Positions 1 through 64,000 of a stretch of DNA of 64,000 nucleotides are shown piece by piece. The DNA is from Mumia sp. ZJ1417 (GTDB taxonomy: Bacteria > Actinomycetota > Actinomycetes > Propionibacteriales > Nocardioidaceae), in assembly GCF_014127285.1 (NCBI RefSeq), contig NZ_CP059901.1, positions 3,472,001 to 3,536,000 on the forward strand. The letters are read 5' to 3'. The notes under the pieces are model-generated. The model was not told where the DNA came from. It searched no databases and saw only the letters and a program-made list of their open reading frames with translations. The position numbers and the translations under genes are program-made. Within the stretch, counting starts at the first letter, position 1; each line of letters starts with the position of its first letter.

Positions 1-1004
1 CGAGCGTGCCACTCCCCCACTGGAGTGACGGCGAATCCGGTCTCGGAGCCCGCCAGGATCTTCACGCCGGCCCGGTGCGCCTTGTGGACCATCTCACCCG
101 TGGCGTCGATCTCGGCCCGGAAGAGGTCAAGCAGCTCAGGGGCGGTCCCGATCTTGGTGCCGTAGTCGGCGAGGTTGCCCAGCAGCGTGAACGTCGGGCA
201 GATCGCCGAGCCGTTGTCGATCACGGCCTGCAACGCGTCTTCGTCCATATACGAGCAGTGGTAGATCAGGTCCATCCCGGCCTCGGCCGACTCCTTGGTG
301 CTGAGCGAGTTGCGCGCGTGGCCGACGACCCGCGTGTTGAGGTCGTGCGCGGTGTCGCAGACGGTCTTGAGCTCGTCGAAGGTCCAGACCTTCATCTCGG
401 GGCCCTTGTGGGAGGGGATCACCCCGGTCACGTGCACTTTGATCCAGTCGACTCCGTGCTTGATCTGGCGCCGGATCTCGCTCACCATCACGCTGCGGTC
501 CTGCACCACCGTGGCGTACCCGGTCCGTCCCTCGTCCTTGATGAGGCGTCCGGCGGTGCCCCCGACCGACGTCATCAAGGCGTTCCCGCCGGAGGCGACC
601 CGCGGCCCCTCGACGATGCCTGCCTCGATGGCGTCTCGGAGCTCGACCCCGATGTTCCACAGGCAGTCGGCATCGAGGACCCCTGTCACCCCGGCCCGCA
701 GCACCTTGCGCGCGTTGTAGGCCGTGAGCATCGAGCTGTACGCCTCGGTGCGGTGGTAGAAGAGCTCGTCGTTGCCGGTCGGCTCCCCGAACGTCAGGTG
801 GGTGTGCGCGTCGATCAGTCCCGGCATCACGGTCTTGCCGGTGGCGTCGATCCGCTCGACGTCGCTCCGCTCGCGGCACGCGTCGAAAGCGTGCTGCCCC
901 ATCGCGGTGATGCGGTCCCCCGAGACGAGGATCGCCACGTTCGGGACGGGCTCGGCTCCCGTCCCGTCGACGAGCGTCCCTCCCTCGATCAGCAGGTCAG
1001 TCAT
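1..1004 (-). CDS. Amidohydrolase, imidazolonepropionase/prolidase-like (partial at left edge)
   Basis: The reading frame opens with ATG at 1004 and stays open to the window edge, so the C-terminus is missing. The N-terminus forms the small beta domain typical of metal-dependent amidohydrolases (MTDLLIEGGTLVDG), followed by the metal-binding HxH in LIDAHTHL (H67, H69). Further on are a Lys in DWIKVHVTG and a His in VVGHARNS, the positions where this superfamily places its bridging Lys and third His. It resembles COG1228 proteins (imidazolonepropionase-like, Xaa-Pro dipeptidase-like), which hydrolyse cyclic or linear amides, but the substrate cannot be read from sequence. It lies downstream of two SDR genes and a P450 on the same strand with a 17-base gap, so it is probably the distal gene of that catabolic operon. 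Confidence 0.85.
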   Translation of the reverse strand, partial: MTDLLIEGGTLVDGTGAEPVPNVAILVSGDRITAMGQHAFDACRERSDVERIDATGKTVMPGLIDAHTHLTFGEPTGNDELFYHRTEAYSSMLTAYNARKVLRAGVTGVLDADCLWNIGVELRDAIEAGIVEGPRVASGGNALMTSVGGTAGRLIKDEGRTGYATVVQDRSVMVSEIRRQIKHGVDWIKVHVTGVIPSHKGPEMKVWTFDELKTVCDTAHDLNTRVVGHARNSLSTKESAEAGMDLIYHCSYMDEDALQAVIDNGSAICPTFTLLGNLADYGTKIGTAPELLDLFRAEIDATGEMVHKAHRAGVKILAGSETGFAVTPVGEWHA

Positions 1005-1021
1005 GCCACTCTCCCTCTCGG

Positions 1022-1783
1022 CTAGGCGTTCGTGACGCCGAGGACGAGGCCGCCGTCAGCAGTCAGGATGCTCCCGGTGGTCCACTCCGCGCGGACGAGG
1101 TACTCGACGGCCTCGGCCATCTCCTCGACCGTCCCGATCCGTCCGAGCGCGTGCGCCGGGGCGAGCCCGTTGAGCCGCGCAAGCGCGGAGGCGTCGTCGG
1201 ACAGCCCGGCCCGCTGGTTGAGCTCGGTGAAGACCGCACCGGGCCGCAGGCAGTTCACACGGATCCCCTGCGGCCCCAGCTCCGCAGCGAGAACGCCCGT
1301 GAGCGTCTCGAGCGCCCCCTTGGTCGCGGCGTACGGCGATGCCCCGGGGAACGCGCGCTGCGTGTGCGCCGAGCCGAAGAACACGACCGACCCGTGGCTC
1401 GCCCGCAGGTGGCTCAGGCAGTCGCGGACCAGCTGCATGGGGCCGACGACGTTGGTGTGGAACAACGCGAGGGTCTCGTGCTCGTCGAGGTCGTCGAGCG
1501 GGCCGCGATACATGTTGCCCGCCGCGTTCACCAGCGCGTCGATCCCGCCGCCATGGCTCACCGCGACCTCGACGAGGCGGGCCCGGTCTGCTGTCGATGT
1601 CACGTCCGCCTGGACGGCCACGCACCGAGGACCCAGCGACGCGGCAACCTCCTCGACCTTCGCCTTGCGGCGCCCGGCGATCGTGACCCGCGCGCCGTGC
1701 TCGACGAGGTGCCGCGCGACTCCGGCACCGATCCCGGAGCCGCCTCCGGTGACGATCACCGAGGCTCCCTTGACCGGTCTCAT
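1022..1783 (-). CDS. Short-chain dehydrogenase/reductase (SDR)
   Basis: This 253-residue protein is a classical SDR, an NAD(P)-dependent alcohol or ketone oxidoreductase. The Rossmann glycine motif is near the N-terminus (VIVTGGGSGIGAG), NAAG follows at about residue 90, the catalytic Ser is in VVFFGSAHT, and the YxxxK pair is in SPYAATKGA. The ATG start at 1783 overlaps the stop of the upstream SDR gene (ATGA, 1780-1783), which implies translational coupling. A longer in-frame opening exists but would run through the upstream SDR gene. Neighbouring P450, SDR and amidohydrolase genes suggest it oxidises a hydroxylated intermediate; the substrate is unknown. Confidence 0.88.
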   Translation of the reverse strand: MRPVKGASVIVTGGGSGIGAGVARHLVEHGARVTIAGRRKAKVEEVAASLGPRCVAVQADVTSTADRARLVEVAVSHGGGIDALVNAAGNMYRGPLDDLDEHETLALFHTNVVGPMQLVRDCLSHLRASHGSVVFFGSAHTQRAFPGASPYAATKGALETLTGVLAAELGPQGIRVNCLRPGAVFTELNQRAGLSDDASALARLNGLAPAHALGRIGTVEEMAEAVEYLVRAEWTTGSILTADGGLVLGVTNA

Positions 1784-2541
1784 CGCGGACCTCCGTCCAC
1801 CGACCGTGGCCGCGCCAGGCCGGCAAGGACCGCCTTGGTGAGGCCACCGTCCACGACGAGGTTCTGACCCGTGATGTACGACGCCTTCTCCGAGGCCAGG
1901 AACATCACGGTGTCGGCGACGTCCTCGGCCGTCCCGAGGCGGCCGGTCGGCACGTGCGACGTCCGCTGCCGGCGCGCGTCGGGATCGGCGTAGATCGGCT
2001 CGGACATGCCCGCATCGATGAGACCGGGTGCGACCGTGTTGACCCGGATCCCACGACTCGCCCACTCCATGGCCATCTGCTCGGTGAGCCGGATGACCGC
2101 TCCCTTGCTCGCCGTGTAGGAGCCGGCGTTCGGAGCGGCAGCGACCCCGTTGATCGAGGCGAGGTTGATGATGCTGCCGCCGATGTCGCTCATCCGTCTC
2201 GCGGCGGCGCGCCCCACCAGGAACGTGCCGGTGAGGTTGAGCTGCAGCGCGGCGTTCCAGTCCTCGAGTGCGAGGTCGAGCAGCGGCCCGAAGCGGACCA
2301 TACCCGCGTTGTTGACCACCAGCGCGGGCGGTTCGGGGAGAGCCGCCATCGCGTCGTTCACCGCGACCTCGTCGGTGACGTCGACGACGCACGGCGTCAC
2401 CCCGTCCACGCGATCGGCCAGTCGGCGAACGGCATCGGCGTCGACGTCCCACGCAGAGACGAGATAGCCCGCCTTAACGGCGTGCTCGGAGATGACGGCG
2501 CCGATCCCTTTGGCTGCGCCGGTCACTACAGCCCAGTTCAT
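1780..2541 (-). CDS. Short-chain dehydrogenase/reductase (SDR)
   Basis: This is a second 253-residue classical SDR. It has the cofactor motif AVVTGAAKGIGAV at the N-terminus, NNAG at mid-protein, the catalytic Ser in IINLASINGV and the YxxxK motif in GSYTASKGAV. The start is ATG at 2541, preceded by AGGAGA seven to eight bases upstream; a longer opening to 2622 lacks such a site and would add a non-homologous leader. The stop overlaps the start of the next SDR. It lies 40 bases downstream of the P450 gene, so P450-SDR-SDR-amidohydrolase is probably one transcript. Tandem SDRs commonly act on successive or stereo-distinct alcohols, but that is inference here. Confidence 0.88.
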   Translation of the reverse strand: MNWAVVTGAAKGIGAVISEHAVKAGYLVSAWDVDADAVRRLADRVDGVTPCVVDVTDEVAVNDAMAALPEPPALVVNNAGMVRFGPLLDLALEDWNAALQLNLTGTFLVGRAAARRMSDIGGSIINLASINGVAAAPNAGSYTASKGAVIRLTEQMAMEWASRGIRVNTVAPGLIDAGMSEPIYADPDARRQRTSHVPTGRLGTAEDVADTVMFLASEKASYITGQNLVVDGGLTKAVLAGLARPRSVDGGPR

Positions 2542-2581
2542 CGCGTGCGTCTCCTGTCGCTGGGGTGTCGCGTGGGCCGGC

Positions 2582-3805
2582 TCATCGGCCGAAGACCACG
2601 GGGTACGCGCTGAAGTGGTCACGCGCCGAGTGCGGATCCTTGGTCGCAGGGCGGTCCGGGTCGGGACGGGCGCCGTGGTCGAGCAGTGCGCGCACCATCA
2701 GCGGCACGGTCCCGAGGACGTGGTCCGACGGGGCGTCGTCGCGCCACACCGTGCCGCCGTCGAGCTCCATGCCGATGCACGCGTGCATCCCGCCGCCGAA
2801 GGTGTGCCCCCAGGGCTGCACACCGTCGGGGATCGGTCGGTCGGGGTCGAACGAGGCGGAGTCCGAACCGAAGACCTCGACGTCGCGGTTGGCCGCCCGC
2901 AGGTCCAGCTGGACCGAGGCACCCGCCGGGATCTGGCGACCGTCTCGCAGCGTGACCTCGGCGAGCGCGCGCCTCGAGGCGACCGGGCTGGCCGGGTGCA
3001 GCCTGAAGGTCTCGTGAACGCAGCGCTGGAGGAACACGTCGCTGCTCAGCCTGTCGGCATGCTCGGGGTTGCGCTCGAGCCAGCCGAAGATCTCGTCAGC
3101 CGAGTGTGCGAACGCGTCGGCGGTGCTGTGCGACCCGGCCTGCAGGTAGAACGCAACCTCGCGGCGTACGACGTCCGGCGTCAGCTCGAGCGCGTCGAGG
3201 TTGCGCAGGAGCGCTGTGAGCACGTCGGACGGCAGGTCCGCATCGGTGATCTCGCCAGCGGCATGGCGGGCGATGAGCTGGCGACGTCGCGCGATCGACG
3301 GCTGCAGGAACATCTCGTCGAAACGGTCCAGAGCGTCTGCGACCTCGGCCTCGACCTCACGGTGGTCTCGCGTCGAGTGCACGAGCACGGCGCCCTCGCT
3401 GAACCTCACCGCGAAGTCCTGCAGGGCGTCGGTCTCAGCCGGGGTGCCGAGGGGCCGGTCGATGCCCGCGACCTGGGCGGTCAGGTTGATGGTGGTGCGG
3501 TAACCGAGCTCGATGAGGTCAGCCCCGCCCGCGGCCACGTACGGAGCGATCGCGCCGGCGATGATCGCGGGGACGAGCTCGGCTTCCCACCAGCGGAACG
3601 TTCCCCGACGGAAAAGTCGGTTCTCGAGTCTGCGCCGGGCCTGGTGGTCGGCGCCGTGCAGATCGAGCAGGCAGTCGGCCATGACCACCCCGCCCACGTC
3701 GTACAGGGCCTGGCGCAGGTCGCGCTGCCGAAGCGCGTCCCAGACCTCCTGGTAGCCCGTCAGATCGCAGGAGGTCACCGACCCGGGGCACCCGCCGATG
3801 TTCAC
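2582..3805 (-). CDS. Cytochrome P450 (first of two in the island)
   Basis: This is a 407-residue soluble bacterial P450. The heme-ligand loop is FGGGMHACIG at 336-345 (Cys343) and the ExxR motif is ETFR at 265-268. The I-helix oxygen-activation motif is AGSHST at 223-228, where most P450s have an acidic residue followed by Thr; here the acid position is His226. The start is GTG at 3805, with GGGAGG about five bases upstream; upstream in-frame sequence is intergenic in character. It needs an electron donor, and the one-cluster ferredoxin at 4936-5151 is the obvious candidate. It is related to the second P450 in this island, sharing helix-C RRRxENRxFRR and the His in helix I. The substrate is unknown. 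Confidence 0.9.
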   Translation of the reverse strand: MNIGGCPGSVTSCDLTGYQEVWDALRQRDLRQALYDVGGVVMADCLLDLHGADHQARRRLENRLFRRGTFRWWEAELVPAIIAGAIAPYVAAGGADLIELGYRTTINLTAQVAGIDRPLGTPAETDALQDFAVRFSEGAVLVHSTRDHREVEAEVADALDRFDEMFLQPSIARRRQLIARHAAGEITDADLPSDVLTALLRNLDALELTPDVVRREVAFYLQAGSHSTADAFAHSADEIFGWLERNPEHADRLSSDVFLQRCVHETFRLHPASPVASRRALAEVTLRDGRQIPAGASVQLDLRAANRDVEVFGSDSASFDPDRPIPDGVQPWGHTFGGGMHACIGMELDGGTVWRDDAPSDHVLGTVPLMVRALLDHGARPDPDRPATKDPHSARDHFSAYPVVFGR

Positions 3806-3836
3806 TGAACCTCCCGTATCGTACGTGGTGGTAGCC

Positions 3837-3845
3837 CTAACGACT
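3837..3845. promoter_or_regulatory. Single copy of the island's conserved 9-mer (AGTCGTTAG, reverse orientation)
   Basis: The divergent intergenic region between the P450 (start 3805) and the amidohydrolase (start 3921) contains CTAACGACT, the reverse complement of AGTCGTTAG. The same 9-mer opens the two longer operator-like motifs at 5183 and 7789. The second half (ACGTCAA) is not found at the same spacing here, so this would be a half-site or a weaker site. A binding role is inferred only from recurrence. Confidence 0.4.
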
Positions 3846-3920
3846 ATAGGAACGGCGGCGCCGCCTGTCCAGCCTCTAGGGTGGACGTCGTGACGATACG
3901 CGCGACTACCGGAGGCCGAG

Positions 3921-4925
3921 ATGAGTCCCGTTCCCCGTGGTGAGAACGACACCCTCCGCGTCATCGATGTCCACGCCCACGCGGTCCTCGCCGAGACGCT
4001 CGGAGCGGCCGGCGATGCAGGTCCCGAGCTCAGCGCCGACCCGGATCAACCGTGGTACCGCGTCGGTGGATACGTCTTGCACGGCGTCCGCTATCGCGAC
4101 AGCCCGTTCATGGACCCGGACCTGCGGATCGCGCGGATGGACGAGGTCGGCATCGACCTGCAGATGCTGTCGCCCAACCCGCTGACCTACTTCGGCGACC
4201 TCGCCGTCCACGACGCGGTGACCTACTGCCGCAAGCACAACGACGCTCTCGCCACGGTCGTCGGCGACCACCGCGACCGCCTGTGCGGTGCGGCGCAGCT
4301 CCCTCTGCAAGACGTCGACGCCGCAGTGGCCGAGCTCCGGCGAGCGGTCAGCGACCTCGGACTGGTGTCAGCCGCCATCGACACCGATCCCCTCCGCGCC
4401 CTCGACGACCCCGCGATGGACCCGTTCTACGAGACCCTCGTCGAGCTCGATGTGCCACTGTTCCTGCACCCCAGCCCCCTCGGCCCCGAGGGCCCTCCGG
4501 CTGACCGTCGACTGCGCCGTTTCGACCTCGACCTCCTCGTGGGTTTCGCGTACGACGAGACGCTGGCGGTGTCCACCCTGATCCTGGGCGGTGTGCTCGA
4601 TCGACATCCCGGCCTCGACGTCTGTGTCTCCCATGGCGGCGGCGCGACCGCGCTGCTGGCCGGCCGGCTGGCAAGCGCGGCGCGGCGGCGCCCCTGGGCC
4701 GCACCCGACCTCGCGGACGGCGGCTTCGAGCGCCAGCTGCGCAGGCTGTGGTTCGACACTCACGTCCACAGCGACCGTGCGCTCGCATGCCTCATCGATG
4801 CGGTCGGGACGGACCACCTCGTGTTCGGCACCAACTTCGCCGGATGGGACGGCGCCGAGGCCCCCGAGCCCGGCAAGCTCGCCGACGCCCTGTCCCGCAA
4901 CGCCACGAGGCTCCTGCGCCTGTGA
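3921..4925 (+). CDS. Amidohydrolase-2 family protein (ACMSD / o-hydroxybenzoate decarboxylase-like)
   Basis: This 334-residue TIM-barrel protein belongs to the amidohydrolase_2 family, whose members decarboxylate or hydrolyse aromatic and cyclic acids with a metal centre. Visible ligands are HxH (H18, H20, in DVHAHA), H183 in LFLHPSP and H238 in VSHGGG. The last ligand position, normally Asp in a GSDxP-type motif, reads GTNFAGWD, so the family Asp is Asn305; Asp310 lies five residues on. The ATG at 3921 has GGAGG about five bases upstream. It is transcribed divergently from the P450-SDR operon and converges on the ferredoxin gene. It may cleave or decarboxylate a product of the P450/SDR steps. 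The altered ligand makes activity uncertain. Confidence 0.85.
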   Translation: MSPVPRGENDTLRVIDVHAHAVLAETLGAAGDAGPELSADPDQPWYRVGGYVLHGVRYRDSPFMDPDLRIARMDEVGIDLQMLSPNPLTYFGDLAVHDAVTYCRKHNDALATVVGDHRDRLCGAAQLPLQDVDAAVAELRRAVSDLGLVSAAIDTDPLRALDDPAMDPFYETLVELDVPLFLHPSPLGPEGPPADRRLRRFDLDLLVGFAYDETLAVSTLILGGVLDRHPGLDVCVSHGGGATALLAGRLASAARRRPWAAPDLADGGFERQLRRLWFDTHVHSDRALACLIDAVGTDHLVFGTNFAGWDGAEAPEPGKLADALSRNATRLLRL

Positions 4926-4935
4926 CCACCTTGGG

Positions 4936-5151
4936 TCAGACGAGGACCTCGCGGTCGCCCTCGAGGAGACGGATCGCACCGGACGGGCAGTTGCGAGCGA
5001 TCTCGACCAGCTTCTCGTCGGACACCTCACCCGGCTCGGCGCGGACCTCGGCGATCTCGTCCTCATCGAAAGCGAAGACCTGCGGCGCGTCCGCGACGCA
5101 CTTGCCAGAACTCATGCAGAGGTCCTGGTCGACCTCGACCCTGTACGCCAT
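4936..5151 (-). CDS. Ferredoxin, single 3Fe-4S type, probable P450 redox partner
   Basis: This 71-residue acidic ferredoxin has three cysteines in the pattern of single-cluster actinobacterial P450 ferredoxins: CMSSGKC near the N-terminus and a lone Cys in RNCPSGAI. The residue between the first two that would complete a 4Fe-4S set is not Cys, so a 3Fe-4S cluster is expected. The start is ATG at 5151 (MAYRVEV), with GGAGGG upstream; a longer opening to 5181 would run into the operator-like motif. Such proteins carry one electron at a time from a ferredoxin reductase to P450. No reductase gene is in the island, so a housekeeping one must serve. Confidence 0.9.
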   Translation of the reverse strand: MAYRVEVDQDLCMSSGKCVADAPQVFAFDEDEIAEVRAEPGEVSDEKLVEIARNCPSGAIRLLEGDREVLV

Positions 5152-5182
5152 CGTGCCCTCCGTCGTCTCTCGCCACATCATT

Positions 5183-5205
5183 AGTCGTTAGTTCTATAAC
5201 GTCAA
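5183..5205. promoter_or_regulatory. Operator-like motif upstream of the ferredoxin gene
   Basis: A 23-base element begins AGTCGTTAG and ends ACGTCAA. Inside it is a perfect inverted repeat, CGTTA-6 bases-TAACG (5186-5201). The same 9-mer and 7-mer occur at identical spacing at 7789-7811. It sits 31 bases before the ferredoxin start and just downstream of the TrmB regulator gene. The likely ligand is that regulator; this is inferred from position and recurrence, not from a known consensus. Confidence 0.5.
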
Positions 5206-5238
5206 TAGGATGCTGGCCAGATCTCAGGAAGGACGCCG

Positions 5239-6114
5239 TCAGGCTCCTCGGCCGTGCTGCGAATGGCGGTAGGTCTGTCGCAGGACCTCGGCTGCGGCAG
5301 CGTGGTCGGCGCGCAGGCGTTTGATCGCGTCGTCGTTCACCCAGAACTCCTCGAAGGCCGCGGGGTCGAGGAGACGGTCGACGACCAGATGCATTGCGAT
5401 GTCATGCCTGACGAACTCGACGGCGACGAGAACCACGGCCGGGTCGTCGGTGTAGACACCCCACGCGCCGCGCTCTGTCAGGCCCCCGATCACGGCCTGG
5501 TTGCGATCGGCCGCCACCACCAGAAGCCGGCACCCCAGGTTCTCCAGGACGACGTCCGGCTCCGAGTAGCGGTGCTCGGTCGTGCTGCCGACCGGGTCCG
5601 AGTCGCGGCCGAAGCTGACCACCGAGACCTCGACACCGCGCCCGGCCGCCTCCTTCATCAGGTCCTTCAGGGTCTCGATCTCGGACGGCCAGCCGGAGAC
5701 GAAGAGATCGTGACGAGCAGCGGCAACCACGTCCTGGGCACGGAGCACCAGTCCGGGCTGGCTGTCCAGACCGTGCAGCAACCGAACCTCGGGCGGGGCC
5801 GTGATCTCGGGGAGCTGCGCGCTGAGGACCTCGATCGAGCTCTCGAAGTCCCGGCGCAGCCTGTCGAGCAGCGAGGTGGGCGGCAACGAGAGGTAGCCGA
5901 CGTTGTCGTCGCCCGTGCGCACCTCGTACGCGGCGCCGCGCGTGCAGAGCTTGTTGAGCGTCTCGTACACGGTGCTGCGCGGGACACCAGATCGCTTGGC
6001 CACCTCGTACCCGTTGAGCGGGGCGCCAGCCGCCACCAGCGCGATGTACGCCTTGGCCTCGTAGCCGGACATGCCTAGCCGCTGCAGCTCGGCGATGACG
6101 GTTTCCTGGGTCAT
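5239..6114 (-). CDS. TrmB-family transcriptional regulator
   Basis: This 291-residue protein has an N-terminal TrmB-type winged helix-turn-helix (about residues 1-75; LQRLGMSGYEAKAYIAL, then SGVPRSTVYETLNKL as recognition helix). A C-terminal sensor domain spans about 110-260 (HDLFVSGWPSEIE; GCRLLVVAADRNQAVIGG), similar to the phospholipase-D-like domain of TrmB proteins, which bind sugars or other effectors. The ATG at 6114 is needed to complete the first helix. No Shine-Dalgarno sequence precedes it on this strand, so the message may be leaderless. It lies between the ferredoxin and Dabb-P450 genes and is the only regulator in the island, hence the candidate ligand of the motifs at 3837, 5183 and 7789. 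Confidence 0.87.
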   Translation of the reverse strand: MTQETVIAELQRLGMSGYEAKAYIALVAAGAPLNGYEVAKRSGVPRSTVYETLNKLCTRGAAYEVRTGDDNVGYLSLPPTSLLDRLRRDFESSIEVLSAQLPEITAPPEVRLLHGLDSQPGLVLRAQDVVAAARHDLFVSGWPSEIETLKDLMKEAAGRGVEVSVVSFGRDSDPVGSTTEHRYSEPDVVLENLGCRLLVVAADRNQAVIGGLTERGAWGVYTDDPAVVLVAVEFVRHDIAMHLVVDRLLDPAAFEEFWVNDDAIKRLRADHAAAAEVLRQTYRHSQHGRGA

Positions 6115-6201
6115 CTAGGAGGAGCCTTTCGCCTTGACTGGAATGACGGTCCCGATTGTCGCACGCACGATCACGACCACGACCCGTCGCGAGCGCGAAT
6201 G

Positions 6202-6498
6202 TCAGGTCGGGTGCTGCACGGCGGTCCGCTCGGCGAGGATCGGCCGGATCTTCTCCGTGACGACGCGCACGTGATGCTCGTTGGTCGCGTACGCCTCGTA
6301 CGCCGCTGCGTCCGGGAAGTCCACCGTCACCGCGACGTCAGCGTTCCCCGGCGTCGACCCGGCATCACGACCGACCGTCAACCTGCCCAGGTCGGCGATC
6401 TGCTCACCCAGACGCACGAGGGCCGCGAGCGCGTCGTCCTGCTGCGCCGCCGTGGCGCCGTCGGCCCACCGGAAGAGGACGACGTGCCGAAAGCCCAC
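6202..6498 (-). CDS. Dabb (stress-responsive alpha/beta-barrel) domain protein
   Basis: This is a 98-residue single-domain protein. The N-terminal strand VGFRHVVLFRW, with its conserved His, and the later VAVTVDFPDAAAYEAY are typical of the Dabb dimeric ferredoxin-like fold. Members include small cyclases and stress proteins; many accompany catabolic or polyketide genes without known function. The start is GTG at 6498, one base past the stop of the second P450 gene, so the two are tightly coupled. An ATG farther upstream would put about 33 residues inside the P450 gene. It may assist isomerisation or cyclisation of a P450 product; that is speculation from context. Confidence 0.85.
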   Translation of the reverse strand: MGFRHVVLFRWADGATAAQQDDALAALVRLGEQIADLGRLTVGRDAGSTPGNADVAVTVDFPDAAAYEAYATNEHHVRVVTEKIRPILAERTAVQHPT

Positions 6499-6499
6499 G

Positions 6500-7729
6500 T
6501 CAGGCCCCCACCGGGAAGGTCGCCGGATAGACGCCCCAGTACGGGCGCGCGGTGTTCGCGTCCCGCTGCGGCGGGTTGTCCGGGTCGCTGGCGACACCTG
6601 CGTCGAACATCCGCTGGACCGCGGACGTCACGAGGCCGTACAGCTGCCCGTCGGACGCGTCCGGGTCGTTGCCCAGGACGCCGGCGGCAAGGTCTTGCCC
6701 GATGCACACGTGCATCCCGGCGGCGAACGAGAGCCCGAACGGCCCGACGCCCGGCGGGAGCACTCGGTGCGGGTTGAACACGGCAGCGTCCGGGCCGAAC
6801 ACCGAGACGTCTCGGTTGACCTGCATGAGGTCGATGACGACCGTGCCGCCCGCTGGCACCTCGTCGCCGGACTTGAACGACACGGGCGCGAGCGCACGAC
6901 GCTTGCCGATAGGACTCGAGGGGTTGAGACGGATGGTCTCGTGGATGCACCGCTGGACGAAGGCCCTCGACGTCAGCAGCGCGCGATCCTCGGGATGTTC
7001 CTCGAGCCATCCGAGGATGTGGTCGATCGAACGTACGAAGGCCGTGGCACTGGTGTGGGCGCCGGCCAGCAGGAAGAACGCGACCTCCCGCCGGACGATC
7101 TCGTCGCTCAGCGCGAGCTCCTCGCGATCCTTCAGCAGGACCGACAGGACGTCGCGAGGCAGGTCGGACTCCGACGCCTGGCCCGCGGCGATCTGGTCGA
7201 GGATCGCGGCCCGCCTGCGCACCGACGGCTGGAGGAACTCCTCGTCCCACTGCACGAGGCCTTCGAACACGCATGCGCGCTGAGCGTCCTTGTCTCCCGT
7301 GGCGTGGGCAAGGGTGGCTCCCTTCACGAAGAGCATCATGTGGTCGTAGAGCCGCTGCGTCTCCTCGGTCGTGCCCTCGGGCCGGTCCACGCCGGCCGTG
7401 AGCGCCGCGAGGTTCAGCATCAGCTCGTGACCGAGGTGGACCAGGTCCACCGCCCCCGCCTCGACGTACGGGGCGATCGTCTTCTCGATCACTTCAGGGA
7501 AGAGCTCACCCTCGTAGTAGTCGAACGTCTCACGACGAAACATCCGGTTCTCGGCGCGACGTCGGGTGCGGTGTTCGAGCCCGTGGAGGTTCACGAGGAC
7601 ATCGGCCATGACGACCTCGCCCTCGTCGTAGAGCGACTGCCGCAGATCCTTGCAACGGTAGGCTTCTTTGGCCATCTCGAAGGTGTCCACGACGAACGTC
7701 GTCTCCACGACACTCTCCTGCTCCGCCAT
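6500..7729 (-). CDS. Cytochrome P450 (second of two in the island)
   Basis: This is a 409-residue P450. It has ExxR as ETIR at 264-267 and the heme loop FAAGMHVCIG at 335-344 (Cys342). The I-helix motif is AGAHTS at 222-227, again with His (225) where an acidic residue is usual. Helix C carries HRTRRRAENRMFRRE, closely matching the first P450, so the pair are paralogues. The ATG at 7729 has a purine-rich GGGAG site. It forms a two-gene unit with the Dabb gene and is divergent from the ThuA-like gene, with an operator-like motif between them. The substrate is unknown; a ferredoxin is encoded nearby. Confidence 0.9.
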   Translation of the reverse strand: MAEQESVVETTFVVDTFEMAKEAYRCKDLRQSLYDEGEVVMADVLVNLHGLEHRTRRRAENRMFRRETFDYYEGELFPEVIEKTIAPYVEAGAVDLVHLGHELMLNLAALTAGVDRPEGTTEETQRLYDHMMLFVKGATLAHATGDKDAQRACVFEGLVQWDEEFLQPSVRRRAAILDQIAAGQASESDLPRDVLSVLLKDREELALSDEIVRREVAFFLLAGAHTSATAFVRSIDHILGWLEEHPEDRALLTSRAFVQRCIHETIRLNPSSPIGKRRALAPVSFKSGDEVPAGGTVVIDLMQVNRDVSVFGPDAAVFNPHRVLPPGVGPFGLSFAAGMHVCIGQDLAAGVLGNDPDASDGQLYGLVTSAVQRMFDAGVASDPDNPPQRDANTARPYWGVYPATFPVGA

Positions 7730-7788
7730 CTGCCCGCTCCCTCCGCGAACCGCTCACGGCACGCGCCGAGGCCGTTCGGCTAGCATGC

Positions 7789-7811
7789 AGTCGTTAGTCT
7801 TCTGACGTCAA
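7789..7811. promoter_or_regulatory. Operator-like motif in the P450/ThuA divergent promoter region
   Basis: The element begins AGTCGTTAG and ends ACGTCAA, the same outer blocks and spacing as at 5183-5205, with a variable centre. The internal inverted repeat is CGTTA-6 bases-TGACG, one mismatch from perfect. It lies 59 bases before the P450 start and 16 before the ThuA-like start, so one bound protein could control both directions. Confidence 0.5.
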
Positions 7812-7827
7812 GTATCGGGAGCGGCCG

Positions 7828-8541
7828 ATGAGCGTTCCGATGACGCGCAGCGCCGTCGTCTACTCGGGCGGTGTCACCCATGACTTCGTGACGACCAGCG
7901 GCGCTCTGACGGCGATCCTCGCGGCCGACGGCTGGAGCGTGACTGTCACCGAGAGTGCGTCCGAGCTCGTCGCCCGCCTCCCGGGAGCGTCGCTGGCCGT
8001 GTTCAACACCCTGCGCTGGACGATGCGACGACCCGAGCGGTACGCGGCTCAGGCCGCCGCGCACGGGTTCTGCACCCCGCTCGAGCTGAAAGACGCGCTA
8101 TCCACGCACCTGGCCGCCGGGCGCGGCGTGCTCGCCATGCACACCGCCACCCTCTGCTTCGACGACTGGGACGAGTGGCCGCGAATGCTGGGGGCTTGCT
8201 GGGACTGGGACCGGTCGTACCACCCGCCGGTGGGCTCCATGACGGTCGAGGTCTCACGCTCCTCCCACGAGCTGGTCGCCGACCTCGACGACTTCTCCAC
8301 AGACGACGAGGCGTACGCCGCGCTGGCGGTCGCCACCGACGTGGTCCCGCTGGCCAGCACGGTCGTCGGCGGCAGGCGCCAGCCGCTGGCCTGGATCCGC
8401 GAGATCGGCGGCGGACGCGTCGCGCACGACGCCCTCGGCCACCACGGGAGGTCGTACGAGGCGGCGACGCACCGTGAGCTCGTACGACGGCTCGCACGTT
8501 GGGCCACCCGCGCTCAGCACACCGGCACGCCCTCGCCGTAA
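7828..8541 (+). CDS. ThuA-like domain protein
   Basis: This 237-residue protein resembles the ThuA/trehalose-utilisation family, which has a class I glutamine amidotransferase-like fold. Recognisable parts are the N-terminal SGGVTHDF, the central GRGVLAMHTATLCFDDW, a HELVADLDDFSTDDE segment and the C-terminal GGGRVAHDALGHHGRSYE. No catalytic Cys is evident at the nucleophile position, so glutaminase activity is not implied. ThuA proteins are linked to sugar or keto-sugar metabolism in other bacteria, but the biochemical role is generally unsettled. The ATG at 7828 has GGGAG upstream. It is divergent from the second P450 and probably belongs to the same regulon through the motif at 7789. Confidence 0.8.
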   Translation: MSVPMTRSAVVYSGGVTHDFVTTSGALTAILAADGWSVTVTESASELVARLPGASLAVFNTLRWTMRRPERYAAQAAAHGFCTPLELKDALSTHLAAGRGVLAMHTATLCFDDWDEWPRMLGACWDWDRSYHPPVGSMTVEVSRSSHELVADLDDFSTDDEAYAALAVATDVVPLASTVVGGRRQPLAWIREIGGGRVAHDALGHHGRSYEAATHRELVRRLARWATRAQHTGTPSP

Positions 8542-8550
8542 CCTGCCGGG

Positions 8551-9468
8551 GTGACCCAGCGCCGTACCGACTCCGCCGAAGGTCTCGCGTTCGGCGCTGG
8601 CGCCTATCTCCTGTGGGGCCTGTTTCCGCTCTACTGGCCGCTGCTGGAGCCCTCACCGCCCGTCGAGATCCTTGCCCACCGGGTGCTGTGGTCGCTGGTC
8701 ACGGTGGCGGTCCTGCTGCTGGCCGCGCGGCGGTGGCGCCACGCGATGGTCGTCGTCCGCGACCGGCGGCGGCTGACTTACGTCGCGGTCGGCGGGTTCG
8801 TCGTCGCCCTCAACTGGGGGACGTACATCTACGCCGTCAACTCCGGCCAGGTCGTGGAGTCCTCGCTCGGCTACTTCATCAACCCGCTGATCACCATCGC
8901 GTTCGGCGTGCTCTTCCTCCGTGAGCGGCTGCGGCCTGTGCAGTGGGTCGCGCTGGGGATCGCCGCCGTCGCGGTCGCCGAGCTGACCTGGGAGTACGGC
9001 CGCGTCCCGTACATCGCGCTCGTCCTCGCCCTCACCTTCGGCGTCTACGGGCTGATGAAGAAGAAGGCCGGGATCGGGTCTGTCGAGGGGCTCGCGCTGG
9101 AGACCGCGACCGTCGCACCGATCGCGCTCGGCTACGTCGTGTTCCTGGCCGTGACCGGCGCCTCGACGTTCGGCACCGACGGCGTCGGCCACGCCCTGCT
9201 CCTCGCGTCGTCCGGGGTCGTGACCGCCGCCCCGTTGCTGCTCTTCGGCGCGGCAGCGACTCGCCTGTCGCTCACGTCGCTCGGCCTCCTGCAGTACCTC
9301 GCGCCGATCCTGCAGTTCGCCTTCGGTGTCCTGCTCTTCCACGAGGAGATGACCACCGGCCGCTGGATCGGGTTCGCGCTCGTCTGGCTGGCGCTGGTGA
9401 TCATCACCGTCGAAGCCGCGCGTCACCGGCGCCGTACCCTCAGGGCCGCCGCCGCCAACGTCGTCTGA
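8551..9468 (+). CDS. rarD: RarD/EamA-family transporter
   Basis: This 305-residue integral membrane protein has about ten hydrophobic segments. It begins with FGAGAYLLWGLFPLYWPLL, the RarD-type signature, and contains VEILAHRVLWS and NWGTYIYAVNSGQVVESSLGY, both typical of RarD. The family exports or imports small metabolites in the drug/metabolite transporter superfamily; RarD substrates are not firmly known. The start is GTG at 8551, nine bases after the ThuA-like stop, so read-through transcription is possible. It ends six bases before the convergent phosphatase gene. Confidence 0.88.
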   Translation: MTQRRTDSAEGLAFGAGAYLLWGLFPLYWPLLEPSPPVEILAHRVLWSLVTVAVLLLAARRWRHAMVVVRDRRRLTYVAVGGFVVALNWGTYIYAVNSGQVVESSLGYFINPLITIAFGVLFLRERLRPVQWVALGIAAVAVAELTWEYGRVPYIALVLALTFGVYGLMKKKAGIGSVEGLALETATVAPIALGYVVFLAVTGASTFGTDGVGHALLLASSGVVTAAPLLLFGAAATRLSLTSLGLLQYLAPILQFAFGVLLFHEEMTTGRWIGFALVWLALVIITVEAARHRRRTLRAAAANVV

Positions 9469-9478
9469 CGGACGTCAG
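9465..9478. terminator. Short hairpin between convergent rarD and phosphatase genes
   Basis: CTGACG-GA-CGTCAG is a perfect six-base-arm palindrome that covers both stop codons. It is too short to be a confident terminator on its own. Confidence 0.3.
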
Positions 9479-12189
9479 CTCACGGAGGCGTCCGCGCGAG
9501 GTCCGGCGACGACCTGGGCGCGGACGACCGATCCCTCGACGGTGCTGAGTGCCTGCACCTCTCGCGAGAGCCGCCGCACGATGTAGAGGCCCCGGCCACG
9601 CTCACGGCCATCGGGGGGCCGCGTCTTCCCGTGCTCGTTGAGAAGGGGATCGCCCCTGCCGTCGTCGGTGGCCTCGATGGTCAGGGTCCGGTCGGCGACC
9701 TCCACCGACAGGACCGCTCGGGTGCGCGCGGCGTCGAGGGCATTGGCCAGGAGCTCGTCGGCGACCAGGAGGGCATCCTCGCTGACGATCTCGTGCGCGG
9801 CCATCCACTCACGCATCTCCCGGCGTACGCGGCTGAGCAGATATGTCGCCTGCGGGCTGAGCTCCCAGCGCGCGAACGACGCCAGGGCGGGCTTGGAAGC
9901 GCGGCGCACCACCAGCGCGAGCGCGTCGTCGTGGCGCTCGGCGCCTTCGAGCGAGCGCTGGACGAGCGTGTCGGAGAGCTCCTGGGCCGGCAGGCCGGCG
10001 ATCTCGCTGGCGATCTTCTCGAGCTGCTCCATCCCGGCGATGATGTCGCGCCGTGCCTCGACCAGACCGTCGGTGTAGAGGATGAGCGACTCCCCCTCCT
10101 CCAGGCGGGTAACCGCGATGCCGCTGCTCCCGACACCCGGCCACCCGATCGCGCCACCGCTGCCGGCCACCTGGCGTACGGAGCCGTCTGGTGCCACGAT
10201 CACGGCCGGCGGGTGGCCACCCGAAGCCACCCGGAGGTCACCGGTGCTCGGATTGAACCGTGCGACCACGACCGTCGCGACGAGCTCGGAGTCCTGCGCC
10301 CCGAGCAGCATGTCGGCACGCGCGACGACGTCTTCGAGCGGCGTCCCCTCGACGGCGACGTGCCTCAGGGTGTGAATCACGCTCAGCGCGTCGCGGGTCG
10401 CCGTGACGCCGTGGCCGAGTACGTCGACGACCGCCACGTGCAGCTCGCCCGTCGGCAGCTCGTGCCAGTCGAAGAGGTCGCCGCCGGTGGGTGCGGTCGG
10501 GTCGGACGCCACGTAGGCCACCGCGATGTCGACGCCCTCCATCCCGGGCGGCTCCGGAGCCACCGCCTGCTGGAGGTGGTCCACGACGAGGCGTTGAGCG
10601 GCCTGCATATCGACGAGCTTCTTGAACTGCTCGCTCAGCTCGTGGAACTCCGTCGCCGGCGTGATGTCACGCGCGACGACGACCAGGCTACGGGTCCCGT
10701 CGCTGTTCTCGGCGCGCGTGAACGAGCACGCCAGCTGACGCTGCTCCCCGTTGGTCGCCGTGATGACCATCTCCCGCGGGAAGTCCGCGACCTCCCGCCA
10801 GTTGACGAGGTCGACGGGACGCCCCGATGCTGTGCGGGCGTGCAGGCGCGGGAGGGCATCGCGCCGCCCTCGGACCTCGGTGGCTGCCAGGCCGGTGATC
10901 TGCTCGCACGCAGGGTTCCACGTCGTGATCGCGCCCGCGGCGTCGATGGTGAAGATGCCGTCCGAGGTGCTCTGCAGGATCTCGGCGAGCGCACGCTCGT
11001 TCTGGACGACCTTCGAGACCGCCCAGCCCCGGCTGAGCGTGTGCACGGTCTGGCGCGCCAGCGTCTCGAGCACCGACACCTGGTAGCGCTCGGCGTACGG
11101 CGTGGGCCCCTGCAGGTCGTACAGGACGATGACGCCCACGATGCGCGTCCCCAGCTGCATCGGCGCCGAGACACACGACTGCCGACCGTCCTCACGCAGC
11201 AGACGCGCGAGCGCGGAGTTGTCGCTCGCTGCCACACGAGTCAGCGCGCCGCGCTTGACGAGCCGCCGCTCGAGGGGGTTGACCGGCGCCTCGTCCTCGT
11301 ACGAGCCGTCGGCAGACCACCGGAAGGCCGACGGACGGTTGTCCTCGCTCACCATGACCAGGGCGACCATGCGCGCCCCGAAGCGCTCGCGGATCTCTTC
11401 GAGGAACGGCCGGACGGCGGTCATCGGGTCGACCGGCTCGGAGAGGATCCGGCTCGCCTCGCTGAGGGTCTCGACACGGCCGCGATCGGCGTACGCGTCG
11501 GTGTAGAGGCGCGCGGTGAAGAAGACGAGCAGCAACGGGACCGGCACCAGCAGCACGCCGAGCGGACTCCCCGCCAGCGCGAAGACGAACAGCAGGCCGA
11601 ACAGGGTGTTGATCACCCAGCTGGCAGCAGCCACCACGGTGAGGAAGAGCGGCTTGTGGACCGCGTACGGCCATGACACAGGATCGGTGAGGGCCGCCTC
11701 GGCGAGCACCCACCCGAGGTTGACCAGGGTGATGACCGCCAGGCTGACCACGGTCGCCACGACCACGGGGACGGTGAGCCGCGCATCGACACCGAGCAGA
11801 TCGGCCACGATCGCGCCCACCGTCGCACCGAACGTCCACCGCGCCATGAGGGTGAGGCCACGAAGCCGGGGCTGCGACCGCGAGAACAGCCCCGGAAGAT
11901 GGCCGAGAGCGACAGCGGCGGCGACCATCCCCACGTCGTACCCGTAGATCAGCGGTGCGATCGTCGACGTGACCAGCGTGAAGCGCGCCGGGCTGGTGGG
12001 GCCGCTGACCTCGACCTGGTAGGCCTCAGCGGCCGCAACCACCAGCACCAGGACCGGCAGGCAGGCCAGCGGGAGCATCGACGACGGACCCAGGTCGAGA
12101 GAGGCGGCGTACGCGGCCATCCCGGCGGCCGCGGCCAGCGTGAGGACGGAGAAGAGCGCCAGACCTGCGTTCGACCTGTGCCTGCTCAC
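9475..12189 (-). CDS. Membrane GAF-PAS-SpoIIE phosphatase with fused anti-sigma-type ATPase domain
   Basis: This 904-residue signalling protein has a hydrophobic N-terminal region of several membrane segments (about 1-235). A GAF-like domain follows (about 250-390), then a PAS domain (about 395-510; ILQSTSDGIFTIDAAGAITTWNP). A SpoIIE/PP2C Ser/Thr phosphatase domain comes next (about 545-755; GGDLFDWHE, VVDVLGHGVTAT), and then a HATPase_c kinase domain (about 770-895; VADELLANALDAA, GRGLYIVRRLS). The last two domains normally act oppositely on anti-sigma-factor antagonists, so the fusion could set the phosphorylation state of an antagonist according to ligand or redox input. The start is GTG at 12189 with GGAGGT upstream. 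No sigma factor or antagonist gene is adjacent. Confidence 0.88.
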   Translation of the reverse strand: MSRHRSNAGLALFSVLTLAAAAGMAAYAASLDLGPSSMLPLACLPVLVLVVAAAEAYQVEVSGPTSPARFTLVTSTIAPLIYGYDVGMVAAAVALGHLPGLFSRSQPRLRGLTLMARWTFGATVGAIVADLLGVDARLTVPVVVATVVSLAVITLVNLGWVLAEAALTDPVSWPYAVHKPLFLTVVAAASWVINTLFGLLFVFALAGSPLGVLLVPVPLLLVFFTARLYTDAYADRGRVETLSEASRILSEPVDPMTAVRPFLEEIRERFGARMVALVMVSEDNRPSAFRWSADGSYEDEAPVNPLERRLVKRGALTRVAASDNSALARLLREDGRQSCVSAPMQLGTRIVGVIVLYDLQGPTPYAERYQVSVLETLARQTVHTLSRGWAVSKVVQNERALAEILQSTSDGIFTIDAAGAITTWNPACEQITGLAATEVRGRRDALPRLHARTASGRPVDLVNWREVADFPREMVITATNGEQRQLACSFTRAENSDGTRSLVVVARDITPATEFHELSEQFKKLVDMQAAQRLVVDHLQQAVAPEPPGMEGVDIAVAYVASDPTAPTGGDLFDWHELPTGELHVAVVDVLGHGVTATRDALSVIHTLRHVAVEGTPLEDVVARADMLLGAQDSELVATVVVARFNPSTGDLRVASGGHPPAVIVAPDGSVRQVAGSGGAIGWPGVGSSGIAVTRLEEGESLILYTDGLVEARRDIIAGMEQLEKIASEIAGLPAQELSDTLVQRSLEGAERHDDALALVVRRASKPALASFARWELSPQATYLLSRVRREMREWMAAHEIVSEDALLVADELLANALDAARTRAVLSVEVADRTLTIEATDDGRGDPLLNEHGKTRPPDGRERGRGLYIVRRLSREVQALSTVEGSVVRAQVVAGPRADASVS

Positions 12190-12230
12190 CTGCGACCTCC
12201 ACGCCGTGTGATGCCAGTATGCGGCCCACC

Positions 12231-13229
12231 TCAGCCCACGCGCGTCACCACGCGGTCACAGAGCCCGGCGAGGGCTTCGCGGGCGGCGTTGGCCGGGAGC
12301 CGGTCGAGCAGCGCACGCGCAGCCTCCGCGTCGCGGTGGACCAAAGCCCGGGCCGCGTCGAGCGCCGGGTTGGCGCGAAGCAGGGACAGCGCCTCGTCGA
12401 CGGCGGCGTCCTCGGCGATCGGTCCGGAGAGCAGCTCCAGGAGCCGGGCATCCTCGGTGCGCGCGGCCTGCTGGACGAGCAGCGTGGGCAGGGTCGGCAC
12501 ACCCTCGCGCAGGTCCGTGCCCGGGGTTTTGCCCGAGTCGGCGGTGGCGCTAGCGATGTCAATGACGTCGTCGGCGAGCTGGAAGACCGAGCCGATCCGC
12601 TCACCGAACTCCGTCAGCACCTCGATCGTTTCGGCATCGGCCCCGCTGGTCATGGCGCCGAAGCGGGCGGCGGAGGCGATGAGGGAGCCTGTCTTGTCGG
12701 CGACCACACCGAGGTAGTGCGTGAGCGGGTCCTGGCCGTCGCGCGGGCCGATCGTCTCGTGGATCTGGCCGTGGACGAGCCGCTGGAACGTCTCGGCCTG
12801 GATGCGGACGGCGTCGGTGCCGAGCCCGGCCACAACCCGTGAAGCGACCGCGAAGAGGTAGTCACCGGTGAGGATCGCGATCGAGTTGTCCCAGCGGGCG
12901 TTGGCCGAGGCCGCGCCACGCCGCAGGGCCGCCTCGTCCATGACGTCGTCGTGGTAGAGCGTCGCGAGGTGCGTGAGCTCGATGACGACAGCGGCAGGCG
13001 GGACGTCGACGGAGCCCGGCTGCTCACCGAACTCGGCCGCCAGCAGGACGACGAGCGGGCGGAACCGCTTGCCTCCGGCATCCAGCAGATGGCTCGCCGC
13101 CTCGCCGACGAACCCGTCGTCGTCGTGCACGGCAGCACTGAGCTGCTTCTCGACCTCGTCCATCCGGTCGCTGACACGGGCAACGAGTGTGGGGTCGGAC
13201 TCGGCGATGCCCCAGGCGTTTGACGCCAC
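12231..13229 (-). CDS. Polyprenyl diphosphate synthase, probably for the menaquinone side chain
   Basis: This 332-residue trans-prenyltransferase condenses isopentenyl diphosphate onto an allylic diphosphate. Both Asp-rich motifs are intact: LYHDDVMDEAALRRG (first DDxxD) and QLADDVIDI (second). GGKRFRPLVVLLAAE near residue 55 is the IPP-binding region. The start is GTG at 13229, with GAGGGAG about nine bases upstream; a longer opening to 13529 would enter nuoN. It follows nuoN by 29 bases on the same strand, and with menG at the other end of the operon it most likely makes the long prenyl tail of menaquinone (GrcC/HepT-type). Chain length cannot be read reliably. Confidence 0.9.
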   Translation of the reverse strand: MASNAWGIAESDPTLVARVSDRMDEVEKQLSAAVHDDDGFVGEAASHLLDAGGKRFRPLVVLLAAEFGEQPGSVDVPPAAVVIELTHLATLYHDDVMDEAALRRGAASANARWDNSIAILTGDYLFAVASRVVAGLGTDAVRIQAETFQRLVHGQIHETIGPRDGQDPLTHYLGVVADKTGSLIASAARFGAMTSGADAETIEVLTEFGERIGSVFQLADDVIDIASATADSGKTPGTDLREGVPTLPTLLVQQAARTEDARLLELLSGPIAEDAAVDEALSLLRANPALDAARALVHRDAEAARALLDRLPANAAREALAGLCDRVVTRVG

Positions 13230-13258
13230 GGCTGCTGCTCCCTCGGTCGTGCGGCAGG

Positions 13259-14872
13259 TCAACGGACGAACGCCCCGACCTGCTGCACGAGCTCGAGCAC
13301 CGGACCGGGAAGAACACCCAGGACGATTGTGACAGCCGCCGCGACGACGATGACCGACGAGGTCAGCGGGCTGGGCACGGCGACCGTCGGGCCATCGCCC
13401 TGCGGCGCCGCGAAGAAGAGCAGGACGACCACACGGACGTAGAAGAACAACGCGATCGCGGACGCCACCACGCCGACCACGACGAGCGGCCACGCGCCGC
13501 CCTCCCAGGCCGCCGCGAACACCGACCACTTGCTGATGAAGCCGCCGGTCAACGGGATCCCTGCGAAGGACAGGAGGAAGAGGGTGAAGGCGATCGCCAC
13601 CAGCGGCGACTCCTTGCCGAGCCCTGCCCAGCGGCCGAGGTGGGTGGTCTCGCCGCCCGCGTCGCGCACCAGCATGACCACCGCGAAAGCACCGATCACT
13701 GCCACGCCGTACGCGAGGAGGTAGAAGAGGATCGCCGACACGCTCGTCAGGCCGGTGCCGGTCACGAGGCCGGCCAGTCCGACGAGGACGAAGCCGGCGT
13801 GCGCGATCGAGGAGTATGCGAGCATCCGCTTGACGTCGGTCTGGGCGATCGACACGATCGCGCCGAACAGCATCGTGATGATCGCGACGGCCCAGACCAC
13901 AGGCGTCCAGTCCCAGCGTGCGCCGTCAAAGGCCACGTAGAAGATCCGGAGCATCGCCACGAACGCGGCAGCCTTCGTACCGGCTGCCATGAAGGCCGTG
14001 ACCGGGGTCGGCGCGCCCTGGTAGACGTCGGGCGTCCACGCGTGGAACGGCACCGCCGCGACCTTGAACAGCAGGCCGACGAGGATCAGCGCCATGCCCG
14101 CCAGGAGGAGGTTCTCGCCGCCGATCCGGTTGCTGACCGCCGTCGAGATCTCGCCGAGGTCGAACGAGCCGGCGTAGCCGTAGGCGAACGCGATCCCGTA
14201 CAGGAAGAACGCCGACGAGAAGGCACCGAGGAGGAAGTACTTCATGGCGGCTTCCTGGCTGAGCAGCCGGCGACGACGCGCCAGGCCACACATCAGGTAG
14301 AGCGGGAGGCTCAGCACCTCGAGCGCCACGAACATCGCGAGGAGGTCGTTGGCCGAGGCGAAGAACATCATGCCGCCGAGCGCGAACACCGCGAGGGGGA
14401 ACACCTCGCTGTGCTCGATGCGCAGCTTGGTGGCCCGACGCTCGTCGGCACTCCCCGGCGCGGTCGACGCCTGGCTCGTGAACGCGCTCAGGCCCCCGTC
14501 GAGGCGCCGCTCGGCGAACAGCAGCATGCCGAGCACGCCGAACAGCAGCAGGGTGCCCCACGTGAACACGGCCGGGCCGTCGATGCTGAGCGCCCCCATT
14601 GCGGACGGGCCGCCGCGCGCCGGGACGTCACCCTCGACCTCGGTGAGGTCGGTGGCGACCCACACGGTCGCCCCGAAGGCGGCGACCAGCCCGGCGACGG
14701 CCACGACGGCCTGGGTGACGAACCGGTACGCCCGCGGGACGAACGCCTCGACGAGCACGCCGGCGACCGCCACGCCGAGAACGATCAGCAACGGCGACAG
14801 CGTCGCGTAGTCGATGTCGGGCGCGTCGATCGGCGACGGCGCCATCGGCGCGAGGTGGGACACGGCGCTCAC
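13259..14872 (-). CDS. nuoN: NADH-quinone oxidoreductase subunit N
   Basis: This 537-residue, highly hydrophobic antiporter-like subunit forms part of the proton-pumping membrane arm of complex I. It has about fourteen hydrophobic segments and the conserved charged residues of NuoL/M/N proteins, for example the Lys in the segment around FKVAAVPFHAWTPDVYQGAP. The start is GTG at 14872, overlapping the nuoM stop (GTGA). It is the last nuo gene of the operon, followed by the prenyl synthase. Confidence 0.95.
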   Translation of the reverse strand: MSAVSHLAPMAPSPIDAPDIDYATLSPLLIVLGVAVAGVLVEAFVPRAYRFVTQAVVAVAGLVAAFGATVWVATDLTEVEGDVPARGGPSAMGALSIDGPAVFTWGTLLLFGVLGMLLFAERRLDGGLSAFTSQASTAPGSADERRATKLRIEHSEVFPLAVFALGGMMFFASANDLLAMFVALEVLSLPLYLMCGLARRRRLLSQEAAMKYFLLGAFSSAFFLYGIAFAYGYAGSFDLGEISTAVSNRIGGENLLLAGMALILVGLLFKVAAVPFHAWTPDVYQGAPTPVTAFMAAGTKAAAFVAMLRIFYVAFDGARWDWTPVVWAVAIITMLFGAIVSIAQTDVKRMLAYSSIAHAGFVLVGLAGLVTGTGLTSVSAILFYLLAYGVAVIGAFAVVMLVRDAGGETTHLGRWAGLGKESPLVAIAFTLFLLSFAGIPLTGGFISKWSVFAAAWEGGAWPLVVVGVVASAIALFFYVRVVVLLFFAAPQGDGPTVAVPSPLTSSVIVVAAAVTIVLGVLPGPVLELVQQVGAFVR

Positions 14873-16416
14873 TTCGAGCTCCCCTCAGCGGTCGGGAAGG
14901 ACGGTGTCTCAGGCTCGGGGTCGCCGACCTGGACGTGGTCGAGCGTCTCTGACACGGCCGGGTTGACCACGTCGAGGATCACCTGCGGGAAGAGGCCGAA
15001 CCCGATGAGCAGGACGATGACGGGCGCGATCGCGATGATCTCGCGCGGCACCATGTCCGTGATCCCGCGGTTGTCCTCGCGCAGCGGGCCGGTCATTGTC
15101 CGCTGGTACATCAGGAGGATGTAGAGCGCCGCGAGGACGATGCCCAGCGTGGCGAACACCGCGGCCGTCGTCGACACCGTGAACGTGCCCGCGAGCACCA
15201 GGAACTCGCCGACGAACGTCGACAGGCCCGGGAGCGAGAGCGAGGCCAGGCCCGCGATGAGGAACAGGCCCGCCATGATCGGGGCGATCTTCTGGACGCC
15301 GCCGAAGTCGGAGATCCGCGCCGAGCCCCGACGTTGGATCAAGAACCCCGCGATGAGGAACAGCGCCGCCGTCGACAACCCGTGGTTGAACATGTAGAAC
15401 GTCGAGCCGGACGCCGACTGCGACGTCAGCGCGAAGATGCCGAGCACGATGAACCCGAAGTGCGACACCGAGGTGAACGCGATCAGCCGCATCATGTCGT
15501 CCTGACCGATCGCGAGCAGCGCTCCGTACAGGATGCTGATGACGGCCAGGGTGATGACGACGGGGCTCGCCCACTGCGACGCCTCGGGGAACAACCCGAG
15601 GCAGAAGCGGATCATGCCGAACGTGCCGAGCTTGTCGAGGACGCTGACCAGCAGCACGGACGTGCCGGGGGTGGCCGCCGACGCGGCGTCGGGGAGCCAG
15701 GTGTGCAGCGGGACCATCGGGGCCTTCACCGCGAACGCGAGGAAGAAGCCCATGAACAGCCACCGCCCCTCGACCGTGCCGACCGAGAGATCCTTCATGT
15801 CGGCGAGCAGGAACGACGGGTCGCCCTGGCCGTTGGAGATCACCCACATGCCGATCACCGCGGCGAGCATGAGCAGGCCGCCGGCGAGGGAGAACATGAG
15901 GAACTTCAGGGCCGCGTACGAGCGCCGGGCGCCGCCGTAGCCGCCGATGAGGAAGTAGGCGGGGACGAGCGCCGCCTCGAAGAGGACGTAGAAGAGGAAC
16001 ACGTCCGTCGCCATGAAGACGCCGAGGACGAGGCCCTCGAGCGCGAGCATCAGTGCGAAGAACGTACGAACGCTCCAGCGGGCGCCGTCGGCGTCGTTCC
16101 AGCCGGCCAGGATGACGATCGGGACCAGGATCGTCGTCATCAGCACGAGCGTGATCCCGATGCCGTCGAGACCGAGGGAGTAGAAGACGCCGAGCGGTTC
16201 GATCCAGGCGTGCTGCTCGCCGAGCTGGTAGCCGGAGGCGCCGAGGTCGTACTGCGCCAGCACCGCCAACGAGAGGGCCAGCGTCACGAGCGAGACGCCG
16301 AGCGCCGTCCACTTCGCCAGCTCGGGACGGCTGCGCGGCAGGAAGGCGACGACTGCGCCGCCGACGAGGGGGACGACCAAGAGGACCGTCAGCCAGGGGA
16401 AGGACATGTCACTCAC
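14869..16416 (-). CDS. nuoM: NADH-quinone oxidoreductase subunit M
   Basis: This 515-residue antiporter-like membrane subunit of complex I has about fourteen hydrophobic segments. [20 protein letters not shown] carries the conserved Lys and loop of the family, and [20 protein letters not shown] is typical NuoM sequence with its key Glu. The start is GTG at 16416, overlapping the nuoL stop; the stop overlaps the nuoN start. It works with NuoL and NuoN in proton translocation. Confidence 0.95.
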
Positions 16417-18368
16417 GCGAGGTTCACCGCCAGGAGGGCCAGGACGAGGACGAGGGCTCCGCCGAAGATCTCGGCGGCGTACGTCCGGACGAATCCGGTC
16501 TGCAGCCGGCGCAGGCCACGTGCACCGTCACCGACAAGCTCGGCGGTGCCGTTGACGGCGCCGTCGATCCCGCTGCCGTCGACGTAGACCAGCGAGCGGG
16601 TGAGGTATTGGCCTGGTCGCATGAACAGCGCCTCGTTGACGGCGTCGCCGTAGAGGTCGGCGCGGCCGGCGCGAGTGAAGACCGAGACGTTCTGTGGAGC
16701 GGTGTCGGGCACCGGGCGCGTCGCGAACAGCACGTACGCGAGCGCGACACCTGCGGCGACCACGAGGACGATGATCGCCGTGATCACGATCGCCGGGACC
16801 GGGAGGTCGTGGTGCTCCTCCCCCGTCACCGGGGCCAGCCAGTCGCTGATCCAGCTCGAGAACGTGAGCGCACCTCCGGCGACCGACAGCGCCGCGAGCA
16901 CGATCAGCGGGATCGTCATGATCTTGGGCGACTCGTGCGGGTGGACGTCGTCGCGCCAGCGCTTCTCGCCGAAGAACGTCAAGATCATCACGCGTGTCAT
17001 GTAGAACGCGGTGACGCCTGCGCCGATCAGCGCGGCCAGCCCGGCCCAGAAGTTCGTCGCGAAGGCCGACTCGATGATCTTGTCCTTGGAGAAGAAGCCC
17101 GAGAACCCTGGGAAGCCGATGATCGCGAGGTAGCCCATCGCGAACGTCGCGAACGTCAGCGGCATCAGCTTGCGCAGCGCGCCGTAGTGGCGCATGTCCA
17201 CGTCGTCGTTCATGCCGTGCATCACCGAGCCGGCGCCGAGGAACATGTTGGCCTTGAAGAAGCCGTGCGTGATCAGGTGGAAGATCGCGAACGCGTAGCC
17301 GGCCGGACCGAGCCCGGCCGCGAGCATCATGTAGCCGATCTGGCTCATCGTCGAACCGGCGAGCGCCTTCTTGATGTCGTCCTTGGCGCAGCCGATCCAG
17401 GCGCCGACCAGCAGCGTGACCGTACCGACGATCATCACCGCCGTACGGGCGACCTCGGACAGGTCGTAGATCGCCGCCGAACGGACCACCAGGTAGACGC
17501 CGGCAGTGACCATCGTCGCCGCGTGGATGAGGGCCGAGACCGGGGTCGGGCCCTCCATCGCGTCGAGCAGCCAGCTCTGGAGGGGGACCTGGGCGGACTT
17601 GCCGCAGGCACCCAGCAGGAGCAGCAGGCCCAGCGCGGTCGCGACGCCCTGGGTGGCGTTCTGGACGTTCAGGCCGACGTCGTGGATGTTCGTCGTCCCG
17701 AACTGCGCGAACATCAGCATGATGCCGAGGGCGAGGCCGAGGTCGCCGACGCGGTTGACGACGAAGGCCTTCTTGGCCGCCACCGCCGCGGAGCGCTTCT
17801 CCTGCCAGAACCCGATGAGCAGGTAGGAGGCCAGGCCGACGCCCTCCCAGCCGAGGAACAGCACGAGGTAGTCGCCGGCCAGGACCAGGACGAGCATCGC
17901 GGCGATGAAGAGGTTGAGGAACCCGAAGAAGCGGCGCTTGCGTGGGTCGTCCGCCATGTAGCCGATCGAGTACACGTGGATCAGGGACCCGACGCCGGTG
18001 ATCAGCAGGACGAACAGTGCGGCGAGCTGGTCGTAGTAGACGCTCATCGTCACGTCGAACCCGCCGACCTGGATCCAGGTCCACAGGTCCTGCGTGATCG
18101 CCCGCTCGGCGGCGTCGCGTCCGAGGAGCGCGACGAAGGCGACCACACCGACGACGAAGGAGGCGATCGAGGCCGCGGTGCCGAGGAGGTGACCGAAGCG
18201 GTCGAGCGGACCGCGATCACCCGCGCCGTCGCCGATCAGGAGGATCGCGGCGCTGACCGCGGGGATCGCGATCACCAACCACACCCACGAGAACACGCCG
18301 TCGGCGGCGACCGGCACGACCTCGGCGTGCTCGCTCGCGGCCAGCACGACGCTGGAGAGACTCGTCAT
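16413..18368 (-). CDS. nuoL: NADH-quinone oxidoreductase subunit L
   Basis: This 651-residue antiporter-like subunit lies at the distal end of the complex I membrane arm. Typical signatures are [36 protein letters not shown] and [29 protein letters not shown]. The C-terminal part (about 560-651) would form the long lateral helix that braces the membrane arm. The ATG at 18368 lies ten bases after the nuoK stop. Confidence 0.95.
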
Positions 18369-18378
18369 TCCCGCCCCC

Positions 18379-18678
18379 TCAGAGCTTCAGCAGACTGGCG
18401 TCGTCGACCGAGGCCGAGCGACGGGTACGGAAGATCGACACGATGATCGCGAGGCCCACGACCACCTCGGCCGCGGCGACCACCATCACGAAGAAGGCCG
18501 CGATCTGGCCGTCGAGGTTGCCGTGAGCCCGCGCGAACGTGACGAACGCGAGGTTGCAGGCGTTGAGCATCAGCTCGACGCACATGAACACGACGATCGC
18601 GTTGCGCCGCACGAGGACGCCGACGGCGCCGATCGTGAACAGCAGGGCGGACAACCCGATGAAGGGCTCGACGCTCAC
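18379..18678 (-). CDS. nuoK: NADH-quinone oxidoreductase subunit K
   Basis: This is a 99-residue, three-helix membrane subunit, the usual NuoK length. [15 protein letters not shown] carries the conserved Glu of the second helix and [12 protein letters not shown] that of the third, both part of the proton path. The start is GTG at 18678, overlapping the nuoJ stop (GTGA); the longer frame to 19569 is a shadow of nuoJ. Confidence 0.95.
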
Positions 18679-19487
18679 AGGTCCTCCTCGCCTTCGGCCG
18701 GTCGAGCCGACTCGATCACACCGCGCTCGCGCGGCGACCCGTCGGCCTCGAGCTTGCGCAAGGTCAGCGCCACGTCTCCGTCGAACGCCCCCTCGCGAAC
18801 GACGCCGCGCTCGCGCAGCGTCTTGGACGTCGACTGCTCGACGGGCGAGCCGTCCGGCAGCAGCGCCGGCACGTCGACCGCGTTGTGCCGTGCGAAGACG
18901 CCCGGAGTCGGGAGGTTGCCGGGGTGCTCGCCGTGCTCGGCGTAGCGCTGCATGCGCTCGAGCGCCAGGTCGCGCTGCGAACGCTTCGGCTCGAGGCGCT
19001 CGCGGTGCGCGAGCACCATCGCCCCGAGCACAGCGGTGATGAGCAGCGCGCTGGTCGCCTCGAAGGCGAACACGTAACGGTTGAAGAGGAGCCGTGCGAG
19101 CCCGTGAACGTTCCCGTCCGCGTTGGCCTCGCCGAGACCGATCACCGGACCGACGGTCGTCTGCGCGACCACGGTCACGAGGAGGAAGCCGAAGAGCACA
19201 CCCACGACGACGGCGACGAGGCGCTGTCCGCGGATCGTCTCCACCAGCGAGTCGGTCTTGTCGACGCCGACGAGCATCAGCACGAAGAGGAACAGCATCA
19301 TGATCGCGCCGGTGTAGACGATGATCTGCACGGCGAACAGGAAGGGCGCGTCCTGCATCGCGTACATCATCGCCAGGCAGATCATCACGACCGCGAGCAG
19401 CAGCGCCGAGTGCACCGCTTTGCGGGCGAGCACGACACCGAGCGCCGCCAGCACCATGATCGGCGCCAGCAACCAGAACGCGGTCAC
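18675..19487 (-). CDS. nuoJ: NADH-quinone oxidoreductase subunit J
   Basis: This 270-residue subunit has five hydrophobic segments in its first about 170 residues; [20 protein letters not shown] is the pi-bulge helix signature. The C-terminal about 100 residues are hydrophilic and acidic, an extension common in actinobacterial NuoJ and absent from enterobacterial versions; its function is unknown. The ATG at 19487 overlaps the nuoI stop. Confidence 0.94.
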
Positions 19488-20044
19488 TGCTCGTCTCCCG
19501 CCGCGACACTCCCGTGAGCGACCGCCCGCGCCGCGGCGTCACCGCGGTAGTAGTCGCGTTCGGTGTCACCGAGCCGCATCTCGTGGGGCGGCGCCTCCAT
19601 GCCCGGCAGCAGCGGTGCGAGCAGGTCGGACTTCTCGTAGATCAGGGACTCGCGGCTGGTGTCGGCGAGCTCGTACTCGTTGGTCATCGTCAGCGCGCGG
19701 GTCGGGCACGCCTCGATGCACAGTCCGCAGAGGATGCAGCGCAGGTAGTTGATCTGGTAGACGCGGCCGTAGCGCTCACCCGGGGAGAAGCGCTCGTCCT
19801 CGGTGTTGGACGCGCCCTCGACGAGGATCGCGTCCGCAGGGCACGCCCACGCGCACAGCTCGCACCCGATGCACTTCTCGAGTCCGTCCGGCCACCGGTT
19901 GAGCTGGTGCCGACCATGGAAACGCGGCGCGGTAGGCCGCTTCTCGAACGGGTACTGCACGGTGACCGGCTTCTTGAACATCGTCCGGAACGTCACGCCG
20001 AAGCCGGCGATCGGGTCCCAGAGCTGCTCCTTCAGCGTCGCCAT
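19484..20044 (-). CDS. nuoI: NADH-quinone oxidoreductase subunit I
   Basis: This 186-residue peripheral-arm subunit carries two 4Fe-4S clusters that pass electrons to NuoB. Both motifs are complete: [12 protein letters not shown] and [12 protein letters not shown]. The N-terminal amphipathic part sits on the membrane arm. The ATG at 20044 lies five bases after the nuoH stop. Confidence 0.96.
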
Positions 20045-20049
20045 CGCGA

Positions 20050-21303
20050 TCAGTCCTCCTTCTCGCCGCGCGTGCCAGCCGGCACGGCGGTCGTGACGGG
20101 CGGCTCACCCGGCATGGGGGGTACGGGGTATCCGCCGGCGAACGCGTCGCGCGACGGCTCCGGCTCCTCGGGCGAGCGCCGCTCGGGCAGGAACTGGACG
20201 ACCAGCAGGGCCGCGACGACCACACCGGCGATGACGAGGATCATCGTCGGATCGAGGTCGCCGTCGGTGATCAGGCGGCGCATCACGCAGACCACGACGA
20301 TCCATGCGAGCGAGACCGGGATCAGGACCTTCCAGCCGAACTTCATGAACTGGTCGTAGCGCATCCGCGGCAGCGAGCCCCGCAGCCAGATGAACACGAA
20401 GATGAACAGCAGCGTCTTGCCGAGGAACCACAGCACCGGCCAGTAGCCCTCGTTGGCGCCGTCGATCTGCGAGATGCCCCAGGGAGCCCTCCAGCCGCCG
20501 AGGAACATCGTCGTCGCGAGCGCCGAGACGGTCGCCATGTTGATGTACTCGGCGAGGAAGAACAGCGCGAACTTCAACGACGAGTATTCGGTGTGGAAGC
20601 CGCCGACGAGCTCGCCCTCGGCCTCCGGGAGGTCGAACGGCGCGCGGTTGGTCTCACCGACCATGGCGATCATGTAGATGAGGAACGACGGCAGCAGCGG
20701 GAGCGCGAACCACCCGTCTGCCGCCTGCGCGGCCACGATCTCCGACGTGGACATCGAGCCGGCGTAGATGAAGACGGTGACCAGGGACAGACCCATCGCG
20801 ACCTCGTACGAGATCATCTGGGCCGAGGAGCGGATGCCGCCGAGCAGCGCATAGGTCGAGCCGGAGGACCAGCCGCCGAGCACGATGCCGTACACGCCGA
20901 TCGAGGTGACGGCGAGGATGTAGAGCACCGCCACCGGCATGTCGGTGAGCTGGAGCGGTGTCTGGGTGTCGGTGAACGGGATCGTCACCTCGGGACCGAG
21001 CGGGATCACCGCCCAGGCGAGGAACGCCGGCACGGTCGCGATCACCGGGGCGATGAAGTAGACGACCTTGTGCGCGTTCTTCGGGAAGATCTCTTCCTTG
21101 AGCGCGAGCTTGACGCCGTCCGCGAGGCTCTGGAGGAGCCCGAACGGACCCCACACGTTGGGGCCGACGCGGTGCTGCATGCGCGCCACGACCCGCCGCT
21201 CAAACCAGATGTTGAACAGCGTGAAGACGACCAGCAGCACGAAGATGCAGAGGGCCTTGATCAGGACGACCCACCAGGCTTCGTTGCCGAAGAACTCGCT
21301 CAC
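20050..21303 (-). CDS. nuoH: NADH-quinone oxidoreductase subunit H
   Basis: This 417-residue membrane subunit forms the quinone cavity with NuoB and NuoD. Signatures are [20 protein letters not shown] and [20 protein letters not shown], the acidic quinone-site loop. The C-terminal about 45 residues are Pro- and Glu-rich and lie beyond the normal end of the family. The start is GTG at 21303, overlapping the nuoG stop (GTGA); the longer frame to 21942 is a shadow of nuoG. Confidence 0.95.
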
Positions 21304-23816
21304 AGCTCGGACTCCTTGCTCTCGAACGCCGGGGCCGTCGACGGGTCGGCCGACTCGAGGGGTTCGAGCACCTCGGCGGGCTCGGCCGCCGTCCGGTCGT
21401 CCGGTCGGGCGTGCGGGGACCGTTCGAGCGTCACGACGTCTCCGTACGCGGCGCCGAGGATGCGTGGCAGCGACAAGCCGTTGGAGTTGGTCGGGGTCCA
21501 GACGACCCCGTCGGCGATGTCGGCCACCGCCACGGGGACCGCGACGGCACCCCGCTCCGTGCCGAGGACGACCTCGTCGCCGTCGTGCACGCCGATCGCG
21601 CGGGCCGTCGCGGCCGACACCAGCGCCACCGAGGGACGGGCCGTCGCCTGGTAGTGGCGGTCGCCGTCCTGGCCGCGGCCGTCGTCGATCAGCCGGCGCC
21701 AGGTGTCGAGGACGACCTCGCTCGGATCGGTGCGGGCGGCGCGTCCGGGGACGACCTCCGGCCGTGGCGCGCGGGCGCCGTCCCAGGCACCCAGCTCGTC
21801 GAGCTCGGCACCGGCGGCTCCCGTCGTACGGAATCCGAGGTCGCGGCCGGCGGCTTCGGCGATCCCGGCGAGGACACGGGTGTCCGACAGCGTGTTCGGC
21901 AGCGAGAAGACCTCGTCGAACGGCCGGCGACGACCCTCCCACGAGACGAACGATCCCGCCTTCTCGGAGGTCGAGGCGACCGGCAGCACCACGTCGGCGC
22001 GCTCGGTGACCGCGCTGGCGCGTACTTCGAGGCTGACCACGAAGCCCGCGGCGTCGAGCGCTTCGATCGCGCCCTGCGGGTCGGCGAGGTCGTCGACCTC
22101 AACACCGGCGACGAGGAGCGCACCGAGCTGCCCCGAGCGTGCGGCGGCCAAGATCTCGTCGGTGCTGCGACCTGGGGACGAGGGCACGGACGCGACACCC
22201 CAGGCGGCGGCCAGGTCGGCGCGTGCCTCGGCGTCGGCGACCGGGCGACCGCCCGGCAGGAGGTGAGGCAGACAGCCGGCGTCGACCGCACCGCGGTCAC
22301 CGGCGCGGCGCGGGACCCACGCCAGGCGGGCGCCGGCGCGGCGGGCGGCGACGAGCGCGGTGGAGAACGCGCCCTCGACGCTCGCGAGCCGCTCGCCGAG
22401 GAGCACGATCGTGCCGGTCTCGAGACCGGCCTCGCCGAGCGCCTTGGCCTCGTCGCCCGGCACCGTACGGACCAGGCGTCCGCCCGTCTTCTCGAGCGCC
22501 CGCGTCGCGTGGCTGGCCAGCGCGACGACCTCGGTGCCGTTCTTGCGCCACGCCTTGCGCAGCCGCAGGAAGATCGTGGCTGCCTCGTCCTCGGGCTCCA
22601 GACCGACGAGCACGACCTTGCGGGCCGCCTCCAGGTCGGAGTAGGTGACCCCGAGCCCGGTGCCGGCCACCGCATGGGCCAGGAACGCCGCCTCCTCCTC
22701 GGAGTGCGGGCGGGCACGGAAGTCGATGTCGTTGGTGCCGAGCACCGTGCGTGCGAGCTTGGAGTATGCGTACGCGTCCTCGAGCGGGAGCCTCCCGCCG
22801 GTGAGGACGCCGACCCCGCCCGCAGCCCTCAGCAGCCCACGGGCGGCGGCGGCGAACGCGGCCGGCCACGACGCGGGCTCCAACGCACCCGTCTCGGGAT
22901 CGCGGACGAGCGGCCGGGTCAGGCGGTCGGGCTGGCGGTCGTACGCGAACGCGAAGCGGTCCTTGTCGCTGATCCACTCCTCGTTGACCTCGGGGGCGTC
23001 GCCGGCGAGACGGCGCAGCACCTTCCCGCGCCGGTGGTCCACCCGGATCGCGGCACCGCAGGCGTCGTGCTCGGCCACCGACGGCGTCGACACGAGGTCG
23101 AACGGCCGCGAGCGGAACCGGTAGGCGGTGCTCGTCAGCGCACCGACCGGACAGATCTGGATCGTGTTGCCGGAGAAGTACGACGAGAAGGGCTCGTTCT
23201 CGTAGATCGCGACCTGCTGGAGCGCGCCGCGCTCGGCCATCGCGATGAACGGGTCACCGGCGATCTGCTCGGAGAAGCGCGTGCAGCGGGCGCAGAGGAT
23301 GCAGCGCTCGCGGTCGAGAAGGATCTGCTGCGAGATGCTCAGCGGCTTGGGATAGGTGCGCTTGGTCTCTTCGAAGCGCGTCTCGCCCTGCCCGTGGCTG
23401 AGCGCCTGGTTCTGGAGGGGGCACTCGCCGCCCTTGTCGCACATCGGGCAGTCGAGCGGGTGGTTGATCAGGAGGAACTCCATGATCCCGGTCTGCGCCT
23501 TGTCGGCCACCGGCGACGTCACCTGCGTCTTGACGACCATGCCCGGCGACACCGGGAGCGTGCACGACGCCTGCGGCTTGGGGAAGCCGCGCCCGTTGCC
23601 GGCGTCGGGGACGTCGACCAGGCACTGGCGGCACGCGCCGACCGGAGCCAGCAGCGGGTGGTCGCAGAAGCGCGGGATCTCGACGCCGATCAGCTCGGCC
23701 GCACGGATCACGAGCGTGCCCTCGGGGACGCTCACCTCGACGTCGTCGATCGTCAGCGAGACGAGGTTCTGGTCGACGAGCTCTGCTCCGGAGTCGTTGT
23801 CCTGGGTGACGGTCAT
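21300..23816 (-). CDS. nuoG: NADH-quinone oxidoreductase subunit G
   Basis: This 838-residue peripheral-arm subunit carries iron-sulfur clusters between NuoF and NuoI. The N-terminal 2Fe-2S domain has Cys residues in [17 protein letters not shown] and SCTLP. The N5 cluster site is [15 protein letters not shown], with its His ligand, and the N4 site is CILCARC plus a later ICPVG. A molybdopterin-oxidoreductase-like region fills the C-terminal half. The ATG at 23816 overlaps the nuoF stop; an upstream extension would lie inside nuoF. Confidence 0.95.
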
Positions 23817-25129
23817 GCCGAGACTCCCTTCCAGGCGGTGGACGCCACGTACGGGAACAGGTCCCATGCCGGCGTGTGCATCCCGGCCTCGAACTCGTCG
23901 CGGAAGTGCTCGATGGCCGAGGTGATCGGGCTGGTCGCTCCGTCTCCCAGCGCACAGAACGCCCGCCCGAGGATGTTGTCGCACTGGTCGAGGAGGAGCT
24001 CGATGTCACCCTCCGTGCCCTTGCCGGCCTCGAGCCGCTCGAGGGTCTGCACCAGCCACCACGTGCCTTCGCGGCAGGGCGTGCACTTGCCGCAGGACTC
24101 GTGCTTGTAGAACTCGGTCCACCGCAGCACGCAGCGGACCACCGAGGTCGTCTGATCGAACAGCTGCAGCGCCTTCGTGCCCAGCATCGACCCGGCTCCG
24201 GCGACTCCCTCGTAGTCGAGGGGCACGTCGAGGTGGGCGGCGGTGAGCAGCGGGGTCGAGGAGCCTCCCGGCGTCCAGAACTTCAGCTCGGATCCCTCAC
24301 GCATGCCGCCCGACATGTCGAGGAGCTCGCGCAGGGTGATACCGAGCGGCGCCTCGTACTGGCCGGGGTTCTTCACGTGGCCCGAGAGCGAGTAGATCGT
24401 CATGCCCTTGGACTTCTCGGTGCCCATGGACCCGAACCAGTCGGCACCACGCTCGACGATGCACGGCACCGATGCGATCGATTCGACGTTGTTGATCACG
24501 GTCGGCGCGGCGTACAGGCCTGCGACGGCGGGGAACGGCGGGCGCAGCCGCGGTTGGCCGCGACGCCCCTCGAGGGAGTCGAGGAGCGCGGTCTCCTCAC
24601 CGCAGATGTAGGCCCCGGCGCCGGCGTGGACCACCACGTCGATGTCGATCCCCGAGCCGAAGACGTCCTTGCCGAGCACCCCGGCCGCGTACGCCTCCGC
24701 GACCGCGGCCTGCAGCCTGCGGATGACGTGCAGGACCTCGCCGCGCACGTAGATGAACGCGTTCTTGGCGCGGATCGCATGGCACGTGATCGCCACCCCC
24801 TCGATCAGGGTGTGCGGCGTGGCCATCATCAGCGGGATGTCCTTGCACGTGCCCGGCTCGGACTCGTCGGCGTTGACCACGAGGTAGTGCGGCTTGACGG
24901 TGCCGTCGGGCTCGGGCCCCTGCGGGATAAAGCCCCACTTCATGCCGGTGGGGAAGCCCGCCCCGCCGCGGCCGCGCAGGCCGGAGTCCTTGACGAGGGC
25001 GATCACCTCGTCGGGATCCATGCGCAGGGCCGCGCGCAGCCCGGCGTAGTCGCCGTACGAGTCGAGAGTCCAGGAGCGCTCGTGGTCCCAGTCCTTGGTG
25101 AGGACGGGAGTGAGAGGTGCGACGGTCAT
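23813..25129 (-). CDS. nuoF: NADH-quinone oxidoreductase subunit F
   Basis: This 438-residue subunit binds NADH, FMN and one 4Fe-4S cluster and is the entry point for electrons. The NADH/FMN site is GLRGRGGAGFPTGMKW, the FMN-loop is NADESEPGT, and the cluster motif is SCGKCTPCREG with a distant Cys in FCALGD. The ATG at 25129 overlaps the nuoE stop. Confidence 0.96.
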   Translation of the reverse strand: MTVAPLTPVLTKDWDHERSWTLDSYGDYAGLRAALRMDPDEVIALVKDSGLRGRGGAGFPTGMKWGFIPQGPEPDGTVKPHYLVVNADESEPGTCKDIPLMMATPHTLIEGVAITCHAIRAKNAFIYVRGEVLHVIRRLQAAVAEAYAAGVLGKDVFGSGIDIDVVVHAGAGAYICGEETALLDSLEGRRGQPRLRPPFPAVAGLYAAPTVINNVESIASVPCIVERGADWFGSMGTEKSKGMTIYSLSGHVKNPGQYEAPLGITLRELLDMSGGMREGSELKFWTPGGSSTPLLTAAHLDVPLDYEGVAGAGSMLGTKALQLFDQTTSVVRCVLRWTEFYKHESCGKCTPCREGTWWLVQTLERLEAGKGTEGDIELLLDQCDNILGRAFCALGDGATSPITSAIEHFRDEFEAGMHTPAWDLFPYVASTAWKGVSA

Positions 25130-25914
25130 TCGGTGTCCTCCGCTTCCTCGCGCTGCGCGGGCGGGGTCGTGCTGTCGTCGACCAACGTCTCGGACTCGGC
25201 CCGGCGGGTGTCGGCCTGCGCGACGGCGGCCTCGGCATCCTCCGCCGGTCGAGCCTGTCGAGATCCGTCCTCTCCCGGCGCGACCCACCCTCGCTCGTGC
25301 GCCAGCCGCAGCCCGGCCAGCGACGGGTCACCGGCGGACGGTCCCTCGTCGGCACGCCCGTCGGGGAAGCCCGCGAGCACCCGCTCGGCCTCGCGCCACG
25401 TCGTGATGCGGGCGCCGCGGGTCGCCGTACGGGGCGTGCCGGCGCGCAGGTCGTCGACGAGCTCGACGGCGGAGTCGGGCGTCTGGTTGTCGAAGAACTC
25501 CCAGTTGACCGTCATCACCGGCGCGTAGTCGCAGGCGGCGTTGCACTCGATGTGCTCGAGCGTCACCTTGCCGTCGGCCGTGCGCTCGTCGTTGCCAACA
25601 CCGAGGTGCTCGCGCAGGCGGGAGAAGATCGCGTCGCCGCCCATCACCGCGCACAGCGTGTTGGTGCAGACGCCGACGTGGTAGTCGCCGACCTCGCGCC
25701 GCTTGTACATCGTGTAGAAGGTCGCGACCCCGTTCACCTCGGCGGTCGAGATGTCGAGCAGCTCAGCGCAGAGCTCGATCGCCTCCGGGGTCACCCGGCC
25801 CTCGACCGACTGTGTGAGGTGCAGCATCGGCAGCAGGGCCGAACGCTTCTGCGGGTAGCGGGCGATGATCGCCTGCAGGTCGTCGCGTACGTGGGCGGAG
25901 TCCAGGCTGCTCAT
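25126..25914 (-). CDS. nuoE: NADH-quinone oxidoreductase subunit E, long C-terminal tail
   Basis: This 262-residue thioredoxin-like subunit carries the N1a 2Fe-2S cluster, with ligands in VCTNTLC and ECNAAC. The core ends near residue 165. The rest is an acidic, Ala-rich tail, and part of it (GSRQARPA) is encoded by the interspersed repeat at 25245-25265. The ATG at 25914 overlaps the nuoD stop (ATGA); the longer frame to 26079 is a shadow. The tail probably tolerates insertion because it is solvent-exposed. Confidence 0.94.
25245..25265. repeat. Interspersed repeat copy 1 (inside nuoE)
   Basis: This is a single copy of the core GGTCTCGACAGGCTCGACC type, in reverse orientation on the plus strand. 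It is in frame within the nuoE tail and read as GSRQARP, the same frame as the copy at 62266 in the fatty acid synthase. Confidence 0.6.
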
Positions 25915-27266
25915 CGGTCCACGCCTCCCATCACCGGGTCGAGGCTGGCGATCGCGACGATGACGTCCGCGAGCATGCCGCCCTCGGACATCGCGGCGGT
26001 CGCCTGCAGGTTGCTGAAGGACGGGTCGCGGAAGTGCGCCCGGTAGGGCCGTGTCCCGCCGTCGGAGACGAGGTGGCACGCGAGCTCGCCGCGGGGGGAC
26101 TCGACGCTCGTGTAGACCTGCCCGGCCGGAACGCGGAAGCCCTCTGTGACCAGCTTGAAGTGGTGGATCAGCGCCTCCATGGACTCGCCCATGATGTGGC
26201 GGATGTGCTCCAGGGAGTTGCCCTGACCGTCAGGGCCGACCGACAGCTGCGCGGGCCAGGCGATCTTCTTGTCGGCGACCATGACCGGGGCGCCCTCGAG
26301 CGTACGGAGCCGCGCCACGCACTGCTCGACGATGCGCAGCGACTGGTCCATCTCGTCCAGGCGGATGCGGAAGCGTCCGTACGCGTCGGGCTCGTCGCGG
26401 GTGATGACGTCGAAGTCGTACGTCTCGTAACCGCTGTAGGGCTGCTTCTTGCGCAGGTCCCAGTCGTAGCCGGTCGAGCGCAGCGCCGGTCCGGTGACGC
26501 CGAGCGCGAGGCAGCCGGCGAGGTCGAGGTAGCCGACCTCCTTGAGGCGGCCCTTGAAAATCGGGTTCTGGTTGCACAGCGCGGCGAGCTCGGGGAGCCG
26601 CTTGCGCATGAGCGCCACGAACCGGTCGACTGCGTCGAGTCCGCCGTCGGGGACGTCCTGCGAGACGCCGCCGGGGCGGAGGTAGGCCGAGTTCATCCGC
26701 AGCCCCGAGAACAGCTCGAACAGGTCGAGGCACAGCTCGCGCTCACGGAAGCCGACCGTCATCACGGTGAGGGCGCCGATCTCCATGCCACCGGTGGCGA
26801 GCGCGACGAGGTGCGAGGAGATCCGGTTGACCTCCATCATCATCACGCGCAGGACGGAGGCCTTCTCGGGGACCTGGTCGGTGATGCCGAGGAGCTTCTC
26901 GACCCCGAGGACGAAGGCGGCCTCGTTGTACATCGGCGACAGGTAGTCCATGCGGGTGCAGAACGTCACGCCCTGCGTCCAGCTGCGGTACTCCATGTTC
27001 TTCTCGATGCCGGTGTGCAGGTAGCCGATGCCGCAACGGGCCTCGGTCACCGACTCGCCCTCGATCTCGAGGATCAGCCGGAGCACGCCGTGCGTCGACG
27101 GGTGCTGCGGGCCCATGTTGACGACGATGCGCTCGGACGCGTCGGGGTCGACGCCCGCGACCACGTCGTCCCAGTCCTGACCGGTGACGGTGAAGACCGG
27201 GCCGGCCGTCGTGTCCTGGCTCTGTGCGTACGGGTCGGCGCTGGCGCCGGTGTCTGTGGTGCTCAC
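25911..27266 (-). CDS. nuoD: NADH-quinone oxidoreductase subunit D
   Basis: This 451-residue subunit is related to the large subunit of NiFe hydrogenases without the metal and forms much of the quinone-binding site with Nuo[21 protein letters not shown] is the classic N-terminal signature, with the quinone-site His; the conserved Tyr lies in [12 protein letters not shown]. The first about 40 residues are a low-complexity extension. The start is GTG at 27266, overlapping the nuoC stop. Confidence 0.95.
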
Positions 27267-28003
27267 GAGTACGACCTCCGCTCGTCCGGCGGTGGGATGG
27301 TTGCGCCCTTGTACTCGACGGGGATTCCGCCGAGCGGGTAGTCCTTGCGCTGGGGGTGCCCCGGCCAGTCGTCTGGCATGAGGATCCGGGTCAGGGCCGG
27401 GTGGCCGTCGAAGATGATCCCGAAGAAGTCGTAGGTCTCGCGCTCGTGCCAGTCGGCGGTCGGGTAGACGGCGACGACGGACTCGATGTGCGGATCGGAC
27501 TCCGGGGCGGCGACCTCCAGGCGGATGCGCCTGTTGTGGGTCATCGACAGCAGGTGGTAGACGGCGTGCAGCTCGCGGCCGATCTCATGCGGGTAGTGCA
27601 CGCCGGAGATGCCGCTGCACAGCTCGTAGCGCAGGAGGGCGTCGTCGCGCAGGTGCTGGCACACCTCGCGGACGCGCGTGCGGTGGAGGTGCAGCGTGAC
27701 CTCGTCGCGGTCGACGACCACGGACTCGATCGCACCCTCACCGATCGTCTCGCCGAGGAGAGCCTCGAGCCGGTCGGCGAGGTCGTCGTACCAGCCGCCG
27801 AACGGACGACGCGAGGCCGCCGGCATCGCGACGGGGCGCTGCAGACCGCCGTAGCCGGACGTGTCGCCGGTGCCGTCGACGCCGAACATACCCTCGCGGA
27901 CCTCGACGACCTCGAGGATCCGCGCCTGCGACGGGACGACCTCCTCGCCGCCCCCGCTGGTTGAGCCGCCCCCGCTGGTTGAGCCTGTCGAAACCCCGCT
28001 CAT
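27263..28003 (-). CDS. nuoC: NADH-quinone oxidoreductase subunit C, with repeat-encoded N-terminus
   Basis: This 246-residue peripheral-arm subunit has the family's C-terminal signature, [21 protein letters not shown], followed by [15 protein letters not shown]. The N-terminus begins [19 protein letters not shown], a Gly/Ser stretch encoded entirely by the repeat at 27951-27997; the folded domain starts after about residue 50. The ATG at 28003 overlaps the nuoB stop (ATGA), which supports this start despite the odd sequence. The repeat has thus supplied the new N-terminus of a core respiratory subunit without disrupting coupling. Confidence 0.92.
27951..27997. repeat. Interspersed repeat copy 2 (5' end of nuoC), duplicated half-unit
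   Basis: Two tandem units share CGCTGGTTGAGCC; the distal one continues into CTGTCGAAACC. On the coding strand this is the GGTTTCGACAGGCTCAACC variant followed by a second GGCTCAACC block about 18 bases on. Read as [16 protein letters not shown] in nuoC. Confidence 0.65.
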
Positions 28004-28554
28004 CGCAGCAGCCCCTTCATCGCCGACGTCGGGACTGCCTCGAGGGCGATCTTCTCGTCGGAGGCGATCTCGGCCACACGGTGCGCACCGAGCTTGGTGT
28101 GCTGGATCTTGTCGTGGAGCTTCATGATCGCGTCGATGAGCATCTCCGGGCGCGGCGGACAACCGGGCAGGTACATGTCGACCGGGACGACGTGGTCGAC
28201 GCCCTGGACGATCGCGTAGTTGTTGAACATCCCGCCCGAGCTCGCGCAGACGCCCATCGCGAGGACGTACTTGGGGCCGGCCATCTGGTCGTAGATCTGC
28301 CGCAGGACCGGCGCCATCTTCTGGCTGACGCGGCCCGCGACGATCATCAGGTCGGCCTGGCGCGGCGAGGCGCGGAAGACCTCCATGCCGAAGCGCGACG
28401 AGTCGTACTTCGGCGCGCCGAACTCCATCATCTCGATCGCGCAGCAGGCGAGGCCGAACGTGGCCGGCCAGAACGACGCCTTGCGGAAGTAGCCCGCGAG
28501 TCCCTCGACTGTCGTCAGCAGGACTCCACTCGGGAGCTTCTCCTCCAGACCCAT
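28000..28554 (-). CDS. nuoB: NADH-quinone oxidoreductase subunit B
   Basis: This 184-residue subunit holds cluster N2, the last iron-sulfur centre before quinone. Its ligands are the tandem Cys in [10 protein letters not shown], the Cys in [11 protein letters not shown] and the Cys in [10 protein letters not shown]. The start at 28554 lies one base after the nuoA stop and the stop overlaps the nuoC start. Confidence 0.96.
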
Positions 28555-28555
28555 G

Positions 28556-28915
28556 TCAGTCCCACTCCAGTCCGCCGCGGCGCCAGACGTAGACGTACGC
28601 GACGAAGACCGTCGCGATGAACAGCAGCATCTCGACGATGCCGAACCAGCCGAGAAGGTCGAACTCCACCGCGAAGGGGTAGAGGAAGATGATCTCCACG
28701 TCGAAGACGATGAAGAGCATCGCGGTGATGAAGTACTTCACCGGGACGCGTCCACCGCCCGCCGCCTGGGGCGACGGCTCGATGCCGCACTCGTACGAGT
28801 CGACCTTGGCGCGGTTGTAGCGCTTCGGCCCCGTGATCGGAGCGATCAGCACGGAGAAAACCGCGAATGCTCCCGAGATGGCGGCGAGCACCAGAATCGG
28901 GGTGTACTCGGTCAC
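28556..28915 (-). CDS. nuoA: NADH-quinone oxidoreductase subunit A
   Basis: This 119-residue, three-helix membrane subunit is the first gene of the nuo operon. [21 protein letters not shown] and [13 protein letters not shown] are the family signatures. The start is GTG at 28915, with GGGAGG five bases upstream. The whole operon (28915 to 13259) has the canonical A-to-N order and almost every junction overlaps or has a very short gap. Confidence 0.95.
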
Positions 28916-28928
28916 CGCATCCTCCCTT

Positions 28929-28975
28929 CGTGAAAACCTTCACGAGCCTGTCCACAGGCTCTCACGGTCGGTGAG
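28929..28975. promoter_or_regulatory. Three consecutive inverted repeats in the nuo leader
   Basis: Directly upstream of nuoA are CGTGAA-4-TTCACG (28929-28944), the 18-base palindrome GAGCCTGTCCACAGGCTC (28944-28961) and CTCAC-5-GTGAG (28961-28975). Each is perfect and they abut. They could be operator sites or fold in the nuo 5' leader; the rest of the 252-base gap shows no gene. Confidence 0.4.
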
Positions 28976-29125
28976 ATCCTGTGTTTCCCGTCACTATGCC
29001 ACGGGCGCAGGACACTCACGACAGGGGGTGGTGAAGGTCGCAGGACTCCCCTGCGAACGCCGTCCGACCTGCGATTTCGCGCGGAATACATTGCGTAATT
29101 CAGCACGCGTACGGGGGCGCGGAAA

Positions 29126-29151
29126 CACCCTCCGTACGACGTCGGAGGGTG
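29126..29151 (-). terminator. Hairpin after menG
   Basis: CACCCTCCG-8-CGGAGGGTG is a perfect nine-base-arm hairpin 17 bases past the menG stop, followed on the minus strand by GTTTCC. It probably limits read-through from menG into nuo. Confidence 0.6.
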
Positions 29152-29167
29152 GCATGCGGCGCGGAGG

Positions 29168-29860
29168 TCAGCCATTGGTCGCGGTGTGGAGCGCGACGAT
29201 GCCGCCGGAGAGGTTCTCCCAGCGCACGGGCCCCCACCCGGACTCGGCGATGACCTTGGCGAGCCCGAGCTGGTCGGGCCACGACATGATCGACTCGGCG
29301 AGATAGACGTACGAGTCGGGGTTCGACGACACCGCACGGGCGGCCGGCGGGAGCGCGCGCATCAGGTACTCGAGGTAGACCTTGCGGAACGGCGCGAACG
29401 TCGGGTGGCTGAACTCGCAGACCACCAGACGCCCACCCGGCCTGGTCACGCGCAGCATCTCCTCGAGGGCCACCGCGGGCTCGTGGACGTTGCGCAGACC
29501 GAACGAGATCGTCACGGCGTCGAACGTCTCGTCGGCGAACGGCAGACGCATCCCGTCGCCCGCGGTGAACGGCAGGGCGGAGTGGTGACGCTTGCCCTCG
29601 CGGAGCATCCCGAGGCTGAAGTCGCACGGGACGACGTACGCCCCGTCGTCGGCGAACGGCACCGACGAGGTGCCGGTGCCTGCCGCGAGGTCGAGCACCT
29701 TCTCCCCCGTACGGGCGCCCACGAGCGCGCGGACGCGGCGGCGCCACGCCCGGTCCTGCCCCAGCGACAACACGTCGTTGGTCAGGTCGTAGCGACGTGC
29801 GACGGCGTCGAACATCGACGCGACCTCGTGGGGCTGCTTGTCCAGGCTCGCTCGGCTCAC
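29168..29860 (-). CDS. menG: Demethylmenaquinone methyltransferase
   Basis: This 230-residue UbiE/MenG-family SAM-dependent methyltransferase catalyses the last step of menaquinone synthesis. The SAM-binding motif is [16 protein letters not shown]; signature segments are [21 protein letters not shown] and [14 protein letters not shown]. The start is GTG at 29860; a longer frame to 30160 would run antisense into menF. It is divergent from menF (60 bases apart) and upstream of nuo, linking quinone synthesis to the quinone-reducing complex. UbiE and MenG are the same family; no ubiquinone genes are seen here, so the menaquinone role is preferred. Confidence 0.92.
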
Positions 29861-29920
29861 GTGCCCAACTGTGTCACGCACCGCGACGCTCGCGATGCCA
29901 CGGGTCGTACCCTGGCAGAC

Positions 29921-31231
29921 GTGACCGACACCGTCGTGCCCCTCCAGGGACCGCTCCGTCTCGTGGCGCAGACGGTCCCGCTCGCCCCCTCCACGCTGGA
30001 CGGCGTCCCGCTCGTGAACCTGCTCCCCTCCGACGGCGCGCTGGCCTGGGTGCGCGACGGCGACGGGCTCGTCGCGTGGGGCGAGGCCGCCCGGGTCGAG
30101 ACCACCGGGGCGCAGCGTTTCGCCGACGCGAGCGCGTGGTGGCGCGAGATCTCCGCCCACGCCGTCGTCCGCGACAAGGTCCAGGTCGCCGGGAGCGGCC
30201 TCGTGGCGTTCGGGTCCTTCGCCTTCGCCGACGCCTCGGGTGCCACCCGCGGGCGCGCGGACGGGAGCTCGGTCCTCGTGGTGCCGAGCGTCGTCGTCGG
30301 ACGCCGTGGCGGCACGGCCTGGGTCACGACGATCCGCGAGTCCGCGCTGGCGACCGCTCCGCAGCTGCGGGCCACCGAGGATCCCGTCGCCCCCGAGGAC
30401 GTCGCGTTCGCCGACGGCTCGACCTCGGGCGCGCAGTGGGAGTCGATCGTGTCCGAGGCCGTCCGCCGCATCGAGGCCGGCGACCTCGACAAGGTGGTCC
30501 TCGCACGCGACCTCGTGGCCGAGCTCGCCGCTCCCCTAGACGTCCGCGCTCCGCTGCGACGGCTCGCCGCGTCGTACCCGAACTGCTGGACGTTCCACGT
30601 CGACCGCCTCTTCGGCGCCACGCCGGAGATGCTCGTACGGCGCGAACGCGGCCTCGTCACCTCGCGGGTGCTGGCCGGCACGATCCGGCGCACCGGCGAC
30701 GACTCCCGTGACCTCGCGCTCGCGGGCTCGCTGGCGCGCTCGAGCAAGGACCTCGAGGAGCACGAGTACGCGGTGCGCTCGGTCGCCGACGCCCTCGAGC
30801 CGTACTGCTCGTCGATGAACGTGCCCGAGGCACCGTTCGTCCTCCACCTCCCCAACGTCATGCACCTGGCGACCGACGTCGCGGGCGTCGTGGACGCCGA
30901 GCGCGAGACGGCGACCGCGCTCGACCTCGCGGCCGCCCTCCACCCGTCGGCGGCGGTCGGCGGCACCCCGCGCGCCGACGCGCTCGCGCTCATCGACGAG
31001 ATCGAGAAGCTCGACCGCGGCCGCTACGCCGCACCGGTCGGATGGATCGATGCCGACGGTGACGGCGAGTGGGGCATCGCCCTGCGCTCGGCGGAGTACG
31101 ACGGAGCACGGGTCCGGCTGTTCGCGGGGTGCGGGATCGTCGCCGACTCCGACCCGGAGGCCGAGCTCGCGGAGTCGCAGGCCAAGCTCGTCCCGGTCCG
31201 CGACGCCCTCGCAGGGACCGAGGACTCCTAG
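29921..31231 (+). CDS. menF: Isochorismate synthase (menaquinone pathway)
   Basis: This 436-residue chorismate-utilising enzyme converts chorismate to isochorismate. The conserved C-terminal domain contains [36 protein letters not shown], the metal-binding [12 protein letters not shown] and [15 protein letters not shown]. An EntC/DhbC-type siderophore role is possible by sequence, but the neighbouring menG and nuo genes favour menaquinone. The start is GTG at 29921; the open frame to 29186 overlaps menG antisense and is spurious. Its stop shares the palindrome CTAG (31228-31231) with the stop of the convergent helicase. Confidence 0.9.
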
Positions 31232-34200
31232 CCGAAGAGCCCGGCGAGGTCGTCGGCGGTCAGGCCCCCGAAGGACGCGCCACCGTCGAGGACGCTCGCG
31301 ACGAGCTCGGCTTTGCGCGCCTTGAGCTCGACGACCTTCTCCTCGATCGTGCCGGTGGCGACGAGCCGGTAGACCATGACCGGCGACTCCTGCCCGATCC
31401 GGTGGGCGCGGTCGACGGCCTGCGCCTCGACCGCGGGGTTCCACCAGGGATCGAGGACGAAGACGTAGTCGGCCTCGGTGAGGGTGAGACCGACGCCTCC
31501 CGCCTTGAGGCTGATGAGGAACACCGGCTGGTCGCCGGCCTTGAACCCGTCGATGGCGGCAGCCCGGTCACGGGTGCTGCCGTCGAGGTAGGACGTCGTG
31601 AGGCCCTCACGCTCCAGCCGATCCTGGACACGCCTCAGGAACGACGTGAACTGGCTGAAGACCAGGGCCCGGTGCCCCTCGGCGGCAAGCTCGCGCACGT
31701 GCTCGACGAGCAGGTCGAGCTTGGCGGACCCGACGGAGTCGTACGCGGCGTCGACCAGGCCGGGGTCGAGGCTGAGCTGCCGCAGGCGGGTCAGGGCCGC
31801 GAAGATCGTGATCCGGTGACGCCGCAGTGCGACCTCGTCGTCGCCGGCCTCCTCGAGAAGCCCGAGGATGCGCTGACGCTCACGCTGCAGGTGGGTGTCG
31901 TAGATCTTGCGGTGGCGCGCCGACAGGGCGACCTCGAGAACCTGCTCCTGCTTGGGCGGGAGGTCGGACGCGACAAGGTCCTTGGTGCGGCGCAGGAGGA
32001 CCGGACGGATCCGCCGCTGCAGCATCGCCAGCAGGTCGGCGTCGCCGCCCTTCTCGATCGGATGGGCGACGGTCTTGGCGAACTGCAGCGGGTAGGGGAA
32101 GAGCCCGGGCGCGGTCAGCGAGAGGAGCGACCACAGCTCCATCAGGTCGTTCTCGACCGGTGTGCCGGTGATCGCCAGCGAGAACGGCGCCTCGACCCGG
32201 CGTACGGCCTGATAGGTCTTGCCGCGGTGGTTCTTGACCGCCTGCGCCTCGTCGAGGATGCGGCCGGACCACGCGAGGCGGGTGTACGCGTCGGCCTCGA
32301 GCCGCAGCAGCGTGTAGGACGTGACGACGAGGTCGGCTCCGGCCGCCACGTCGCTCAGCGGCTGGGAGCGCCGCGCGGCGGACTCGGTGACCGTACGGAC
32401 CTCGAGGTCGGGCGCGAACGTCGCGGCCTCGCTCGCCCACGTGCCGACGACGCTGGTCGGCGCGACCACCAGGAACGGCGGCGCGTCGGGCTCGCGCTCA
32501 CGGGCGTGGGCGATCAGCGCGAGGGTCTGCAGCGTCTTGCCGAGGCCCATGTCGTCGGCGAGGATGCCGCCGAGGCCGTGCTCGGCGAGGAATGCGAGCC
32601 ACGAGAAGCCCTCGCGCTGGTAGGGGCGCAGCGTCGCCTTGAGACCGACCGGCGGCGCGACGTCCGGGACGCCGTCCTGGCCGACGAGCGTGCGGGCGAG
32701 CGCGACCCAGCGTGCCGCCTCGACGTCGACGACGCCGAGCTCACCGAGCTCGTCCCAGAGGTCGAAGGCCTGCGTGGCGAGGCTCATGGTCGCGACGTCA
32801 CGGGGTCGGTCGTCGAGGGCGCGGGCGTCGGCGAGCATCCGCGCGAGCGCGTCGAGCTCGGGATGGTCGACGCTCACGTAGAGGTAGGTGCCCTTGGGCT
32901 CGGTCTTGTGCAGCAGCACCTTGTCCTGGCCGGTCGCGATCGCCTCGATGATCGTCGCGAGCCCGACCTGGCGGCCGCCGATCGTGACCACGACCTCGAG
33001 GTCGAGCCAGTCCGTACGGCCGGAGGGCGCGGGCGCCGACGTGAACTGGATCTCGGGCTTGCCGACGACCTCGCGGAACTGCGGCTGGCCGTCGGTGTGG
33101 ACCTCGAAGGCGGGGTGGTCGCGGAGACCGGGGAGGACGTCCTCGGCGAAGCGGACCGCGTCCATCTCGCGCAGGACGAGCTCGGGGTACGGACGGGGGC
33201 CCGCCGTGGTCGTACGGAGGAGCAGGACGGCGGCGTCGTCCTCGAGCGCGAGGCGGTCGAGGGAGATGCGCTCGAGGTCGGCGTCGCGCATGCCGTAAGG
33301 GGCGGGCTCCTCGTCGAGAGCGAACACGCGCACGGTCTGGCCCGTCGCGAGGGAGCGGTAGTGCCACGCCCACGACAGGCGCACCTCGTGGCCGTCCACC
33401 CAGGTCAGCGCGAGGACGAGGTGGGGAGCGGGTGGCTCGGGCACCTGGACGGAGTCGTCGCGCGAGGTCACCTCGACGAGCCTGCGGACGCGAGGGAGAT
33501 AGGTGTGGAGGAGGTCGGCCATGCCCTCACGCGGCACGGCGACCGTGCGGCCAGTCAGGAACAGCTCACGCACCGCGGCCGTCGGCGCACGGTCGAGCGG
33601 GGCGAGCGTGACCACGGCGTCGTCGCCTTCGCCCTCCCACAGCGCGACTCCGTGCTCGGGCGACCCGAGCAGCGTCGCGTCCTCCGCGGGGACCCACGAG
33701 CCGCCGACCCCGGCACCGGCGAGGAGGACCGCTCCCCCACCACCGTCGGCACGGGCATCCATCGACAGCCGCGCCGGCTGCGACGCGACACGCAGCTCGG
33801 CGAACCCTGACGCGACGAGCGGCAACCCCACCTCGTGGGCCTCGCGCAGCAGCCGCCACAGGGAGGCGCCCAGCTTGGCGAGCGGGAGGTTGTCCTCGGA
33901 CCCGAACCCGTACGACATCCGAGCTCGATGGGTGCCGTGGATGGCGCGGAGCACGTCGACGTGCTCGGGGACGTACCGGCCGTCGCGCGGGTCGGCGACG
34001 ACGAGGTCGCGCCACTCGACGCCCTTCTTGATCCACTCGCCGCGTCGCCCGCGCGTGACCGGGCGCAGGTGCAGGGGCGAGCGCGCGGACGACGGGGCGC
34101 CGCGGCCGAACCGTCGCTCGTCGTGGCGGTGCGGGGCCACCTCGAAACGGAGCGCGAGCTCGCCGCTGGCACGGCGGCCGTCAGGCCCGGGCGAGGACGG

Positions 34201-34590
34201 GCCCTCGTCGACGTCGGCGACGAGCTCGTCAAGGATCCGCTCCCAGCTCGACCCCGGTGCTGCCGGGGCGGACGTCGGCGCGACCTCGCGTGCATGGGCC
34301 ACCAGCACGGTCGCGACCGCGTGCTTGCAGAAGTGGCTGACCGGGCAGGAGCACGCCGTGTAGAGCTCGATCGGCGTGTCGTGGTCGCGCCGCGCGGAGA
34401 CGACGGTCTGGTAGGTCGCGACGCCGCTGCCCGCCACGCTGCTCTGCAGGACGTAGCCGTCGCGGTTGCGGGCGACGTCGAGATCGATCACGTATCCCCC
34501 GCGGGCGTACGCCTTGCCGCGGTCGATGGTGCCCTCGTCCATGTGCCGACGCAGCAGTGCCAGGTCGGCGAGGTCGGCGAGGGTCAGCAC
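31228..34590 (-). CDS. SWIM-domain SNF2-family helicase/ATPase
   Basis: This 1120-residue protein of the SNF2 DNA translocase superfamily has an N-terminal SWIM zinc finger (CSCPVSHFCKHAVA, about 78-92) for nucleic acid or protein binding. A long middle region of unknown structure precedes the ATPase. The Walker A motif is DDMGLGKTLQTLALI (about 675-690), the Walker B motif is DEAQAVKN (about 780), and the C-terminal helicase motifs are LVFSQFTSFLRRVQDRL and DPWWNPAVEAQAVDRAHRIGQ. Bacterial members are linked to transcription recycling or repair, but the function is not established for this architecture. The stop overlaps the menF stop tail to tail. Confidence 0.9.
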   Translation of the reverse strand: MLTLADLADLALLRRHMDEGTIDRGKAYARGGYVIDLDVARNRDGYVLQSSVAGSGVATYQTVVSARRDHDTPIELYTACSCPVSHFCKHAVATVLVAHAREVAPTSAPAAPGSSWERILDELVADVDEGPSSPGPDGRRASGELALRFEVAPHRHDERRFGRGAPSSARSPLHLRPVTRGRRGEWIKKGVEWRDLVVADPRDGRYVPEHVDVLRAIHGTHRARMSYGFGSEDNLPLAKLGASLWRLLREAHEVGLPLVASGFAELRVASQPARLSMDARADGGGGAVLLAGAGVGGSWVPAEDATLLGSPEHGVALWEGEGDDAVVTLAPLDRAPTAAVRELFLTGRTVAVPREGMADLLHTYLPRVRRLVEVTSRDDSVQVPEPPAPHLVLALTWVDGHEVRLSWAWHYRSLATGQTVRVFALDEEPAPYGMRDADLERISLDRLALEDDAAVLLLRTTTAGPRPYPELVLREMDAVRFAEDVLPGLRDHPAFEVHTDGQPQFREVVGKPEIQFTSAPAPSGRTDWLDLEVVVTIGGRQVGLATIIEAIATGQDKVLLHKTEPKGTYLYVSVDHPELDALARMLADARALDDRPRDVATMSLATQAFDLWDELGELGVVDVEAARWVALARTLVGQDGVPDVAPPVGLKATLRPYQREGFSWLAFLAEHGLGGILADDMGLGKTLQTLALIAHAREREPDAPPFLVVAPTSVVGTWASEAATFAPDLEVRTVTESAARRSQPLSDVAAGADLVVTSYTLLRLEADAYTRLAWSGRILDEAQAVKNHRGKTYQAVRRVEAPFSLAITGTPVENDLMELWSLLSLTAPGLFPYPLQFAKTVAHPIEKGGDADLLAMLQRRIRPVLLRRTKDLVASDLPPKQEQVLEVALSARHRKIYDTHLQRERQRILGLLEEAGDDEVALRRHRITIFAALTRLRQLSLDPGLVDAAYDSVGSAKLDLLVEHVRELAAEGHRALVFSQFTSFLRRVQDRLEREGLTTSYLDGSTRDRAAAIDGFKAGDQPVFLISLKAGGVGLTLTEADYVFVLDPWWNPAVEAQAVDRAHRIGQESPVMVYRLVATGTIEEKVVELKARKAELVASVLDGGASFGGLTADDLAGLFG

Positions 34591-34648
34591 CTGTCAAGAC
34601 TAGGTCGCGCCCCTGACTACCGGGCCGGTCGTCCACAGGCGAGGCCCG

Positions 34649-34668
34649 GTGTGTCGACCCGGACACAC
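34649..34668. promoter_or_regulatory. Palindrome upstream of the purine-degradation cluster
   Basis: GTGTGTCGACCCGGACACAC is a perfect seven-base-arm inverted repeat (GTGTGTC-6-GACACAC) in the 177-base gap between the divergent helicase and transaminase genes, about 100 bases before the latter. It is a candidate operator for a purine-catabolism regulator; no regulator gene is nearby. I see no gene in this gap. Confidence 0.4.
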
Positions 34669-34767
34669 ACCCGTTCCGAAGGGCGAGTCGGCGCGGCGAT
34701 GTCAGAGTTGACGGGAGGCGACGCACGCCGCGCCCGCCGTCGGCCCGATCCCGGACGAGGAGGAACC

Positions 34768-35985
34768 GTGCCCGCTGCACCGATCTCCCCGCCGCCGCGG
34801 CTGCTGATGGGCGCGGGACCGGTCAACGCCGACCCGCGGGTGCTGCGAGCGATGTCGGCGCAGCTCGTCGGCCAGTACGACCCGTGGATGCTCGCCACCA
34901 TGGACGAGACGAGGGCGCTCTACCGCGAGGTCTTCCGTACGACGAATGCCGCGACGCTGCTCGTCGACGGCACCTCGCGGGCCGGGATCGAGGCGGCGCT
35001 GGTCTCGCTGCTGGAGCCTGGCGACCGGGTGCTGGTGCCGATCCTCGGGAGGTTCGGCCACCTCCTGCGCGAGATCGCCGAGCGGTGCGGCGCCGAGGTG
35101 CACGTGGTCGAGACGCCGTGGGGCACGGTGTTCGATGAGGAGGAGCTCGTCGACGCCGTACGCCGGATCCGTCCGAAGGTGCTGGCGACCGTCCAGGGAG
35201 ACACGTCGACCTCGATGTGCCAGCCGCTGTCCTCGCTCGGGCCGACCTGCCGCGAGCTCGGCGTGCTGACGTACGTCGACGTGACCGCGTCGCTCGCGGG
35301 CAACGAGTTCGCGATGGACGGGTGGGAGCTCGACGTCGCGACCGCAGGCCTGCAGAAGTGCCTCGGCGGCCCGTCGGGGAGCGCCCCGATCACCCTGTCG
35401 GACGCCGCCGTCGCGGTCGTCGAGGGGCGGCGGCACGTGGAGGCGGGACTGCGCGAGGCCGGCGACGTGGACCGTGGGACGCGGATCGGCTCGAACTACC
35501 TCGACCTCGCGATGATCCTCGACTACTGGGGTCCGCGGCGGCTCAACCACCACACCGAGGCGACGACGATGCTGTACGGGGCGCGCGAGTGCGCCCGCCT
35601 GCTCGTCGAGGAAGGGATGCCCGAGGCCGTCGAGCGTCACCGGCTGCACGGCTCGGCGATGACGGCGGGCGTGCAGGCGCTCGGGCTCGCGGTCTTCGGG
35701 GACGAGCGGCACAAGATACACAACGTGGTCGCGGTCGAGATCCCCGACGGTGTCGACGGCGACGCGGGGCGGACGGCGATGCTCGAGGACTTCGGCATCG
35801 AGATCGGGACGTCGTTCGGACCGCTCCACGGCAAGGTCTGGCGGATCGGCACGATGGGCTGGAACGCCCGCCACGACGCCGTACTCACGACGCTGGCGGC
35901 ACTCGAGCAGGTGCTGCGAGCTGCGGGCACCTCGCCGACGCCGGGATCGGGTGTGGCCGCGGCCAGAGAGGTGTACGCGACGTGA
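34768..35985 (+). CDS. pucG: Ureidoglycine-glyoxylate transaminase (class V aminotransferase)
   Basis: This 405-residue PLP enzyme of the alanine-glyoxylate/serine-pyruvate aminotransferase family opens with PPRLLMGAGPVNADPRVL. The PLP-binding Lys is in ATAGLQKCLGGPSG, preceded by YVDVTASLAGNEF with its cofactor Asp, and the C-terminal KVWRIGTMGWNA carries the substrate Arg. Its place at the head of an allantoin-degradation cluster, overlapping allantoate amidohydrolase, argues for the PucG reaction (ureidoglycine plus glyoxylate to oxalurate plus glycine). The start is GTG at 34768 with GAGGAGGA upstream; an ATG at 34698 is less well placed. Confidence 0.85.
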   Translation: MPAAPISPPPRLLMGAGPVNADPRVLRAMSAQLVGQYDPWMLATMDETRALYREVFRTTNAATLLVDGTSRAGIEAALVSLLEPGDRVLVPILGRFGHLLREIAERCGAEVHVVETPWGTVFDEEELVDAVRRIRPKVLATVQGDTSTSMCQPLSSLGPTCRELGVLTYVDVTASLAGNEFAMDGWELDVATAGLQKCLGGPSGSAPITLSDAAVAVVEGRRHVEAGLREAGDVDRGTRIGSNYLDLAMILDYWGPRRLNHHTEATTMLYGARECARLLVEEGMPEAVERHRLHGSAMTAGVQALGLAVFGDERHKIHNVVAVEIPDGVDGDAGRTAMLEDFGIEIGTSFGPLHGKVWRIGTMGWNARHDAVLTTLAALEQVLRAAGTSPTPGSGVAAAREVYAT

Positions 35986-37232
35986 GGCCGTCCGAGACCG
36001 CGCTCGCCGACGCCCGTACGGCACTGGCACGCTGCGACGCTCTCGCCGCGCTGAGTGCCCGGTCGGGCCGGATCGACCGGTTCGCGCTGACGCGTTCGCA
36101 TGCGGAAGCGAACGCCCTCGTCGCGTCGTGGATGGCGCAGACGGAGATGGCGACGTGGGTCGATGCCGTCGGCAACGTGTGCGGACGGTTGGAGGGGCTG
36201 ACCTCCGACCTGCCCGCGCTCCTCCTCGGGTCACACCTCGACACGGTGCCCGACGCAGGCCGGTACGACGGGCCGCTCGGCGTCGCCATTGCGCTCGCGG
36301 TGGCCGTGCGGCTGCACGCACGCGTCGCCTCGCTGCCGTTCGCGCTGGAGGTCGTCGGCTTCTCCGACGAGGAAGGGACCCGCTTCGGCGCCGCGCTGAC
36401 GGGGAGCCGCGGCCTCGCGGGGACCTGGGACGAGGCGTGGTGGGCGCAGGTCGATGCCGGTGGGGTGAGGCTGCGCGAGGCGTTCGTGGAGTTCGGGCTC
36501 GACCCGGCGCGCGTCGGTGAGGCCGCCCGGCCGCCGGAGTCGCTGGTCGGCTATCTGGAGTCGCACATCGAGCAGGGCCCGTCCCTGGAGGACGCCGACC
36601 GCCCGCTCGGCGTCGTCAGCGCGATCGCGGGCGCTCGGCGCTTCGCGCTGCGCGTGGTCGGCGAGGCGCGCCACGCCGGCGGCACCTCGTACGAGCGCCG
36701 CCGCGATGCCCTGGTTGGCGCGAGCCACGCCGTGATCGAGGTCGAGCGGATCGCCCGTACGGAGGGCGTGGTCGCCACCGTCGGTGCGCTGGAGGTGCAC
36801 CCGGGCGCGGCGAATGTGGTCCCCGGGCACGTCGACCTCACGCTCGACCTGCGGGCCGAGCACGACGCCGACCGCGACCGGGCCTGGGACCTGATCGCGA
36901 GCGCCGTCGAGAAACGCTGCACCGAACGGGGACTGGTCTTCGAGGCGGTCGAGACGCATCGCGCCCAGGCAGTCGCGATGGATCCGGCACTGCGGGACGC
37001 CGTCGCGGCAGGCATCCGCGCGACGACCGGCGAAGAGTCGGTGACGGTGCTGTTCAGCGGCGCCGGGCACGACGCGATGGCGATGGCGGCGGTGACGCCG
37101 GTGGCGATGCAGCTCGTCCGCTGTCGCGACGGCATCTCGCACCACCCGGACGAGGCGGTGCGACTGGACGATGTGGCGCTCGCGATCGACGCGTTCGAGG
37201 CCGCCGTCCTGGCGGTGGCGGCGGAGTTCTGA
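35982..37232 (+). CDS. Allantoate amidohydrolase (M20 metallopeptidase family)
   Basis: This 416-residue M20-family hydrolase releases ammonia and carbon dioxide from allantoate in allantoin degradation. Metal-site motifs are GSHLDTVPDAGRYDGPLGV, FSDEEGTRFG and SHIEQGP. VLFSGAGHDAMAMA and GISHHPDEAV near the C-terminus are typical of AllC/HyuC proteins. The start is GTG at 35982, overlapping the transaminase stop (GTGA). N-carbamoyl-amino-acid hydrolase is the main alternative by homology, but the context strongly favours allantoate. Confidence 0.88.
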   Translation: MRPSETALADARTALARCDALAALSARSGRIDRFALTRSHAEANALVASWMAQTEMATWVDAVGNVCGRLEGLTSDLPALLLGSHLDTVPDAGRYDGPLGVAIALAVAVRLHARVASLPFALEVVGFSDEEGTRFGAALTGSRGLAGTWDEAWWAQVDAGGVRLREAFVEFGLDPARVGEAARPPESLVGYLESHIEQGPSLEDADRPLGVVSAIAGARRFALRVVGEARHAGGTSYERRRDALVGASHAVIEVERIARTEGVVATVGALEVHPGAANVVPGHVDLTLDLRAEHDADRDRAWDLIASAVEKRCTERGLVFEAVETHRAQAVAMDPALRDAVAAGIRATTGEESVTVLFSGAGHDAMAMAAVTPVAMQLVRCRDGISHHPDEAVRLDDVALAIDAFEAAVLAVAAEF

Positions 37233-37259
37233 GAAGCCGACTCTCCCTACAGGGGCTTC
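37233..37259. terminator. Hairpin between convergent genes
   Basis: GAAGCC and GGCTTC arms flank an inner CCCT-AC-AGGG hairpin in the short gap between the allantoate amidohydrolase stop and the convergent HEPN gene stop. This is a plausible bidirectional terminator. Confidence 0.45.
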
Positions 37260-37262
37260 GCC

Positions 37263-37604
37263 CTATCCACCCCCGGCCGCAATCGTCACCTGCAGACGGC
37301 GGAGCCCCTGCTCGAAGTCGTCGAGGTTGTCACTGACCGTCTGGCGGACTGCGAGGTGGTCGACAAACCTGTAGTTGTGCGCGAGCGCATTGCGTGTCGC
37401 GCGAATACCGCGCCACCGCGCGCCGAACTCAGCAATCACGAGCTCCTCCGGCAACGCCATGACTTCTTCGATGCTGGCAGCGAGTCGCTGGCACACTGCA
37501 TCGAAGATCAGGAGGTCGTCGATCGGGCCCCGTTCAAGGTGCTGACGCAGGATCGCGACATGCGAGAGCGCGTTCCGGATCCGCTCCGACGGCGCGCGAG
37601 TCAC
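37263..37604 (-). CDS. hepT: HEPN-domain toxin (HepT-like, DUF86)
   Basis: This 113-residue helical protein has the HEPN ribonuclease signature Rx4HxY as RNALAHNY (R71, H76, Y78). HEPN proteins of this type are toxins paired with an MNT nucleotidyltransferase antitoxin. In characterised pairs the antitoxin adds AMP groups to the Tyr next to the active site, and that Tyr is present here. The ATG overlaps the stop of the MNT gene (ATGA, 37601-37604), so the pair is co-translated with the antitoxin first. It lies antisense inside the purine-degradation cluster. Confidence 0.88.
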   Translation of the reverse strand: MTRAPSERIRNALSHVAILRQHLERGPIDDLLIFDAVCQRLAASIEEVMALPEELVIAEFGARWRGIRATRNALAHNYRFVDHLAVRQTVSDNLDDFEQGLRRLQVTIAAGGG

Positions 37605-38107
37605 AGCGTTGCCGCCTCATTCAACGCGGTCGAGCGAATCTTCCCCTTCAGACCTCGAGTGGGGACCACATCAACAGGAACCCCGAGAATGTCTCCGACA
37701 CGCACCGTCAGATCGCCGAGATCGAACAGTGTGAAGTCATCAGGGATGTCGACCAGGATGTCCACGTCGCTCTGCTCGTCGTCCTCGCCGCGTGCCACCG
37801 ATCCGAAGACTCGTGCGTTGCTCGCACCCGCCTCCCGGACTGCACGGCGGATCGCCGTGCGGTGCTCGCGCACGAGCCGGCCGAGCCGCGTCGTTCCACG
37901 GAACTCCTCTCGTGCAAGCTTCGCCAGGCGTGAAACCTCTGGCTGTGAGCGCCCTAGCCGCTCGGCGATCTGCCGCTGTGAGGCGCCGGCCTCGACCGCG
38001 TCGTGCACGGCATCGATGAGCAGCGCGTGGGCCGTGTCCCGAAGCAGGTCAGCACGCGCGCCGGCCTCGATCAGCCGGGCGAACCGTTCCTCGAGCGATG
38101 ACCTCAC
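37601..38107 (-). CDS. mntA: MNT nucleotidyltransferase antitoxin with N-terminal helix-turn-helix
   Basis: This 168-residue protein has a helix-turn-helix in the N-terminal third (about 33-62; SQRQIAERLGRSQPEVSRL) and a minimal nucleotidyltransferase domain in the C-terminal part. The active-site motif is GSVARG (102-107) and SDVDILVD (113-120), with the second catalytic Asp in PVDVVP. It is expected to neutralise the HEPN partner by adenylylation. The fused DNA-binding domain suggests autoregulation through the palindrome at 38116-38131. The start is taken as GTG at 38107; another GTG at 38164 would put the palindrome inside the gene. No Shine-Dalgarno is obvious for either, so a leaderless message is possible. 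Confidence 0.85.
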   Translation of the reverse strand: MRSSLEERFARLIEAGARADLLRDTAHALLIDAVHDAVEAGASQRQIAERLGRSQPEVSRLAKLAREEFRGTTRLGRLVREHRTAIRRAVREAGASNARVFGSVARGEDDEQSDVDILVDIPDDFTLFDLGDLTVRVGDILGVPVDVVPTRGLKGKIRSTALNEAATL

Positions 38108-38115
38108 GAAACGAC

Positions 38116-38131
38116 GATAGCACTTGCTATC
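38116..38131. promoter_or_regulatory. Perfect palindrome at the toxin-antitoxin promoter
   Basis: GATAGCACTTGCTATC is a 16-base inverted repeat (seven-base arms, two-base centre) nine bases before the MNT start. It is AT-rich compared with its surroundings. It is a likely binding site for the MNT protein's own helix-turn-helix and lies between the divergent MNT and OHCU decarboxylase genes, so it might affect both. Confidence 0.55.
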
Positions 38132-38178
38132 ACCGTCGAGCGAGTCCAACACGGGATGCGCCACGGCACGAGAGGGCC

Positions 38179-38724
38179 ATGCTCGTGGGCATGGACCTCG
38201 TCGCTCTCAACGACGCTCCGCGCGACATCCTCGCCGCGTCGCTGACGTCCTGCGCCGACGTCCCCCGGTGGGTCGACGCGCTCGTCGACGATCGCCCGTA
38301 CGAGTCGGTCGACGCGCTGCTCTCGTACGCCGACTCGCTTGCCGCCACGTGGACGGACGACGAGGTGACGCACGCGCTCGCCCAGCACCCGCGCATCGGA
38401 GAACGCTCCCGTCGTCCCGCGGCCGAGGCGGCGATGTCGGCGCACGAGCAGTCCGGGGTCCGGGCGGGCGGCGACGTCGCCGCTCGGCTGCGCGAGGCGA
38501 ATGCGGCGTACGAGGAACAGTTCGACCGCGTGTTCCTCGTACGGGCGGCCGGCCGCGACGCCGACGAGGTCCTCGCGCTGCTCGAGGGGCGGCTCAGCAA
38601 CGACGACGCCACCGAGCGCGAGGTCGTGAAGGGACAGCTCCGCGAGATCGCGCTGCTGCGCCTGCGCGACGCCGTGACAACGACGACCCTCACCACCGAC
38701 GCCGCGCGGGAGGATGGCTCATGA
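38179..38724 (+). CDS. 2-oxo-4-hydroxy-4-carboxy-5-ureidoimidazoline (OHCU) decarboxylase
   Basis: This 181-residue helical protein of the OHCU decarboxylase family converts OHCU to S-allantoin after uricase and HIU hydrolase. LNDAPRDILAASLTSCADVPRWV and the catalytic His in LAQHPRIGERS are diagnostic. Two ATG codons are possible, 38179 and 38191; the first has GAGAGGG close by. It overlaps the HIU hydrolase start by ATGA. In some bacteria this domain is fused to uricase; here it is separate. Confidence 0.88.
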   Translation: MLVGMDLVALNDAPRDILAASLTSCADVPRWVDALVDDRPYESVDALLSYADSLAATWTDDEVTHALAQHPRIGERSRRPAAEAAMSAHEQSGVRAGGDVAARLREANAAYEEQFDRVFLVRAAGRDADEVLALLEGRLSNDDATEREVVKGQLREIALLRLRDAVTTTTLTTDAAREDGS

Positions 38725-39056
38725 CCAGCCACGTCACCACCCACGTCCTCGACACCGCGCTCGGCCGCCCGGCCACGGGGGTCGCCGTGACGCTCAGCCT
38801 CGTCGACGAGCGCGTCGTCGAGATCATGGCCGTCGGGACCACCGACGACGACGGCCGCCTCACCGACCTCGGCCCGGAGCACCTCGCGGCGGGCACCTAT
38901 CGCCTCACCTTCGATACCGGCGCCTACTTCGCCCGCGACGACCGTCCGGCGTACTTCCCCGTCGTCGAGGTGACGTTCGTCGTCGACTCCCCCGAGCACC
39001 ACCACGTGCCGCTGCTGCTCAGCCCGTTCGCCTACTCCACCTACCGAGGGAGCTGA
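38721..39056 (+). CDS. pucM: 5-hydroxyisourate hydrolase (transthyretin-like)
   Basis: This 111-residue transthyretin-related enzyme hydrolyses 5-hydroxyisourate, the unstable product of uricase. The N-terminal signature is TTHVLDTALGRPATGV, with its active-site His, and the C-terminus is the diagnostic YRGS. The ATG at 38721 overlaps the OHCU decarboxylase stop; the uricase gene starts one base after its stop. Confidence 0.93.
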   Translation: MTSHVTTHVLDTALGRPATGVAVTLSLVDERVVEIMAVGTTDDDGRLTDLGPEHLAAGTYRLTFDTGAYFARDDRPAYFPVVEVTFVVDSPEHHHVPLLLSPFAYSTYRGS

Positions 39057-39057
39057 G

Positions 39058-39957
39058 ATGGGCCCGCCTCCCCCGTACGCGCTCGGCGCCAACCGGTACG
39101 GCAAGGCCGAGGTCCGGGTGCTGCGCGTGGACCGCGCGACGCCGCGCCACGCGCTCGCCGACCTGTCGGTCACCAGCCAGCTGACCGGCGACTTCGAGGC
39201 GGCACACGTGGCGGGCGACAACGCGCACGTGGTGGCGACGGACACGCAGAAGAACACCGTGTATGCGTTGGCCCGCGACGGCATCGGGGCTCCCGAGGAG
39301 TTCCTGCTGCGCCTCGCGGACCACTTCACTGGGTCGTTCGCGTGGGTCACGGGCGGTCGGTGGACGGCCGAGCAGTACGCGTGGTCGCGGATCGCGGTGG
39401 GCGACACCGGGCACGACCACGCCTTCACGCGCGACGGCGGCGAGGTCCGTACGGCCGCCGTGGTCCGTGACGGCGACGCGACGACGGTCCTGGCGGGGTT
39501 GAAGGACCTCGTCGTGCTCGCGTCGACGGGGTCGGAGTTCGTCGGCTTCCCGCGCGACCGCTTCACGACGCTGCCCGAGGCGACCGACCGGATCCTCTCG
39601 ACGTCGGTGACCGCGCGATGGCGGTACGGCGGAGCGGTCGCGTACGACGAGGCGTACGCCGCCGCGCGGACCGCGATGCTCGAGGCGTTCGCCGACACGC
39701 ACTCCCTCTCCCTGCAGCAGACCGCGTACGCGATGGGGAGCGCGGTGCTCGACGCCGTGCCGGAAGCGGTGGAGATCCGCTTCTCGATGCCCAACAAGCA
39801 CCACTTCCTCGTCGACCTGGCGCCCTTCGGCCTCGACAACCCCGGCGAGGTCTTCTCTGCGGCCGACCAGCCGTACGGGCTGATCGAGGCGAGCGTGCTG
39901 CGCGAGGGCGCCGAGCCTGCGGGTGCGGTGTGGGCCTCGGCCGCCGGGTTCTGCTGA
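39058..39957 (+). CDS. Urate oxidase (uricase)
   Basis: This 299-residue cofactor-free uricase oxidises urate to 5-hydroxyisourate. It has LGANRYGKAEVRVLRV with the catalytic Lys (K16), ATDTQKNTVYA with the catalytic Thr (T61), and FSMPNKHHFLVDLAPFG with the conserved His near the C-terminus. The length matches the family. It is immediately downstream of HIU hydrolase and upstream of allantoinase, so urate-to-allantoate enzymes form one transcript. Confidence 0.94.
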   Translation: MGPPPPYALGANRYGKAEVRVLRVDRATPRHALADLSVTSQLTGDFEAAHVAGDNAHVVATDTQKNTVYALARDGIGAPEEFLLRLADHFTGSFAWVTGGRWTAEQYAWSRIAVGDTGHDHAFTRDGGEVRTAAVVRDGDATTVLAGLKDLVVLASTGSEFVGFPRDRFTTLPEATDRILSTSVTARWRYGGAVAYDEAYAAARTAMLEAFADTHSLSLQQTAYAMGSAVLDAVPEAVEIRFSMPNKHHFLVDLAPFGLDNPGEVFSAADQPYGLIEASVLREGAEPAGAVWASAAGFC

Positions 39958-39961
39958 GGCC

Positions 39962-41341
39962 ATGGCCATCCATGTCGTCCGAGCGGAGCGGGCGCTCGTC
40001 GACGGGGTGCTGCAGCCCGCGCAGATCACCGTGCGGGACGGGGTGGTGGTGGGGGTCTCGACAGGCTCGACCGGCGATGGGGGTGGCTCGACCGACGGTG
40101 GGGGCGGGGGCGGCGCGTACCTCCTCCCCGGCGTCGTCGACACCCACGTCCACATCAACGAGCCCGGGCGCACGGCGTGGGAGGGCTTCGCGACCGCGAC
40201 CGAGGCCGCCGCGCGGGGAGGCGTCACGACCCTCGTGGACATGCCGCTCAACAGCATCCCGCCGACGACGACCCCGGCGGCGCTCGCGCTCAAGCGGGAG
40301 TGCGCGGCCGGTCAGCTGCGGGTCGACACCGGCTTCTGGGGTGGCGCGGTGCCCGACAGCCTGGGGTCGCTGGAGGCGCTATGGGACGAGGGCGTGTACG
40401 GGTTCAAGTGCTTCCTGGTCGACTCCGGGGTCCCCGAGTTCGCGCCGCTCGACGGCGACCAGCTCCAGGCGGCGATGCGCGAGATCGGCGGCTTCGGCGG
40501 GCTGCTGCTCGTCCACGCAGAGGACCCGGGCGTGATCGCGTCGGCGTCGGCGCGGCCAAGCAGGGCGTACGCGGACTTCGTCGCCTCGCGACCTGACGGC
40601 GCCGAGGTCGCCGCGATCGCGAGTGTCGTCGACGCCGTACGCGAGACCGGCACGCGCACCCACCTCGTCCACCTGTCGTCGGCGCGTGCGCTCGACCTGA
40701 TCGCGGAGGCGCGGGCCGAGGGCCTGCCGTTGACGGTCGAGACGTGCCCGCACTATCTCGTGCTGGACGCCGCATCCGTGCCGGACGGCGCCGCCGCGTA
40801 CAAGTGCTGCCCGCCGATCCGCGACCGCGGCAACCAGGACGCGCTCTGGGACGCCCTCGTCGACGGGATCATCGACTGCATCGTCTCGGACCACTCCCCC
40901 ACGACGCTCGCCGAGAAGGCCCGCGGCGACGGCGACCTCCAGCAGGCCTGGGGCGGGATCGCGGGGCTGCAGGTCGGGTTCGCGGCCGTCGCGGACGCGG
41001 CGTCGCGGCGCGGGATCGGCCTCGCGCAGGTCAGCGCGTGGATGTCGGCGGGCCCGGCGCGGATCGCCGGCATCAAGGGCAAGGGCGCGATCGCGGTCGG
41101 CAACGACGCGGACCTCGTCTGGTGGTCACCCGGCGGCTCGTACGAGGTCCGCGCCGATGCGCTCGCGCACAAGAACAAGCTGTCGGCATACGACGGGCTC
41201 ACCCTGCGCGGCCGCGTCCTCCGTACGGACCTACGCGGCGAGCCGGTAGGCCCCGTCCCCGATTCGGGCAGTTTTCCACCGTTGCGCGACCGCGATGAGG
41301 TGGAGAAGCGCCCGAATCGGGGACGGCTCCTGCGGCGCTGA
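39962..41341 (+). CDS. Allantoinase with repeat-derived insert and palindrome-encoded C-terminus
   Basis: This 459-residue cyclic amidohydrolase opens S-allantoin to allantoate. Metal ligands are HxH in VVDTHVHINEPG, the carboxylated Lys in VYGFKCFLVDSG, His in HLVHLSS and ETCPHYLVL, and Asp in IVSDHSPTT. Between the N-terminal beta strand (ITVRDGVVVG) and the barrel there is a Gly/Ser insert (VSTGSTGDGGGSTDGGGGGG) encoded by the repeat at 40051-40113. The last about 30 residues lie beyond the family's normal end and are encoded by a long palindrome. The ATG at 39962 follows the uricase stop by four bases. Dihydropyrimidinase is the alternative, but the uricase neighbours settle it. Confidence 0.9.
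   Translation: MAIHVVRAERALVDGVLQPAQITVRDGVVVGVSTGSTGDGGGSTDGGGGGGAYLLPGVVDTHVHINEPGRTAWEGFATATEAAARGGVTTLVDMPLNSIPPTTTPAALALKRECAAGQLRVDTGFWGGAVPDSLGSLEALWDEGVYGFKCFLVDSGVPEFAPLDGDQLQAAMREIGGFGGLLLVHAEDPGVIASASARPSRAYADFVASRPDGAEVAAIASVVDAVRETGTRTHLVHLSSARALDLIAEARAEGLPLTVETCPHYLVLDAASVPDGAAAYKCCPPIRDRGNQDALWDALVDGIIDCIVSDHSPTTLAEKARGDGDLQQAWGGIAGLQVGFAAVADAASRRGIGLAQVSAWMSAGPARIAGIKGKGAIAVGNDADLVWWSPGGSYEVRADALAHKNKLSAYDGLTLRGRVLRTDLRGEPVGPVPDSGSFPPLRDRDEVEKRPNRGRLLRR
40051..40113. repeat. Interspersed repeat copy 3 (inside allantoinase)
   Basis: GGTCTCGACAGGCTCGACC is followed by a G-rich spacer and a second GGCTCGACC about 24 bases on, then a G-rich tail. It is read in frame as a Gly/Ser/Thr linker between two strands of the small domain, in the same frame as the nuoC copy. 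Confidence 0.65.
41253..41326. terminator. Long palindrome at the allantoinase/ggt convergent junction
   Basis: Two 28-base arms (41253-41280 and 41299-41326) match at 25 positions around an 18-base centre. Each begins or ends with CCGTCCCCGATTCGGGC or its complement, and the mismatches cluster near the inner third. It lies inside the allantoinase gene; the convergent ggt stop follows the allantoinase stop with no gap. It is probably a bidirectional terminator that doubles as coding sequence. Confidence 0.6.
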
Positions 41342-43168
41342 CTACCGGCGCTGCGGGCGCACCACGAGCCCCGTGCCACCGCCGCGTCGTACGGGCTCGG
41401 CTGCTGCGGTCATCGCACCGCGCTTGCCGACCTCGATCGTCGCGGCCGCCCCGATCTGCGCGGCCGACGTGAACGCGTCGCCGGACGGGACGAGCCGCTG
41501 CCCGTACGGAGCGAGCGCCGCCCCGTACGCGTCGATGAACTCCGGCTCGGCTGGTGTCGTGGCCGCGTTGCGGCTCGACGCGCGCGGTGCCGCGACCGCC
41601 TCCGGCAACGTCATGCCGAGGTCGATGCGGTTCACGAGGATCTGCAGCACGGTCGTGATGATCGTGGCACCGCCGGGCGAGCCGAGGACGTACTTCACCT
41701 TGCCGTCGTCGAGCACGATCGTCGGCGCCATCGAGGAGCGCGGGCGCTTGCCGGGCTGGATGCGGTTGGGATCAGCCGCGTCGTACACCGCGGTGAAGTC
41801 GGTCAGCTCGTTGTTCAGCAGGAACCCGCGTCCCGGCACCGTGATGCCCGAGCCACCGGTCTGCTCGATGGTGAGCGTGTAGGCGACGGCGTTGCCCCAC
41901 TTGTCGACGACCGAGAGGTGGGTCGTCGAGACGTTCTCGGTGTCGGGCTTCTCCGTACGGTCAGCCGTGCCGCAGCCGGTGCCGCTGAGCGCGCCGGGCG
42001 CCACGGGCCGGATCGCGGCCTTCGTCGGATCGATGACGCACGCGCGCGAGTCGGCGAACCGCTGGCTGAGCAGCGTCTTCGTCGGCACGTCCACGAAAGC
42101 CGGGTCGCCGACGTACGCGTTGCGGTCGGCGAACGCGTGGGCGCTGGCCTCGAGGAACAGGTGCAGGCTCTGTGCCGTGTCCGCGCCGCCGCCCAGGCGA
42201 TAGTTCTCGAGGATGTTCAGCGCCTCGCCGACCGTCGTCCCGCCCGAGCTCGACGGCGCCATCGAATAGACGTCATGCCCGCGATAGCTCACCTTGCTCG
42301 GCGCCTGGTGACGGACGCGGTACGCGGCGAGGTCCTCGGTCGTCATCGAGCCCGCCGGTGCGGGCAGCGCGGAGGCCGGGTCCTTCGGCGGCGCCTGGAC
42401 GGTCTTGGCGATCTCCTCGGCGAGCGCGCCGCCGTAGAAGGCCTTCGGCCCGCGCTTCGCGATCGCGGCGTACGTGCGGGCGAGGTCGGGGTTGCGGAAC
42501 GTCGTGCCGACCTGCGGGGCGTCGCCACCGGGCAGGAACAGAGCGGCGGTGTCCGGGAAAGCAGCGAACCGCGCCTTGTTGTCGAGCGTCTGGCTGCGGA
42601 ACGTCTGGTCGACCGGGAAGCCCTTTGCCGCGACCTCCGTCGCCGGTGCGAGGGCTCGGGCGAGGCTGCGGGTGCCGAAGCGCGCCAGCGCCGCGTCCCA
42701 CGTCGCGACCGTGCCCGGCACGCCGACCGCGACGCCGGACGAGACGAGCTCCGGGGTGAACCGGTACGGCTGCCCGGTCGCGGGGTCGAGGAACGCATCT
42801 TCGGGCGAGATGCCGGCCGGCGCGGTCTCGCGTCCGTCGATCGTGGAGACCTTGCGCTTCTTCGCGTCGTAGAAGACGAAGTAGCCGCCGCCCCCGATCC
42901 CCGCGCTGTACGGCTCGGTGACGCCGAGCGTGGCCGCCATCGCGACCGCGGCGTCCGCGGCGTTGCCCCCACGGGCCAGCACGTCACGTCCGACCCGGCT
43001 CGCGGTGGCGTCGACCGACGAGACCGCGCCGCCCGTGCCGTACGAGGTGGGGGTCGGTACGGGGGGCGGTGGCTCCGGAGCGGGCCGGTGGGCCTGGGCG
43101 GGAGGCGTCCCGACGAGCGCGACGAGGGTGAGTGCGGCGGCGACGGTGAGGATGCGGGGGCTCATCAT
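41342..43168 (-). CDS. ggt: Gamma-glutamyltransferase (exported)
   Basis: This 608-residue gamma-glutamyltranspeptidase cleaves gamma-glutamyl bonds of glutathione-like substrates. The N-terminus is a secretion signal (ILTVAAALTLVALVGTPPAQA), followed by a Pro-rich stretch. The self-processing nucleophile is Thr415 in ENVSTTHLSVVD. GGNAADAAVAMAATLGVTEP and the GSPGG of the small subunit are family signatures. Two ATG codons in tandem (43168 and 43165) are both possible starts. Actinobacteria of this type use mycothiol rather than glutathione, so the natural substrate may be another gamma-glutamyl compound. Confidence 0.93.
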   Translation of the reverse strand: MMSPRILTVAAALTLVALVGTPPAQAHRPAPEPPPPVPTPTSYGTGGAVSSVDATASRVGRDVLARGGNAADAAVAMAATLGVTEPYSAGIGGGGYFVFYDAKKRKVSTIDGRETAPAGISPEDAFLDPATGQPYRFTPELVSSGVAVGVPGTVATWDAALARFGTRSLARALAPATEVAAKGFPVDQTFRSQTLDNKARFAAFPDTAALFLPGGDAPQVGTTFRNPDLARTYAAIAKRGPKAFYGGALAEEIAKTVQAPPKDPASALPAPAGSMTTEDLAAYRVRHQAPSKVSYRGHDVYSMAPSSSGGTTVGEALNILENYRLGGGADTAQSLHLFLEASAHAFADRNAYVGDPAFVDVPTKTLLSQRFADSRACVIDPTKAAIRPVAPGALSGTGCGTADRTEKPDTENVSTTHLSVVDKWGNAVAYTLTIEQTGGSGITVPGRGFLLNNELTDFTAVYDAADPNRIQPGKRPRSSMAPTIVLDDGKVKYVLGSPGGATIITTVLQILVNRIDLGMTLPEAVAAPRASSRNAATTPAEPEFIDAYGAALAPYGQRLVPSGDAFTSAAQIGAAATIEVGKRGAMTAAAEPVRRGGGTGLVVRPQRR

Positions 43169-43226
43169 CCGACCGTGGCAGGGGTCACGGAGGCCCGCAA
43201 CCCCTCAGCGCGGTGCCTCGCGGCGG

Positions 43227-43997
43227 TCAGATCCGCTCGAGCGTGGGGCGCTTCGGCTTGACCGTGTCGCCCGAGGACGTCCCGTTGATCCGCCGCTGGA
43301 CCCACGGCACCGCGAACTCCTTGGCCCACTGGAGGTCGGCGTCGCGCCGCTGCTTCTTGGTGGGCGGCGCCGCCTTCGGCAGACGGGGCTTTTTGAGCTC
43401 GTGGCTGACCCCGAGCGTGTCGAGCACGTGGAACGCCATCTGCTTGTGGCCGTAGCTCGACAGGTGGAGACGGTCGGTGTCCCAGTAGCGGTCGTCGCGG
43501 TACTCGCGGAACCGCCAGAAGTCCACCAGCGTCGCGCCGTGCCTGTCGGCGATCTCGCGGACGATCTCGTTGTAGATCGCGACGCGGCCCCGAAGCTTGC
43601 CGAACACCGGCGCGTAGCCCAGGTCGTACCCGGTGAACATCACCACGCGCCCCCCGCAGACGGCGAGCCGCCCGATGGCCGCGTCGTACAGCTCACCGAG
43701 GAGGTCGAGGTCGACCTTCGGGCGCAGGATGTCGTTGCCGCCGGCATAGATCGTCACGAGGTCCGGCGACAGCTTGAGCGCCGCCTCGAGCTGCTCGGCG
43801 ATCACGGGCTTGAGCAGGCGACCTCGTACGGCGAGGTTGGCGTACCCGAAGTCGTCGGACTTGGTCGCCAGCACCTCGGCCACCCGGTCGGCCCAACCAC
43901 GCAGCCCGTTGGGGCGGCGCTTGTCGGGGTCCCCGACTCCTTCGGTGAACGAGTCGCCGAGCGCGACGTAGCGGTGGTACACGGGTTCGCTGACCAT
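43227..43997 (-). CDS. SGNH/GDSL-family hydrolase
   Basis: This 256-residue esterase-like hydrolase has the SGNH blocks: GDSF (nucleophile Ser) in YVALGDSFTEGVGD, the Gly of block II in ANLAVRG, AGGND, and DTDRLHLSSYGH with the Asp-His pair. It has no signal peptide, so it is probably cytosolic. The C-terminal about 50 residues are Lys- and Pro-rich. It is upstream of ggt on the same strand (58-base gap) and divergent from the Ski2-like helicase. The substrate is unknown. Confidence 0.9.
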   Translation of the reverse strand: MVSEPVYHRYVALGDSFTEGVGDPDKRRPNGLRGWADRVAEVLATKSDDFGYANLAVRGRLLKPVIAEQLEAALKLSPDLVTIYAGGNDILRPKVDLDLLGELYDAAIGRLAVCGGRVVMFTGYDLGYAPVFGKLRGRVAIYNEIVREIADRHGATLVDFWRFREYRDDRYWDTDRLHLSSYGHKQMAFHVLDTLGVSHELKKPRLPKAAPPTKKQRRDADLQWAKEFAVPWVQRRINGTSSGDTVKPKRPTLERI

Positions 43998-44080
43998 GTG
44001 CTCGATTCTCGCACCGGCCCGCCCGCGGACCGTGGAGGTGGCGTTCGACGGTGGTTTCCGGATGCGATGATGGTCATATC

Positions 44081-46714
44081 ATGCGCCTCGTCGACCACCT
44101 CCCCGCCGCCGAGGAGTCCGACGACGCCGACGTCGTCTTCGACGCGTTCAGCACGTGGGCCGAGGGTGAGGGCCTGACCCTCTACCCCGCCCAGGAGGAC
44201 GCGCTCATCGAGATCGTGTCCGGCTCGAACGTCATCCTCGCGACGCCCACCGGGTCCGGCAAGAGCCTCGTCGCCGCCGGCGCGCAGTTTGCCGCGATGG
44301 CGAAGGGCAAGCGCAGCTTCTACACCGCCCCGATCAAGGCGCTGGTGTCGGAGAAGTTCTTCGCGCTGGTCGAGATGTTCGGCGCCGACAACGTCGGGAT
44401 GATGACCGGCGACGCCTCGGTCAACGCCGACGCGCCGATCATCGCGGCGACCGCAGAGATCCTGGCCAACAAGGCGCTGCGCGAGGGCGCGGCGGCCGAG
44501 GTCGGGCTCGTCGTGATGGACGAGTTCCACTTCTACTCCGAGCCGGACCGTGGCTGGGCGTGGGAGGTCCCGCTGCTCGAGCTGCCCCATGCGCAGTTCC
44601 TCCTGATGTCGGCCACGCTGGGAGACACCGCCCGCTTCGAAGAGGACCTCACCCGCCGTACGGGCCGAGAGACGACCCTCGTCGCCGGCACCGAGCGGCC
44701 GGTCCCGCTCGTCCACGAGTACGTCACCTCCCCCGTGCATGAGACGGTCGAGGAGCTGCTCGCGACCGGGCAGTCGCCGATCTACATCGTGCACTTCACG
44801 CAGGCCTCGGCCATCGAGCGCGCACAGGCGCTGTCGAGCATCAATGTGACGACCCGTGCGGAGAAGGACACGATCGCCGCCGCGCTCGGTGACTTCCGGT
44901 TCCAGACGGGGTTCGGCAAGACGTTGTCGCGACTGGTCCGGATGGGCATCGGCGTGCACCACGCAGGGATGCTTCCGCGCTACCGGCGCCTCGTCGAGCG
45001 GCTCACCCAGAAGGGCCTGCTCAAGGTCGTCTGCGGCACGGACACGCTCGGCGTCGGCATCAACGTGCCGATCCGTACGGTCTTGTTCTCGGGGCTGTCG
45101 AAGTACGACGGCATCCGCCAGCGGCACCTGCACGTGCGCGAGTTCCAGCAGATCGCGGGGCGGGCCGGCCGCGCCGGGTACGACACGATCGGCCGTGTCG
45201 TCGTCCAGGCACCCGAGCACGAGGTCGAGAACGCCAAGATGGTCCGCAAGGCAGGCGACGACGTCAAGAAGCTGCGTCGGATCCAGCGCAAGAAGCCGCC
45301 CGAGGGCTTCGTCAACTGGTCCGACCGGACGTTCGACAAGCTCTCCACCGGCCAGCCGGAGCCGCTCGCGTCGCGGATGCGGATGACGCACGCGATGGTG
45401 CTGAACCTCGTCGCGCGTCCCGGCGACGCCCGCGCCGCCGTGAAGTCGCTGGTCATGGACAGCCACGCGAGCGAGGCAGACCAGGAGCGGATGCTCGCCG
45501 AGGCGGAGTCGATCTTCGAGACGCTGATCGAGGGCGGTGTCGTTGAGGAGCTGGCCGAGCCCGACGCCGAGGGCCGCACCGTACGGCTGACGGTCGACCT
45601 ACAGGCGGACTTCGCGCTCAACCAGCCGCTCGCCCCGTTCGCCGTCGCCGCGCTCGAGATCCTCGACCCCGAGTCACCGACGTACGCGCTCGAGGTCGTC
45701 TCGGTCTTCGAGGCGATCCTGGAGGACCCGCGCCCGATCATCAGCGCCCAGCGCAACCGTGCCAAGGGCGAGGCCGTGGCCGAGATGAAGGCCGAGGGGC
45801 TGGAGTACGAGGAGCGCATGGAGCTCCTCGAGGAGGTCGAGCACCCCCAGCCGCTGCGCGACGAGTTGGAAGTCGCGTACGAGGCCTACCGCACCGGACA
45901 CCCCTGGGTCTCCGACTACGAGCTCAAGCCGAAGTCCGTCGCCCGCGAGATGTGGGAGCGGTCGATGACGTTCGCCGAGTACGTGAGCATGTACCAGCTC
46001 GCGCGCTCCGAGGGGCTCGTGCTGCGCTACCTGTCGGACATCTACCGGACGCTGCGCCACACGGTCCCCGACAGCTATGTGACCGACGAGATCGACGACA
46101 TCACGTACTGGCTCGGCGAGGTCGTCCGCCAGACCGACTCGAGCCTCCTCGACGAGTGGGAGGCGCTCGCGTCGGGCGAGGGCGGCTCGGTCGACGTGGT
46201 GATCGCCCAGCACGAAGCCCTCGACGCCGGCCCGCCTCCGGTCACGGCCAACGAGCGGGCGTTCCGGGTGCTGGTCCGCAACGCACTGTTCCGCCGGGTC
46301 GAGCTGATGGCGCTGCGTCGCTGGATCGACCTCGGCGCGATGGACGGTGCCGCCGGGTGGAACGCCGACGTGTGGCAGGAGGCGATCCAGGACTACTTCG
46401 CCGAGTACGACACGCTCGGCACCGGCCCCGACGCGCGCGGCCCCGCGATGCTCGTCGTCGACACCGACCCCTCGCTGGTCGACACCGACCCCTCGCCGGT
46501 CGACACCGACCCCTCGCCGGTCGACACCGACCCCTCGCTGGTCGAGCCTGTCGAGACCCCCCGCGTCTGGCACGTGCGCCAGATCCTCGACGACCCCGAG
46601 GGCGACCGCGACTGGGCCATCTTCGCCACAGTGCACCTCGACGCGTCCGACGAAGCGGGCGAGGCAGTCGTGCAGATCACGGATGTGGGCCCCCAGACGG
46701 ACACAGGCGTCTGA
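44081..46714 (+). CDS. Ski2/Mtr4-like superfamily 2 helicase with tandem-repeat C-terminal insert
   Basis: This 877-residue RNA helicase-like ATPase is of the actinobacterial DUF3516 type. Walker A is ATPTGSGKSLVAAG (about 55-67), the DExH box is VVMDEFHFYSEPD, motif III is LLMSATLGD, and the helicase C domain contains VHHAGMLPRYRRLVERL and QIAGRAGRAGYD. The remaining about 400 residues form the family-specific C-terminal region. Near the end, four copies of VDTDPS(L/P) are encoded by a 21-base tandem repeat, followed by VEPVETP from the interspersed repeat. The ATG at 44081 has no clear Shine-Dalgarno. A 13-base palindrome (GGCGTCTGACGCC) covers the stop codon. Confidence 0.9.
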   Translation: MRLVDHLPAAEESDDADVVFDAFSTWAEGEGLTLYPAQEDALIEIVSGSNVILATPTGSGKSLVAAGAQFAAMAKGKRSFYTAPIKALVSEKFFALVEMFGADNVGMMTGDASVNADAPIIAATAEILANKALREGAAAEVGLVVMDEFHFYSEPDRGWAWEVPLLELPHAQFLLMSATLGDTARFEEDLTRRTGRETTLVAGTERPVPLVHEYVTSPVHETVEELLATGQSPIYIVHFTQASAIERAQALSSINVTTRAEKDTIAAALGDFRFQTGFGKTLSRLVRMGIGVHHAGMLPRYRRLVERLTQKGLLKVVCGTDTLGVGINVPIRTVLFSGLSKYDGIRQRHLHVREFQQIAGRAGRAGYDTIGRVVVQAPEHEVENAKMVRKAGDDVKKLRRIQRKKPPEGFVNWSDRTFDKLSTGQPEPLASRMRMTHAMVLNLVARPGDARAAVKSLVMDSHASEADQERMLAEAESIFETLIEGGVVEELAEPDAEGRTVRLTVDLQADFALNQPLAPFAVAALEILDPESPTYALEVVSVFEAILEDPRPIISAQRNRAKGEAVAEMKAEGLEYEERMELLEEVEHPQPLRDELEVAYEAYRTGHPWVSDYELKPKSVAREMWERSMTFAEYVSMYQLARSEGLVLRYLSDIYRTLRHTVPDSYVTDEIDDITYWLGEVVRQTDSSLLDEWEALASGEGGSVDVVIAQHEALDAGPPPVTANERAFRVLVRNALFRRVELMALRRWIDLGAMDGAAGWNADVWQEAIQDYFAEYDTLGTGPDARGPAMLVVDTDPSLVDTDPSPVDTDPSPVDTDPSLVEPVETPRVWHVRQILDDPEGDRDWAIFATVHLDASDEAGEAVVQITDVGPQTDTGV
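46457..46560. repeat. Four 21-base tandem repeats joined to interspersed repeat copy 4
   Basis: Units of 21 bases start at 46457, 46478, 46499 and 46520, each beginning GTCGACACCGACCCCTCG and differing only in the last codon. Then GTCGAGCCTGTCGAGACC (46541 on) is the interspersed-repeat core in reverse orientation. All of it is in frame in the helicase gene. Copy number may vary between strains. Confidence 0.85.
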
Positions 46715-46743
46715 CGCCGGACGGCACCTCGTACCGTGTCTCC

Positions 46744-47286
46744 GTGGCTCTCTTCTTCGTCGCCGATCCGACCGTCACGCGACCGGTACGGGCGGGTCTG
46801 CTCAAGACCTGGACCGACGCCTCGAACGCCGGTGGTGCGATCGGGTTCGTCCCGCCGGTCTCCCCGCTCGACGTCGAGCCGATCCTCGACGAGCAGCTGG
46901 CGGCGGTCGCCGACGGCCGCATCCGGATGGTTGTCGGCCTCGACGGCGACCAGGTGCGGGCCGCCGGGTTCCTGGAGTCGAACTCCCACCGCCTGATGCA
47001 GCACTGGGTCTGGGCGACGACCATCATGGTCCACCCCACGGCCCAGGGGCGCGGCGCCGGTTTCGCGCTGATGCTCGCGCTCGGCTCGCTGGCGCGCAGC
47101 ATGCCCGGCATCGAGGCCGTACGCCTCAGCTGCCGTGGCGGGCTCGGGCTCGAGCACTTCTACGCGCGCTGCGGCTACAAGGAGGTCGGCCGCGTTCCGG
47201 GGGCGATCCGCGTCGGCCATGGTGACGACCGAGACGACATCACGATGCTGCTCACGCTCGAATCCCGCTCCCACCCGGAGCGGTGA
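46744..47286 (+). CDS. GNAT-family N-acetyltransferase-like protein
   Basis: This 180-residue protein has the acetyl-CoA-binding signature of GNAT enzymes, with VWATTIMVHPTAQGRGAGFALM (R/QxxGxG type) in the middle and LEHFYARCGYKEVGRVPGAI near the end. The start is set at GTG 46744 because the frame upstream is a shadow of the helicase. It lies 29 bases after the helicase stop on the same strand. The substrate is unknown. Confidence 0.82.
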   Translation: MALFFVADPTVTRPVRAGLLKTWTDASNAGGAIGFVPPVSPLDVEPILDEQLAAVADGRIRMVVGLDGDQVRAAGFLESNSHRLMQHWVWATTIMVHPTAQGRGAGFALMLALGSLARSMPGIEAVRLSCRGGLGLEHFYARCGYKEVGRVPGAIRVGHGDDRDDITMLLTLESRSHPER

Positions 47287-47328
47287 ATCAGGTCCCACGC
47301 GCGTCGCCGCGGTGGGACCTGGCTCACC
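47282..47328. terminator. Palindrome after the GNAT gene
   Basis: Arms of 17 bases (47282-47298 and 47312-47328) include CAGGTCCCAC and GTGGGACCTG, with one two-base mismatch, around a 13-base loop. The GNAT stop codon is inside the left arm. It separates the GNAT gene from pta on the same strand. Confidence 0.6.
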
Positions 47329-47391
47329 TCCGCAGGGGTGGTCGCGGGACCGGACGGGCACGCCGCACCGCACCGCCCTAGGCTCGGGCGG

Positions 47392-49473
47392 GTGGGAAGC
47401 AGCGTCTACATCGCGTCCGTCGAGGGGTTCACCGGCAAGTCCACCGTGGCGCTCGGCGTCGTCGAACAGCTGTCACGGCGGGTACGCCGCGTGGGTGTCT
47501 TCCGTCCGATCGTGCGCGGAGACGTCGCGGCCACAGGCGGCAGGGACTACGTCCTCGACATGCTGGTGGCGCACGACGCGGTGACGACCTCGTACGAGGA
47601 GGCCGTCGGCACGACGTACGAGGAGATCCACGCCGATCCCGTCGCGGCGATGGAGCAGATCATCGACCGCCACGCGGCGGTCGCCGCGGCGTGCGACGTG
47701 GTCGTGGTGGTCGGCACGGACTACACGGACGTGGCCGCGCCCACCGAGTTCGCGTACAACGCACGGGTCGCGGCCAACCTCGCGTCGCCGGTGCTGCTCG
47801 TGCTCAACGGCGCCGACCGTACGCGCGCCGAGGTCGCGGGCATCTCCGACGTCGCAGTGGCCGAGCTTGAGGCGAACCACGCCGAGCTCTTCGCCGTCGT
47901 CATCAACCGCGTGACCGACCCCGAGGTCGCCGCCGACCCGGCGACGCTCGTCGATCGCGACGTGCTCGTGTACTCCGTTCCGGACGAGCCCGTGCTGTCC
48001 GCACCGACGGTCGCCGACCTCATGGCCGCGTGCGACGGCACGCTCGTACGGGGCGACGAGCGGCTGCTCGGACGCGAGGCCAGCGGCTTCGTCGTGGCCG
48101 CGATGACCCTGCCGAACGTGCTCGACCGGCTCTTCGAGAGCGCCGTCGTGATCGTGCCGGGAGACCGCCCCGAGATCGTGCTCGGCGTGCTGTCGGCGCA
48201 TGCGTCGACCGAGTTCCCCCAGATCGCCGGCGTCGTGCTCAACGGCGGCATCGCGCTGCCTGAGCAGGTCGAGCGGCTCCTGCGCGGAGTCGGCTCCACG
48301 ATGCCGATCGTCGCCACCGACCTCGGCACGCACGCGACGTCTCAGGCACTGACGGGGCGGCGCGGGCTGCTGACCCGGGAGTCGCCGCGCAAGATCGCGA
48401 CCGCGCTCGCGGTGTTCGCCGAGCACGTCGACGGCGACGCGCTCCTCGACCGGCTGGAGGTGTCCCGGACGACGGTCGTCACGCCCCTGATGTTCGAGCA
48501 CACAATCCTGGACCGGGCGACCGCAGACCGGCGCCACATCGTGCTGCCTGAGGGCGAGGACGAGCGCATCTTGCGGGCCGCGGACATCCTGCTGCGTCGC
48601 GGCGTCGCTGAGCTGACGCTGCTCGGTGACCCGATCGCGGTGACCGGACGCGCCGCGAGCCTCGGTGTCGACCTGTCCGCCGCCCGGATCGTGGACCCGC
48701 GGACGTCGGACGACCGCGAGCACTTCGCGCAGGAGTACTACCGACGCCGCAAGCACCGCGGCGTCGACCTCGAGGACGCGCGGACGACGGTCACCGACGT
48801 GTCGTACTTCGGCACGATGATGGTCGAGCTCGGGTACGCCGACGGCATGGTGTCGGGGGCGGTCCACACCACCGCGCACACGATCCGCCCCGCGCTCGAG
48901 GTCGTGAAGACGGTGCCGGGAGTCTCGACGGTGTCGTCGGTGTTCTTCATGTGCCTCGAGAACCAGGTGCTGGTCTATGGCGACTGCGCCGTCGTCGTCG
49001 ACCCCGACGCGACCCAGCTCGCCGACATCGCGATCTCGTCGGCGCATACGGCGTCGGCGTTCGGCATCGAGCCGCGGGTCGCGATGCTGTCGTACTCAAC
49101 CGGCAGCTCCGGCAGCGGCGCCGACGTCGAGAAGGTCCTCAACGCGACCGGTCTCGCCCAGGAGCGGGCGCCCGAGCTGATGATCGAAGGGCCGATCCAG
49201 TACGACGCCGCGATCGACCTCGCCGTCGCGCGCACGAAACTGCCCGAGTCGGAGGTCGCGGGGCGCGCGACGGTGTTCGTGTTCCCTGATCTGAACACGG
49301 GCAACAACACCTACAAGGCGGTCCAGCGCTCGGCCCGTGCGGTCGCGGTCGGGCCGGTGCTGCAGGGCCTGCGCAAGCCGGTCAACGACCTCTCGCGCGG
49401 CGCCACGGTGCGCGACATCGTCAACACCGTGGCGATCACCGCGATCCAGGCCCAGCAGCTGCCCACCGGCTGA
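47392..49473 (+). CDS. pta: Phosphate acetyltransferase, long form with N-terminal regulatory domains
   Basis: This 693-residue enzyme interconverts acetyl-CoA and acetyl phosphate. The N-terminal part (about 1-220) is a dethiobiotin-synthetase-like P-loop domain (ASVEGFTGKSTVALG), followed by a DRTGG domain (about 225-330). The catalytic PTA domain occupies about 370-690 (MVSGAVHTTAHTIRPALEVV, VFVFPDLNTGNNTYKAVQRSA). The start is GTG at 47392. In many actinobacteria ackA follows immediately; here a terminator and a convergent gene follow, so acetate kinase must be elsewhere or absent. Confidence 0.92.
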   Translation: MGSSVYIASVEGFTGKSTVALGVVEQLSRRVRRVGVFRPIVRGDVAATGGRDYVLDMLVAHDAVTTSYEEAVGTTYEEIHADPVAAMEQIIDRHAAVAAACDVVVVVGTDYTDVAAPTEFAYNARVAANLASPVLLVLNGADRTRAEVAGISDVAVAELEANHAELFAVVINRVTDPEVAADPATLVDRDVLVYSVPDEPVLSAPTVADLMAACDGTLVRGDERLLGREASGFVVAAMTLPNVLDRLFESAVVIVPGDRPEIVLGVLSAHASTEFPQIAGVVLNGGIALPEQVERLLRGVGSTMPIVATDLGTHATSQALTGRRGLLTRESPRKIATALAVFAEHVDGDALLDRLEVSRTTVVTPLMFEHTILDRATADRRHIVLPEGEDERILRAADILLRRGVAELTLLGDPIAVTGRAASLGVDLSAARIVDPRTSDDREHFAQEYYRRRKHRGVDLEDARTTVTDVSYFGTMMVELGYADGMVSGAVHTTAHTIRPALEVVKTVPGVSTVSSVFFMCLENQVLVYGDCAVVVDPDATQLADIAISSAHTASAFGIEPRVAMLSYSTGSSGSGADVEKVLNATGLAQERAPELMIEGPIQYDAAIDLAVARTKLPESEVAGRATVFVFPDLNTGNNTYKAVQRSARAVAVGPVLQGLRKPVNDLSRGATVRDIVNTVAITAIQAQQLPTG

Positions 49474-49484
49474 CCGCGCCCTCC

Positions 49485-49572
49485 CACTTTCCGTTGGGCC
49501 CCACGCAAAGTCGCCGCCCCACCGGAATGTTGCGGTGGGGCCCGCACTCTCCGTGGGCCCCAACGGAAAGTG
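49485..49572. terminator. Large nested palindrome between convergent pta and aldehyde dehydrogenase genes
   Basis: Outer arms of 21 bases (49485-49505, 49552-49572; CACTTTCCGTTGGG start) match at all but one or two positions. An inner perfect hairpin, CCCCACCG-8-CGGTGGGG, lies at 49517-49540. It fills nearly all of the 105-base gap and is probably a bidirectional terminator. Confidence 0.65.
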
Positions 49573-49578
49573 CGGCGC

Positions 49579-51138
49579 TCAGTCCTTGAGCTGCTTGCCG
49601 CCGTGCAGCATGGTCAGCAGGCTCGTGAGCTTCTTGTCCTGCGCCGCGGTGCGCTTGAAGGTCGTGAGCACCATCGCCGGCTTGAACCGCGGCACGGTCA
49701 CCGCATGCGAGTACGTGAACTCCTTGAGCCCGTCCTCGCCGTGGATGCGCCCGAAGCCCGACTCGCCGACCCCGCCGAACGGCAGCGACGGCACACCCGC
49801 GAACGACGTGACCGAGTTGACCGAGGTCATCCCCGAGCGGATGCGGTGCGCGATCTCGGCGGCACGCTTCTTGCCGAAGACGGCGCCGCCCAGACCGTAC
49901 GAGGTGGCGTTGGTACGGCGGATCGCGTCCTCCATCGACGGGACGCTGTTGACGACGAGCGTCGGGCCGAAGGTCTCCTCGGTCACGGCGACCGAGTCCT
50001 CGGGGACGTCGACGAGCACGGTCGGCTGCACGTACCGCTCCCCCACCGCGTCCGCGCCGCCGACCACGGCCCGGCCGCCGCGCGCGAGCGCGTCGTCGAT
50101 GTGGCGCTTGATGATCGGGAGCTGGGCGGGCATCGTGATCGGGCCGAACTTCGCCTCGGGGTCACTGCCTGCCCGTACGGTTGACGCCTGGGCGGTCAGC
50201 TCGGCCACGAAGGCGTCGAACACCTTCTGGTGGACGTAAACACGCTCCATGCCGATGCAGGTCTGACCCGCGTTGGACATGCCGGCCCACAGTGCGGCAT
50301 CGGCGGCCTCAGCGAGGTCGGCGTCCTCGTCCACGATCATCGCGTCCTTGCCGCCGGCCTCGATGACCACAGGCGTGAGATTCTTGGCCGCGGCCTCCAT
50401 GACCTTGCGCCCTGTGCCCGGCGATCCGGTGAAGGCCACCTTGTCGACCTTCGACGACGCGAGCGCGGCACCGGTCTCACCGAGGCCGGTGACGAGCTGG
50501 AGCACCGGGTGGTCGCCCGCGACCTCCGCGAAGGAGTCGACGAGCCATTGGCCGACGCCCGGCGTGTACTCGCTGGGCTTGAAGACGACCGCGTTGCCCG
50601 CCGCCAACGCGTACACGATGGAGCCCATCGGTGTGAAGACCGGGTAGTTCCAAGGGCCGATGACCCCAACGACGCCGAGCGGCTTGTACTCGATGGTCGC
50701 CTTCTGGTTCACCATGAGCAGGCCGGGGTTGACCGTACGGCGGCCCAGCAGCTTCTTGGCGTGACCCGCAGCCCACCCCAGGTGGTCGATCGCGAGGGCG
50801 ATCTCGAGGACGGCGTCGCTGTGCGGCTTGCCCGTCTCGGCGTGGACGACGTCGGCGAGCTGGTGGATGCGGCGAGTGATCACGCCCTTCCAGCGGTTGA
50901 GGATCTCCTTGCGGTCGGCGAACTCGAGCGAGCCCCACCACTGCGCCGCAGGACGGGCCCGCTCGACCACCGCGTCGACCTCCTCGCGCGACATCGCCGG
51001 GTAGGTGCCGACGACGTCACCGGTGATCGGGCTGAGCGAGTCGAAGGTCGGCGTCGACGCCGCGACCTGTTCGTCCGTCGCCTCCTCCGCGCTCTTGCGG
51101 GCTCGGGTGCGCTTCGGCGTCGGGCTGGTGGTCGCCAT
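49579..51138 (-). CDS. NAD(P)-dependent aldehyde dehydrogenase
   Basis: This 519-residue protein of the aldehyde dehydrogenase superfamily has the catalytic Cys in SNAGQTCIGMERV and the general-base Glu in VVIEAGGKDAM. The cofactor motif is VAFTGSPGTGRKV, and IGPWNYPVFTPMGSIVYALAAGNAVVFKP (two adjoining segments) is typical. It resembles succinate-semialdehyde or medium-chain aldehyde dehydrogenases. The basic N-terminal about 30 residues are a variable extension. The ATG at 51138 has GGAGG upstream. The 130-base gap before the neighbouring small genes holds its promoter and a hairpin. Confidence 0.9.
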   Translation of the reverse strand: MATTSPTPKRTRARKSAEEATDEQVAASTPTFDSLSPITGDVVGTYPAMSREEVDAVVERARPAAQWWGSLEFADRKEILNRWKGVITRRIHQLADVVHAETGKPHSDAVLEIALAIDHLGWAAGHAKKLLGRRTVNPGLLMVNQKATIEYKPLGVVGVIGPWNYPVFTPMGSIVYALAAGNAVVFKPSEYTPGVGQWLVDSFAEVAGDHPVLQLVTGLGETGAALASSKVDKVAFTGSPGTGRKVMEAAAKNLTPVVIEAGGKDAMIVDEDADLAEAADAALWAGMSNAGQTCIGMERVYVHQKVFDAFVAELTAQASTVRAGSDPEAKFGPITMPAQLPIIKRHIDDALARGGRAVVGGADAVGERYVQPTVLVDVPEDSVAVTEETFGPTLVVNSVPSMEDAIRRTNATSYGLGGAVFGKKRAAEIAHRIRSGMTSVNSVTSFAGVPSLPFGGVGESGFGRIHGEDGLKEFTYSHAVTVPRFKPAMVLTTFKRTAAQDKKLTSLLTMLHGGKQLKD

Positions 51139-51260
51139 CAGGTCCTCCGGGTGTGACATACGGCACAGGCTTGTTGACCCGAAGCGTACTGCGCGGCAGC
51201 CCCTGGACAACAGGGCAGGAAGTGAATGGCGAATCACATCGCCACGATGCCGGTGGCTCC

Positions 51261-51293
51261 GCATCGCCTCAACGACCGCTCCCGAGGCGATGC
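51261..51293. terminator. Perfect hairpin at the end of the small membrane-protein cluster
   Basis: GCATCGCCTC and GAGGCGATGC (ten-base perfect arms, 13-base loop) overlap the last codons and stop (51269) of the 67-residue membrane protein gene. Confidence 0.6.
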
Positions 51294-51472
51294 CGCTCCT
51301 GAAAGTACGTTCTGACGAGTGCTCCCACGAGGAAGGCGGCAATGAAGCTGCCCATCCAAAGAGCCTCGTCGAGCGAAGCGGGGAACCCGAACGCGGCCCA
51401 CAGAAGCAGATTTGCGCCGAGGGCGCCGACCACGCAGCACACACCCGTCAACAACAGTCGCCCGATGCTCAT
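51269..51472 (-). CDS. Small two-helix membrane protein
   Basis: This 67-residue protein has two hydrophobic segments (LLLTGVCCVVGALGANLLLW and WMGSFIAAFLVGALV) and a short basic tail. I do not recognise a family. Its first 30 residues match the 52-residue product at 51872-52030 at about 12 positions (SI..L, C, GA, N.LLW..FG), so the two are likely paralogues. The ATG at 51472 overlaps the stop of the 111-residue gene (ATGA), which supports expression. Confidence 0.6.
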   Translation of the reverse strand: MSIGRLLLTGVCCVVGALGANLLLWAAFGFPASLDEALWMGSFIAAFLVGALVRTYFQERHRLGSGR

Positions 51473-51804
51473 TCATGCTCCTCTCGGAGCAGCGGCGACC
51501 GCATCGCCATGGCGGCTCCGATGAGAGCCGGCACCACGAACACGATCGCGCTGACAGCTCCGCAGCGGGCGTACGTCGACACGCCCGTCACCGCCCATCC
51601 GACGAAGCACACGGGCGCCGTCAGGAGGAAGGGGAGCAGACCGATCAGGCAGGAACGACGGTCGGCGACGGTGTCGACCCGCCCGCCGGTCCTTCGCCGA
51701 TGCCGATGCCGAGACTGAAGCGCGATCGAGAGCAGCACGAGCAGAGGCAGCGCAGCGAGCAGAGGCGCCGGGCCGGCGAGAAAAGCGATGGAGGTGAGGC
51801 ACAA
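51469..51804 (-). CDS. Hypothetical membrane protein
   Basis: This 111-residue protein has about three hydrophobic segments separated by a basic stretch (QSRHRHRRR). I do not recognise a family. The frame is closed upstream by a stop and the first usable start is TTG at 51804, with no clear Shine-Dalgarno, so the true start is uncertain. Its stop overlaps the ATG of the 67-residue gene. The pairing of a larger and a smaller membrane protein by overlapping codons is repeated in the genes at 52027-52470 and 51872-52030. Confidence 0.5.
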   Translation of the reverse strand: MCLTSIAFLAGPAPLLAALPLLVLLSIALQSRHRHRRRTGGRVDTVADRRSCLIGLLPFLLTAPVCFVGWAVTGVSTYARCGAVSAIVFVVPALIGAAMAMRSPLLREEHE

Positions 51805-51871
51805 GAAGCGCCACGCCCAAAGCCAGGTGCAAGGCCCTCCAACGCGTCGCGGTCAAAGGAGTATCACCGTC

Positions 51872-52030
51872 TCATCTTCTTCGCCCGATCCGGTTCGTCG
51901 CCAGGGACGCCTGGGAGAAATCACCGTATCCACACGTGGCCCCGAACACGAGCCAAAGAAGCACGTTCACACATACGGCACCGCCGATGTCGCAGCCCGT
52001 CACCACAACAAGTTGCCGAATACTCGTCAC
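51872..52030 (-). CDS. Very small membrane peptide, paralogue of the 67-residue protein
   Basis: This 52-residue product (VTSIRQLVVVTGC...) has one hydrophobic helix that aligns with the first helix of the 67-residue protein (about 40% identity over 30 residues). The second helix is missing and the tail (NRIGRRR) is basic. The start is GTG at 52030, overlapping the stop of the 147-residue gene (GTGA). That overlap and the similarity are the grounds for calling it. It may be a degenerate copy. Confidence 0.45.
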   Translation of the reverse strand: MTSIRQLVVVTGCDIGGAVCVNVLLWLVFGATCGYGDFSQASLATNRIGRRR

Positions 52031-52470
52031 GTCTCCTCCCCGCGCTTCCCGGCCACGAAGTCAGGCGATGGCGGATCATCGCGGCCGCGCCAGCAGACCA
52101 AAACGTCCGCGCCAAGCGTCCGCAGACTCTCAGCGAGGGCCGCGGCGGTGCCCTCGGAGACGCGGATCGCCACCGCAACCTCCGTGGGCCCCTTGCGCTC
52201 GAGAACCCTCGGATGGAGTTCGCAGCCGAGGCGCCGCGCCGCCTGCACGACCTCCTCTGGTCGCTCACCCCAGCCGTGCACGTACACGGTGACGGGACCC
52301 GCACGCTGCGCCCCAACAAGGCCACTCAGGACCCGTTCTCCTGCGCGGGAGATCCAAACCACGGCCAGCACGAAGAAGAAGATCCAGACATCACCCGGCA
52401 GGTGCTCGCGGACGAGCCAGATCACGGCCGCCCACGCGATCGCCACGACGAGCGATCTGTTGCGACTCAT
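52027..52470 (-). CDS. Hypothetical membrane-anchored protein
   Basis: This 147-residue protein has two hydrophobic segments at the N-terminus (SLVVAIAWAAVIWLV, VWIFFFVLAVVWI). A soluble alpha/beta-looking domain follows (about 60-130; VTVYVHGWGERPEEVVQAARRLG, then VAVAIRVSEGTAAALAESL). I do not recognise the family. The start is ATG at 52470 with GGAG seven bases upstream; a longer opening to 52560 has no such site. It is the first gene of the small membrane-protein cluster. The 159-base gap to the divergent hydrolase shows no other gene. Confidence 0.6.
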   Translation of the reverse strand: MSRNRSLVVAIAWAAVIWLVREHLPGDVWIFFFVLAVVWISRAGERVLSGLVGAQRAGPVTVYVHGWGERPEEVVQAARRLGCELHPRVLERKGPTEVAVAIRVSEGTAAALAESLRTLGADVLVCWRGRDDPPSPDFVAGKRGEET

Positions 52471-52629
52471 CGCCAACTCCGTCCACAGGGGCCACTGGCC
52501 GCGAAACGTCTGGTCGTATCGAGCCACACGACGCGTTCCTGCCGACAGGGGCGCCGGCATTCGTCATCGATTCGTGACGCGCGTCCGGCGCCCGCGATGA
52601 GTTCGGCGGGCACCGCAGGTCGTACGGGC

Positions 52630-53445
52630 ATGAGCGCCCCTCCGACGACGCGCACCCGCGTCATGTCCGCCGACGGGACTGCGATCGGGGTCACCCGGCG
52701 CGGAAGCGGGCCTCCCGTGGTGCTGGTCGACGGCGCCCTCACATCAAGCCGCACTGATCCTGGCCGGCCGCTCGCCGCCGCGCTCGCGACACGGTTCACC
52801 GTGTACGACTACGACCGCCGCGGACGCGGGACCAGCGGCGACACTCCCCCGTACACACCGGCCCGCGAGGTCGACGACCTGACGGCCGTGATCGCCCACG
52901 CGGGCCCGGGCGCCTGCCTCTTCGGGATGTCGTCCGGTGCCGCGCTCGCGCTGGAAGCGGTCGCCGCAGGCCTCCCCGTACGACGCCTGGCCGTCTACGA
53001 GCCCCCGTACACCGGCGAGGTCACCGGCCCTGCCGACGTCCGCCGCATGCGCAACGAGCTCGAGGCGATCCTGGCCGACGACGCGCGCGGGTCCGCGCGG
53101 TACGGCGACGCGGTCGCGCGGCTGATGGCGACGACCGGCATGCCTCAGGAGATGGTGACGCTTGTCCGGCACACCCCCGTGTGGCGGGAGTACGAGGCGC
53201 TGGCGCCGACCCTCGCGTACGACCTCGCGCTGCTCGACGACGGGATCGTGCCACGCCGCCGGTTCGAGCACGTCGACGTCCCGACGCTCGTCCTCGACGG
53301 CGCCGCGAGCCCGGAGCTGCTGCGCCGTCCGTCACGGATCGTGGCGTGCCTCGTGAGCGCCGCCGCGTACCAGTCGCTCCCGGACCAGACCCACGACGTC
53401 GATCCGACGGTCCTCGCGCCCATCCTCGCGGACTTCTTCGCCTGA
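52630..53445 (+). CDS. Alpha/beta-hydrolase fold protein
   Basis: This 271-residue alpha/beta hydrolase has the nucleophile elbow LFGMSSGAALALEA (GxSxG) at about residue 105, YDYDRRGRGTSGD as the oxyanion region, and LPDQTHDVDP near the C-terminus with the catalytic His. It most resembles small esterases or haloperoxidase-like proteins; the substrate is unknown. In-frame ATG codons at 52597, 52630 and 52663 are all possible; the middle one is chosen for length, with modest support. It is convergent with the GMC oxidoreductase. Confidence 0.82.
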   Translation: MSAPPTTRTRVMSADGTAIGVTRRGSGPPVVLVDGALTSSRTDPGRPLAAALATRFTVYDYDRRGRGTSGDTPPYTPAREVDDLTAVIAHAGPGACLFGMSSGAALALEAVAAGLPVRRLAVYEPPYTGEVTGPADVRRMRNELEAILADDARGSARYGDAVARLMATTGMPQEMVTLVRHTPVWREYEALAPTLAYDLALLDDGIVPRRRFEHVDVPTLVLDGAASPELLRRPSRIVACLVSAAAYQSLPDQTHDVDPTVLAPILADFFA

Positions 53446-53452
53446 CCCCGCA

Positions 53453-53511
53453 CGCGTTGGTGACTCCGTGGTCACCGCGCCGGCGCGGGTGACCACTCAC
53501 GCACCGACGCG
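53453..53511. terminator. Long mismatched palindrome between convergent genes
   Basis: Two 24-base arms (53453-53476 and 53488-53511) match at 19 positions, with mismatches grouped in the middle of each arm, around a GC-rich centre. The GMC oxidoreductase stop (53497) lies inside the right arm. It is a probable bidirectional terminator. Confidence 0.5.
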
Positions 53512-55119
53512 CGCGCCGCCCACCCGCGCCGGCGGCAGGACGCGCCCCCGCAGCAGGTCAGCAGCCTTCTCGCCGACCATGATCGTCGGCGCGTTGGTGT
53601 TGCCGCGCGGCACGACCGGCATGACCGACGCATCCACCACCCGCAGTCCCACGACTCCCCGCACCCGCAGCTCCGGATCGACGACCGCGGCCTCCCCGTC
53701 GCCCATGGCGCAGGTGCCGACGGGATGGAACAGCGTCTGGGTCTGCGCCCGGGCGTGCGCGACGAGCTCGGCCTCGGTCGGCACCGCGCGCCGCGCCGAG
53801 GGCAGCCACAGATCCTTGAGGAAGCGCGCGAGCGGCCCCGACGCCACGGTCTCGAGGAGCCGCTGCGTCCCGGCGACCATCGCATCGAGGTCGGACTGGT
53901 CGTCGTAGTAGGCGGCGTCGATCTCCGGGTGCCAGGTCGGGTCCGCCGACCGCAGCCGGAGCGACCCGCGGCTCGCGACGCTGACCAGCGTCGGCGCGAT
54001 CGTCATCGACCGGACCTGAGGCTCGTGCATGCCGTTGTCGTAGAACGCGCTCGGCGCGACGTGCGCCTGGAGATCGGGTGCCGCGAGCCCGTCACGGGTG
54101 GCGAAGAACGCCCCCGCCTCACCGACGTTCGAGGCGAGCGGCCCCTTGCCGGTCGCCTTCCAGCGCAGGAGGTTGCCGAGCGTCGACGCCTCCGCGAGGT
54201 CGGTCGAGTCCCTGGTCGCCCAGACGAGCGGCAGCGCCGGGTGGTCGTGGAGGTTGGCGCCGACACCGGGCAGGTCGGCGACGACGTCGATGCCGTGCTC
54301 GCGCAGGTGGGCCGCCGGGCCGATGCCGGAGAGCATGAGGACCTGCGGGCTGTTGACCGCGCCGCCGGACAGCACGACCTCGCGCTCGGCGCGGGCGATC
54401 TGCTCGCCGCCGGCCACGCGGTACGCGACGCCGGTGGCCCGCCCGCCCTCGATCACGATCCGCGTGACCAGCGCCCCGGTCAGCACGGTGAGGTTCGGGC
54501 GAATGAGCGCCGGGCGCAGATAGGCGTCGACCACGGACCAGCGCCGGCCCTTGCGGCACGTGACCTGATAGAGCCCCGCGCCCTCCTGCGACTCGCCGTT
54601 GAAGTCGTCGGTCGCCTTCAGGCCCGAGGCCACCGCCGACTCGACCCACGCCTCGCTCAGCGGGTGGGTGTAGACGCGGTCCTCGACACGCACCGGGCCG
54701 TGCTGCCCGTGGTACGGGCCCGCGAGGCGGGTGTTGCCCTCGGAACGCAGGAAGTACGGAAGGACGTCCTCGTACCCCCATCCGGTCGCGCCGTGCGCAT
54801 CGCGCCACGTGTCGTAGTCGACCCGGTTGCCGCGGATGTAGATCATCGCGTTCATCGACGAGCAGCCGCCGAGCGCCTTCATGCGTGGCCAGTACGCCCT
54901 GCGGCCGCCGAGCTGCTTCTGAGCGACCGTGCTGTAGCCCCAGTCCCAGCGGGTCTTGATGAGGTTCGCGAAGGCGGCCGGGATCGCGATCTCGTCGGCG
55001 TCGTCGACCGGCCCGGCCTCCAGCAGGAGGACGGACACGGACGGGTCCTCCGTGAGCCTCGTCGCGACCACCGCTCCGGCACTGCCGGCACCCACCACCA
55101 CGTAGTCGTACGACGTCAT
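53497..55119 (-). CDS. GMC-family FAD oxidoreductase (choline dehydrogenase-like)
   Basis: This 540-residue flavoprotein of the glucose-methanol-choline family has the FAD-binding motif YVVVGAGSAGAVVA at the N-terminus and GGCSSMNAMIYIRGN and SGGAVNSPQVLMLSGIGPA as the two GMC signatures. The C-terminal TLFHPVGTCAMGDG has the active-site His, and a second conserved pair lies in PRGNTNAPTIMVGEKAAD. It would oxidise an alcohol; choline is only one possibility. The ATG at 55119 fits the start of the FAD motif; an upstream alternative at 55173 would lie in the palindrome-rich promoter. Confidence 0.92.
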   Translation of the reverse strand: MTSYDYVVVGAGSAGAVVATRLTEDPSVSVLLLEAGPVDDADEIAIPAAFANLIKTRWDWGYSTVAQKQLGGRRAYWPRMKALGGCSSMNAMIYIRGNRVDYDTWRDAHGATGWGYEDVLPYFLRSEGNTRLAGPYHGQHGPVRVEDRVYTHPLSEAWVESAVASGLKATDDFNGESQEGAGLYQVTCRKGRRWSVVDAYLRPALIRPNLTVLTGALVTRIVIEGGRATGVAYRVAGGEQIARAEREVVLSGGAVNSPQVLMLSGIGPAAHLREHGIDVVADLPGVGANLHDHPALPLVWATRDSTDLAEASTLGNLLRWKATGKGPLASNVGEAGAFFATRDGLAAPDLQAHVAPSAFYDNGMHEPQVRSMTIAPTLVSVASRGSLRLRSADPTWHPEIDAAYYDDQSDLDAMVAGTQRLLETVASGPLARFLKDLWLPSARRAVPTEAELVAHARAQTQTLFHPVGTCAMGDGEAAVVDPELRVRGVVGLRVVDASVMPVVPRGNTNAPTIMVGEKAADLLRGRVLPPARVGGARVGA

Positions 55120-55132
55120 GGCGGAAGTGTGG

Positions 55133-55145
55133 CATGTGTCACATG
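55133..55145. promoter_or_regulatory. Palindrome before the GMC oxidoreductase gene
   Basis: CATGTGTCACATG is a perfect six-base-arm palindrome with a one-base centre, 14 bases before the GMC start. It is a candidate repressor site for that gene. Confidence 0.4.
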
Positions 55146-55158
55146 TCCCTGGAAAACA

Positions 55159-55195
55159 TGAGGCTTGCCTCACGAAAATGTTGAGGTTTCCCTCA
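55159..55195. promoter_or_regulatory. Two tandem TGAGG-N4-CCTCA palindromes in the fatty acid synthase promoter
   Basis: TGAGG-CTTG-CCTCA (55159-55172) and TGAGG-TTTC-CCTCA (55182-55195) are identical inverted repeats 23 bases apart start to start, close to two helical turns. The outer edges extend to AAACATGAGG and CCTCATGTTT, so the whole block is itself symmetric. It lies 56 bases before the synthase GTG. Cooperative binding of a dimeric lipid-responsive regulator is inferred. Confidence 0.6.
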
Positions 55196-55250
55196 TGTTT
55201 GGGTCATCATGAGACCTTCCGGCATCTACCTGAGGAAGTTCGAGGGACAC

Positions 55251-58200
55251 GTGACGATCATCGACACCCCGACCACCCGGACGACGCACGTCGACCACCG
55301 TTCGCGGCTGATCGACGCTCTGAACGGCGGTACGCCCTACGCCGTCGCCTTCGGCGGCCAGGGCAGCCCCTGGCTCGAACCCCTGAGCGAGCTGCTCCGT
55401 ACGTTCGCCCTCGGCTCCTCGATGCACGCCCTCTGCGCGGACGCCGAGTCCCGGCTCGAGCCCGTATGGGGTGAGCTCGCACGGCTCCCGTACGCCTTCA
55501 CCCCGCTGGCCTGGGCCGACGCCCTCGCCGTCGCCGAGTCCGCCGCGTCCGACGACGCGCCCGCGACCCCCGACGCCGACCTGCTCGCCCAGCCTGCCGT
55601 CTCCGTGCCCGGTATCGCGCTGGCCCAGCTCGCCGGCCTCCAGGCGCTCGCACTGCAGGGCCTGGACCCCGCCGCGACGCCGCCGACCGCCGTCGTGAGC
55701 CACTCCCAGGGCGTGCTCGCCGCCGAGGTGCTCGCCGGCCGCGACCCCGCCGACGTCCTCGCGCTGGCCCGCCTCGTCGGCGCCGGCATCCAGCTCGCCG
55801 CCCAGCGCGCCGGCCTGCTCGGCGACACGATGCTCGCCGTACGCCGCGTCGACCCGGCCGAGGTCGAGCGCCTCCTCGCCACGATCGACGGCGTCGACGT
55901 CGACCTCGCCCTGCGCAACGGCCGCCGTACGGTCGTCCTGAGCGGCCCCGCCGCCGACCTCGTCACCGTCCAGCGCCGCCTCGAGGCCGAGGCCAAGACC
56001 CAGGCCGCCCTGCGCGAGCGCAAGGTGACCGGCGGTACGCCGTTCTCGCCCGTCTTCGAGACCCTCGACCCGCGTGCGGCCTTCCACCACCACGGGCTGC
56101 GCCCCGCCGGCGAGCTGGTCGCCACCTGGGCAAAGGCGTGCGGGCTCGACCCGGAGTGGGCGCGCGACGTCGCCGTCCGCGCCGTCATCGCCCCCGGAGA
56201 CTGGGTCGACGCCCTGGAGTCCGCGCTCGACTCCGGCCCGGAGTGGATCCTCGATCTCGGACCGGGCAACCTCGCCTCGCTGCTCGCCGACTACGAGGCG
56301 ACAGCCCGCGGCGTCGGGCTCGTCGCGCCCGCCACCCGTGAGGGCCACCGCGCGCTCACGACGCCGGGCGCCGCGCCCCGCCGACGCGAGGCCTGGGCGT
56401 CCTTCGCCCCGAAGCCCGTCACGCTGCCCGACGGCCGTACGGTGCTCGAGACCCGCTTCACCCGCCTGACCGGTCGCTCGCCGATCCTCCTCGCGGGCAT
56501 GACGCCCACGACCGTCGACCCGGCCATCGTGGCCGCTGCGGCGAACGCCGGCTTCTGGGCCGAGCTCGCCGGCGGCGGGCAGGTCACCGAGGGCATCTTC
56601 GCCGAGAACGTCGGCACGCTCGACGACCTGCTCGACGACGGACGTACGTACGCGTTCAACGCGCTCTACCTCGACCCGTACCTGTGGAAGATGCAGCTCG
56701 GCCAGCAGCGCCTGGTCCAGCGCGCCCGCGCCACAGGGTCCGCCGTCGACGCCGTCGTCGTCAGCGCCGGCATCCCCGACCTCGCCGACGCCGTCGCGCT
56801 CGTCGAGGAGCTGCGCGAGTCCGGCATCTCGTACGTGGTGTTCAAGCCCGGCACCGTCAAGCAGATCCGCGAGGTGCTCGCGATCGCCCGCGAGGTCGCG
56901 CCCACTCCGATCGTCGTGCACGTCGAGGGCGGCAAGGCCGGCGGCCACCACTCCTGGGAGGACCTCGACGACCTCCTCCTCACCACGTACGCGCAGCTGC
57001 GTGCGCTGGACAACGTCGTCGTCTGCGTCGGTGGCGGCATCGGCACGCCCGACGCCGCATCGGCCTACCTGACCGGCGCGTGGGCACGCCGCCACGGCTA
57101 TCCGGCGATGCCGCTCGACGGCATCCTCATCGGCACCGCGGCGATGGCGACCCTCGAGGCGACCACGTCGCCGCAGGTCAAGCAGATGCTCGTCGACACC
57201 CCCGGCACGCCCGAGTGGGTCGGAGCCGGCCGCGCCGACGCCGGCATGGCATCCGGGCGCAGCCAGCTCGGCGCCGACATCCACGAGATCGACAACGCCG
57301 CCTCGCGCGCCGGACGCCTCCTCGACGAGGTCGCCGGTGACACCGAGGCCGCGCAGCAGCGGCGCGACGAGATCATCGCCGCGATCGCCCCGACGGCCAA
57401 GCCGTACTTCGGCGACGTCACCGAGATGACGTACACGGCCTGGCTGGCGCGCTTCGCCGACCTCGCCTACACCGACCGCTGGCTCGACGTGACCCTGCGC
57501 GACCGGTTCCACGCGATGATCCAGCGTGCCGAGGCCCGCCTCCACTCCGCCGACCACGGCGAGATCGCGACGCTGTTCGCCGAGGGTGCGGACGTCGAGG
57601 ACCCGCACGCCGCGCTCGCGACGCTGCTCGCCTCGTACCCGAAGGCGACGGAGGTGACCCTCCACCCGGCCGACGTGCCGTTCTTCGTCGAGGTGTGCCG
57701 CCGCCCGGGCAAGCCGGTGCCGTTCGTGCCGGTGCTCGACGGCGACGTCCGCCGCTGGTACCGCTCGGACTCGCTCTGGCAGGCCCACGACGCGCGGTAC
57801 GACGCGGACGCCGTCTGCATCATCCCCGGGACCGTCGCGGTCGCCGGGATCACGCAGGTCGACGAGCCCGTCGCCGACCTCCTGCGCCGCTTCGAGGACG
57901 AGACGGTCGACGACGTCCTGACCGCCGGTGCGCTCACCTCGCGCGTCGCGGGTCGCCGTCGCGTCGACGCCGCCGACGACGTGCTGGGTCTCGTCCTCGC
58001 CGCGCCGGACGTCTCGTGGGCGGGCCGTACGGTCCGCAACCCCGTCCACCGCCTCGGCACCGACTGGGTCATCGTCGAGCCGGCACGCGCCGAGCACGCC
58101 GAGACCGGTGCCGTCCTGCGTACCGAGGGTGAGACCGCCGTGCTCGAGGTCGGCCTCGGCGGCGGCCGTACCCTGACCGTCCGCCTCCAGGTCGCCGACG

Positions 58201-61200
58201 CCGCCGACGGTGGCGCCCCGGTCATCACCGCAGACGACGCGGTGACGGCGATGCGCGATCTCGCGGGCCTCGCGGCCGGCGACGCGCTCCCGACGGTCGA
58301 GGGCGACGTCGCCCGCGCGGCCGTGACGTGGTCCGGCGACCTCGGCTCCGACCACGCCGCGGTCAGCTCCGGACCGCTCGTCCCCGGCGCCCGTCCCGCC
58401 CCCGACGCACTCGTCGGGCTCGCGTGGCCTGCCGTCTTCGCCGTGCTGTCGCACGCGCACGGCGACAGCGCCGTACCGCTCGTCGAGGGCATGCTCGACC
58501 TCGTCCACCTGGACCACGCGATCGCTCTCGCGGGCGAGCTGCCTCACGAGACGACGACGCTGGTCGTCGAGGCGCGCCTCGCCGACGTCACCGACACCGG
58601 TGTCGGGCGCGTCGTGACGATCGACGTGACCGTCCGTACGGAGGCCGGTGCCGCGGTCGCCACGATGCGCGAGCGCTTCGCGATCCGCGGCCGTACCGGC
58701 GCCGCCGACCTCACCGACCCCGTCATCGCCGGCGGCGCGGCACGCGGCCCGGTGGCCGACACCCCGCGCCGTACCCGCGCCGAGAAGACCGTCGTCGCCC
58801 CGAGCGACCTGCGGGCCTTCGCGGCCGTCACCGGCGACCACAACCCGATCCACACCAGCACTGCCGCGGCCCGCCTGGCCGGGCTGGGCGAGCCGATCGT
58901 CCACGGCATGTGGCTGTCGGCGGCCGCGCAGCACCTGCTGGCACCGCGCCGCATCGACGGTTGGACCACGCGCTTTCTCGCCCCGGTACGCCCGGGCGCC
59001 GAGGTCGAGCTGCGCGCTGTCCGTACGGGGCTGGACTCCGGCGCAGAGATCGTCGAGGTCACCGGACGCAGCGAGGGCGAGCTCGTCCTTGCCGCGACCG
59101 CGCGGACCTTCGCCCCGCGGACCGCGTACGCGTTCCCCGGGCAGGGCATCCAGCACGCCGGCATGGGGATGGCCGGCTACCAGCGCAGCAAGGCGGCGCG
59201 TGAGACCTGGGACCGGGCCGACGCGCACACCCGCGAGGTGCTCGGGTTCTCGATCCTCACCGTGGTGCGCGACAACCCGACGGTCGTCGTCGCCCACGGC
59301 GTGACGCACAAGCACCCCGACGGCGTCCTGTTCCTCACGCAGTTCACCCAGGTCGCGATGGCCGTCCTCGGCTCTGCGCAGATCGCCGAGCTGCGTGAGG
59401 CCGGCGCGTTCGTCGACGACGCGATGCTGGCGGGCCACTCGGTCGGCGAGTACAACGCGCTGTCGGCGGTCTCCGGCGTCATCAGCCTGGAGGCCGTGAT
59501 CGAGGTCGTGTTCCAGCGCGGCTCGGTCATGCACACGCTCGTCCCGCGCGACGCCGAGGGCCGCAGCGACTACCGTCTCGCGGCGATCCGGCCGAGCCAG
59601 ATCGGGCTCGACGACGACGCGGTCGCCCCGTACGTGGCGCGCATCGCCGAGGAGACCGGCGAGTTCCTGGAGATCGCGAACTACAACCTGCGCGGCTCGC
59701 AGTACGCGATCGCCGGAACGGTGAAGGGGCTCGCGGCGCTCGAGGCGGACATCACGAAGCGTCGCGCCGAGTTCGGCGGCAAGGCCGCGTTCATCCTCGT
59801 CCCGGGTATCGACGTACCGTTCCACAGCCGCGTCCTGCGTGGTGGCGTGCCGGACTTCCGTACGCGCCTCGAGGAGCTGCTGCCGGAAACGATCGATCCC
59901 GCGATCCTGCTCGGGCGCTACGTCCCGAACCTGGTGCCGCGGCCGTTCACGCTCGACCGCGCGTTCATCGCCGAGATCGCCGAGACGGTTCCGTCGGAGC
60001 CGCTCAACGAGGTGCTCGCCGACTATGACGCGTGGGCCGCGACGCCGGGCCAGCTGGCGCGGCGCCTCCTCGTGGAGCTGCTCGCCTGGCAGTTCGCGAG
60101 CCCGGTGCGCTGGATCGAGACGCAGGACCTGATGTTCGGCGACCTCGGCGTCGAGCGGTTCGTCGAGGTCGGCGTGGGCAACGCGCCGACCGTCGCCAAC
60201 CTCGCGTCGTCGACCCTCAAGCTCCCGACCTCGCCCGACCGCCCGATCGAGGTGCTCAACATCGAGCGGGACGCGGCGGCGGTCTTCGCGACCGACACCG
60301 ACCCGGAGCGGGAGCCCTCGGCGGTCGAGGACAAGCCGGTCGAGCCTGTCGAGACCCCCCAGTCGGCCGGGGCTGCAACGGTTCCCTCCCCCGCTGCAGC
60401 ACCGGTCTCCTCCTCGGCCGAGCGACCGGCCGACCTCGCGTTCGACGCCGCCGACGCCACCAAGGTCCTGCTGGCCTGGTGGACCAAGATGCGGCTCGAC
60501 CAGATCGGTGCCGCCGACTCCATCGAGTCGCTGTGCGACGGCGCGTCCTCGCGACGCAACCAGCTGCTCGTCGACCTTGGCGGCGAGCTGTCGCTCGGCG
60601 CGATCGACGGTGCGGCCGACGCCGACCTCCCGACGCTGTCGGGTCAGGTCAAGGGACTCGCTCGCGCGTACAAGCCGTTCGGTCCGGTCCTCGCGACCGC
60701 CCTCGGCGACCACCTGACCAAGGTCCTCGGCCCGACCGGCAAGCGCCAGGCCGCGATCGCGGAGCGCGTCACCGGCGCGTGGCAGCTCGGCCCCGGTTGG
60801 GCGAGCCACGTGACCGCCGAGCTCGCACTCGCGACCCGCGAGGGCACGAGCGTACGAGGCGGCGCGTTCGGTGACCTGAACGTCGCCGCAGGTTTCGACG
60901 CGGCCGTCGACGCCGCCGTCCAGGCCATCGGTGCCCGCCACGGTGTCGCGGTCGCGCTGCCGAGCGCCGGTGGTGGCGGCGACGTCACCGTCGACGCCGC
61001 CGCGCTCGGTGAGATCACCGCCGGCATCACCGGTCCGGACGGCGTGCTGGCCTCCACGGCACGGCACCTGCTCGCGAAGCTGGGCGTGGCGCCGACCGCG
61101 GAGACGACGGCGAGCGCGACCAGCGACGCCGACGCCGCCGTGCTCGCGCAGGTCGAGGCTGAGCTCGGCACCGAGTGGGCGCGGCTGACCGCTCCAGCGT

Positions 61201-64000
61201 TCGATGCCCGACGGGCGCTGCTGCTCGACGACCGCTGGGCGAGCGCCCGCGAGGACGTCGCGCGCATCGCCGCGGGCCGTGAGGTCGCCATTGCGACCAG
61301 CTCCTTCGCCGGCACCGGAGAGGACGTCGCCACCCAGGCTCGCTGGTGGGCGCCCCGTACCGACGACCCGGTCCTCGCGGACCGCCTCACCGCCATCGCC
61401 GAGGCCGCGCTCGACACGGCGCCCGGCGAGTGGGCCGACGACGTCGCCGTCGTCACCGGCGCGAGCTCCGGCTCGATCGCGTCAGCTGTCGTCGGCCGGC
61501 TGCTGGCCGGCGGCGCGACGGTGGTCGCCACGACGTCGAGCCTCGACCAGCGCAAGCTGCGGTCGTTCAAGGCGCTCTACCGCCGGTACGCCCGCGGCGG
61601 TGCCCGCCTGTGGGTGGTACCGGCCAACCTCGCCTCGTTCGCCGACGTGGACGCGCTCGCGTCGTGGGTGGTCGAGGAGCAGACGTCCAGCGCCGGCGGC
61701 GTGACCACAGTGACCAAGCCTGCTCTCGAGCCGACGCTGGTGTTCCCGTTCGCCGCGGGCCCGGTCTCCGGCGACCTCACCGAGGTGGGGCCGCGCAGCG
61801 AGGTCGACATGCGGATCCTGCTCTGGTCGGTCGAGCGCCTCGTCGGCGCCTTCGCCACCAGTGGCCGCGACCACGACCTGGCGTCCACGCTCCACGTCGT
61901 GCTGCCGGGCTCGCCGAACCGCGGCATGTTCGGCGGCGACGGCGCGTACGGCGAGGCCAAGGCCGCGCTCGACGCGATGGTCACGCGGTGGTCGAGCGAG
62001 TCGACGTGGAACCAGCGCGTCACTCTCGTCCACGCGATCATCGGCTGGGTCCGCGGGACCGGGCTGATGGGGGGCAACGACCCGCTCGTGGACGCCGTCG
62101 AGAAGGTTGGCGTCCGTACGTGGTCGACCGACGAGATGGCCGACGCGCTGCTCGACCACGCGACCGTCGACGCACGGGCGAGTGCCCGTACGGCGCCGGT
62201 GACCGCCGACCTGACCGGCGGGTTGGGCGAGGTCGAGCTGGACCTCGCGGCCCTGGCGCGCGAGGCGGGGTCTCGACAGGCTCGACCGACGGAGGAGGCT
62301 CGACCGACGGAGGCGACGATCGATGCGCTCGCGCCGTCGCCCGCACAGCTGCCGACCCGGCCCGAGGTTGCGTGGCCGAGCCTCTCGGCCCGTCCCGAAG
62401 ACCTCGTCGTCATCGTCGGTGCCGGCGAGCTCGGCCCGTACGGGTCGGCGCGCACGCGCTTCGAGTACGAGGTCTCCGAGGAGCTCTCGGCTGCCGGCGT
62501 GCTCGAGCTCGCCTGGTCGACCGGGCTGGTCGCCTGGGACGACAACGGCGGCTGGTACGACGTCGAGTCGGGCGAGCCCGTCACCGAGGCCGAGATCCAC
62601 GAGCGCTATCACGACACCGTGGTCGAGCGGTGCGGCATCCGCCGCTACGCCGACGACGGCGCGCTGGTCGACACCTCCACGCCGCTGCTCGCCCGGGCGT
62701 ACCTCGATGACGACCTCACGTTCAGCGTCGGCAACGAGGCGGCCGCGCGGGCGATGTACGACGCCGACCCCGACCGTACGGTCATCGCACCCGGTGCCGA
62801 CGGCGACTGGGCCGTCACCCGCAAGGCCGGCACCGAGATCCGCGTCCCGCGGCGTCTCGCGCTGACCCGGACGATCGGCGGCCAGATCCCGACCGGATTC
62901 GACCCAGGTGCGTGGGGCGTGCCGGCGGAGATGCTCGAGTCGCTGGACCGGGTCGCGGTCTGGAACCTCGTCTGCACCGTCGACGCGTTCCTGTCGTCCG
63001 GCTTCAGCCCGGCCGAGCTCATGCGCTGGGTCCACCCGGCGGCGGTCGCGAGCACGCAGGGCACCGGTATGGGCGGCATGACGTCGATGCGTTCGCTCTA
63101 CATCGACACGCTGCTCGGCGAGGCGAAGCAGAACGACATCCTGCAGGAGGCGCTGCCGAACGTCATCGCGGCGCACGTCATGCAGTCGTACGTCGGCGGC
63201 TACGGCGCGATGATCCACCCGGTCGCGGCCTGCGCGACGAGCGCGGTGTCGGTCGAGGAGGGTGCCGACAAGATCCGCCTCGGCAAGGCCGACTTCGTCG
63301 TGGCCGGCGGCTTCGACGACCTCTCGACGGAGGGCATCATCGGGTTCGCCGACATGTCCGCCACGGCCGACTCGGGGGTGATGCTCGCCAAGGGCATCGA
63401 CCCGCGCTTCGTGAGCCGGGCCAACGACCGGCGGCGCGGCGGGTTCGTCGAGTCGCAGGGCGGCGGCACGATCCTCCTCGCGCGCGGCGACGTCGCGGTG
63501 CGGATGGGCCTGCCGGTGCTCGGCGTGGTCGCGTACGCAGGGTCGTTCGCCGACGGCGTCCACACGTCGATCCCGGCGCCGGGTCTCGGCGCGCTGGCCG
63601 CGGCCCGCGGTGGCGCGCAGTCGCCGCTGGCCCGGGGGCTCGCCGCCCTCGGTCTCGGCGCGGACGACGTCGCTGTCGTGTCGAAGCACGACACGTCCAC
63701 GGCGGCCAACGACCCGAACGAGTCCGAGCTGCACGAGCGGATCGCCGCGTCGCTGGGCCGATCGGACGGCAACCCGCTGTTCGTGATCTCGCAGAAGACG
63801 CTGACGGGTCACTCCAAGGGCGGCGCGGCCGCGTTCCAGATGATCGGGCTCTGCCAGGTCCTCGGGAGCCAGGTGCTGCCGCCGAACCGTTCGCTCGACT
63901 GCGTCGACGACGTCCTCGACGAGAACCCGCACCTGGTGTGGCTGCGCGACGCGCTCACGGCGCCGGCGCCGCTGCGGGCGGGGCTGGTGACGAGCCTCGG
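55251..64000 (+). CDS. fas: Type I fatty acid synthase (partial at right edge)
   Basis: One reading frame runs from GTG at 55251 to the window edge (over 2900 residues), with actinobacterial FAS-I domain order. Acyltransferase: about 30-330 (VVSHSQGVLAAEVL). Enoyl reductase: about 390-830 (GGGQVTEGIFAENVG, HVEGGKAGGHHSW). Hot-dog dehydratase: to about 1280 (VTGDHNPIHT, EPIVHGMWL). Malonyl/palmitoyl transferase: about 1290-1660 (LAGHSVGEYNAL). ACP: phosphopantetheine Ser near DGASSRRNQ, about 1764. Ketoreductase: about 2060-2330 (VVTGASSGSIASA). Ketosynthase: from about 2380 (Cys in AACATSAVSV, His in SKHDTSTAA and TLTGHSKGG). The GTG is chosen over ATG at 55209 because it has GAGGGA upstream and VTII matches the usual MTI- start. 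Two linkers carry the interspersed repeat. Confidence 0.96.
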   Translation, partial: MTIIDTPTTRTTHVDHRSRLIDALNGGTPYAVAFGGQGSPWLEPLSELLRTFALGSSMHALCADAESRLEPVWGELARLPYAFTPLAWADALAVAESAASDDAPATPDADLLAQPAVSVPGIALAQLAGLQALALQGLDPAATPPTAVVSHSQGVLAAEVLAGRDPADVLALARLVGAGIQLAAQRAGLLGDTMLAVRRVDPAEVERLLATIDGVDVDLALRNGRRTVVLSGPAADLVTVQRRLEAEAKTQAALRERKVTGGTPFSPVFETLDPRAAFHHHGLRPAGELVATWAKACGLDPEWARDVAVRAVIAPGDWVDALESALDSGPEWILDLGPGNLASLLADYEATARGVGLVAPATREGHRALTTPGAAPRRREAWASFAPKPVTLPDGRTVLETRFTRLTGRSPILLAGMTPTTVDPAIVAAAANAGFWAELAGGGQVTEGIFAENVGTLDDLLDDGRTYAFNALYLDPYLWKMQLGQQRLVQRARATGSAVDAVVVSAGIPDLADAVALVEELRESGISYVVFKPGTVKQIREVLAIAREVAPTPIVVHVEGGKAGGHHSWEDLDDLLLTTYAQLRALDNVVVCVGGGIGTPDAASAYLTGAWARRHGYPAMPLDGILIGTAAMATLEATTSPQVKQMLVDTPGTPEWVGAGRADAGMASGRSQLGADIHEIDNAASRAGRLLDEVAGDTEAAQQRRDEIIAAIAPTAKPYFGDVTEMTYTAWLARFADLAYTDRWLDVTLRDRFHAMIQRAEARLHSADHGEIATLFAEGADVEDPHAALATLLASYPKATEVTLHPADVPFFVEVCRRPGKPVPFVPVLDGDVRRWYRSDSLWQAHDARYDADAVCIIPGTVAVAGITQVDEPVADLLRRFEDETVDDVLTAGALTSRVAGRRRVDAADDVLGLVLAAPDVSWAGRTVRNPVHRLGTDWVIVEPARAEHAETGAVLRTEGETAVLEVGLGGGRTLTVRLQVADAADGGAPVITADDAVTAMRDLAGLAAGDALPTVEGDVARAAVTWSGDLGSDHAAVSSGPLVPGARPAPDALVGLAWPAVFAVLSHAHGDSAVPLVEGMLDLVHLDHAIALAGELPHETTTLVVEARLADVTDTGVGRVVTIDVTVRTEAGAAVATMRERFAIRGRTGAADLTDPVIAGGAARGPVADTPRRTRAEKTVVAPSDLRAFAAVTGDHNPIHTSTAAARLAGLGEPIVHGMWLSAAAQHLLAPRRIDGWTTRFLAPVRPGAEVELRAVRTGLDSGAEIVEVTGRSEGELVLAATARTFAPRTAYAFPGQGIQHAGMGMAGYQRSKAARETWDRADAHTREVLGFSILTVVRDNPTVVVAHGVTHKHPDGVLFLTQFTQVAMAVLGSAQIAELREAGAFVDDAMLAGHSVGEYNALSAVSGVISLEAVIEVVFQRGSVMHTLVPRDAEGRSDYRLAAIRPSQIGLDDDAVAPYVARIAEETGEFLEIANYNLRGSQYAIAGTVKGLAALEADITKRRAEFGGKAAFILVPGIDVPFHSRVLRGGVPDFRTRLEELLPETIDPAILLGRYVPNLVPRPFTLDRAFIAEIAETVPSEPLNEVLADYDAWAATPGQLARRLLVELLAWQFASPVRWIETQDLMFGDLGVERFVEVGVGNAPTVANLASSTLKLPTSPDRPIEVLNIERDAAAVFATDTDPEREPSAVEDKPVEPVETPQSAGAATVPSPAAAPVSSSAERPADLAFDAADATKVLLAWWTKMRLDQIGAADSIESLCDGASSRRNQLLVDLGGELSLGAIDGAADADLPTLSGQVKGLARAYKPFGPVLATALGDHLTKVLGPTGKRQAAIAERVTGAWQLGPGWASHVTAELALATREGTSVRGGAFGDLNVAAGFDAAVDAAVQAIGARHGVAVALPSAGGGGDVTVDAAALGEITAGITGPDGVLASTARHLLAKLGVAPTAETTASATSDADAAVLAQVEAELGTEWARLTAPAFDARRALLLDDRWASAREDVARIAAGREVAIATSSFAGTGEDVATQARWWAPRTDDPVLADRLTAIAEAALDTAPGEWADDVAVVTGASSGSIASAVVGRLLAGGATVVATTSSLDQRKLRSFKALYRRYARGGARLWVVPANLASFADVDALASWVVEEQTSSAGGVTTVTKPALEPTLVFPFAAGPVSGDLTEVGPRSEVDMRILLWSVERLVGAFATSGRDHDLASTLHVVLPGSPNRGMFGGDGAYGEAKAALDAMVTRWSSESTWNQRVTLVHAIIGWVRGTGLMGGNDPLVDAVEKVGVRTWSTDEMADALLDHATVDARASARTAPVTADLTGGLGEVELDLAALAREAGSRQARPTEEARPTEATIDALAPSPAQLPTRPEVAWPSLSARPEDLVVIVGAGELGPYGSARTRFEYEVSEELSAAGVLELAWSTGLVAWDDNGGWYDVESGEPVTEAEIHERYHDTVVERCGIRRYADDGALVDTSTPLLARAYLDDDLTFSVGNEAAARAMYDADPDRTVIAPGADGDWAVTRKAGTEIRVPRRLALTRTIGGQIPTGFDPGAWGVPAEMLESLDRVAVWNLVCTVDAFLSSGFSPAELMRWVHPAAVASTQGTGMGGMTSMRSLYIDTLLGEAKQNDILQEALPNVIAAHVMQSYVGGYGAMIHPVAACATSAVSVEEGADKIRLGKADFVVAGGFDDLSTEGIIGFADMSATADSGVMLAKGIDPRFVSRANDRRRGGFVESQGGGTILLARGDVAVRMGLPVLGVVAYAGSFADGVHTSIPAPGLGALAAARGGAQSPLARGLAALGLGADDVAVVSKHDTSTAANDPNESELHERIAASLGRSDGNPLFVISQKTLTGHSKGGAAAFQMIGLCQVLGSQVLPPNRSLDCVDDVLDENPHLVWLRDALTAPAPLRAGLVTSL
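60336..60360. repeat. Interspersed repeat copy 5 (transferase-ACP linker of fas)
   Basis: CCGGTCGAGCCTGTCGAGACC in reverse orientation is read in frame as KPVEPVETP, the same reading as in the Ski2-like helicase. It lies in the Ala/Pro-rich linker before the ACP domain. Confidence 0.65.
62266..62314. repeat. Interspersed repeat copy 6 (ketoreductase-ketosynthase linker of fas)
   Basis: GGTCTCGACAGGCTCGACC is followed by a tandem partial copy (GGCTCGACCGACGGAGG). It is read as GSRQARPTEEARPTEA in the linker between the ketoreductase and ketosynthase regions, the same frame as the nuoE copy. Confidence 0.65.

Follow-up and report, generated by a model that had tools for sequence, protein, structure and literature searches.

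A palindrome translated within the allantoinase gene of Mumia sp. ZJ1417 as a probable solo copy of a selfish DNA family linked to AbiEi–DUF559 nuclease genes

The window, the whole 64-kb stretch of Mumia sp. ZJ1417 DNA that was analysed, contains the allantoinase gene allB and, convergent with it, the gamma-glutamyltransferase gene ggt; the two ORFs abut (Table 1). A long palindrome lies wholly within the allB ORF, with its last base 15 nt from the ORF end. The hairpin scan, in which loops of up to 50 nt were allowed, delimited it as 41253–41326, with an 18-nt loop between the arms. The preliminary description had placed a palindrome with 28-base arms inside the last allantoinase codons and a convergent ggt directly next to it, and both statements proved correct. 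A repeat finder gave arms of 33 nt with 85% identity of the arms. The folding energy of the hairpin is −74 kcal/mol (z −8.2), and none of 200 shuffled sequences folded equally well. Two comparable hairpins, this one and an 88-bp palindrome, were found in the window and none in five Markov-1 controls (strict scan); the strict scan with short loops misses the allB element. An Rfam search of window positions 36000–46000 gave no matches. Below, G000 denotes the genome of Mumia sp. ZJ1417 itself and G001–G005 the other five genomes of the genus; a unit is a palindrome–gene–palindrome arrangement, and a solo copy is a palindrome without such a gene.

Table 1. Genes and palindromes located in the window (positions are those of the window).
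Feature	Position	Strand	Basis
allB, allantoinase	39962..41341	+	ORF, TIGR03178, orthologue comparison
Left hairpin arm, 28 nt	41253..41280	+	Hairpin scan, fold
72-bp palindrome, type-1 family copy, conserved outer bases CGTCC..GGACG	41254..41325	.	Genome matches and covariance model
Right hairpin arm, 28 nt	41299..41326	+	Hairpin scan, fold
ggt, gamma-glutamyltransferase, convergent with allB	41342..43168	-	ORF and profile match
Solo type-4 palindrome, of the type flanking the AbiEi–DUF559 gene G000:2260399 (L324); overlaps gene end	47282..47328	.	
88-bp palindrome, second dispersed family, convergent gap	49485..49572	.	Hairpin scan
67-bp palindrome, third dispersed family	53449..53515	.	

The palindrome and its edges encode GPVPDSGSFPPLRDRDEVEKRPNR of the allantoinase, after which the ancestral GRLLRR and the stop codon follow; the protein reads GEPV, then 24 element-coded residues, then GRLLRR. 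The same allB–ggt junction is found without the palindrome in G001 and G005, where the orthologous proteins have the tails GEPVFDAATGGVPTAPTGRLLRR and GETVFDATTDAVPATATGRLLRR, respectively. The G003 junction is also palindrome-free, but this genome differs downstream. Compared with G001 and G005, 72 nt stand in place of about 39 nt, in frame and with the old stop kept (+33 nt), so that the 24 codons of the element correspond to a net gain of 11 residues. It had been suggested that the palindrome supplies about 30 residues beyond the normal end of the family. This is true relative to the TIGR03178 profile, which covers residues 5–429 of 459, but not as a measure of novelty. The alignment of allantoinase C-termini accordingly gave a divided answer: the element does add 24 codons, but palindrome-free orthologues also bear a tail, which ends in GRLLRR or QLLSR. 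No target duplication was seen, and the allB event is unlike simple transposition because about 39 nt were replaced. In Mumia xiangluensis, a weak AbiEi–DUF559-like gene (L041:6300-7253) is located just past ggt, beside a palindrome-free allB–ggt pair.

The palindrome had been regarded as a one-off, and here the preliminary description was mistaken. The search for the arm sequence elsewhere in the genome was decisive: BLAST revealed 34 matches at 18 sites of G000, all of them 71–72 bp, and the palindrome belongs to a dispersed family linked to a nuclease gene. With a covariance model, at least 60 matches at at least 31 sites were found in G000; these are minimum counts, since 150 of 3254 candidates were scored. 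The family is present in all six genomes of the genus according to the covariance model. The R1 model matches 32 of 294 genomes of the taxonomic family, and the wider R2 model matches 24 of the 391 order genomes, spread over 4 of 40 genera.

The family set comprises 104 palindromes, the motif filter having taken out four of 108. In 21 aligned copies the length is constant at 71–72 nt. The outer bases (CGTCCCCGATTTG..) are conserved across copies, while the middle stem varies between genomes. Covariation was analysed in 79 copies of exactly 72 nt: 87.5% of the cells are paired, double changes occur in 27 of the 32 pairs, and 399 double-change cells were observed versus 157 after shuffling. When partner columns were slid as a control, pairing fell to 33–49%, the slides by a single column giving 39–49%. 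The outer pairs 1–72 to 5–68 are formed in 74 to 79 of the 79 copies, and the stem is about 30 bp long. Counts on the transcribed strand, taken over tandem and in-gene copies, gave 44 G-U and 56 A-C combinations, so there is no preference for G-U. Given this dominance of Watson–Crick pairs without favour for G-U, the palindromy would have a DNA-level cause; selection on the stem at the RNA level was rejected for lack of a G-U excess, and stem pairing is not visibly maintained at that level, as far as these alignments indicate.

Members of the family are also read in frame within other proteins, which, from their sequences, we take to be HutH, a PcaL-like fusion, and CysG-like, RodZ-like and NirB-like proteins. 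The NirB-like gene provides a second palindrome gain, seen only in G000 among the five genomes compared. In G000, G001, G002 and G005, the palindrome enters HutH at exactly the same point but has a different stem type in each of the four; in G003 the point is shifted. This copy is translated and has a same-strand gene downstream. Judged by sequence comparison, the HutH copy is older than the allB and NirB-like gains. At the hutH end of G004 (L244) lies a palindrome remnant, in which the outer bases are kept and the middle is deleted in frame.

The 102 classified copies of the six genomes include 42 in convergent gaps, 44 between tandem genes, 13 in genes, 2 in divergent gaps and 1 at a locus edge (genes were called by a purpose-built codon-score caller, not a standard program). 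Copies sit 5–25 nt past stops, often filling convergent gaps, and 35 of the 44 tandem copies are within 25 nt of the upstream stop, overlaps included. The 3'-end placement is strong, because these classes differ from the intergenic background, which in an unbiased 400-kb sample is, by length, 38% divergent and 20% convergent. Like an intrinsic terminator, the family forms a stable hairpin just past coding sequences, although the allB copy itself precedes the stop. Unrelated long hairpins of the same genome gather in convergent gaps as well (14 of 25). A T-tract (at least four T in eight nucleotides) was found downstream in none of 128 flanks, and terminator prediction listed no terminator at the allB palindrome. 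The proposal that the same DNA serves both as coding sequence and as bidirectional terminator therefore stands in its first half, the element being translated in frame, and is not supported in its second, given the lack of T-tracts and the palindrome-free junctions of G001 and G005.

Pairs of copies separated by about 1 kb enclose one and the same gene in G000, G001 (twice), G002, G003 and G004, and the homologous gene of G005 likewise has a palindrome on each side. The bracketed gene encodes a protein of 305 residues with an N-terminal AbiEi match (PADLOC) and a C-terminal DUF559/MTES_1575 match (Pfam). Pfam recognises the nuclease only modestly (E about 1e-7), and L324 and L350 gave no match. 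In the AlphaFold2 model (pLDDT 94), residues 185–289 resemble I-Bth0305I (3r3p) with Z 12.4 and rmsd 2.4 over 96 residues, NGO0050 with Z 11.5 and Vsr with Z 10.3, and residues 1–180 resemble AbiEi with Z 11.8. Among 26 sequences drawn from the 55 loci described below, E188, D221 and E232 are invariant, and H238 and D248 are conserved in at least 90%; we take these five residues to be the EDxHD motif. The modelled half with its conserved acidic residues is predicted to be a catalytic domain of the EDxHD/Vsr-like fold. Homologues of the nuclease were found neither in the phage collection nor in IMG/VR; six plasmid records contain weak, partial ones, and the 80 named loci around allantoinase yielded one, weak. 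AbiEi is reported to bind inverted repeats upstream of its own gene and thereby to repress it (PMC3985639). I-Bth0305I is said to act as a dimer, with a target that spans nearly 60 bp (PMC3943268), comparable with the two-fold 72-bp site described here.

For the analysis of flanking palindromes, 55 nuclease loci were taken: 25 homologues from the genus and the best 30 of 66 matches elsewhere, the latter from 17 chosen genomes, 15 of which had a match. Hairpins were sought within 330 nt. They were present on both sides at 36 of the 55 loci, and both-side hairpins within this distance were absent at 19. The median similarity of the two palindromes was 39 for same-locus pairs and 9 for other-locus pairs (95th percentile 22); 33 of the 36 pairs exceed this percentile, those of L306, L321 and L323 being poorly matched. 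Among 367 control genes in 464 kb of G000, one matched pair was found, and it surrounds an AbiEi–DUF559 gene. Matched pairs thus occur at 33 of 55 nuclease genes and at 0 of 366 other genes (Fisher p 1e-34), where the control genes come from one genome, G000, and 30 of the 55 test loci from other genomes. Among the 33 loci, more closely related proteins have more similar palindromes (Spearman 0.495 between protein identity and palindrome similarity; none of 2000 permutations was as high). Sequence comparison across these loci establishes that each nuclease gene carries its own palindrome pair, which co-varies with the protein. The palindrome differs from gene to gene; therefore, many natural enzyme–target pairs are on hand for recognition tests.

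All five palindrome types of the five nuclease genes in G000 also occur as solo copies elsewhere in the DNA examined. Across the genomes, the unit that best matches a solo copy lies in the same genome for 42 of the 85 copies (permuted mean 14, maximum 25); the remaining ones match foreign units mostly because sister genomes share types. At two sites, solo and unit alleles can be compared directly (the gene names are read from the sequences). Between pyc and lpd, G005 has a solo palindrome, and G000, G001, G002 and G004 have a unit. Between the cobC-like gene and yaaA, G002 has a solo palindrome, whereas G000 and G005 have units that differ from each other, the one in G000 being of type 3. These alleles are what one would expect if the gene had either entered solo sites or been lost when the two palindromes recombined; both directions fit.

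Orthologous copies were compared in 43 pairs at 15 sites with both flanks alignable over at least 500 nt. The identity of the middle stem is 0.72 within a genome, 0.61 between orthologues and 0.59 in other cross-genome comparisons, and in 82 of 86 comparisons a copy is closer to its best paralogue than to its orthologue. The sites are common to the genomes, and the stem sequence follows the genome, which in these alignments demonstrates concerted turnover of stem types. Such turnover could also come from selection for a shared binding protein.

We propose, with a probability of roughly two in three, that allB harbours a solo, non-autonomous member of a selfish DNA family, whose autonomous form would be a palindrome–AbiEi–DUF559 gene–palindrome unit. 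The product of the gene, about 305 residues long, would combine an AbiEi-like N-terminal half with a Vsr/EDxHD-like (DUF559) C-terminal half. The AbiEi half would bind the palindrome of its own unit, a two-fold target, which the Vsr-like half would nick or cut. Repair from another copy would homogenise the palindromes within one genome, carry the gene into sites that hold a solo palindrome and occasionally seed a palindrome at a new site, replacing local DNA. Copies would survive where harm is small: just past stops or, as in-frame insertions like the one in allB, within linkers and C-terminal tails. We infer binding, cutting and repair-driven spread by the AbiEi–DUF559 endonuclease from the matched pairs, the co-variation with the protein, the solo and unit alleles, the turnover and the two gains. 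Any terminator effect of the palindromes would be secondary.

An unlikely alternative is that the palindromes are chromosomal binding sites of a resident AbiEi–DUF559 protein acting as a regulator or roadblock at gene ends, co-evolving with it by selection and not by movement. The reported binding of inverted repeats by the AbiEi family (PMC3985639), the strict 3'-end placement, the concerted change of sites within a genome and the co-variation of protein and palindrome all agree with it. However, the new in-frame copies in allB and the NirB-like gene speak against it, an end-of-gene role being senseless for a mid-gene copy, as do the several unrelated palindrome types in one genome and the continued conservation of nuclease residues. 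Quite improbable, in our judgement, is that another enzyme, a transposase acting in trans, moves the palindromes as REP-like repeats, with the nuclease as a passenger that prefers palindromic sites. A REP-like distribution, at the 3' ends of convergent or same-direction genes with some intragenic copies, is described in a REP survey (PMC3733652), and IS1272 inserts into stem-loops and replaces them (PMC5678879). Yet a separate matched pair at each nuclease gene, with a similarity that tracks the protein, is unexpected of a passenger, and the Y1 transposase (PF01797) was found in none of the six genus genomes by a search whose control was positive in 5 of 14 named genomes. That the palindromes are ordinary bidirectional terminators, amplified or converged at gene ends, with the one in allB translated by chance, is very improbable: hairpin strength, the position 5–25 nt past stops and the concentration of unrelated long hairpins in convergent gaps would suit it, but a main role as terminator was set aside, and a possible secondary one kept, on the missing T-tracts, the lack of a G-U preference on the transcribed strand, the fixed length of 71–72 nt and the sequence families, the copies located mid-gene and within the HutH gene, the palindrome-free allB–ggt junctions of G001 and G005, and the restriction of matched pairs to nuclease genes.

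The proposed selfish element resembles REP/REPIN sequences with their RAYTs in that short dispersed palindromes lie mostly just 3' of genes, some of them in frame, and that a dedicated DNA-processing gene is flanked by palindromes. The general REP feature of dispersal mainly downstream of genes is seen in the 102 copies. RAYT is a Y1/HUH enzyme, whereas in the present system a Vsr/EDxHD-like endonuclease is joined to an AbiEi-like half. REPs carry a GTAG tag beside an imperfect palindrome of 20–40 nt, whereas the palindromes here are near-perfect, 71–72 nt long, have paired CGTCC/GGACG or related ends without the tag, and differ in their stems between linked genes. Identity with REP/RAYT was rejected, no Y1 transposase having been found in the six genomes. 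In its proposed mode of action the system resembles both REP/RAYT and a homing endonuclease, but the defining features of the former, Y1 and GTAG, are missing.

With CGTC REPs and Rickettsia palindromic elements (RPEs), the family shares in-frame gene insertion, 3'-end placement and terminal CGTC. In-frame insertion into unrelated genes, as in RPEs, is represented by the 13 in-gene copies among the 102 and by the two gains relative to orthologues. In CGTC REPs, as given in the 2013 survey, the CGTC is unpaired, the stem is 8–9 bp and the loop 4–5, whereas here CGTCC is paired and the stem is about 30 bp (PMC3733652). The same text presents CGTC REPs without a dedicated transposase, and Actinobacteria occur in it zero times (PMC3733652).

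As to the nuclease, the likeness to the EDxHD homing endonuclease I-Bth0305I and to Vsr concerns the fold of the catalytic domain (Z 12.4 and 10.3); in contrast to them, the enzyme here has an AbiEi-like N-terminal half, and its genes lie between host genes with a palindrome on each side. A homing endonuclease cuts element-free sites, and its gene is then copied into them; the solo and unit alleles at pyc–lpd and cobC–yaaA would fit such behaviour, without indicating direction. The N-terminal half shares the fold (Z 11.8) and the PADLOC matches of AbiEi with the AbiE type IV toxin–antitoxin system, but here it is fused to a nuclease, and no adjacent AbiEii toxin gene is present at the pyc–lpd unit of G000, whose neighbours are pyc and lpd.

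Bacterial genomes are rich in dispersed palindromes, and a long hairpin at the end of a gene is usually dismissed as a terminator. To our knowledge, most dispersed palindromes have no known mobiliser, REPs with RAYTs excepted. The palindrome–nuclease linkage has the look of a kind of selfish DNA not described before. Among the open-access papers listed and judged by title and the opening of the abstract, none described a link between palindromes and AbiEi–DUF559 genes; a prior description in subscription journals is possible. Whether AbiEi–DUF559 "palindrome nucleases" are a new selfish kind that homes into and homogenises its own palindromes, REP-like in its repeats and Vsr/homing-type in its enzyme, we regard as evenly balanced. 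If true, dispersed palindromes would gain a cause and DUF559 a function; it would also be explained why long hairpins stand at gene ends and how proteins such as this allantoinase come by peptides inserted in frame.

Stand-alone DUF559 nucleases in other phyla may behave in the same way, and DUF559 nucleases would then be candidates for the missing mobiliser of CGTC REPs. Ten of 31 plasmid-record matches, hand-picked and not sampled, were inspected. At six of these ten DUF559 loci, the flanks are similar above the 95th percentile of shuffles: in Azospirillum, Sinorhizobium sp. (weak), Deinococcus, Picosynechococcus, S. meliloti and Arthrobacter, the last of which is itself an actinobacterium. 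The positions of CGTC motifs near the ten loci gave nothing clear. The flank repeat of the S. meliloti gene occurs in at least 39 places of its replicon. On S. meliloti pSymB (L366), the stand-alone DUF559 gene lies between near-identical inverted copies of this replicon-dispersed palindrome, and on Picosynechococcus pAQ6 (L365), CCCCGATTCGGGG-type repeats form similar blocks to either side of a DUF559 gene.

Other repeats were noted in the window. The second dispersed family (88 bp) has a three-hairpin layout, CACTTTCCGTTGGGG.., and occupies about 20 places in the own-genome DNA examined, mostly convergent gaps; no nuclease linked to it was found in that DNA. The third family (67 bp) has at least four copies in its own genome, where no AbiEi–DUF559 gene with a palindrome of this type was seen. 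Similar palindromes occur upstream of the AbiEi–DUF559 gene of G004 (L316), the likeness being judged by eye. A GTCTCGACAGGCTCGACC-like repeat was found six times in the window (40055, 25247, 27977, 46540, 60338 and 62270) and 29 times in the 400-kb sample. Its copy in allB, at 40055, encodes VSTGSTG near the N-terminus of the allantoinase, and because the palindrome is at the C-terminus, allB contains in-frame repeats at both ends.

Follow-up and report, generated by a model that had tools for sequence, protein, structure and literature searches.

Paired dyads between fas and a divergent oxidoreductase gene

The window (the whole 64-kb stretch of Mumia sp. ZJ1417 DNA analysed here) ends inside fas, the gene of a type I fatty acid synthase (FAS-I), which is recognised by its Pfam domains and runs on the + strand from a GTG start at 55251 to 64000 and past the window end. 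The start context GTGACG is kept in Mumia genomes. Divergently from fas, the − strand carries a gene (53497–55119, ATG at 55119) for a choline-dehydrogenase-like GMC oxidoreductase of 540 aa (Pfam GMC_oxred_N/C). This divergent arrangement is found in 6/6 Mumia genomes with a variable gap between the GMC gene and the dyads described below, and the GMC gene was not found upstream of fas in G019 and G024, the two loci of other genera with enough sequence; control of the GMC gene by these dyads is thus no more than possible. Downstream, the gene order is fas, acpS, a convergent gene of a TetR-type regulator (G000:C1:3536878-3537501, − strand, 0.9 kb past the window end), a subtilase-like ORF, and then the acc operon. 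An AurF-like diiron oxygenase gene and a ferredoxin/reductase-like gene come after the acyl-CoA ligase gene of this operon; the subtilase-like ORF between tetR and acc and the oxygenase genes correspond to L012:11133-12701 and L012:16147-18677.

Two TGAGG-N4-CCTCA dyads 23 bases apart had been described upstream of fas in a sequence-only reading of the window, and they are indeed located there, between the GMC gene and fas. Putative operator 1 has the core TGAGGCTTGCCTCA at 55159–55172 (matrix score 24.8) and is kept in six Mumia genomes; putative operator 2 has the core TGAGGTTTCCCTCA at 55182–55195 (matrix score 30.8) and is likewise conserved. Their arms are identical, their 4-bp spacers are different, and the start-to-start distance is 23 bp. 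Both dyads extend to AACATGAGG-N4-CCTCATGTT, which gives the 22-bp sites AACATGAGGCTTGCCTCACGAA (55155–55176) and ATGTTGAGGTTTCCCTCATGTT (55178–55199), and together they form a 47-bp symmetric unit (55154–55200) with arms of 19 nt that are 79% complementary; neither the cores nor the joint unit has a strand. In the 64-kb window the core pattern occurs twice, against 0.03 matches expected, and 0/100 shuffles reached two. The proposal that this spacing places two dimers on one face of the helix is at best approximate and lacks support: with 10.5 bp per turn, 23 bp make 2.19 turns and leave the sites some 70 degrees out of phase, and at the acc promoter the two operators mostly stand 28–30 bp from each other.

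The dyads could alternatively work as RNA, in the form of leader or terminator hairpins. Taken in tandem they give a long hairpin with a z-score of −1.8, and there is a weak terminator-like match on the − strand. The z-score is modest, however, and a consequence of the palindromes themselves. Over 41 sites, outer-arm pairing amounts to 2.29, compared with 2.51 when arms are shuffled among sites (99.9% of shuffles are at or above the value observed); the outer arms thus pair less than shuffled ones, and there is therefore no compensatory change. Given this result and the absence of any Rfam match, a structured RNA leader was rejected, and a function of the dyads at the RNA level is hardly credible.

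A separate palindrome upstream of the oxidoreductase gene, also pointed out in the earlier reading, is present as CATGTGTCACATG at 55133–55145 (no strand), 13 bp upstream of the GMC ATG. In the five other Mumia the sequence is not palindromic, and it was rejected as a second operator; it probably belongs to the promoter region of the GMC gene.

Sites elsewhere in the genome and in related actinobacteria

Genome-wide, TGAGG-N4-CCTCA has 11 matches and the reversed control pattern has one, while the extended site with at most three mismatches gives six genome matches against one control match. The scan near lipid genes that had been proposed as a check turned up sites at fas, at the acc operon and at a malic enzyme gene. 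The acc operon, which comprises genes for a carboxyltransferase, a biotin carrier protein and an AMP-dependent acyl-CoA ligase, lies 2.5 kb beyond acpS and carries two extended sites (3539222 and 3539252, 30 bp apart) directly before its genes; the malic enzyme gene has one extended site at 512535, 30 bp before it. A sixth site (G000:C1:2155296-2155317; L013:2997-3018), scoring 24.2 bits, overlaps with what appears to be the ATG of an ORF of 492 aa which matched no Pfam family, and it has no counterpart in other Mumia among the matches with at most three mismatches. Five other TGAGG-N4-CCTCA sites in the genome were treated as chance matches because their flanks are poor and they fall mostly inside predicted coding sequence.

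A weight matrix led to the same set. It was built from sites at fas and acc in other genera only, without Mumia sites, in order to avoid circularity, and it was applied to 286 kb of the genome in pieces picked partly for holding sites, whereas the pattern scan covered the whole genome. In these 286 kb, six sites score at least 20 and the next best reaches 11.8; the top score in 4 Mb of random Markov sequence is 14.0. A percentile null from random chunks was dropped, since such chunks contain true sites. Operator-like sites were also observed 160–200 bp before the acyl-CoA ligase gene fadD in two other Mumia (L309, L311) and before a 3-hydroxyacyl-CoA dehydrogenase gene in L305 (G019:C160:4773). 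The fadD site is degenerate in Mumia sp. ZJ1417, and fadD was not retained as a regulon member here.

Absence of the dyads before orthologous fas genes had been named as part of what would refute the proposed control, but they are present there. The fas pair is found in six Mumia genomes, G019, G024 and nine named Aeromicrobium-type and Nocardioides jejuensis loci, and its spacing is exactly 23 bp in 11/11 named Nocardioidaceae loci as well as in the Mumia genomes; these and the following presence/absence counts come from related genomes and so are not independent. The acc operator pair occurs in nearly all of 28 Mumia and Aeromicrobium-type loci with a spacing of 27–30 bp. For malE (malic enzyme), the operator is found in 6/6 Mumia, in G019 and in 12 of the 26 Aeromicrobium-like genomes that gave a malE match; it sits at −41 to −62, counted from the aligned start of malE. 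Three relatives lacking fas have no such operator.

Farther away, a single operator precedes fas in 22/28 Mycobacteriales loci whose upstream sequence is readable (Gordonia, Williamsia, Hoyosella, Jongsikchunia and Rhodococcus), and one is found before fas in the Rhodococcus-like G511. Three Corynebacterium-like genomes carry a diverged operator just upstream of fas, with matrix scores of 21.4–24.4 bits. No recognisable operator was found in G009 and G025, in which fas is present and the TetR protein is 61–62% identical. On the whole, the operator is enriched in genomes having fas. In Gordonia and Williamsia, a conserved GGTATACC palindrome was seen about 20–25 bp before the single fas operator (L157, L158, L162, L171, L178, L185, L187 and L192); it is possibly the site of a second regulator. 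No dyad precedes a second fas copy, L047 (G019:C260:28621), which comes from a MAG of 8% contamination.

The fas-linked TetR protein and a possible repression mechanism

The protein encoded beyond acpS belongs to the TetR/AcrR family (PF00440, PF17928 and PF17918), having a TetR_N helix-turn-helix and a helical TetR C-terminal domain, and is 96–98% identical in Mumia relatives. Among 58 relatives, fas is present in ten, all of which carry this TetR; one more genome, 62% complete, has TetR only. The co-occurrence has a hypergeometric probability of 2e-10, uncorrected for phylogeny and with six of the genomes coming from one genus. Moreover, where the sequence of a named locus extends far enough, the TetR gene almost always adjoins acpS/fas. 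The expectation that FAS-I is under TetR-type control is thereby strengthened: the dyads look like TetR-regulator operators, and a candidate gene stands just beyond acpS. N. jejuensis, which has no acc operon in the locus, carries an operator of 30.7 bits 53 bp before tetR itself. The tetR promoters of Mumia, Aeromicrobium and Gordonia have no operator except in G003, where acc and tetR are divergent, and autoregulation in Mumia or Gordonia was accordingly discarded.

A different TetR protein might bind the dyads instead, namely a homologue of mycobacterial FasR (Rv3208) encoded elsewhere in the genome (G000:C1:1088168-1088749). This homologue reaches 246 bits with the mycobacterial FasR model, whose cut-off is 330, and mycobacterial FasR is known to act on fas-acpS through three inverted repeats (PMC7382501). 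However, such homologues are found in nearly all relatives with or without fas, and in most of the 58, fas-less ones included, their score is similar, whereas the operator is enriched where fas is present. It is the fas-linked TetR, and not the Rv3208-type protein, that tracks fas and the motif, and it is the promoter of its own gene that carries the operator in N. jejuensis. Mycobacterial FasR was therefore set aside as the binder, and the Rv3208-type homologue is an improbable candidate. Judging from sequence comparison, it is highly likely that the dyads are tandem fasO-like operators of the fas-linked TetR, acting on fas-acpS, acc and malE.

As for the sense of regulation, a candidate fas core promoter can be read by eye at 55181–55210 on the + strand, consisting of TTGAGG (55181–55186), an 18-bp spacer and CATCAT (55205–55210). 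The −35-like hexamer falls inside operator 2, and CAT(C/G)AT after operator 2 is kept in Mumia; a strict sigma-70 promoter scan gave no match. The acc promoters of Aeromicrobium have their two operators on either side of a −10-like TATAGT hexamer and the leader, and in Mumia a TTGACA lies ahead of operator 1 of acc. With core promoters read in this way, the operator geometry at fas and acc suits a repressor. The FasR protein of C. glutamicum is a repressor of accBC, accD1 and both fas genes (PMC6460773), and for this reason repression is the best guess for the Mumia TetR as well. It is also conceivable that the fas-linked TetR binds the dyads and yet activates fas, as does mycobacterial FasR, an activator of fas-acpS that is released by long acyl-CoA (PMC7382501, PMC5541348). 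Activation is unlikely here, given that the operators appear to overlap the fas −35 region and flank the TATAGT-like −10 and leader of acc in Aeromicrobium, and that repression is the role of the syntenic FasR in Corynebacterium (PMC7851686).

Repression by the fas-linked TetR would thus proceed as follows. A TetR dimer would recognise AACATGAGG-N4-CCTCATGTT and occupy two operators at fas-acpS, two at the acc operon and one at the malic enzyme gene. Because the operators appear to overlap core promoters, the bound protein would most likely block RNA polymerase. By analogy with Corynebacterium FasR, which represses accD1, fasA and fasB with acyl-CoA as the effector (PMC7851686; PMC6460773), the signal is probably long-chain acyl-CoA, whose presence would promote binding and so give feedback repression. 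The closest matches to an AlphaFold model of the protein (pLDDT 89.6) are TetR proteins, among them the palmitoyl-CoA form of DesT and the stearoyl-CoA form of FadR. The predicted fold thus fits acyl-CoA sensing, although a match of this kind is common to many TetR proteins. The motif, its conservation, the regulon and the co-occurrence and synteny with the TetR gene are observed directly; TetR binding, repression over activation, acyl-CoA as the effector and the sense in which it acts are inferred.

The malic enzyme fits such a regulon, since in oil-forming Rhodococcus NADP-dependent malic enzymes feed lipid synthesis (PMC8401914); in Mumia this enzyme is perhaps a source of reducing power for the synthase. 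We lean towards the view that the FasR-type switch of Nocardioidaceae has taken in malic enzyme, so that one acyl-CoA-sensing repressor would couple FAS-I, malonyl-CoA supply and reducing power.

Relation to known regulators of fatty acid synthesis

Taken together, the paired palindromes are very probably the landing sites of the neighbouring TetR-type repressor and represent a Nocardioidaceae version of the FasR switch, which is known from Corynebacterium and to which malic enzyme is a notable addition. A regulator, an operator and a list of targets are thus offered in testable form for FAS-I control beyond Corynebacterium and Mycobacterium. In the family holding Gordonia and Rhodococcus, the TetR profile is matched in 229/301 genomes and 24/31 genera, and with such a wide distribution the operator should be readable in many oil-forming actinobacteria. 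The profile had no match in two large-genome Mycobacterium-like genera; as another TetR protein has been described there as an activator, this suggests that the regulator was exchanged, perhaps together with the sign of its action. Were malic enzyme truly a target, redox supply would be coupled to lipid synthesis through transcription.

Several known systems share features with this one. DesT and FadR have a close predicted fold, palindromic operators and acyl-CoA effectors, but they are only 14–20% identical in sequence to the Mumia TetR and have other target genes. FasR of Streptomyces coelicolor and mycobacterial MabR also control fatty acid synthesis via inverted repeats; these are, however, PucR-type proteins unrelated to TetR that act on type II (fab) genes. 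M. tuberculosis FasR (Rv3208) also controls fas-acpS as a TetR-type regulator, at a promoter that has several inverted repeats, but it belongs to another TetR subfamily, is an activator, and its gene is not the fas-linked one.

The possibility that the regulator known from mycobacteria and corynebacteria works here as well could be kept for the corynebacterial FasR type, on synteny and identity, and had to be abandoned for the mycobacterial Rv3208 type: against the mycobacterial FasR model NF053731 the fas-linked TetR scores 20.9 bits, far below the cut-off of 330. In Corynebacterium-like genomes, TetR homologues that are 50–55% identical adjoin acpS and fas, with the diverged operator before fas. 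By position and identity, the Mumia protein thus appears equivalent to Corynebacterium FasR, as judged on Corynebacterium-like genomes and not on C. glutamicum FasR/fasO themselves. A regulon of the corynebacterial type would have operators at the genes of FAS-I as well as those of acyl-CoA carboxylase, and both are found here; the operator type before Corynebacterium fas is the same in a diverged form, as seen in the three Corynebacterium-like genomes rather than in the published fasO. The Mumia system resembles C. glutamicum FasR (cg2737)/fasO in having a TetR-type regulator near the FAS-I gene and both fatty acid synthase and acyl-CoA carboxylase as targets, and differs from it in the operator pair with 23-bp spacing at fas, in the linkage of the acc operon to the fas locus, and in the malic enzyme target.
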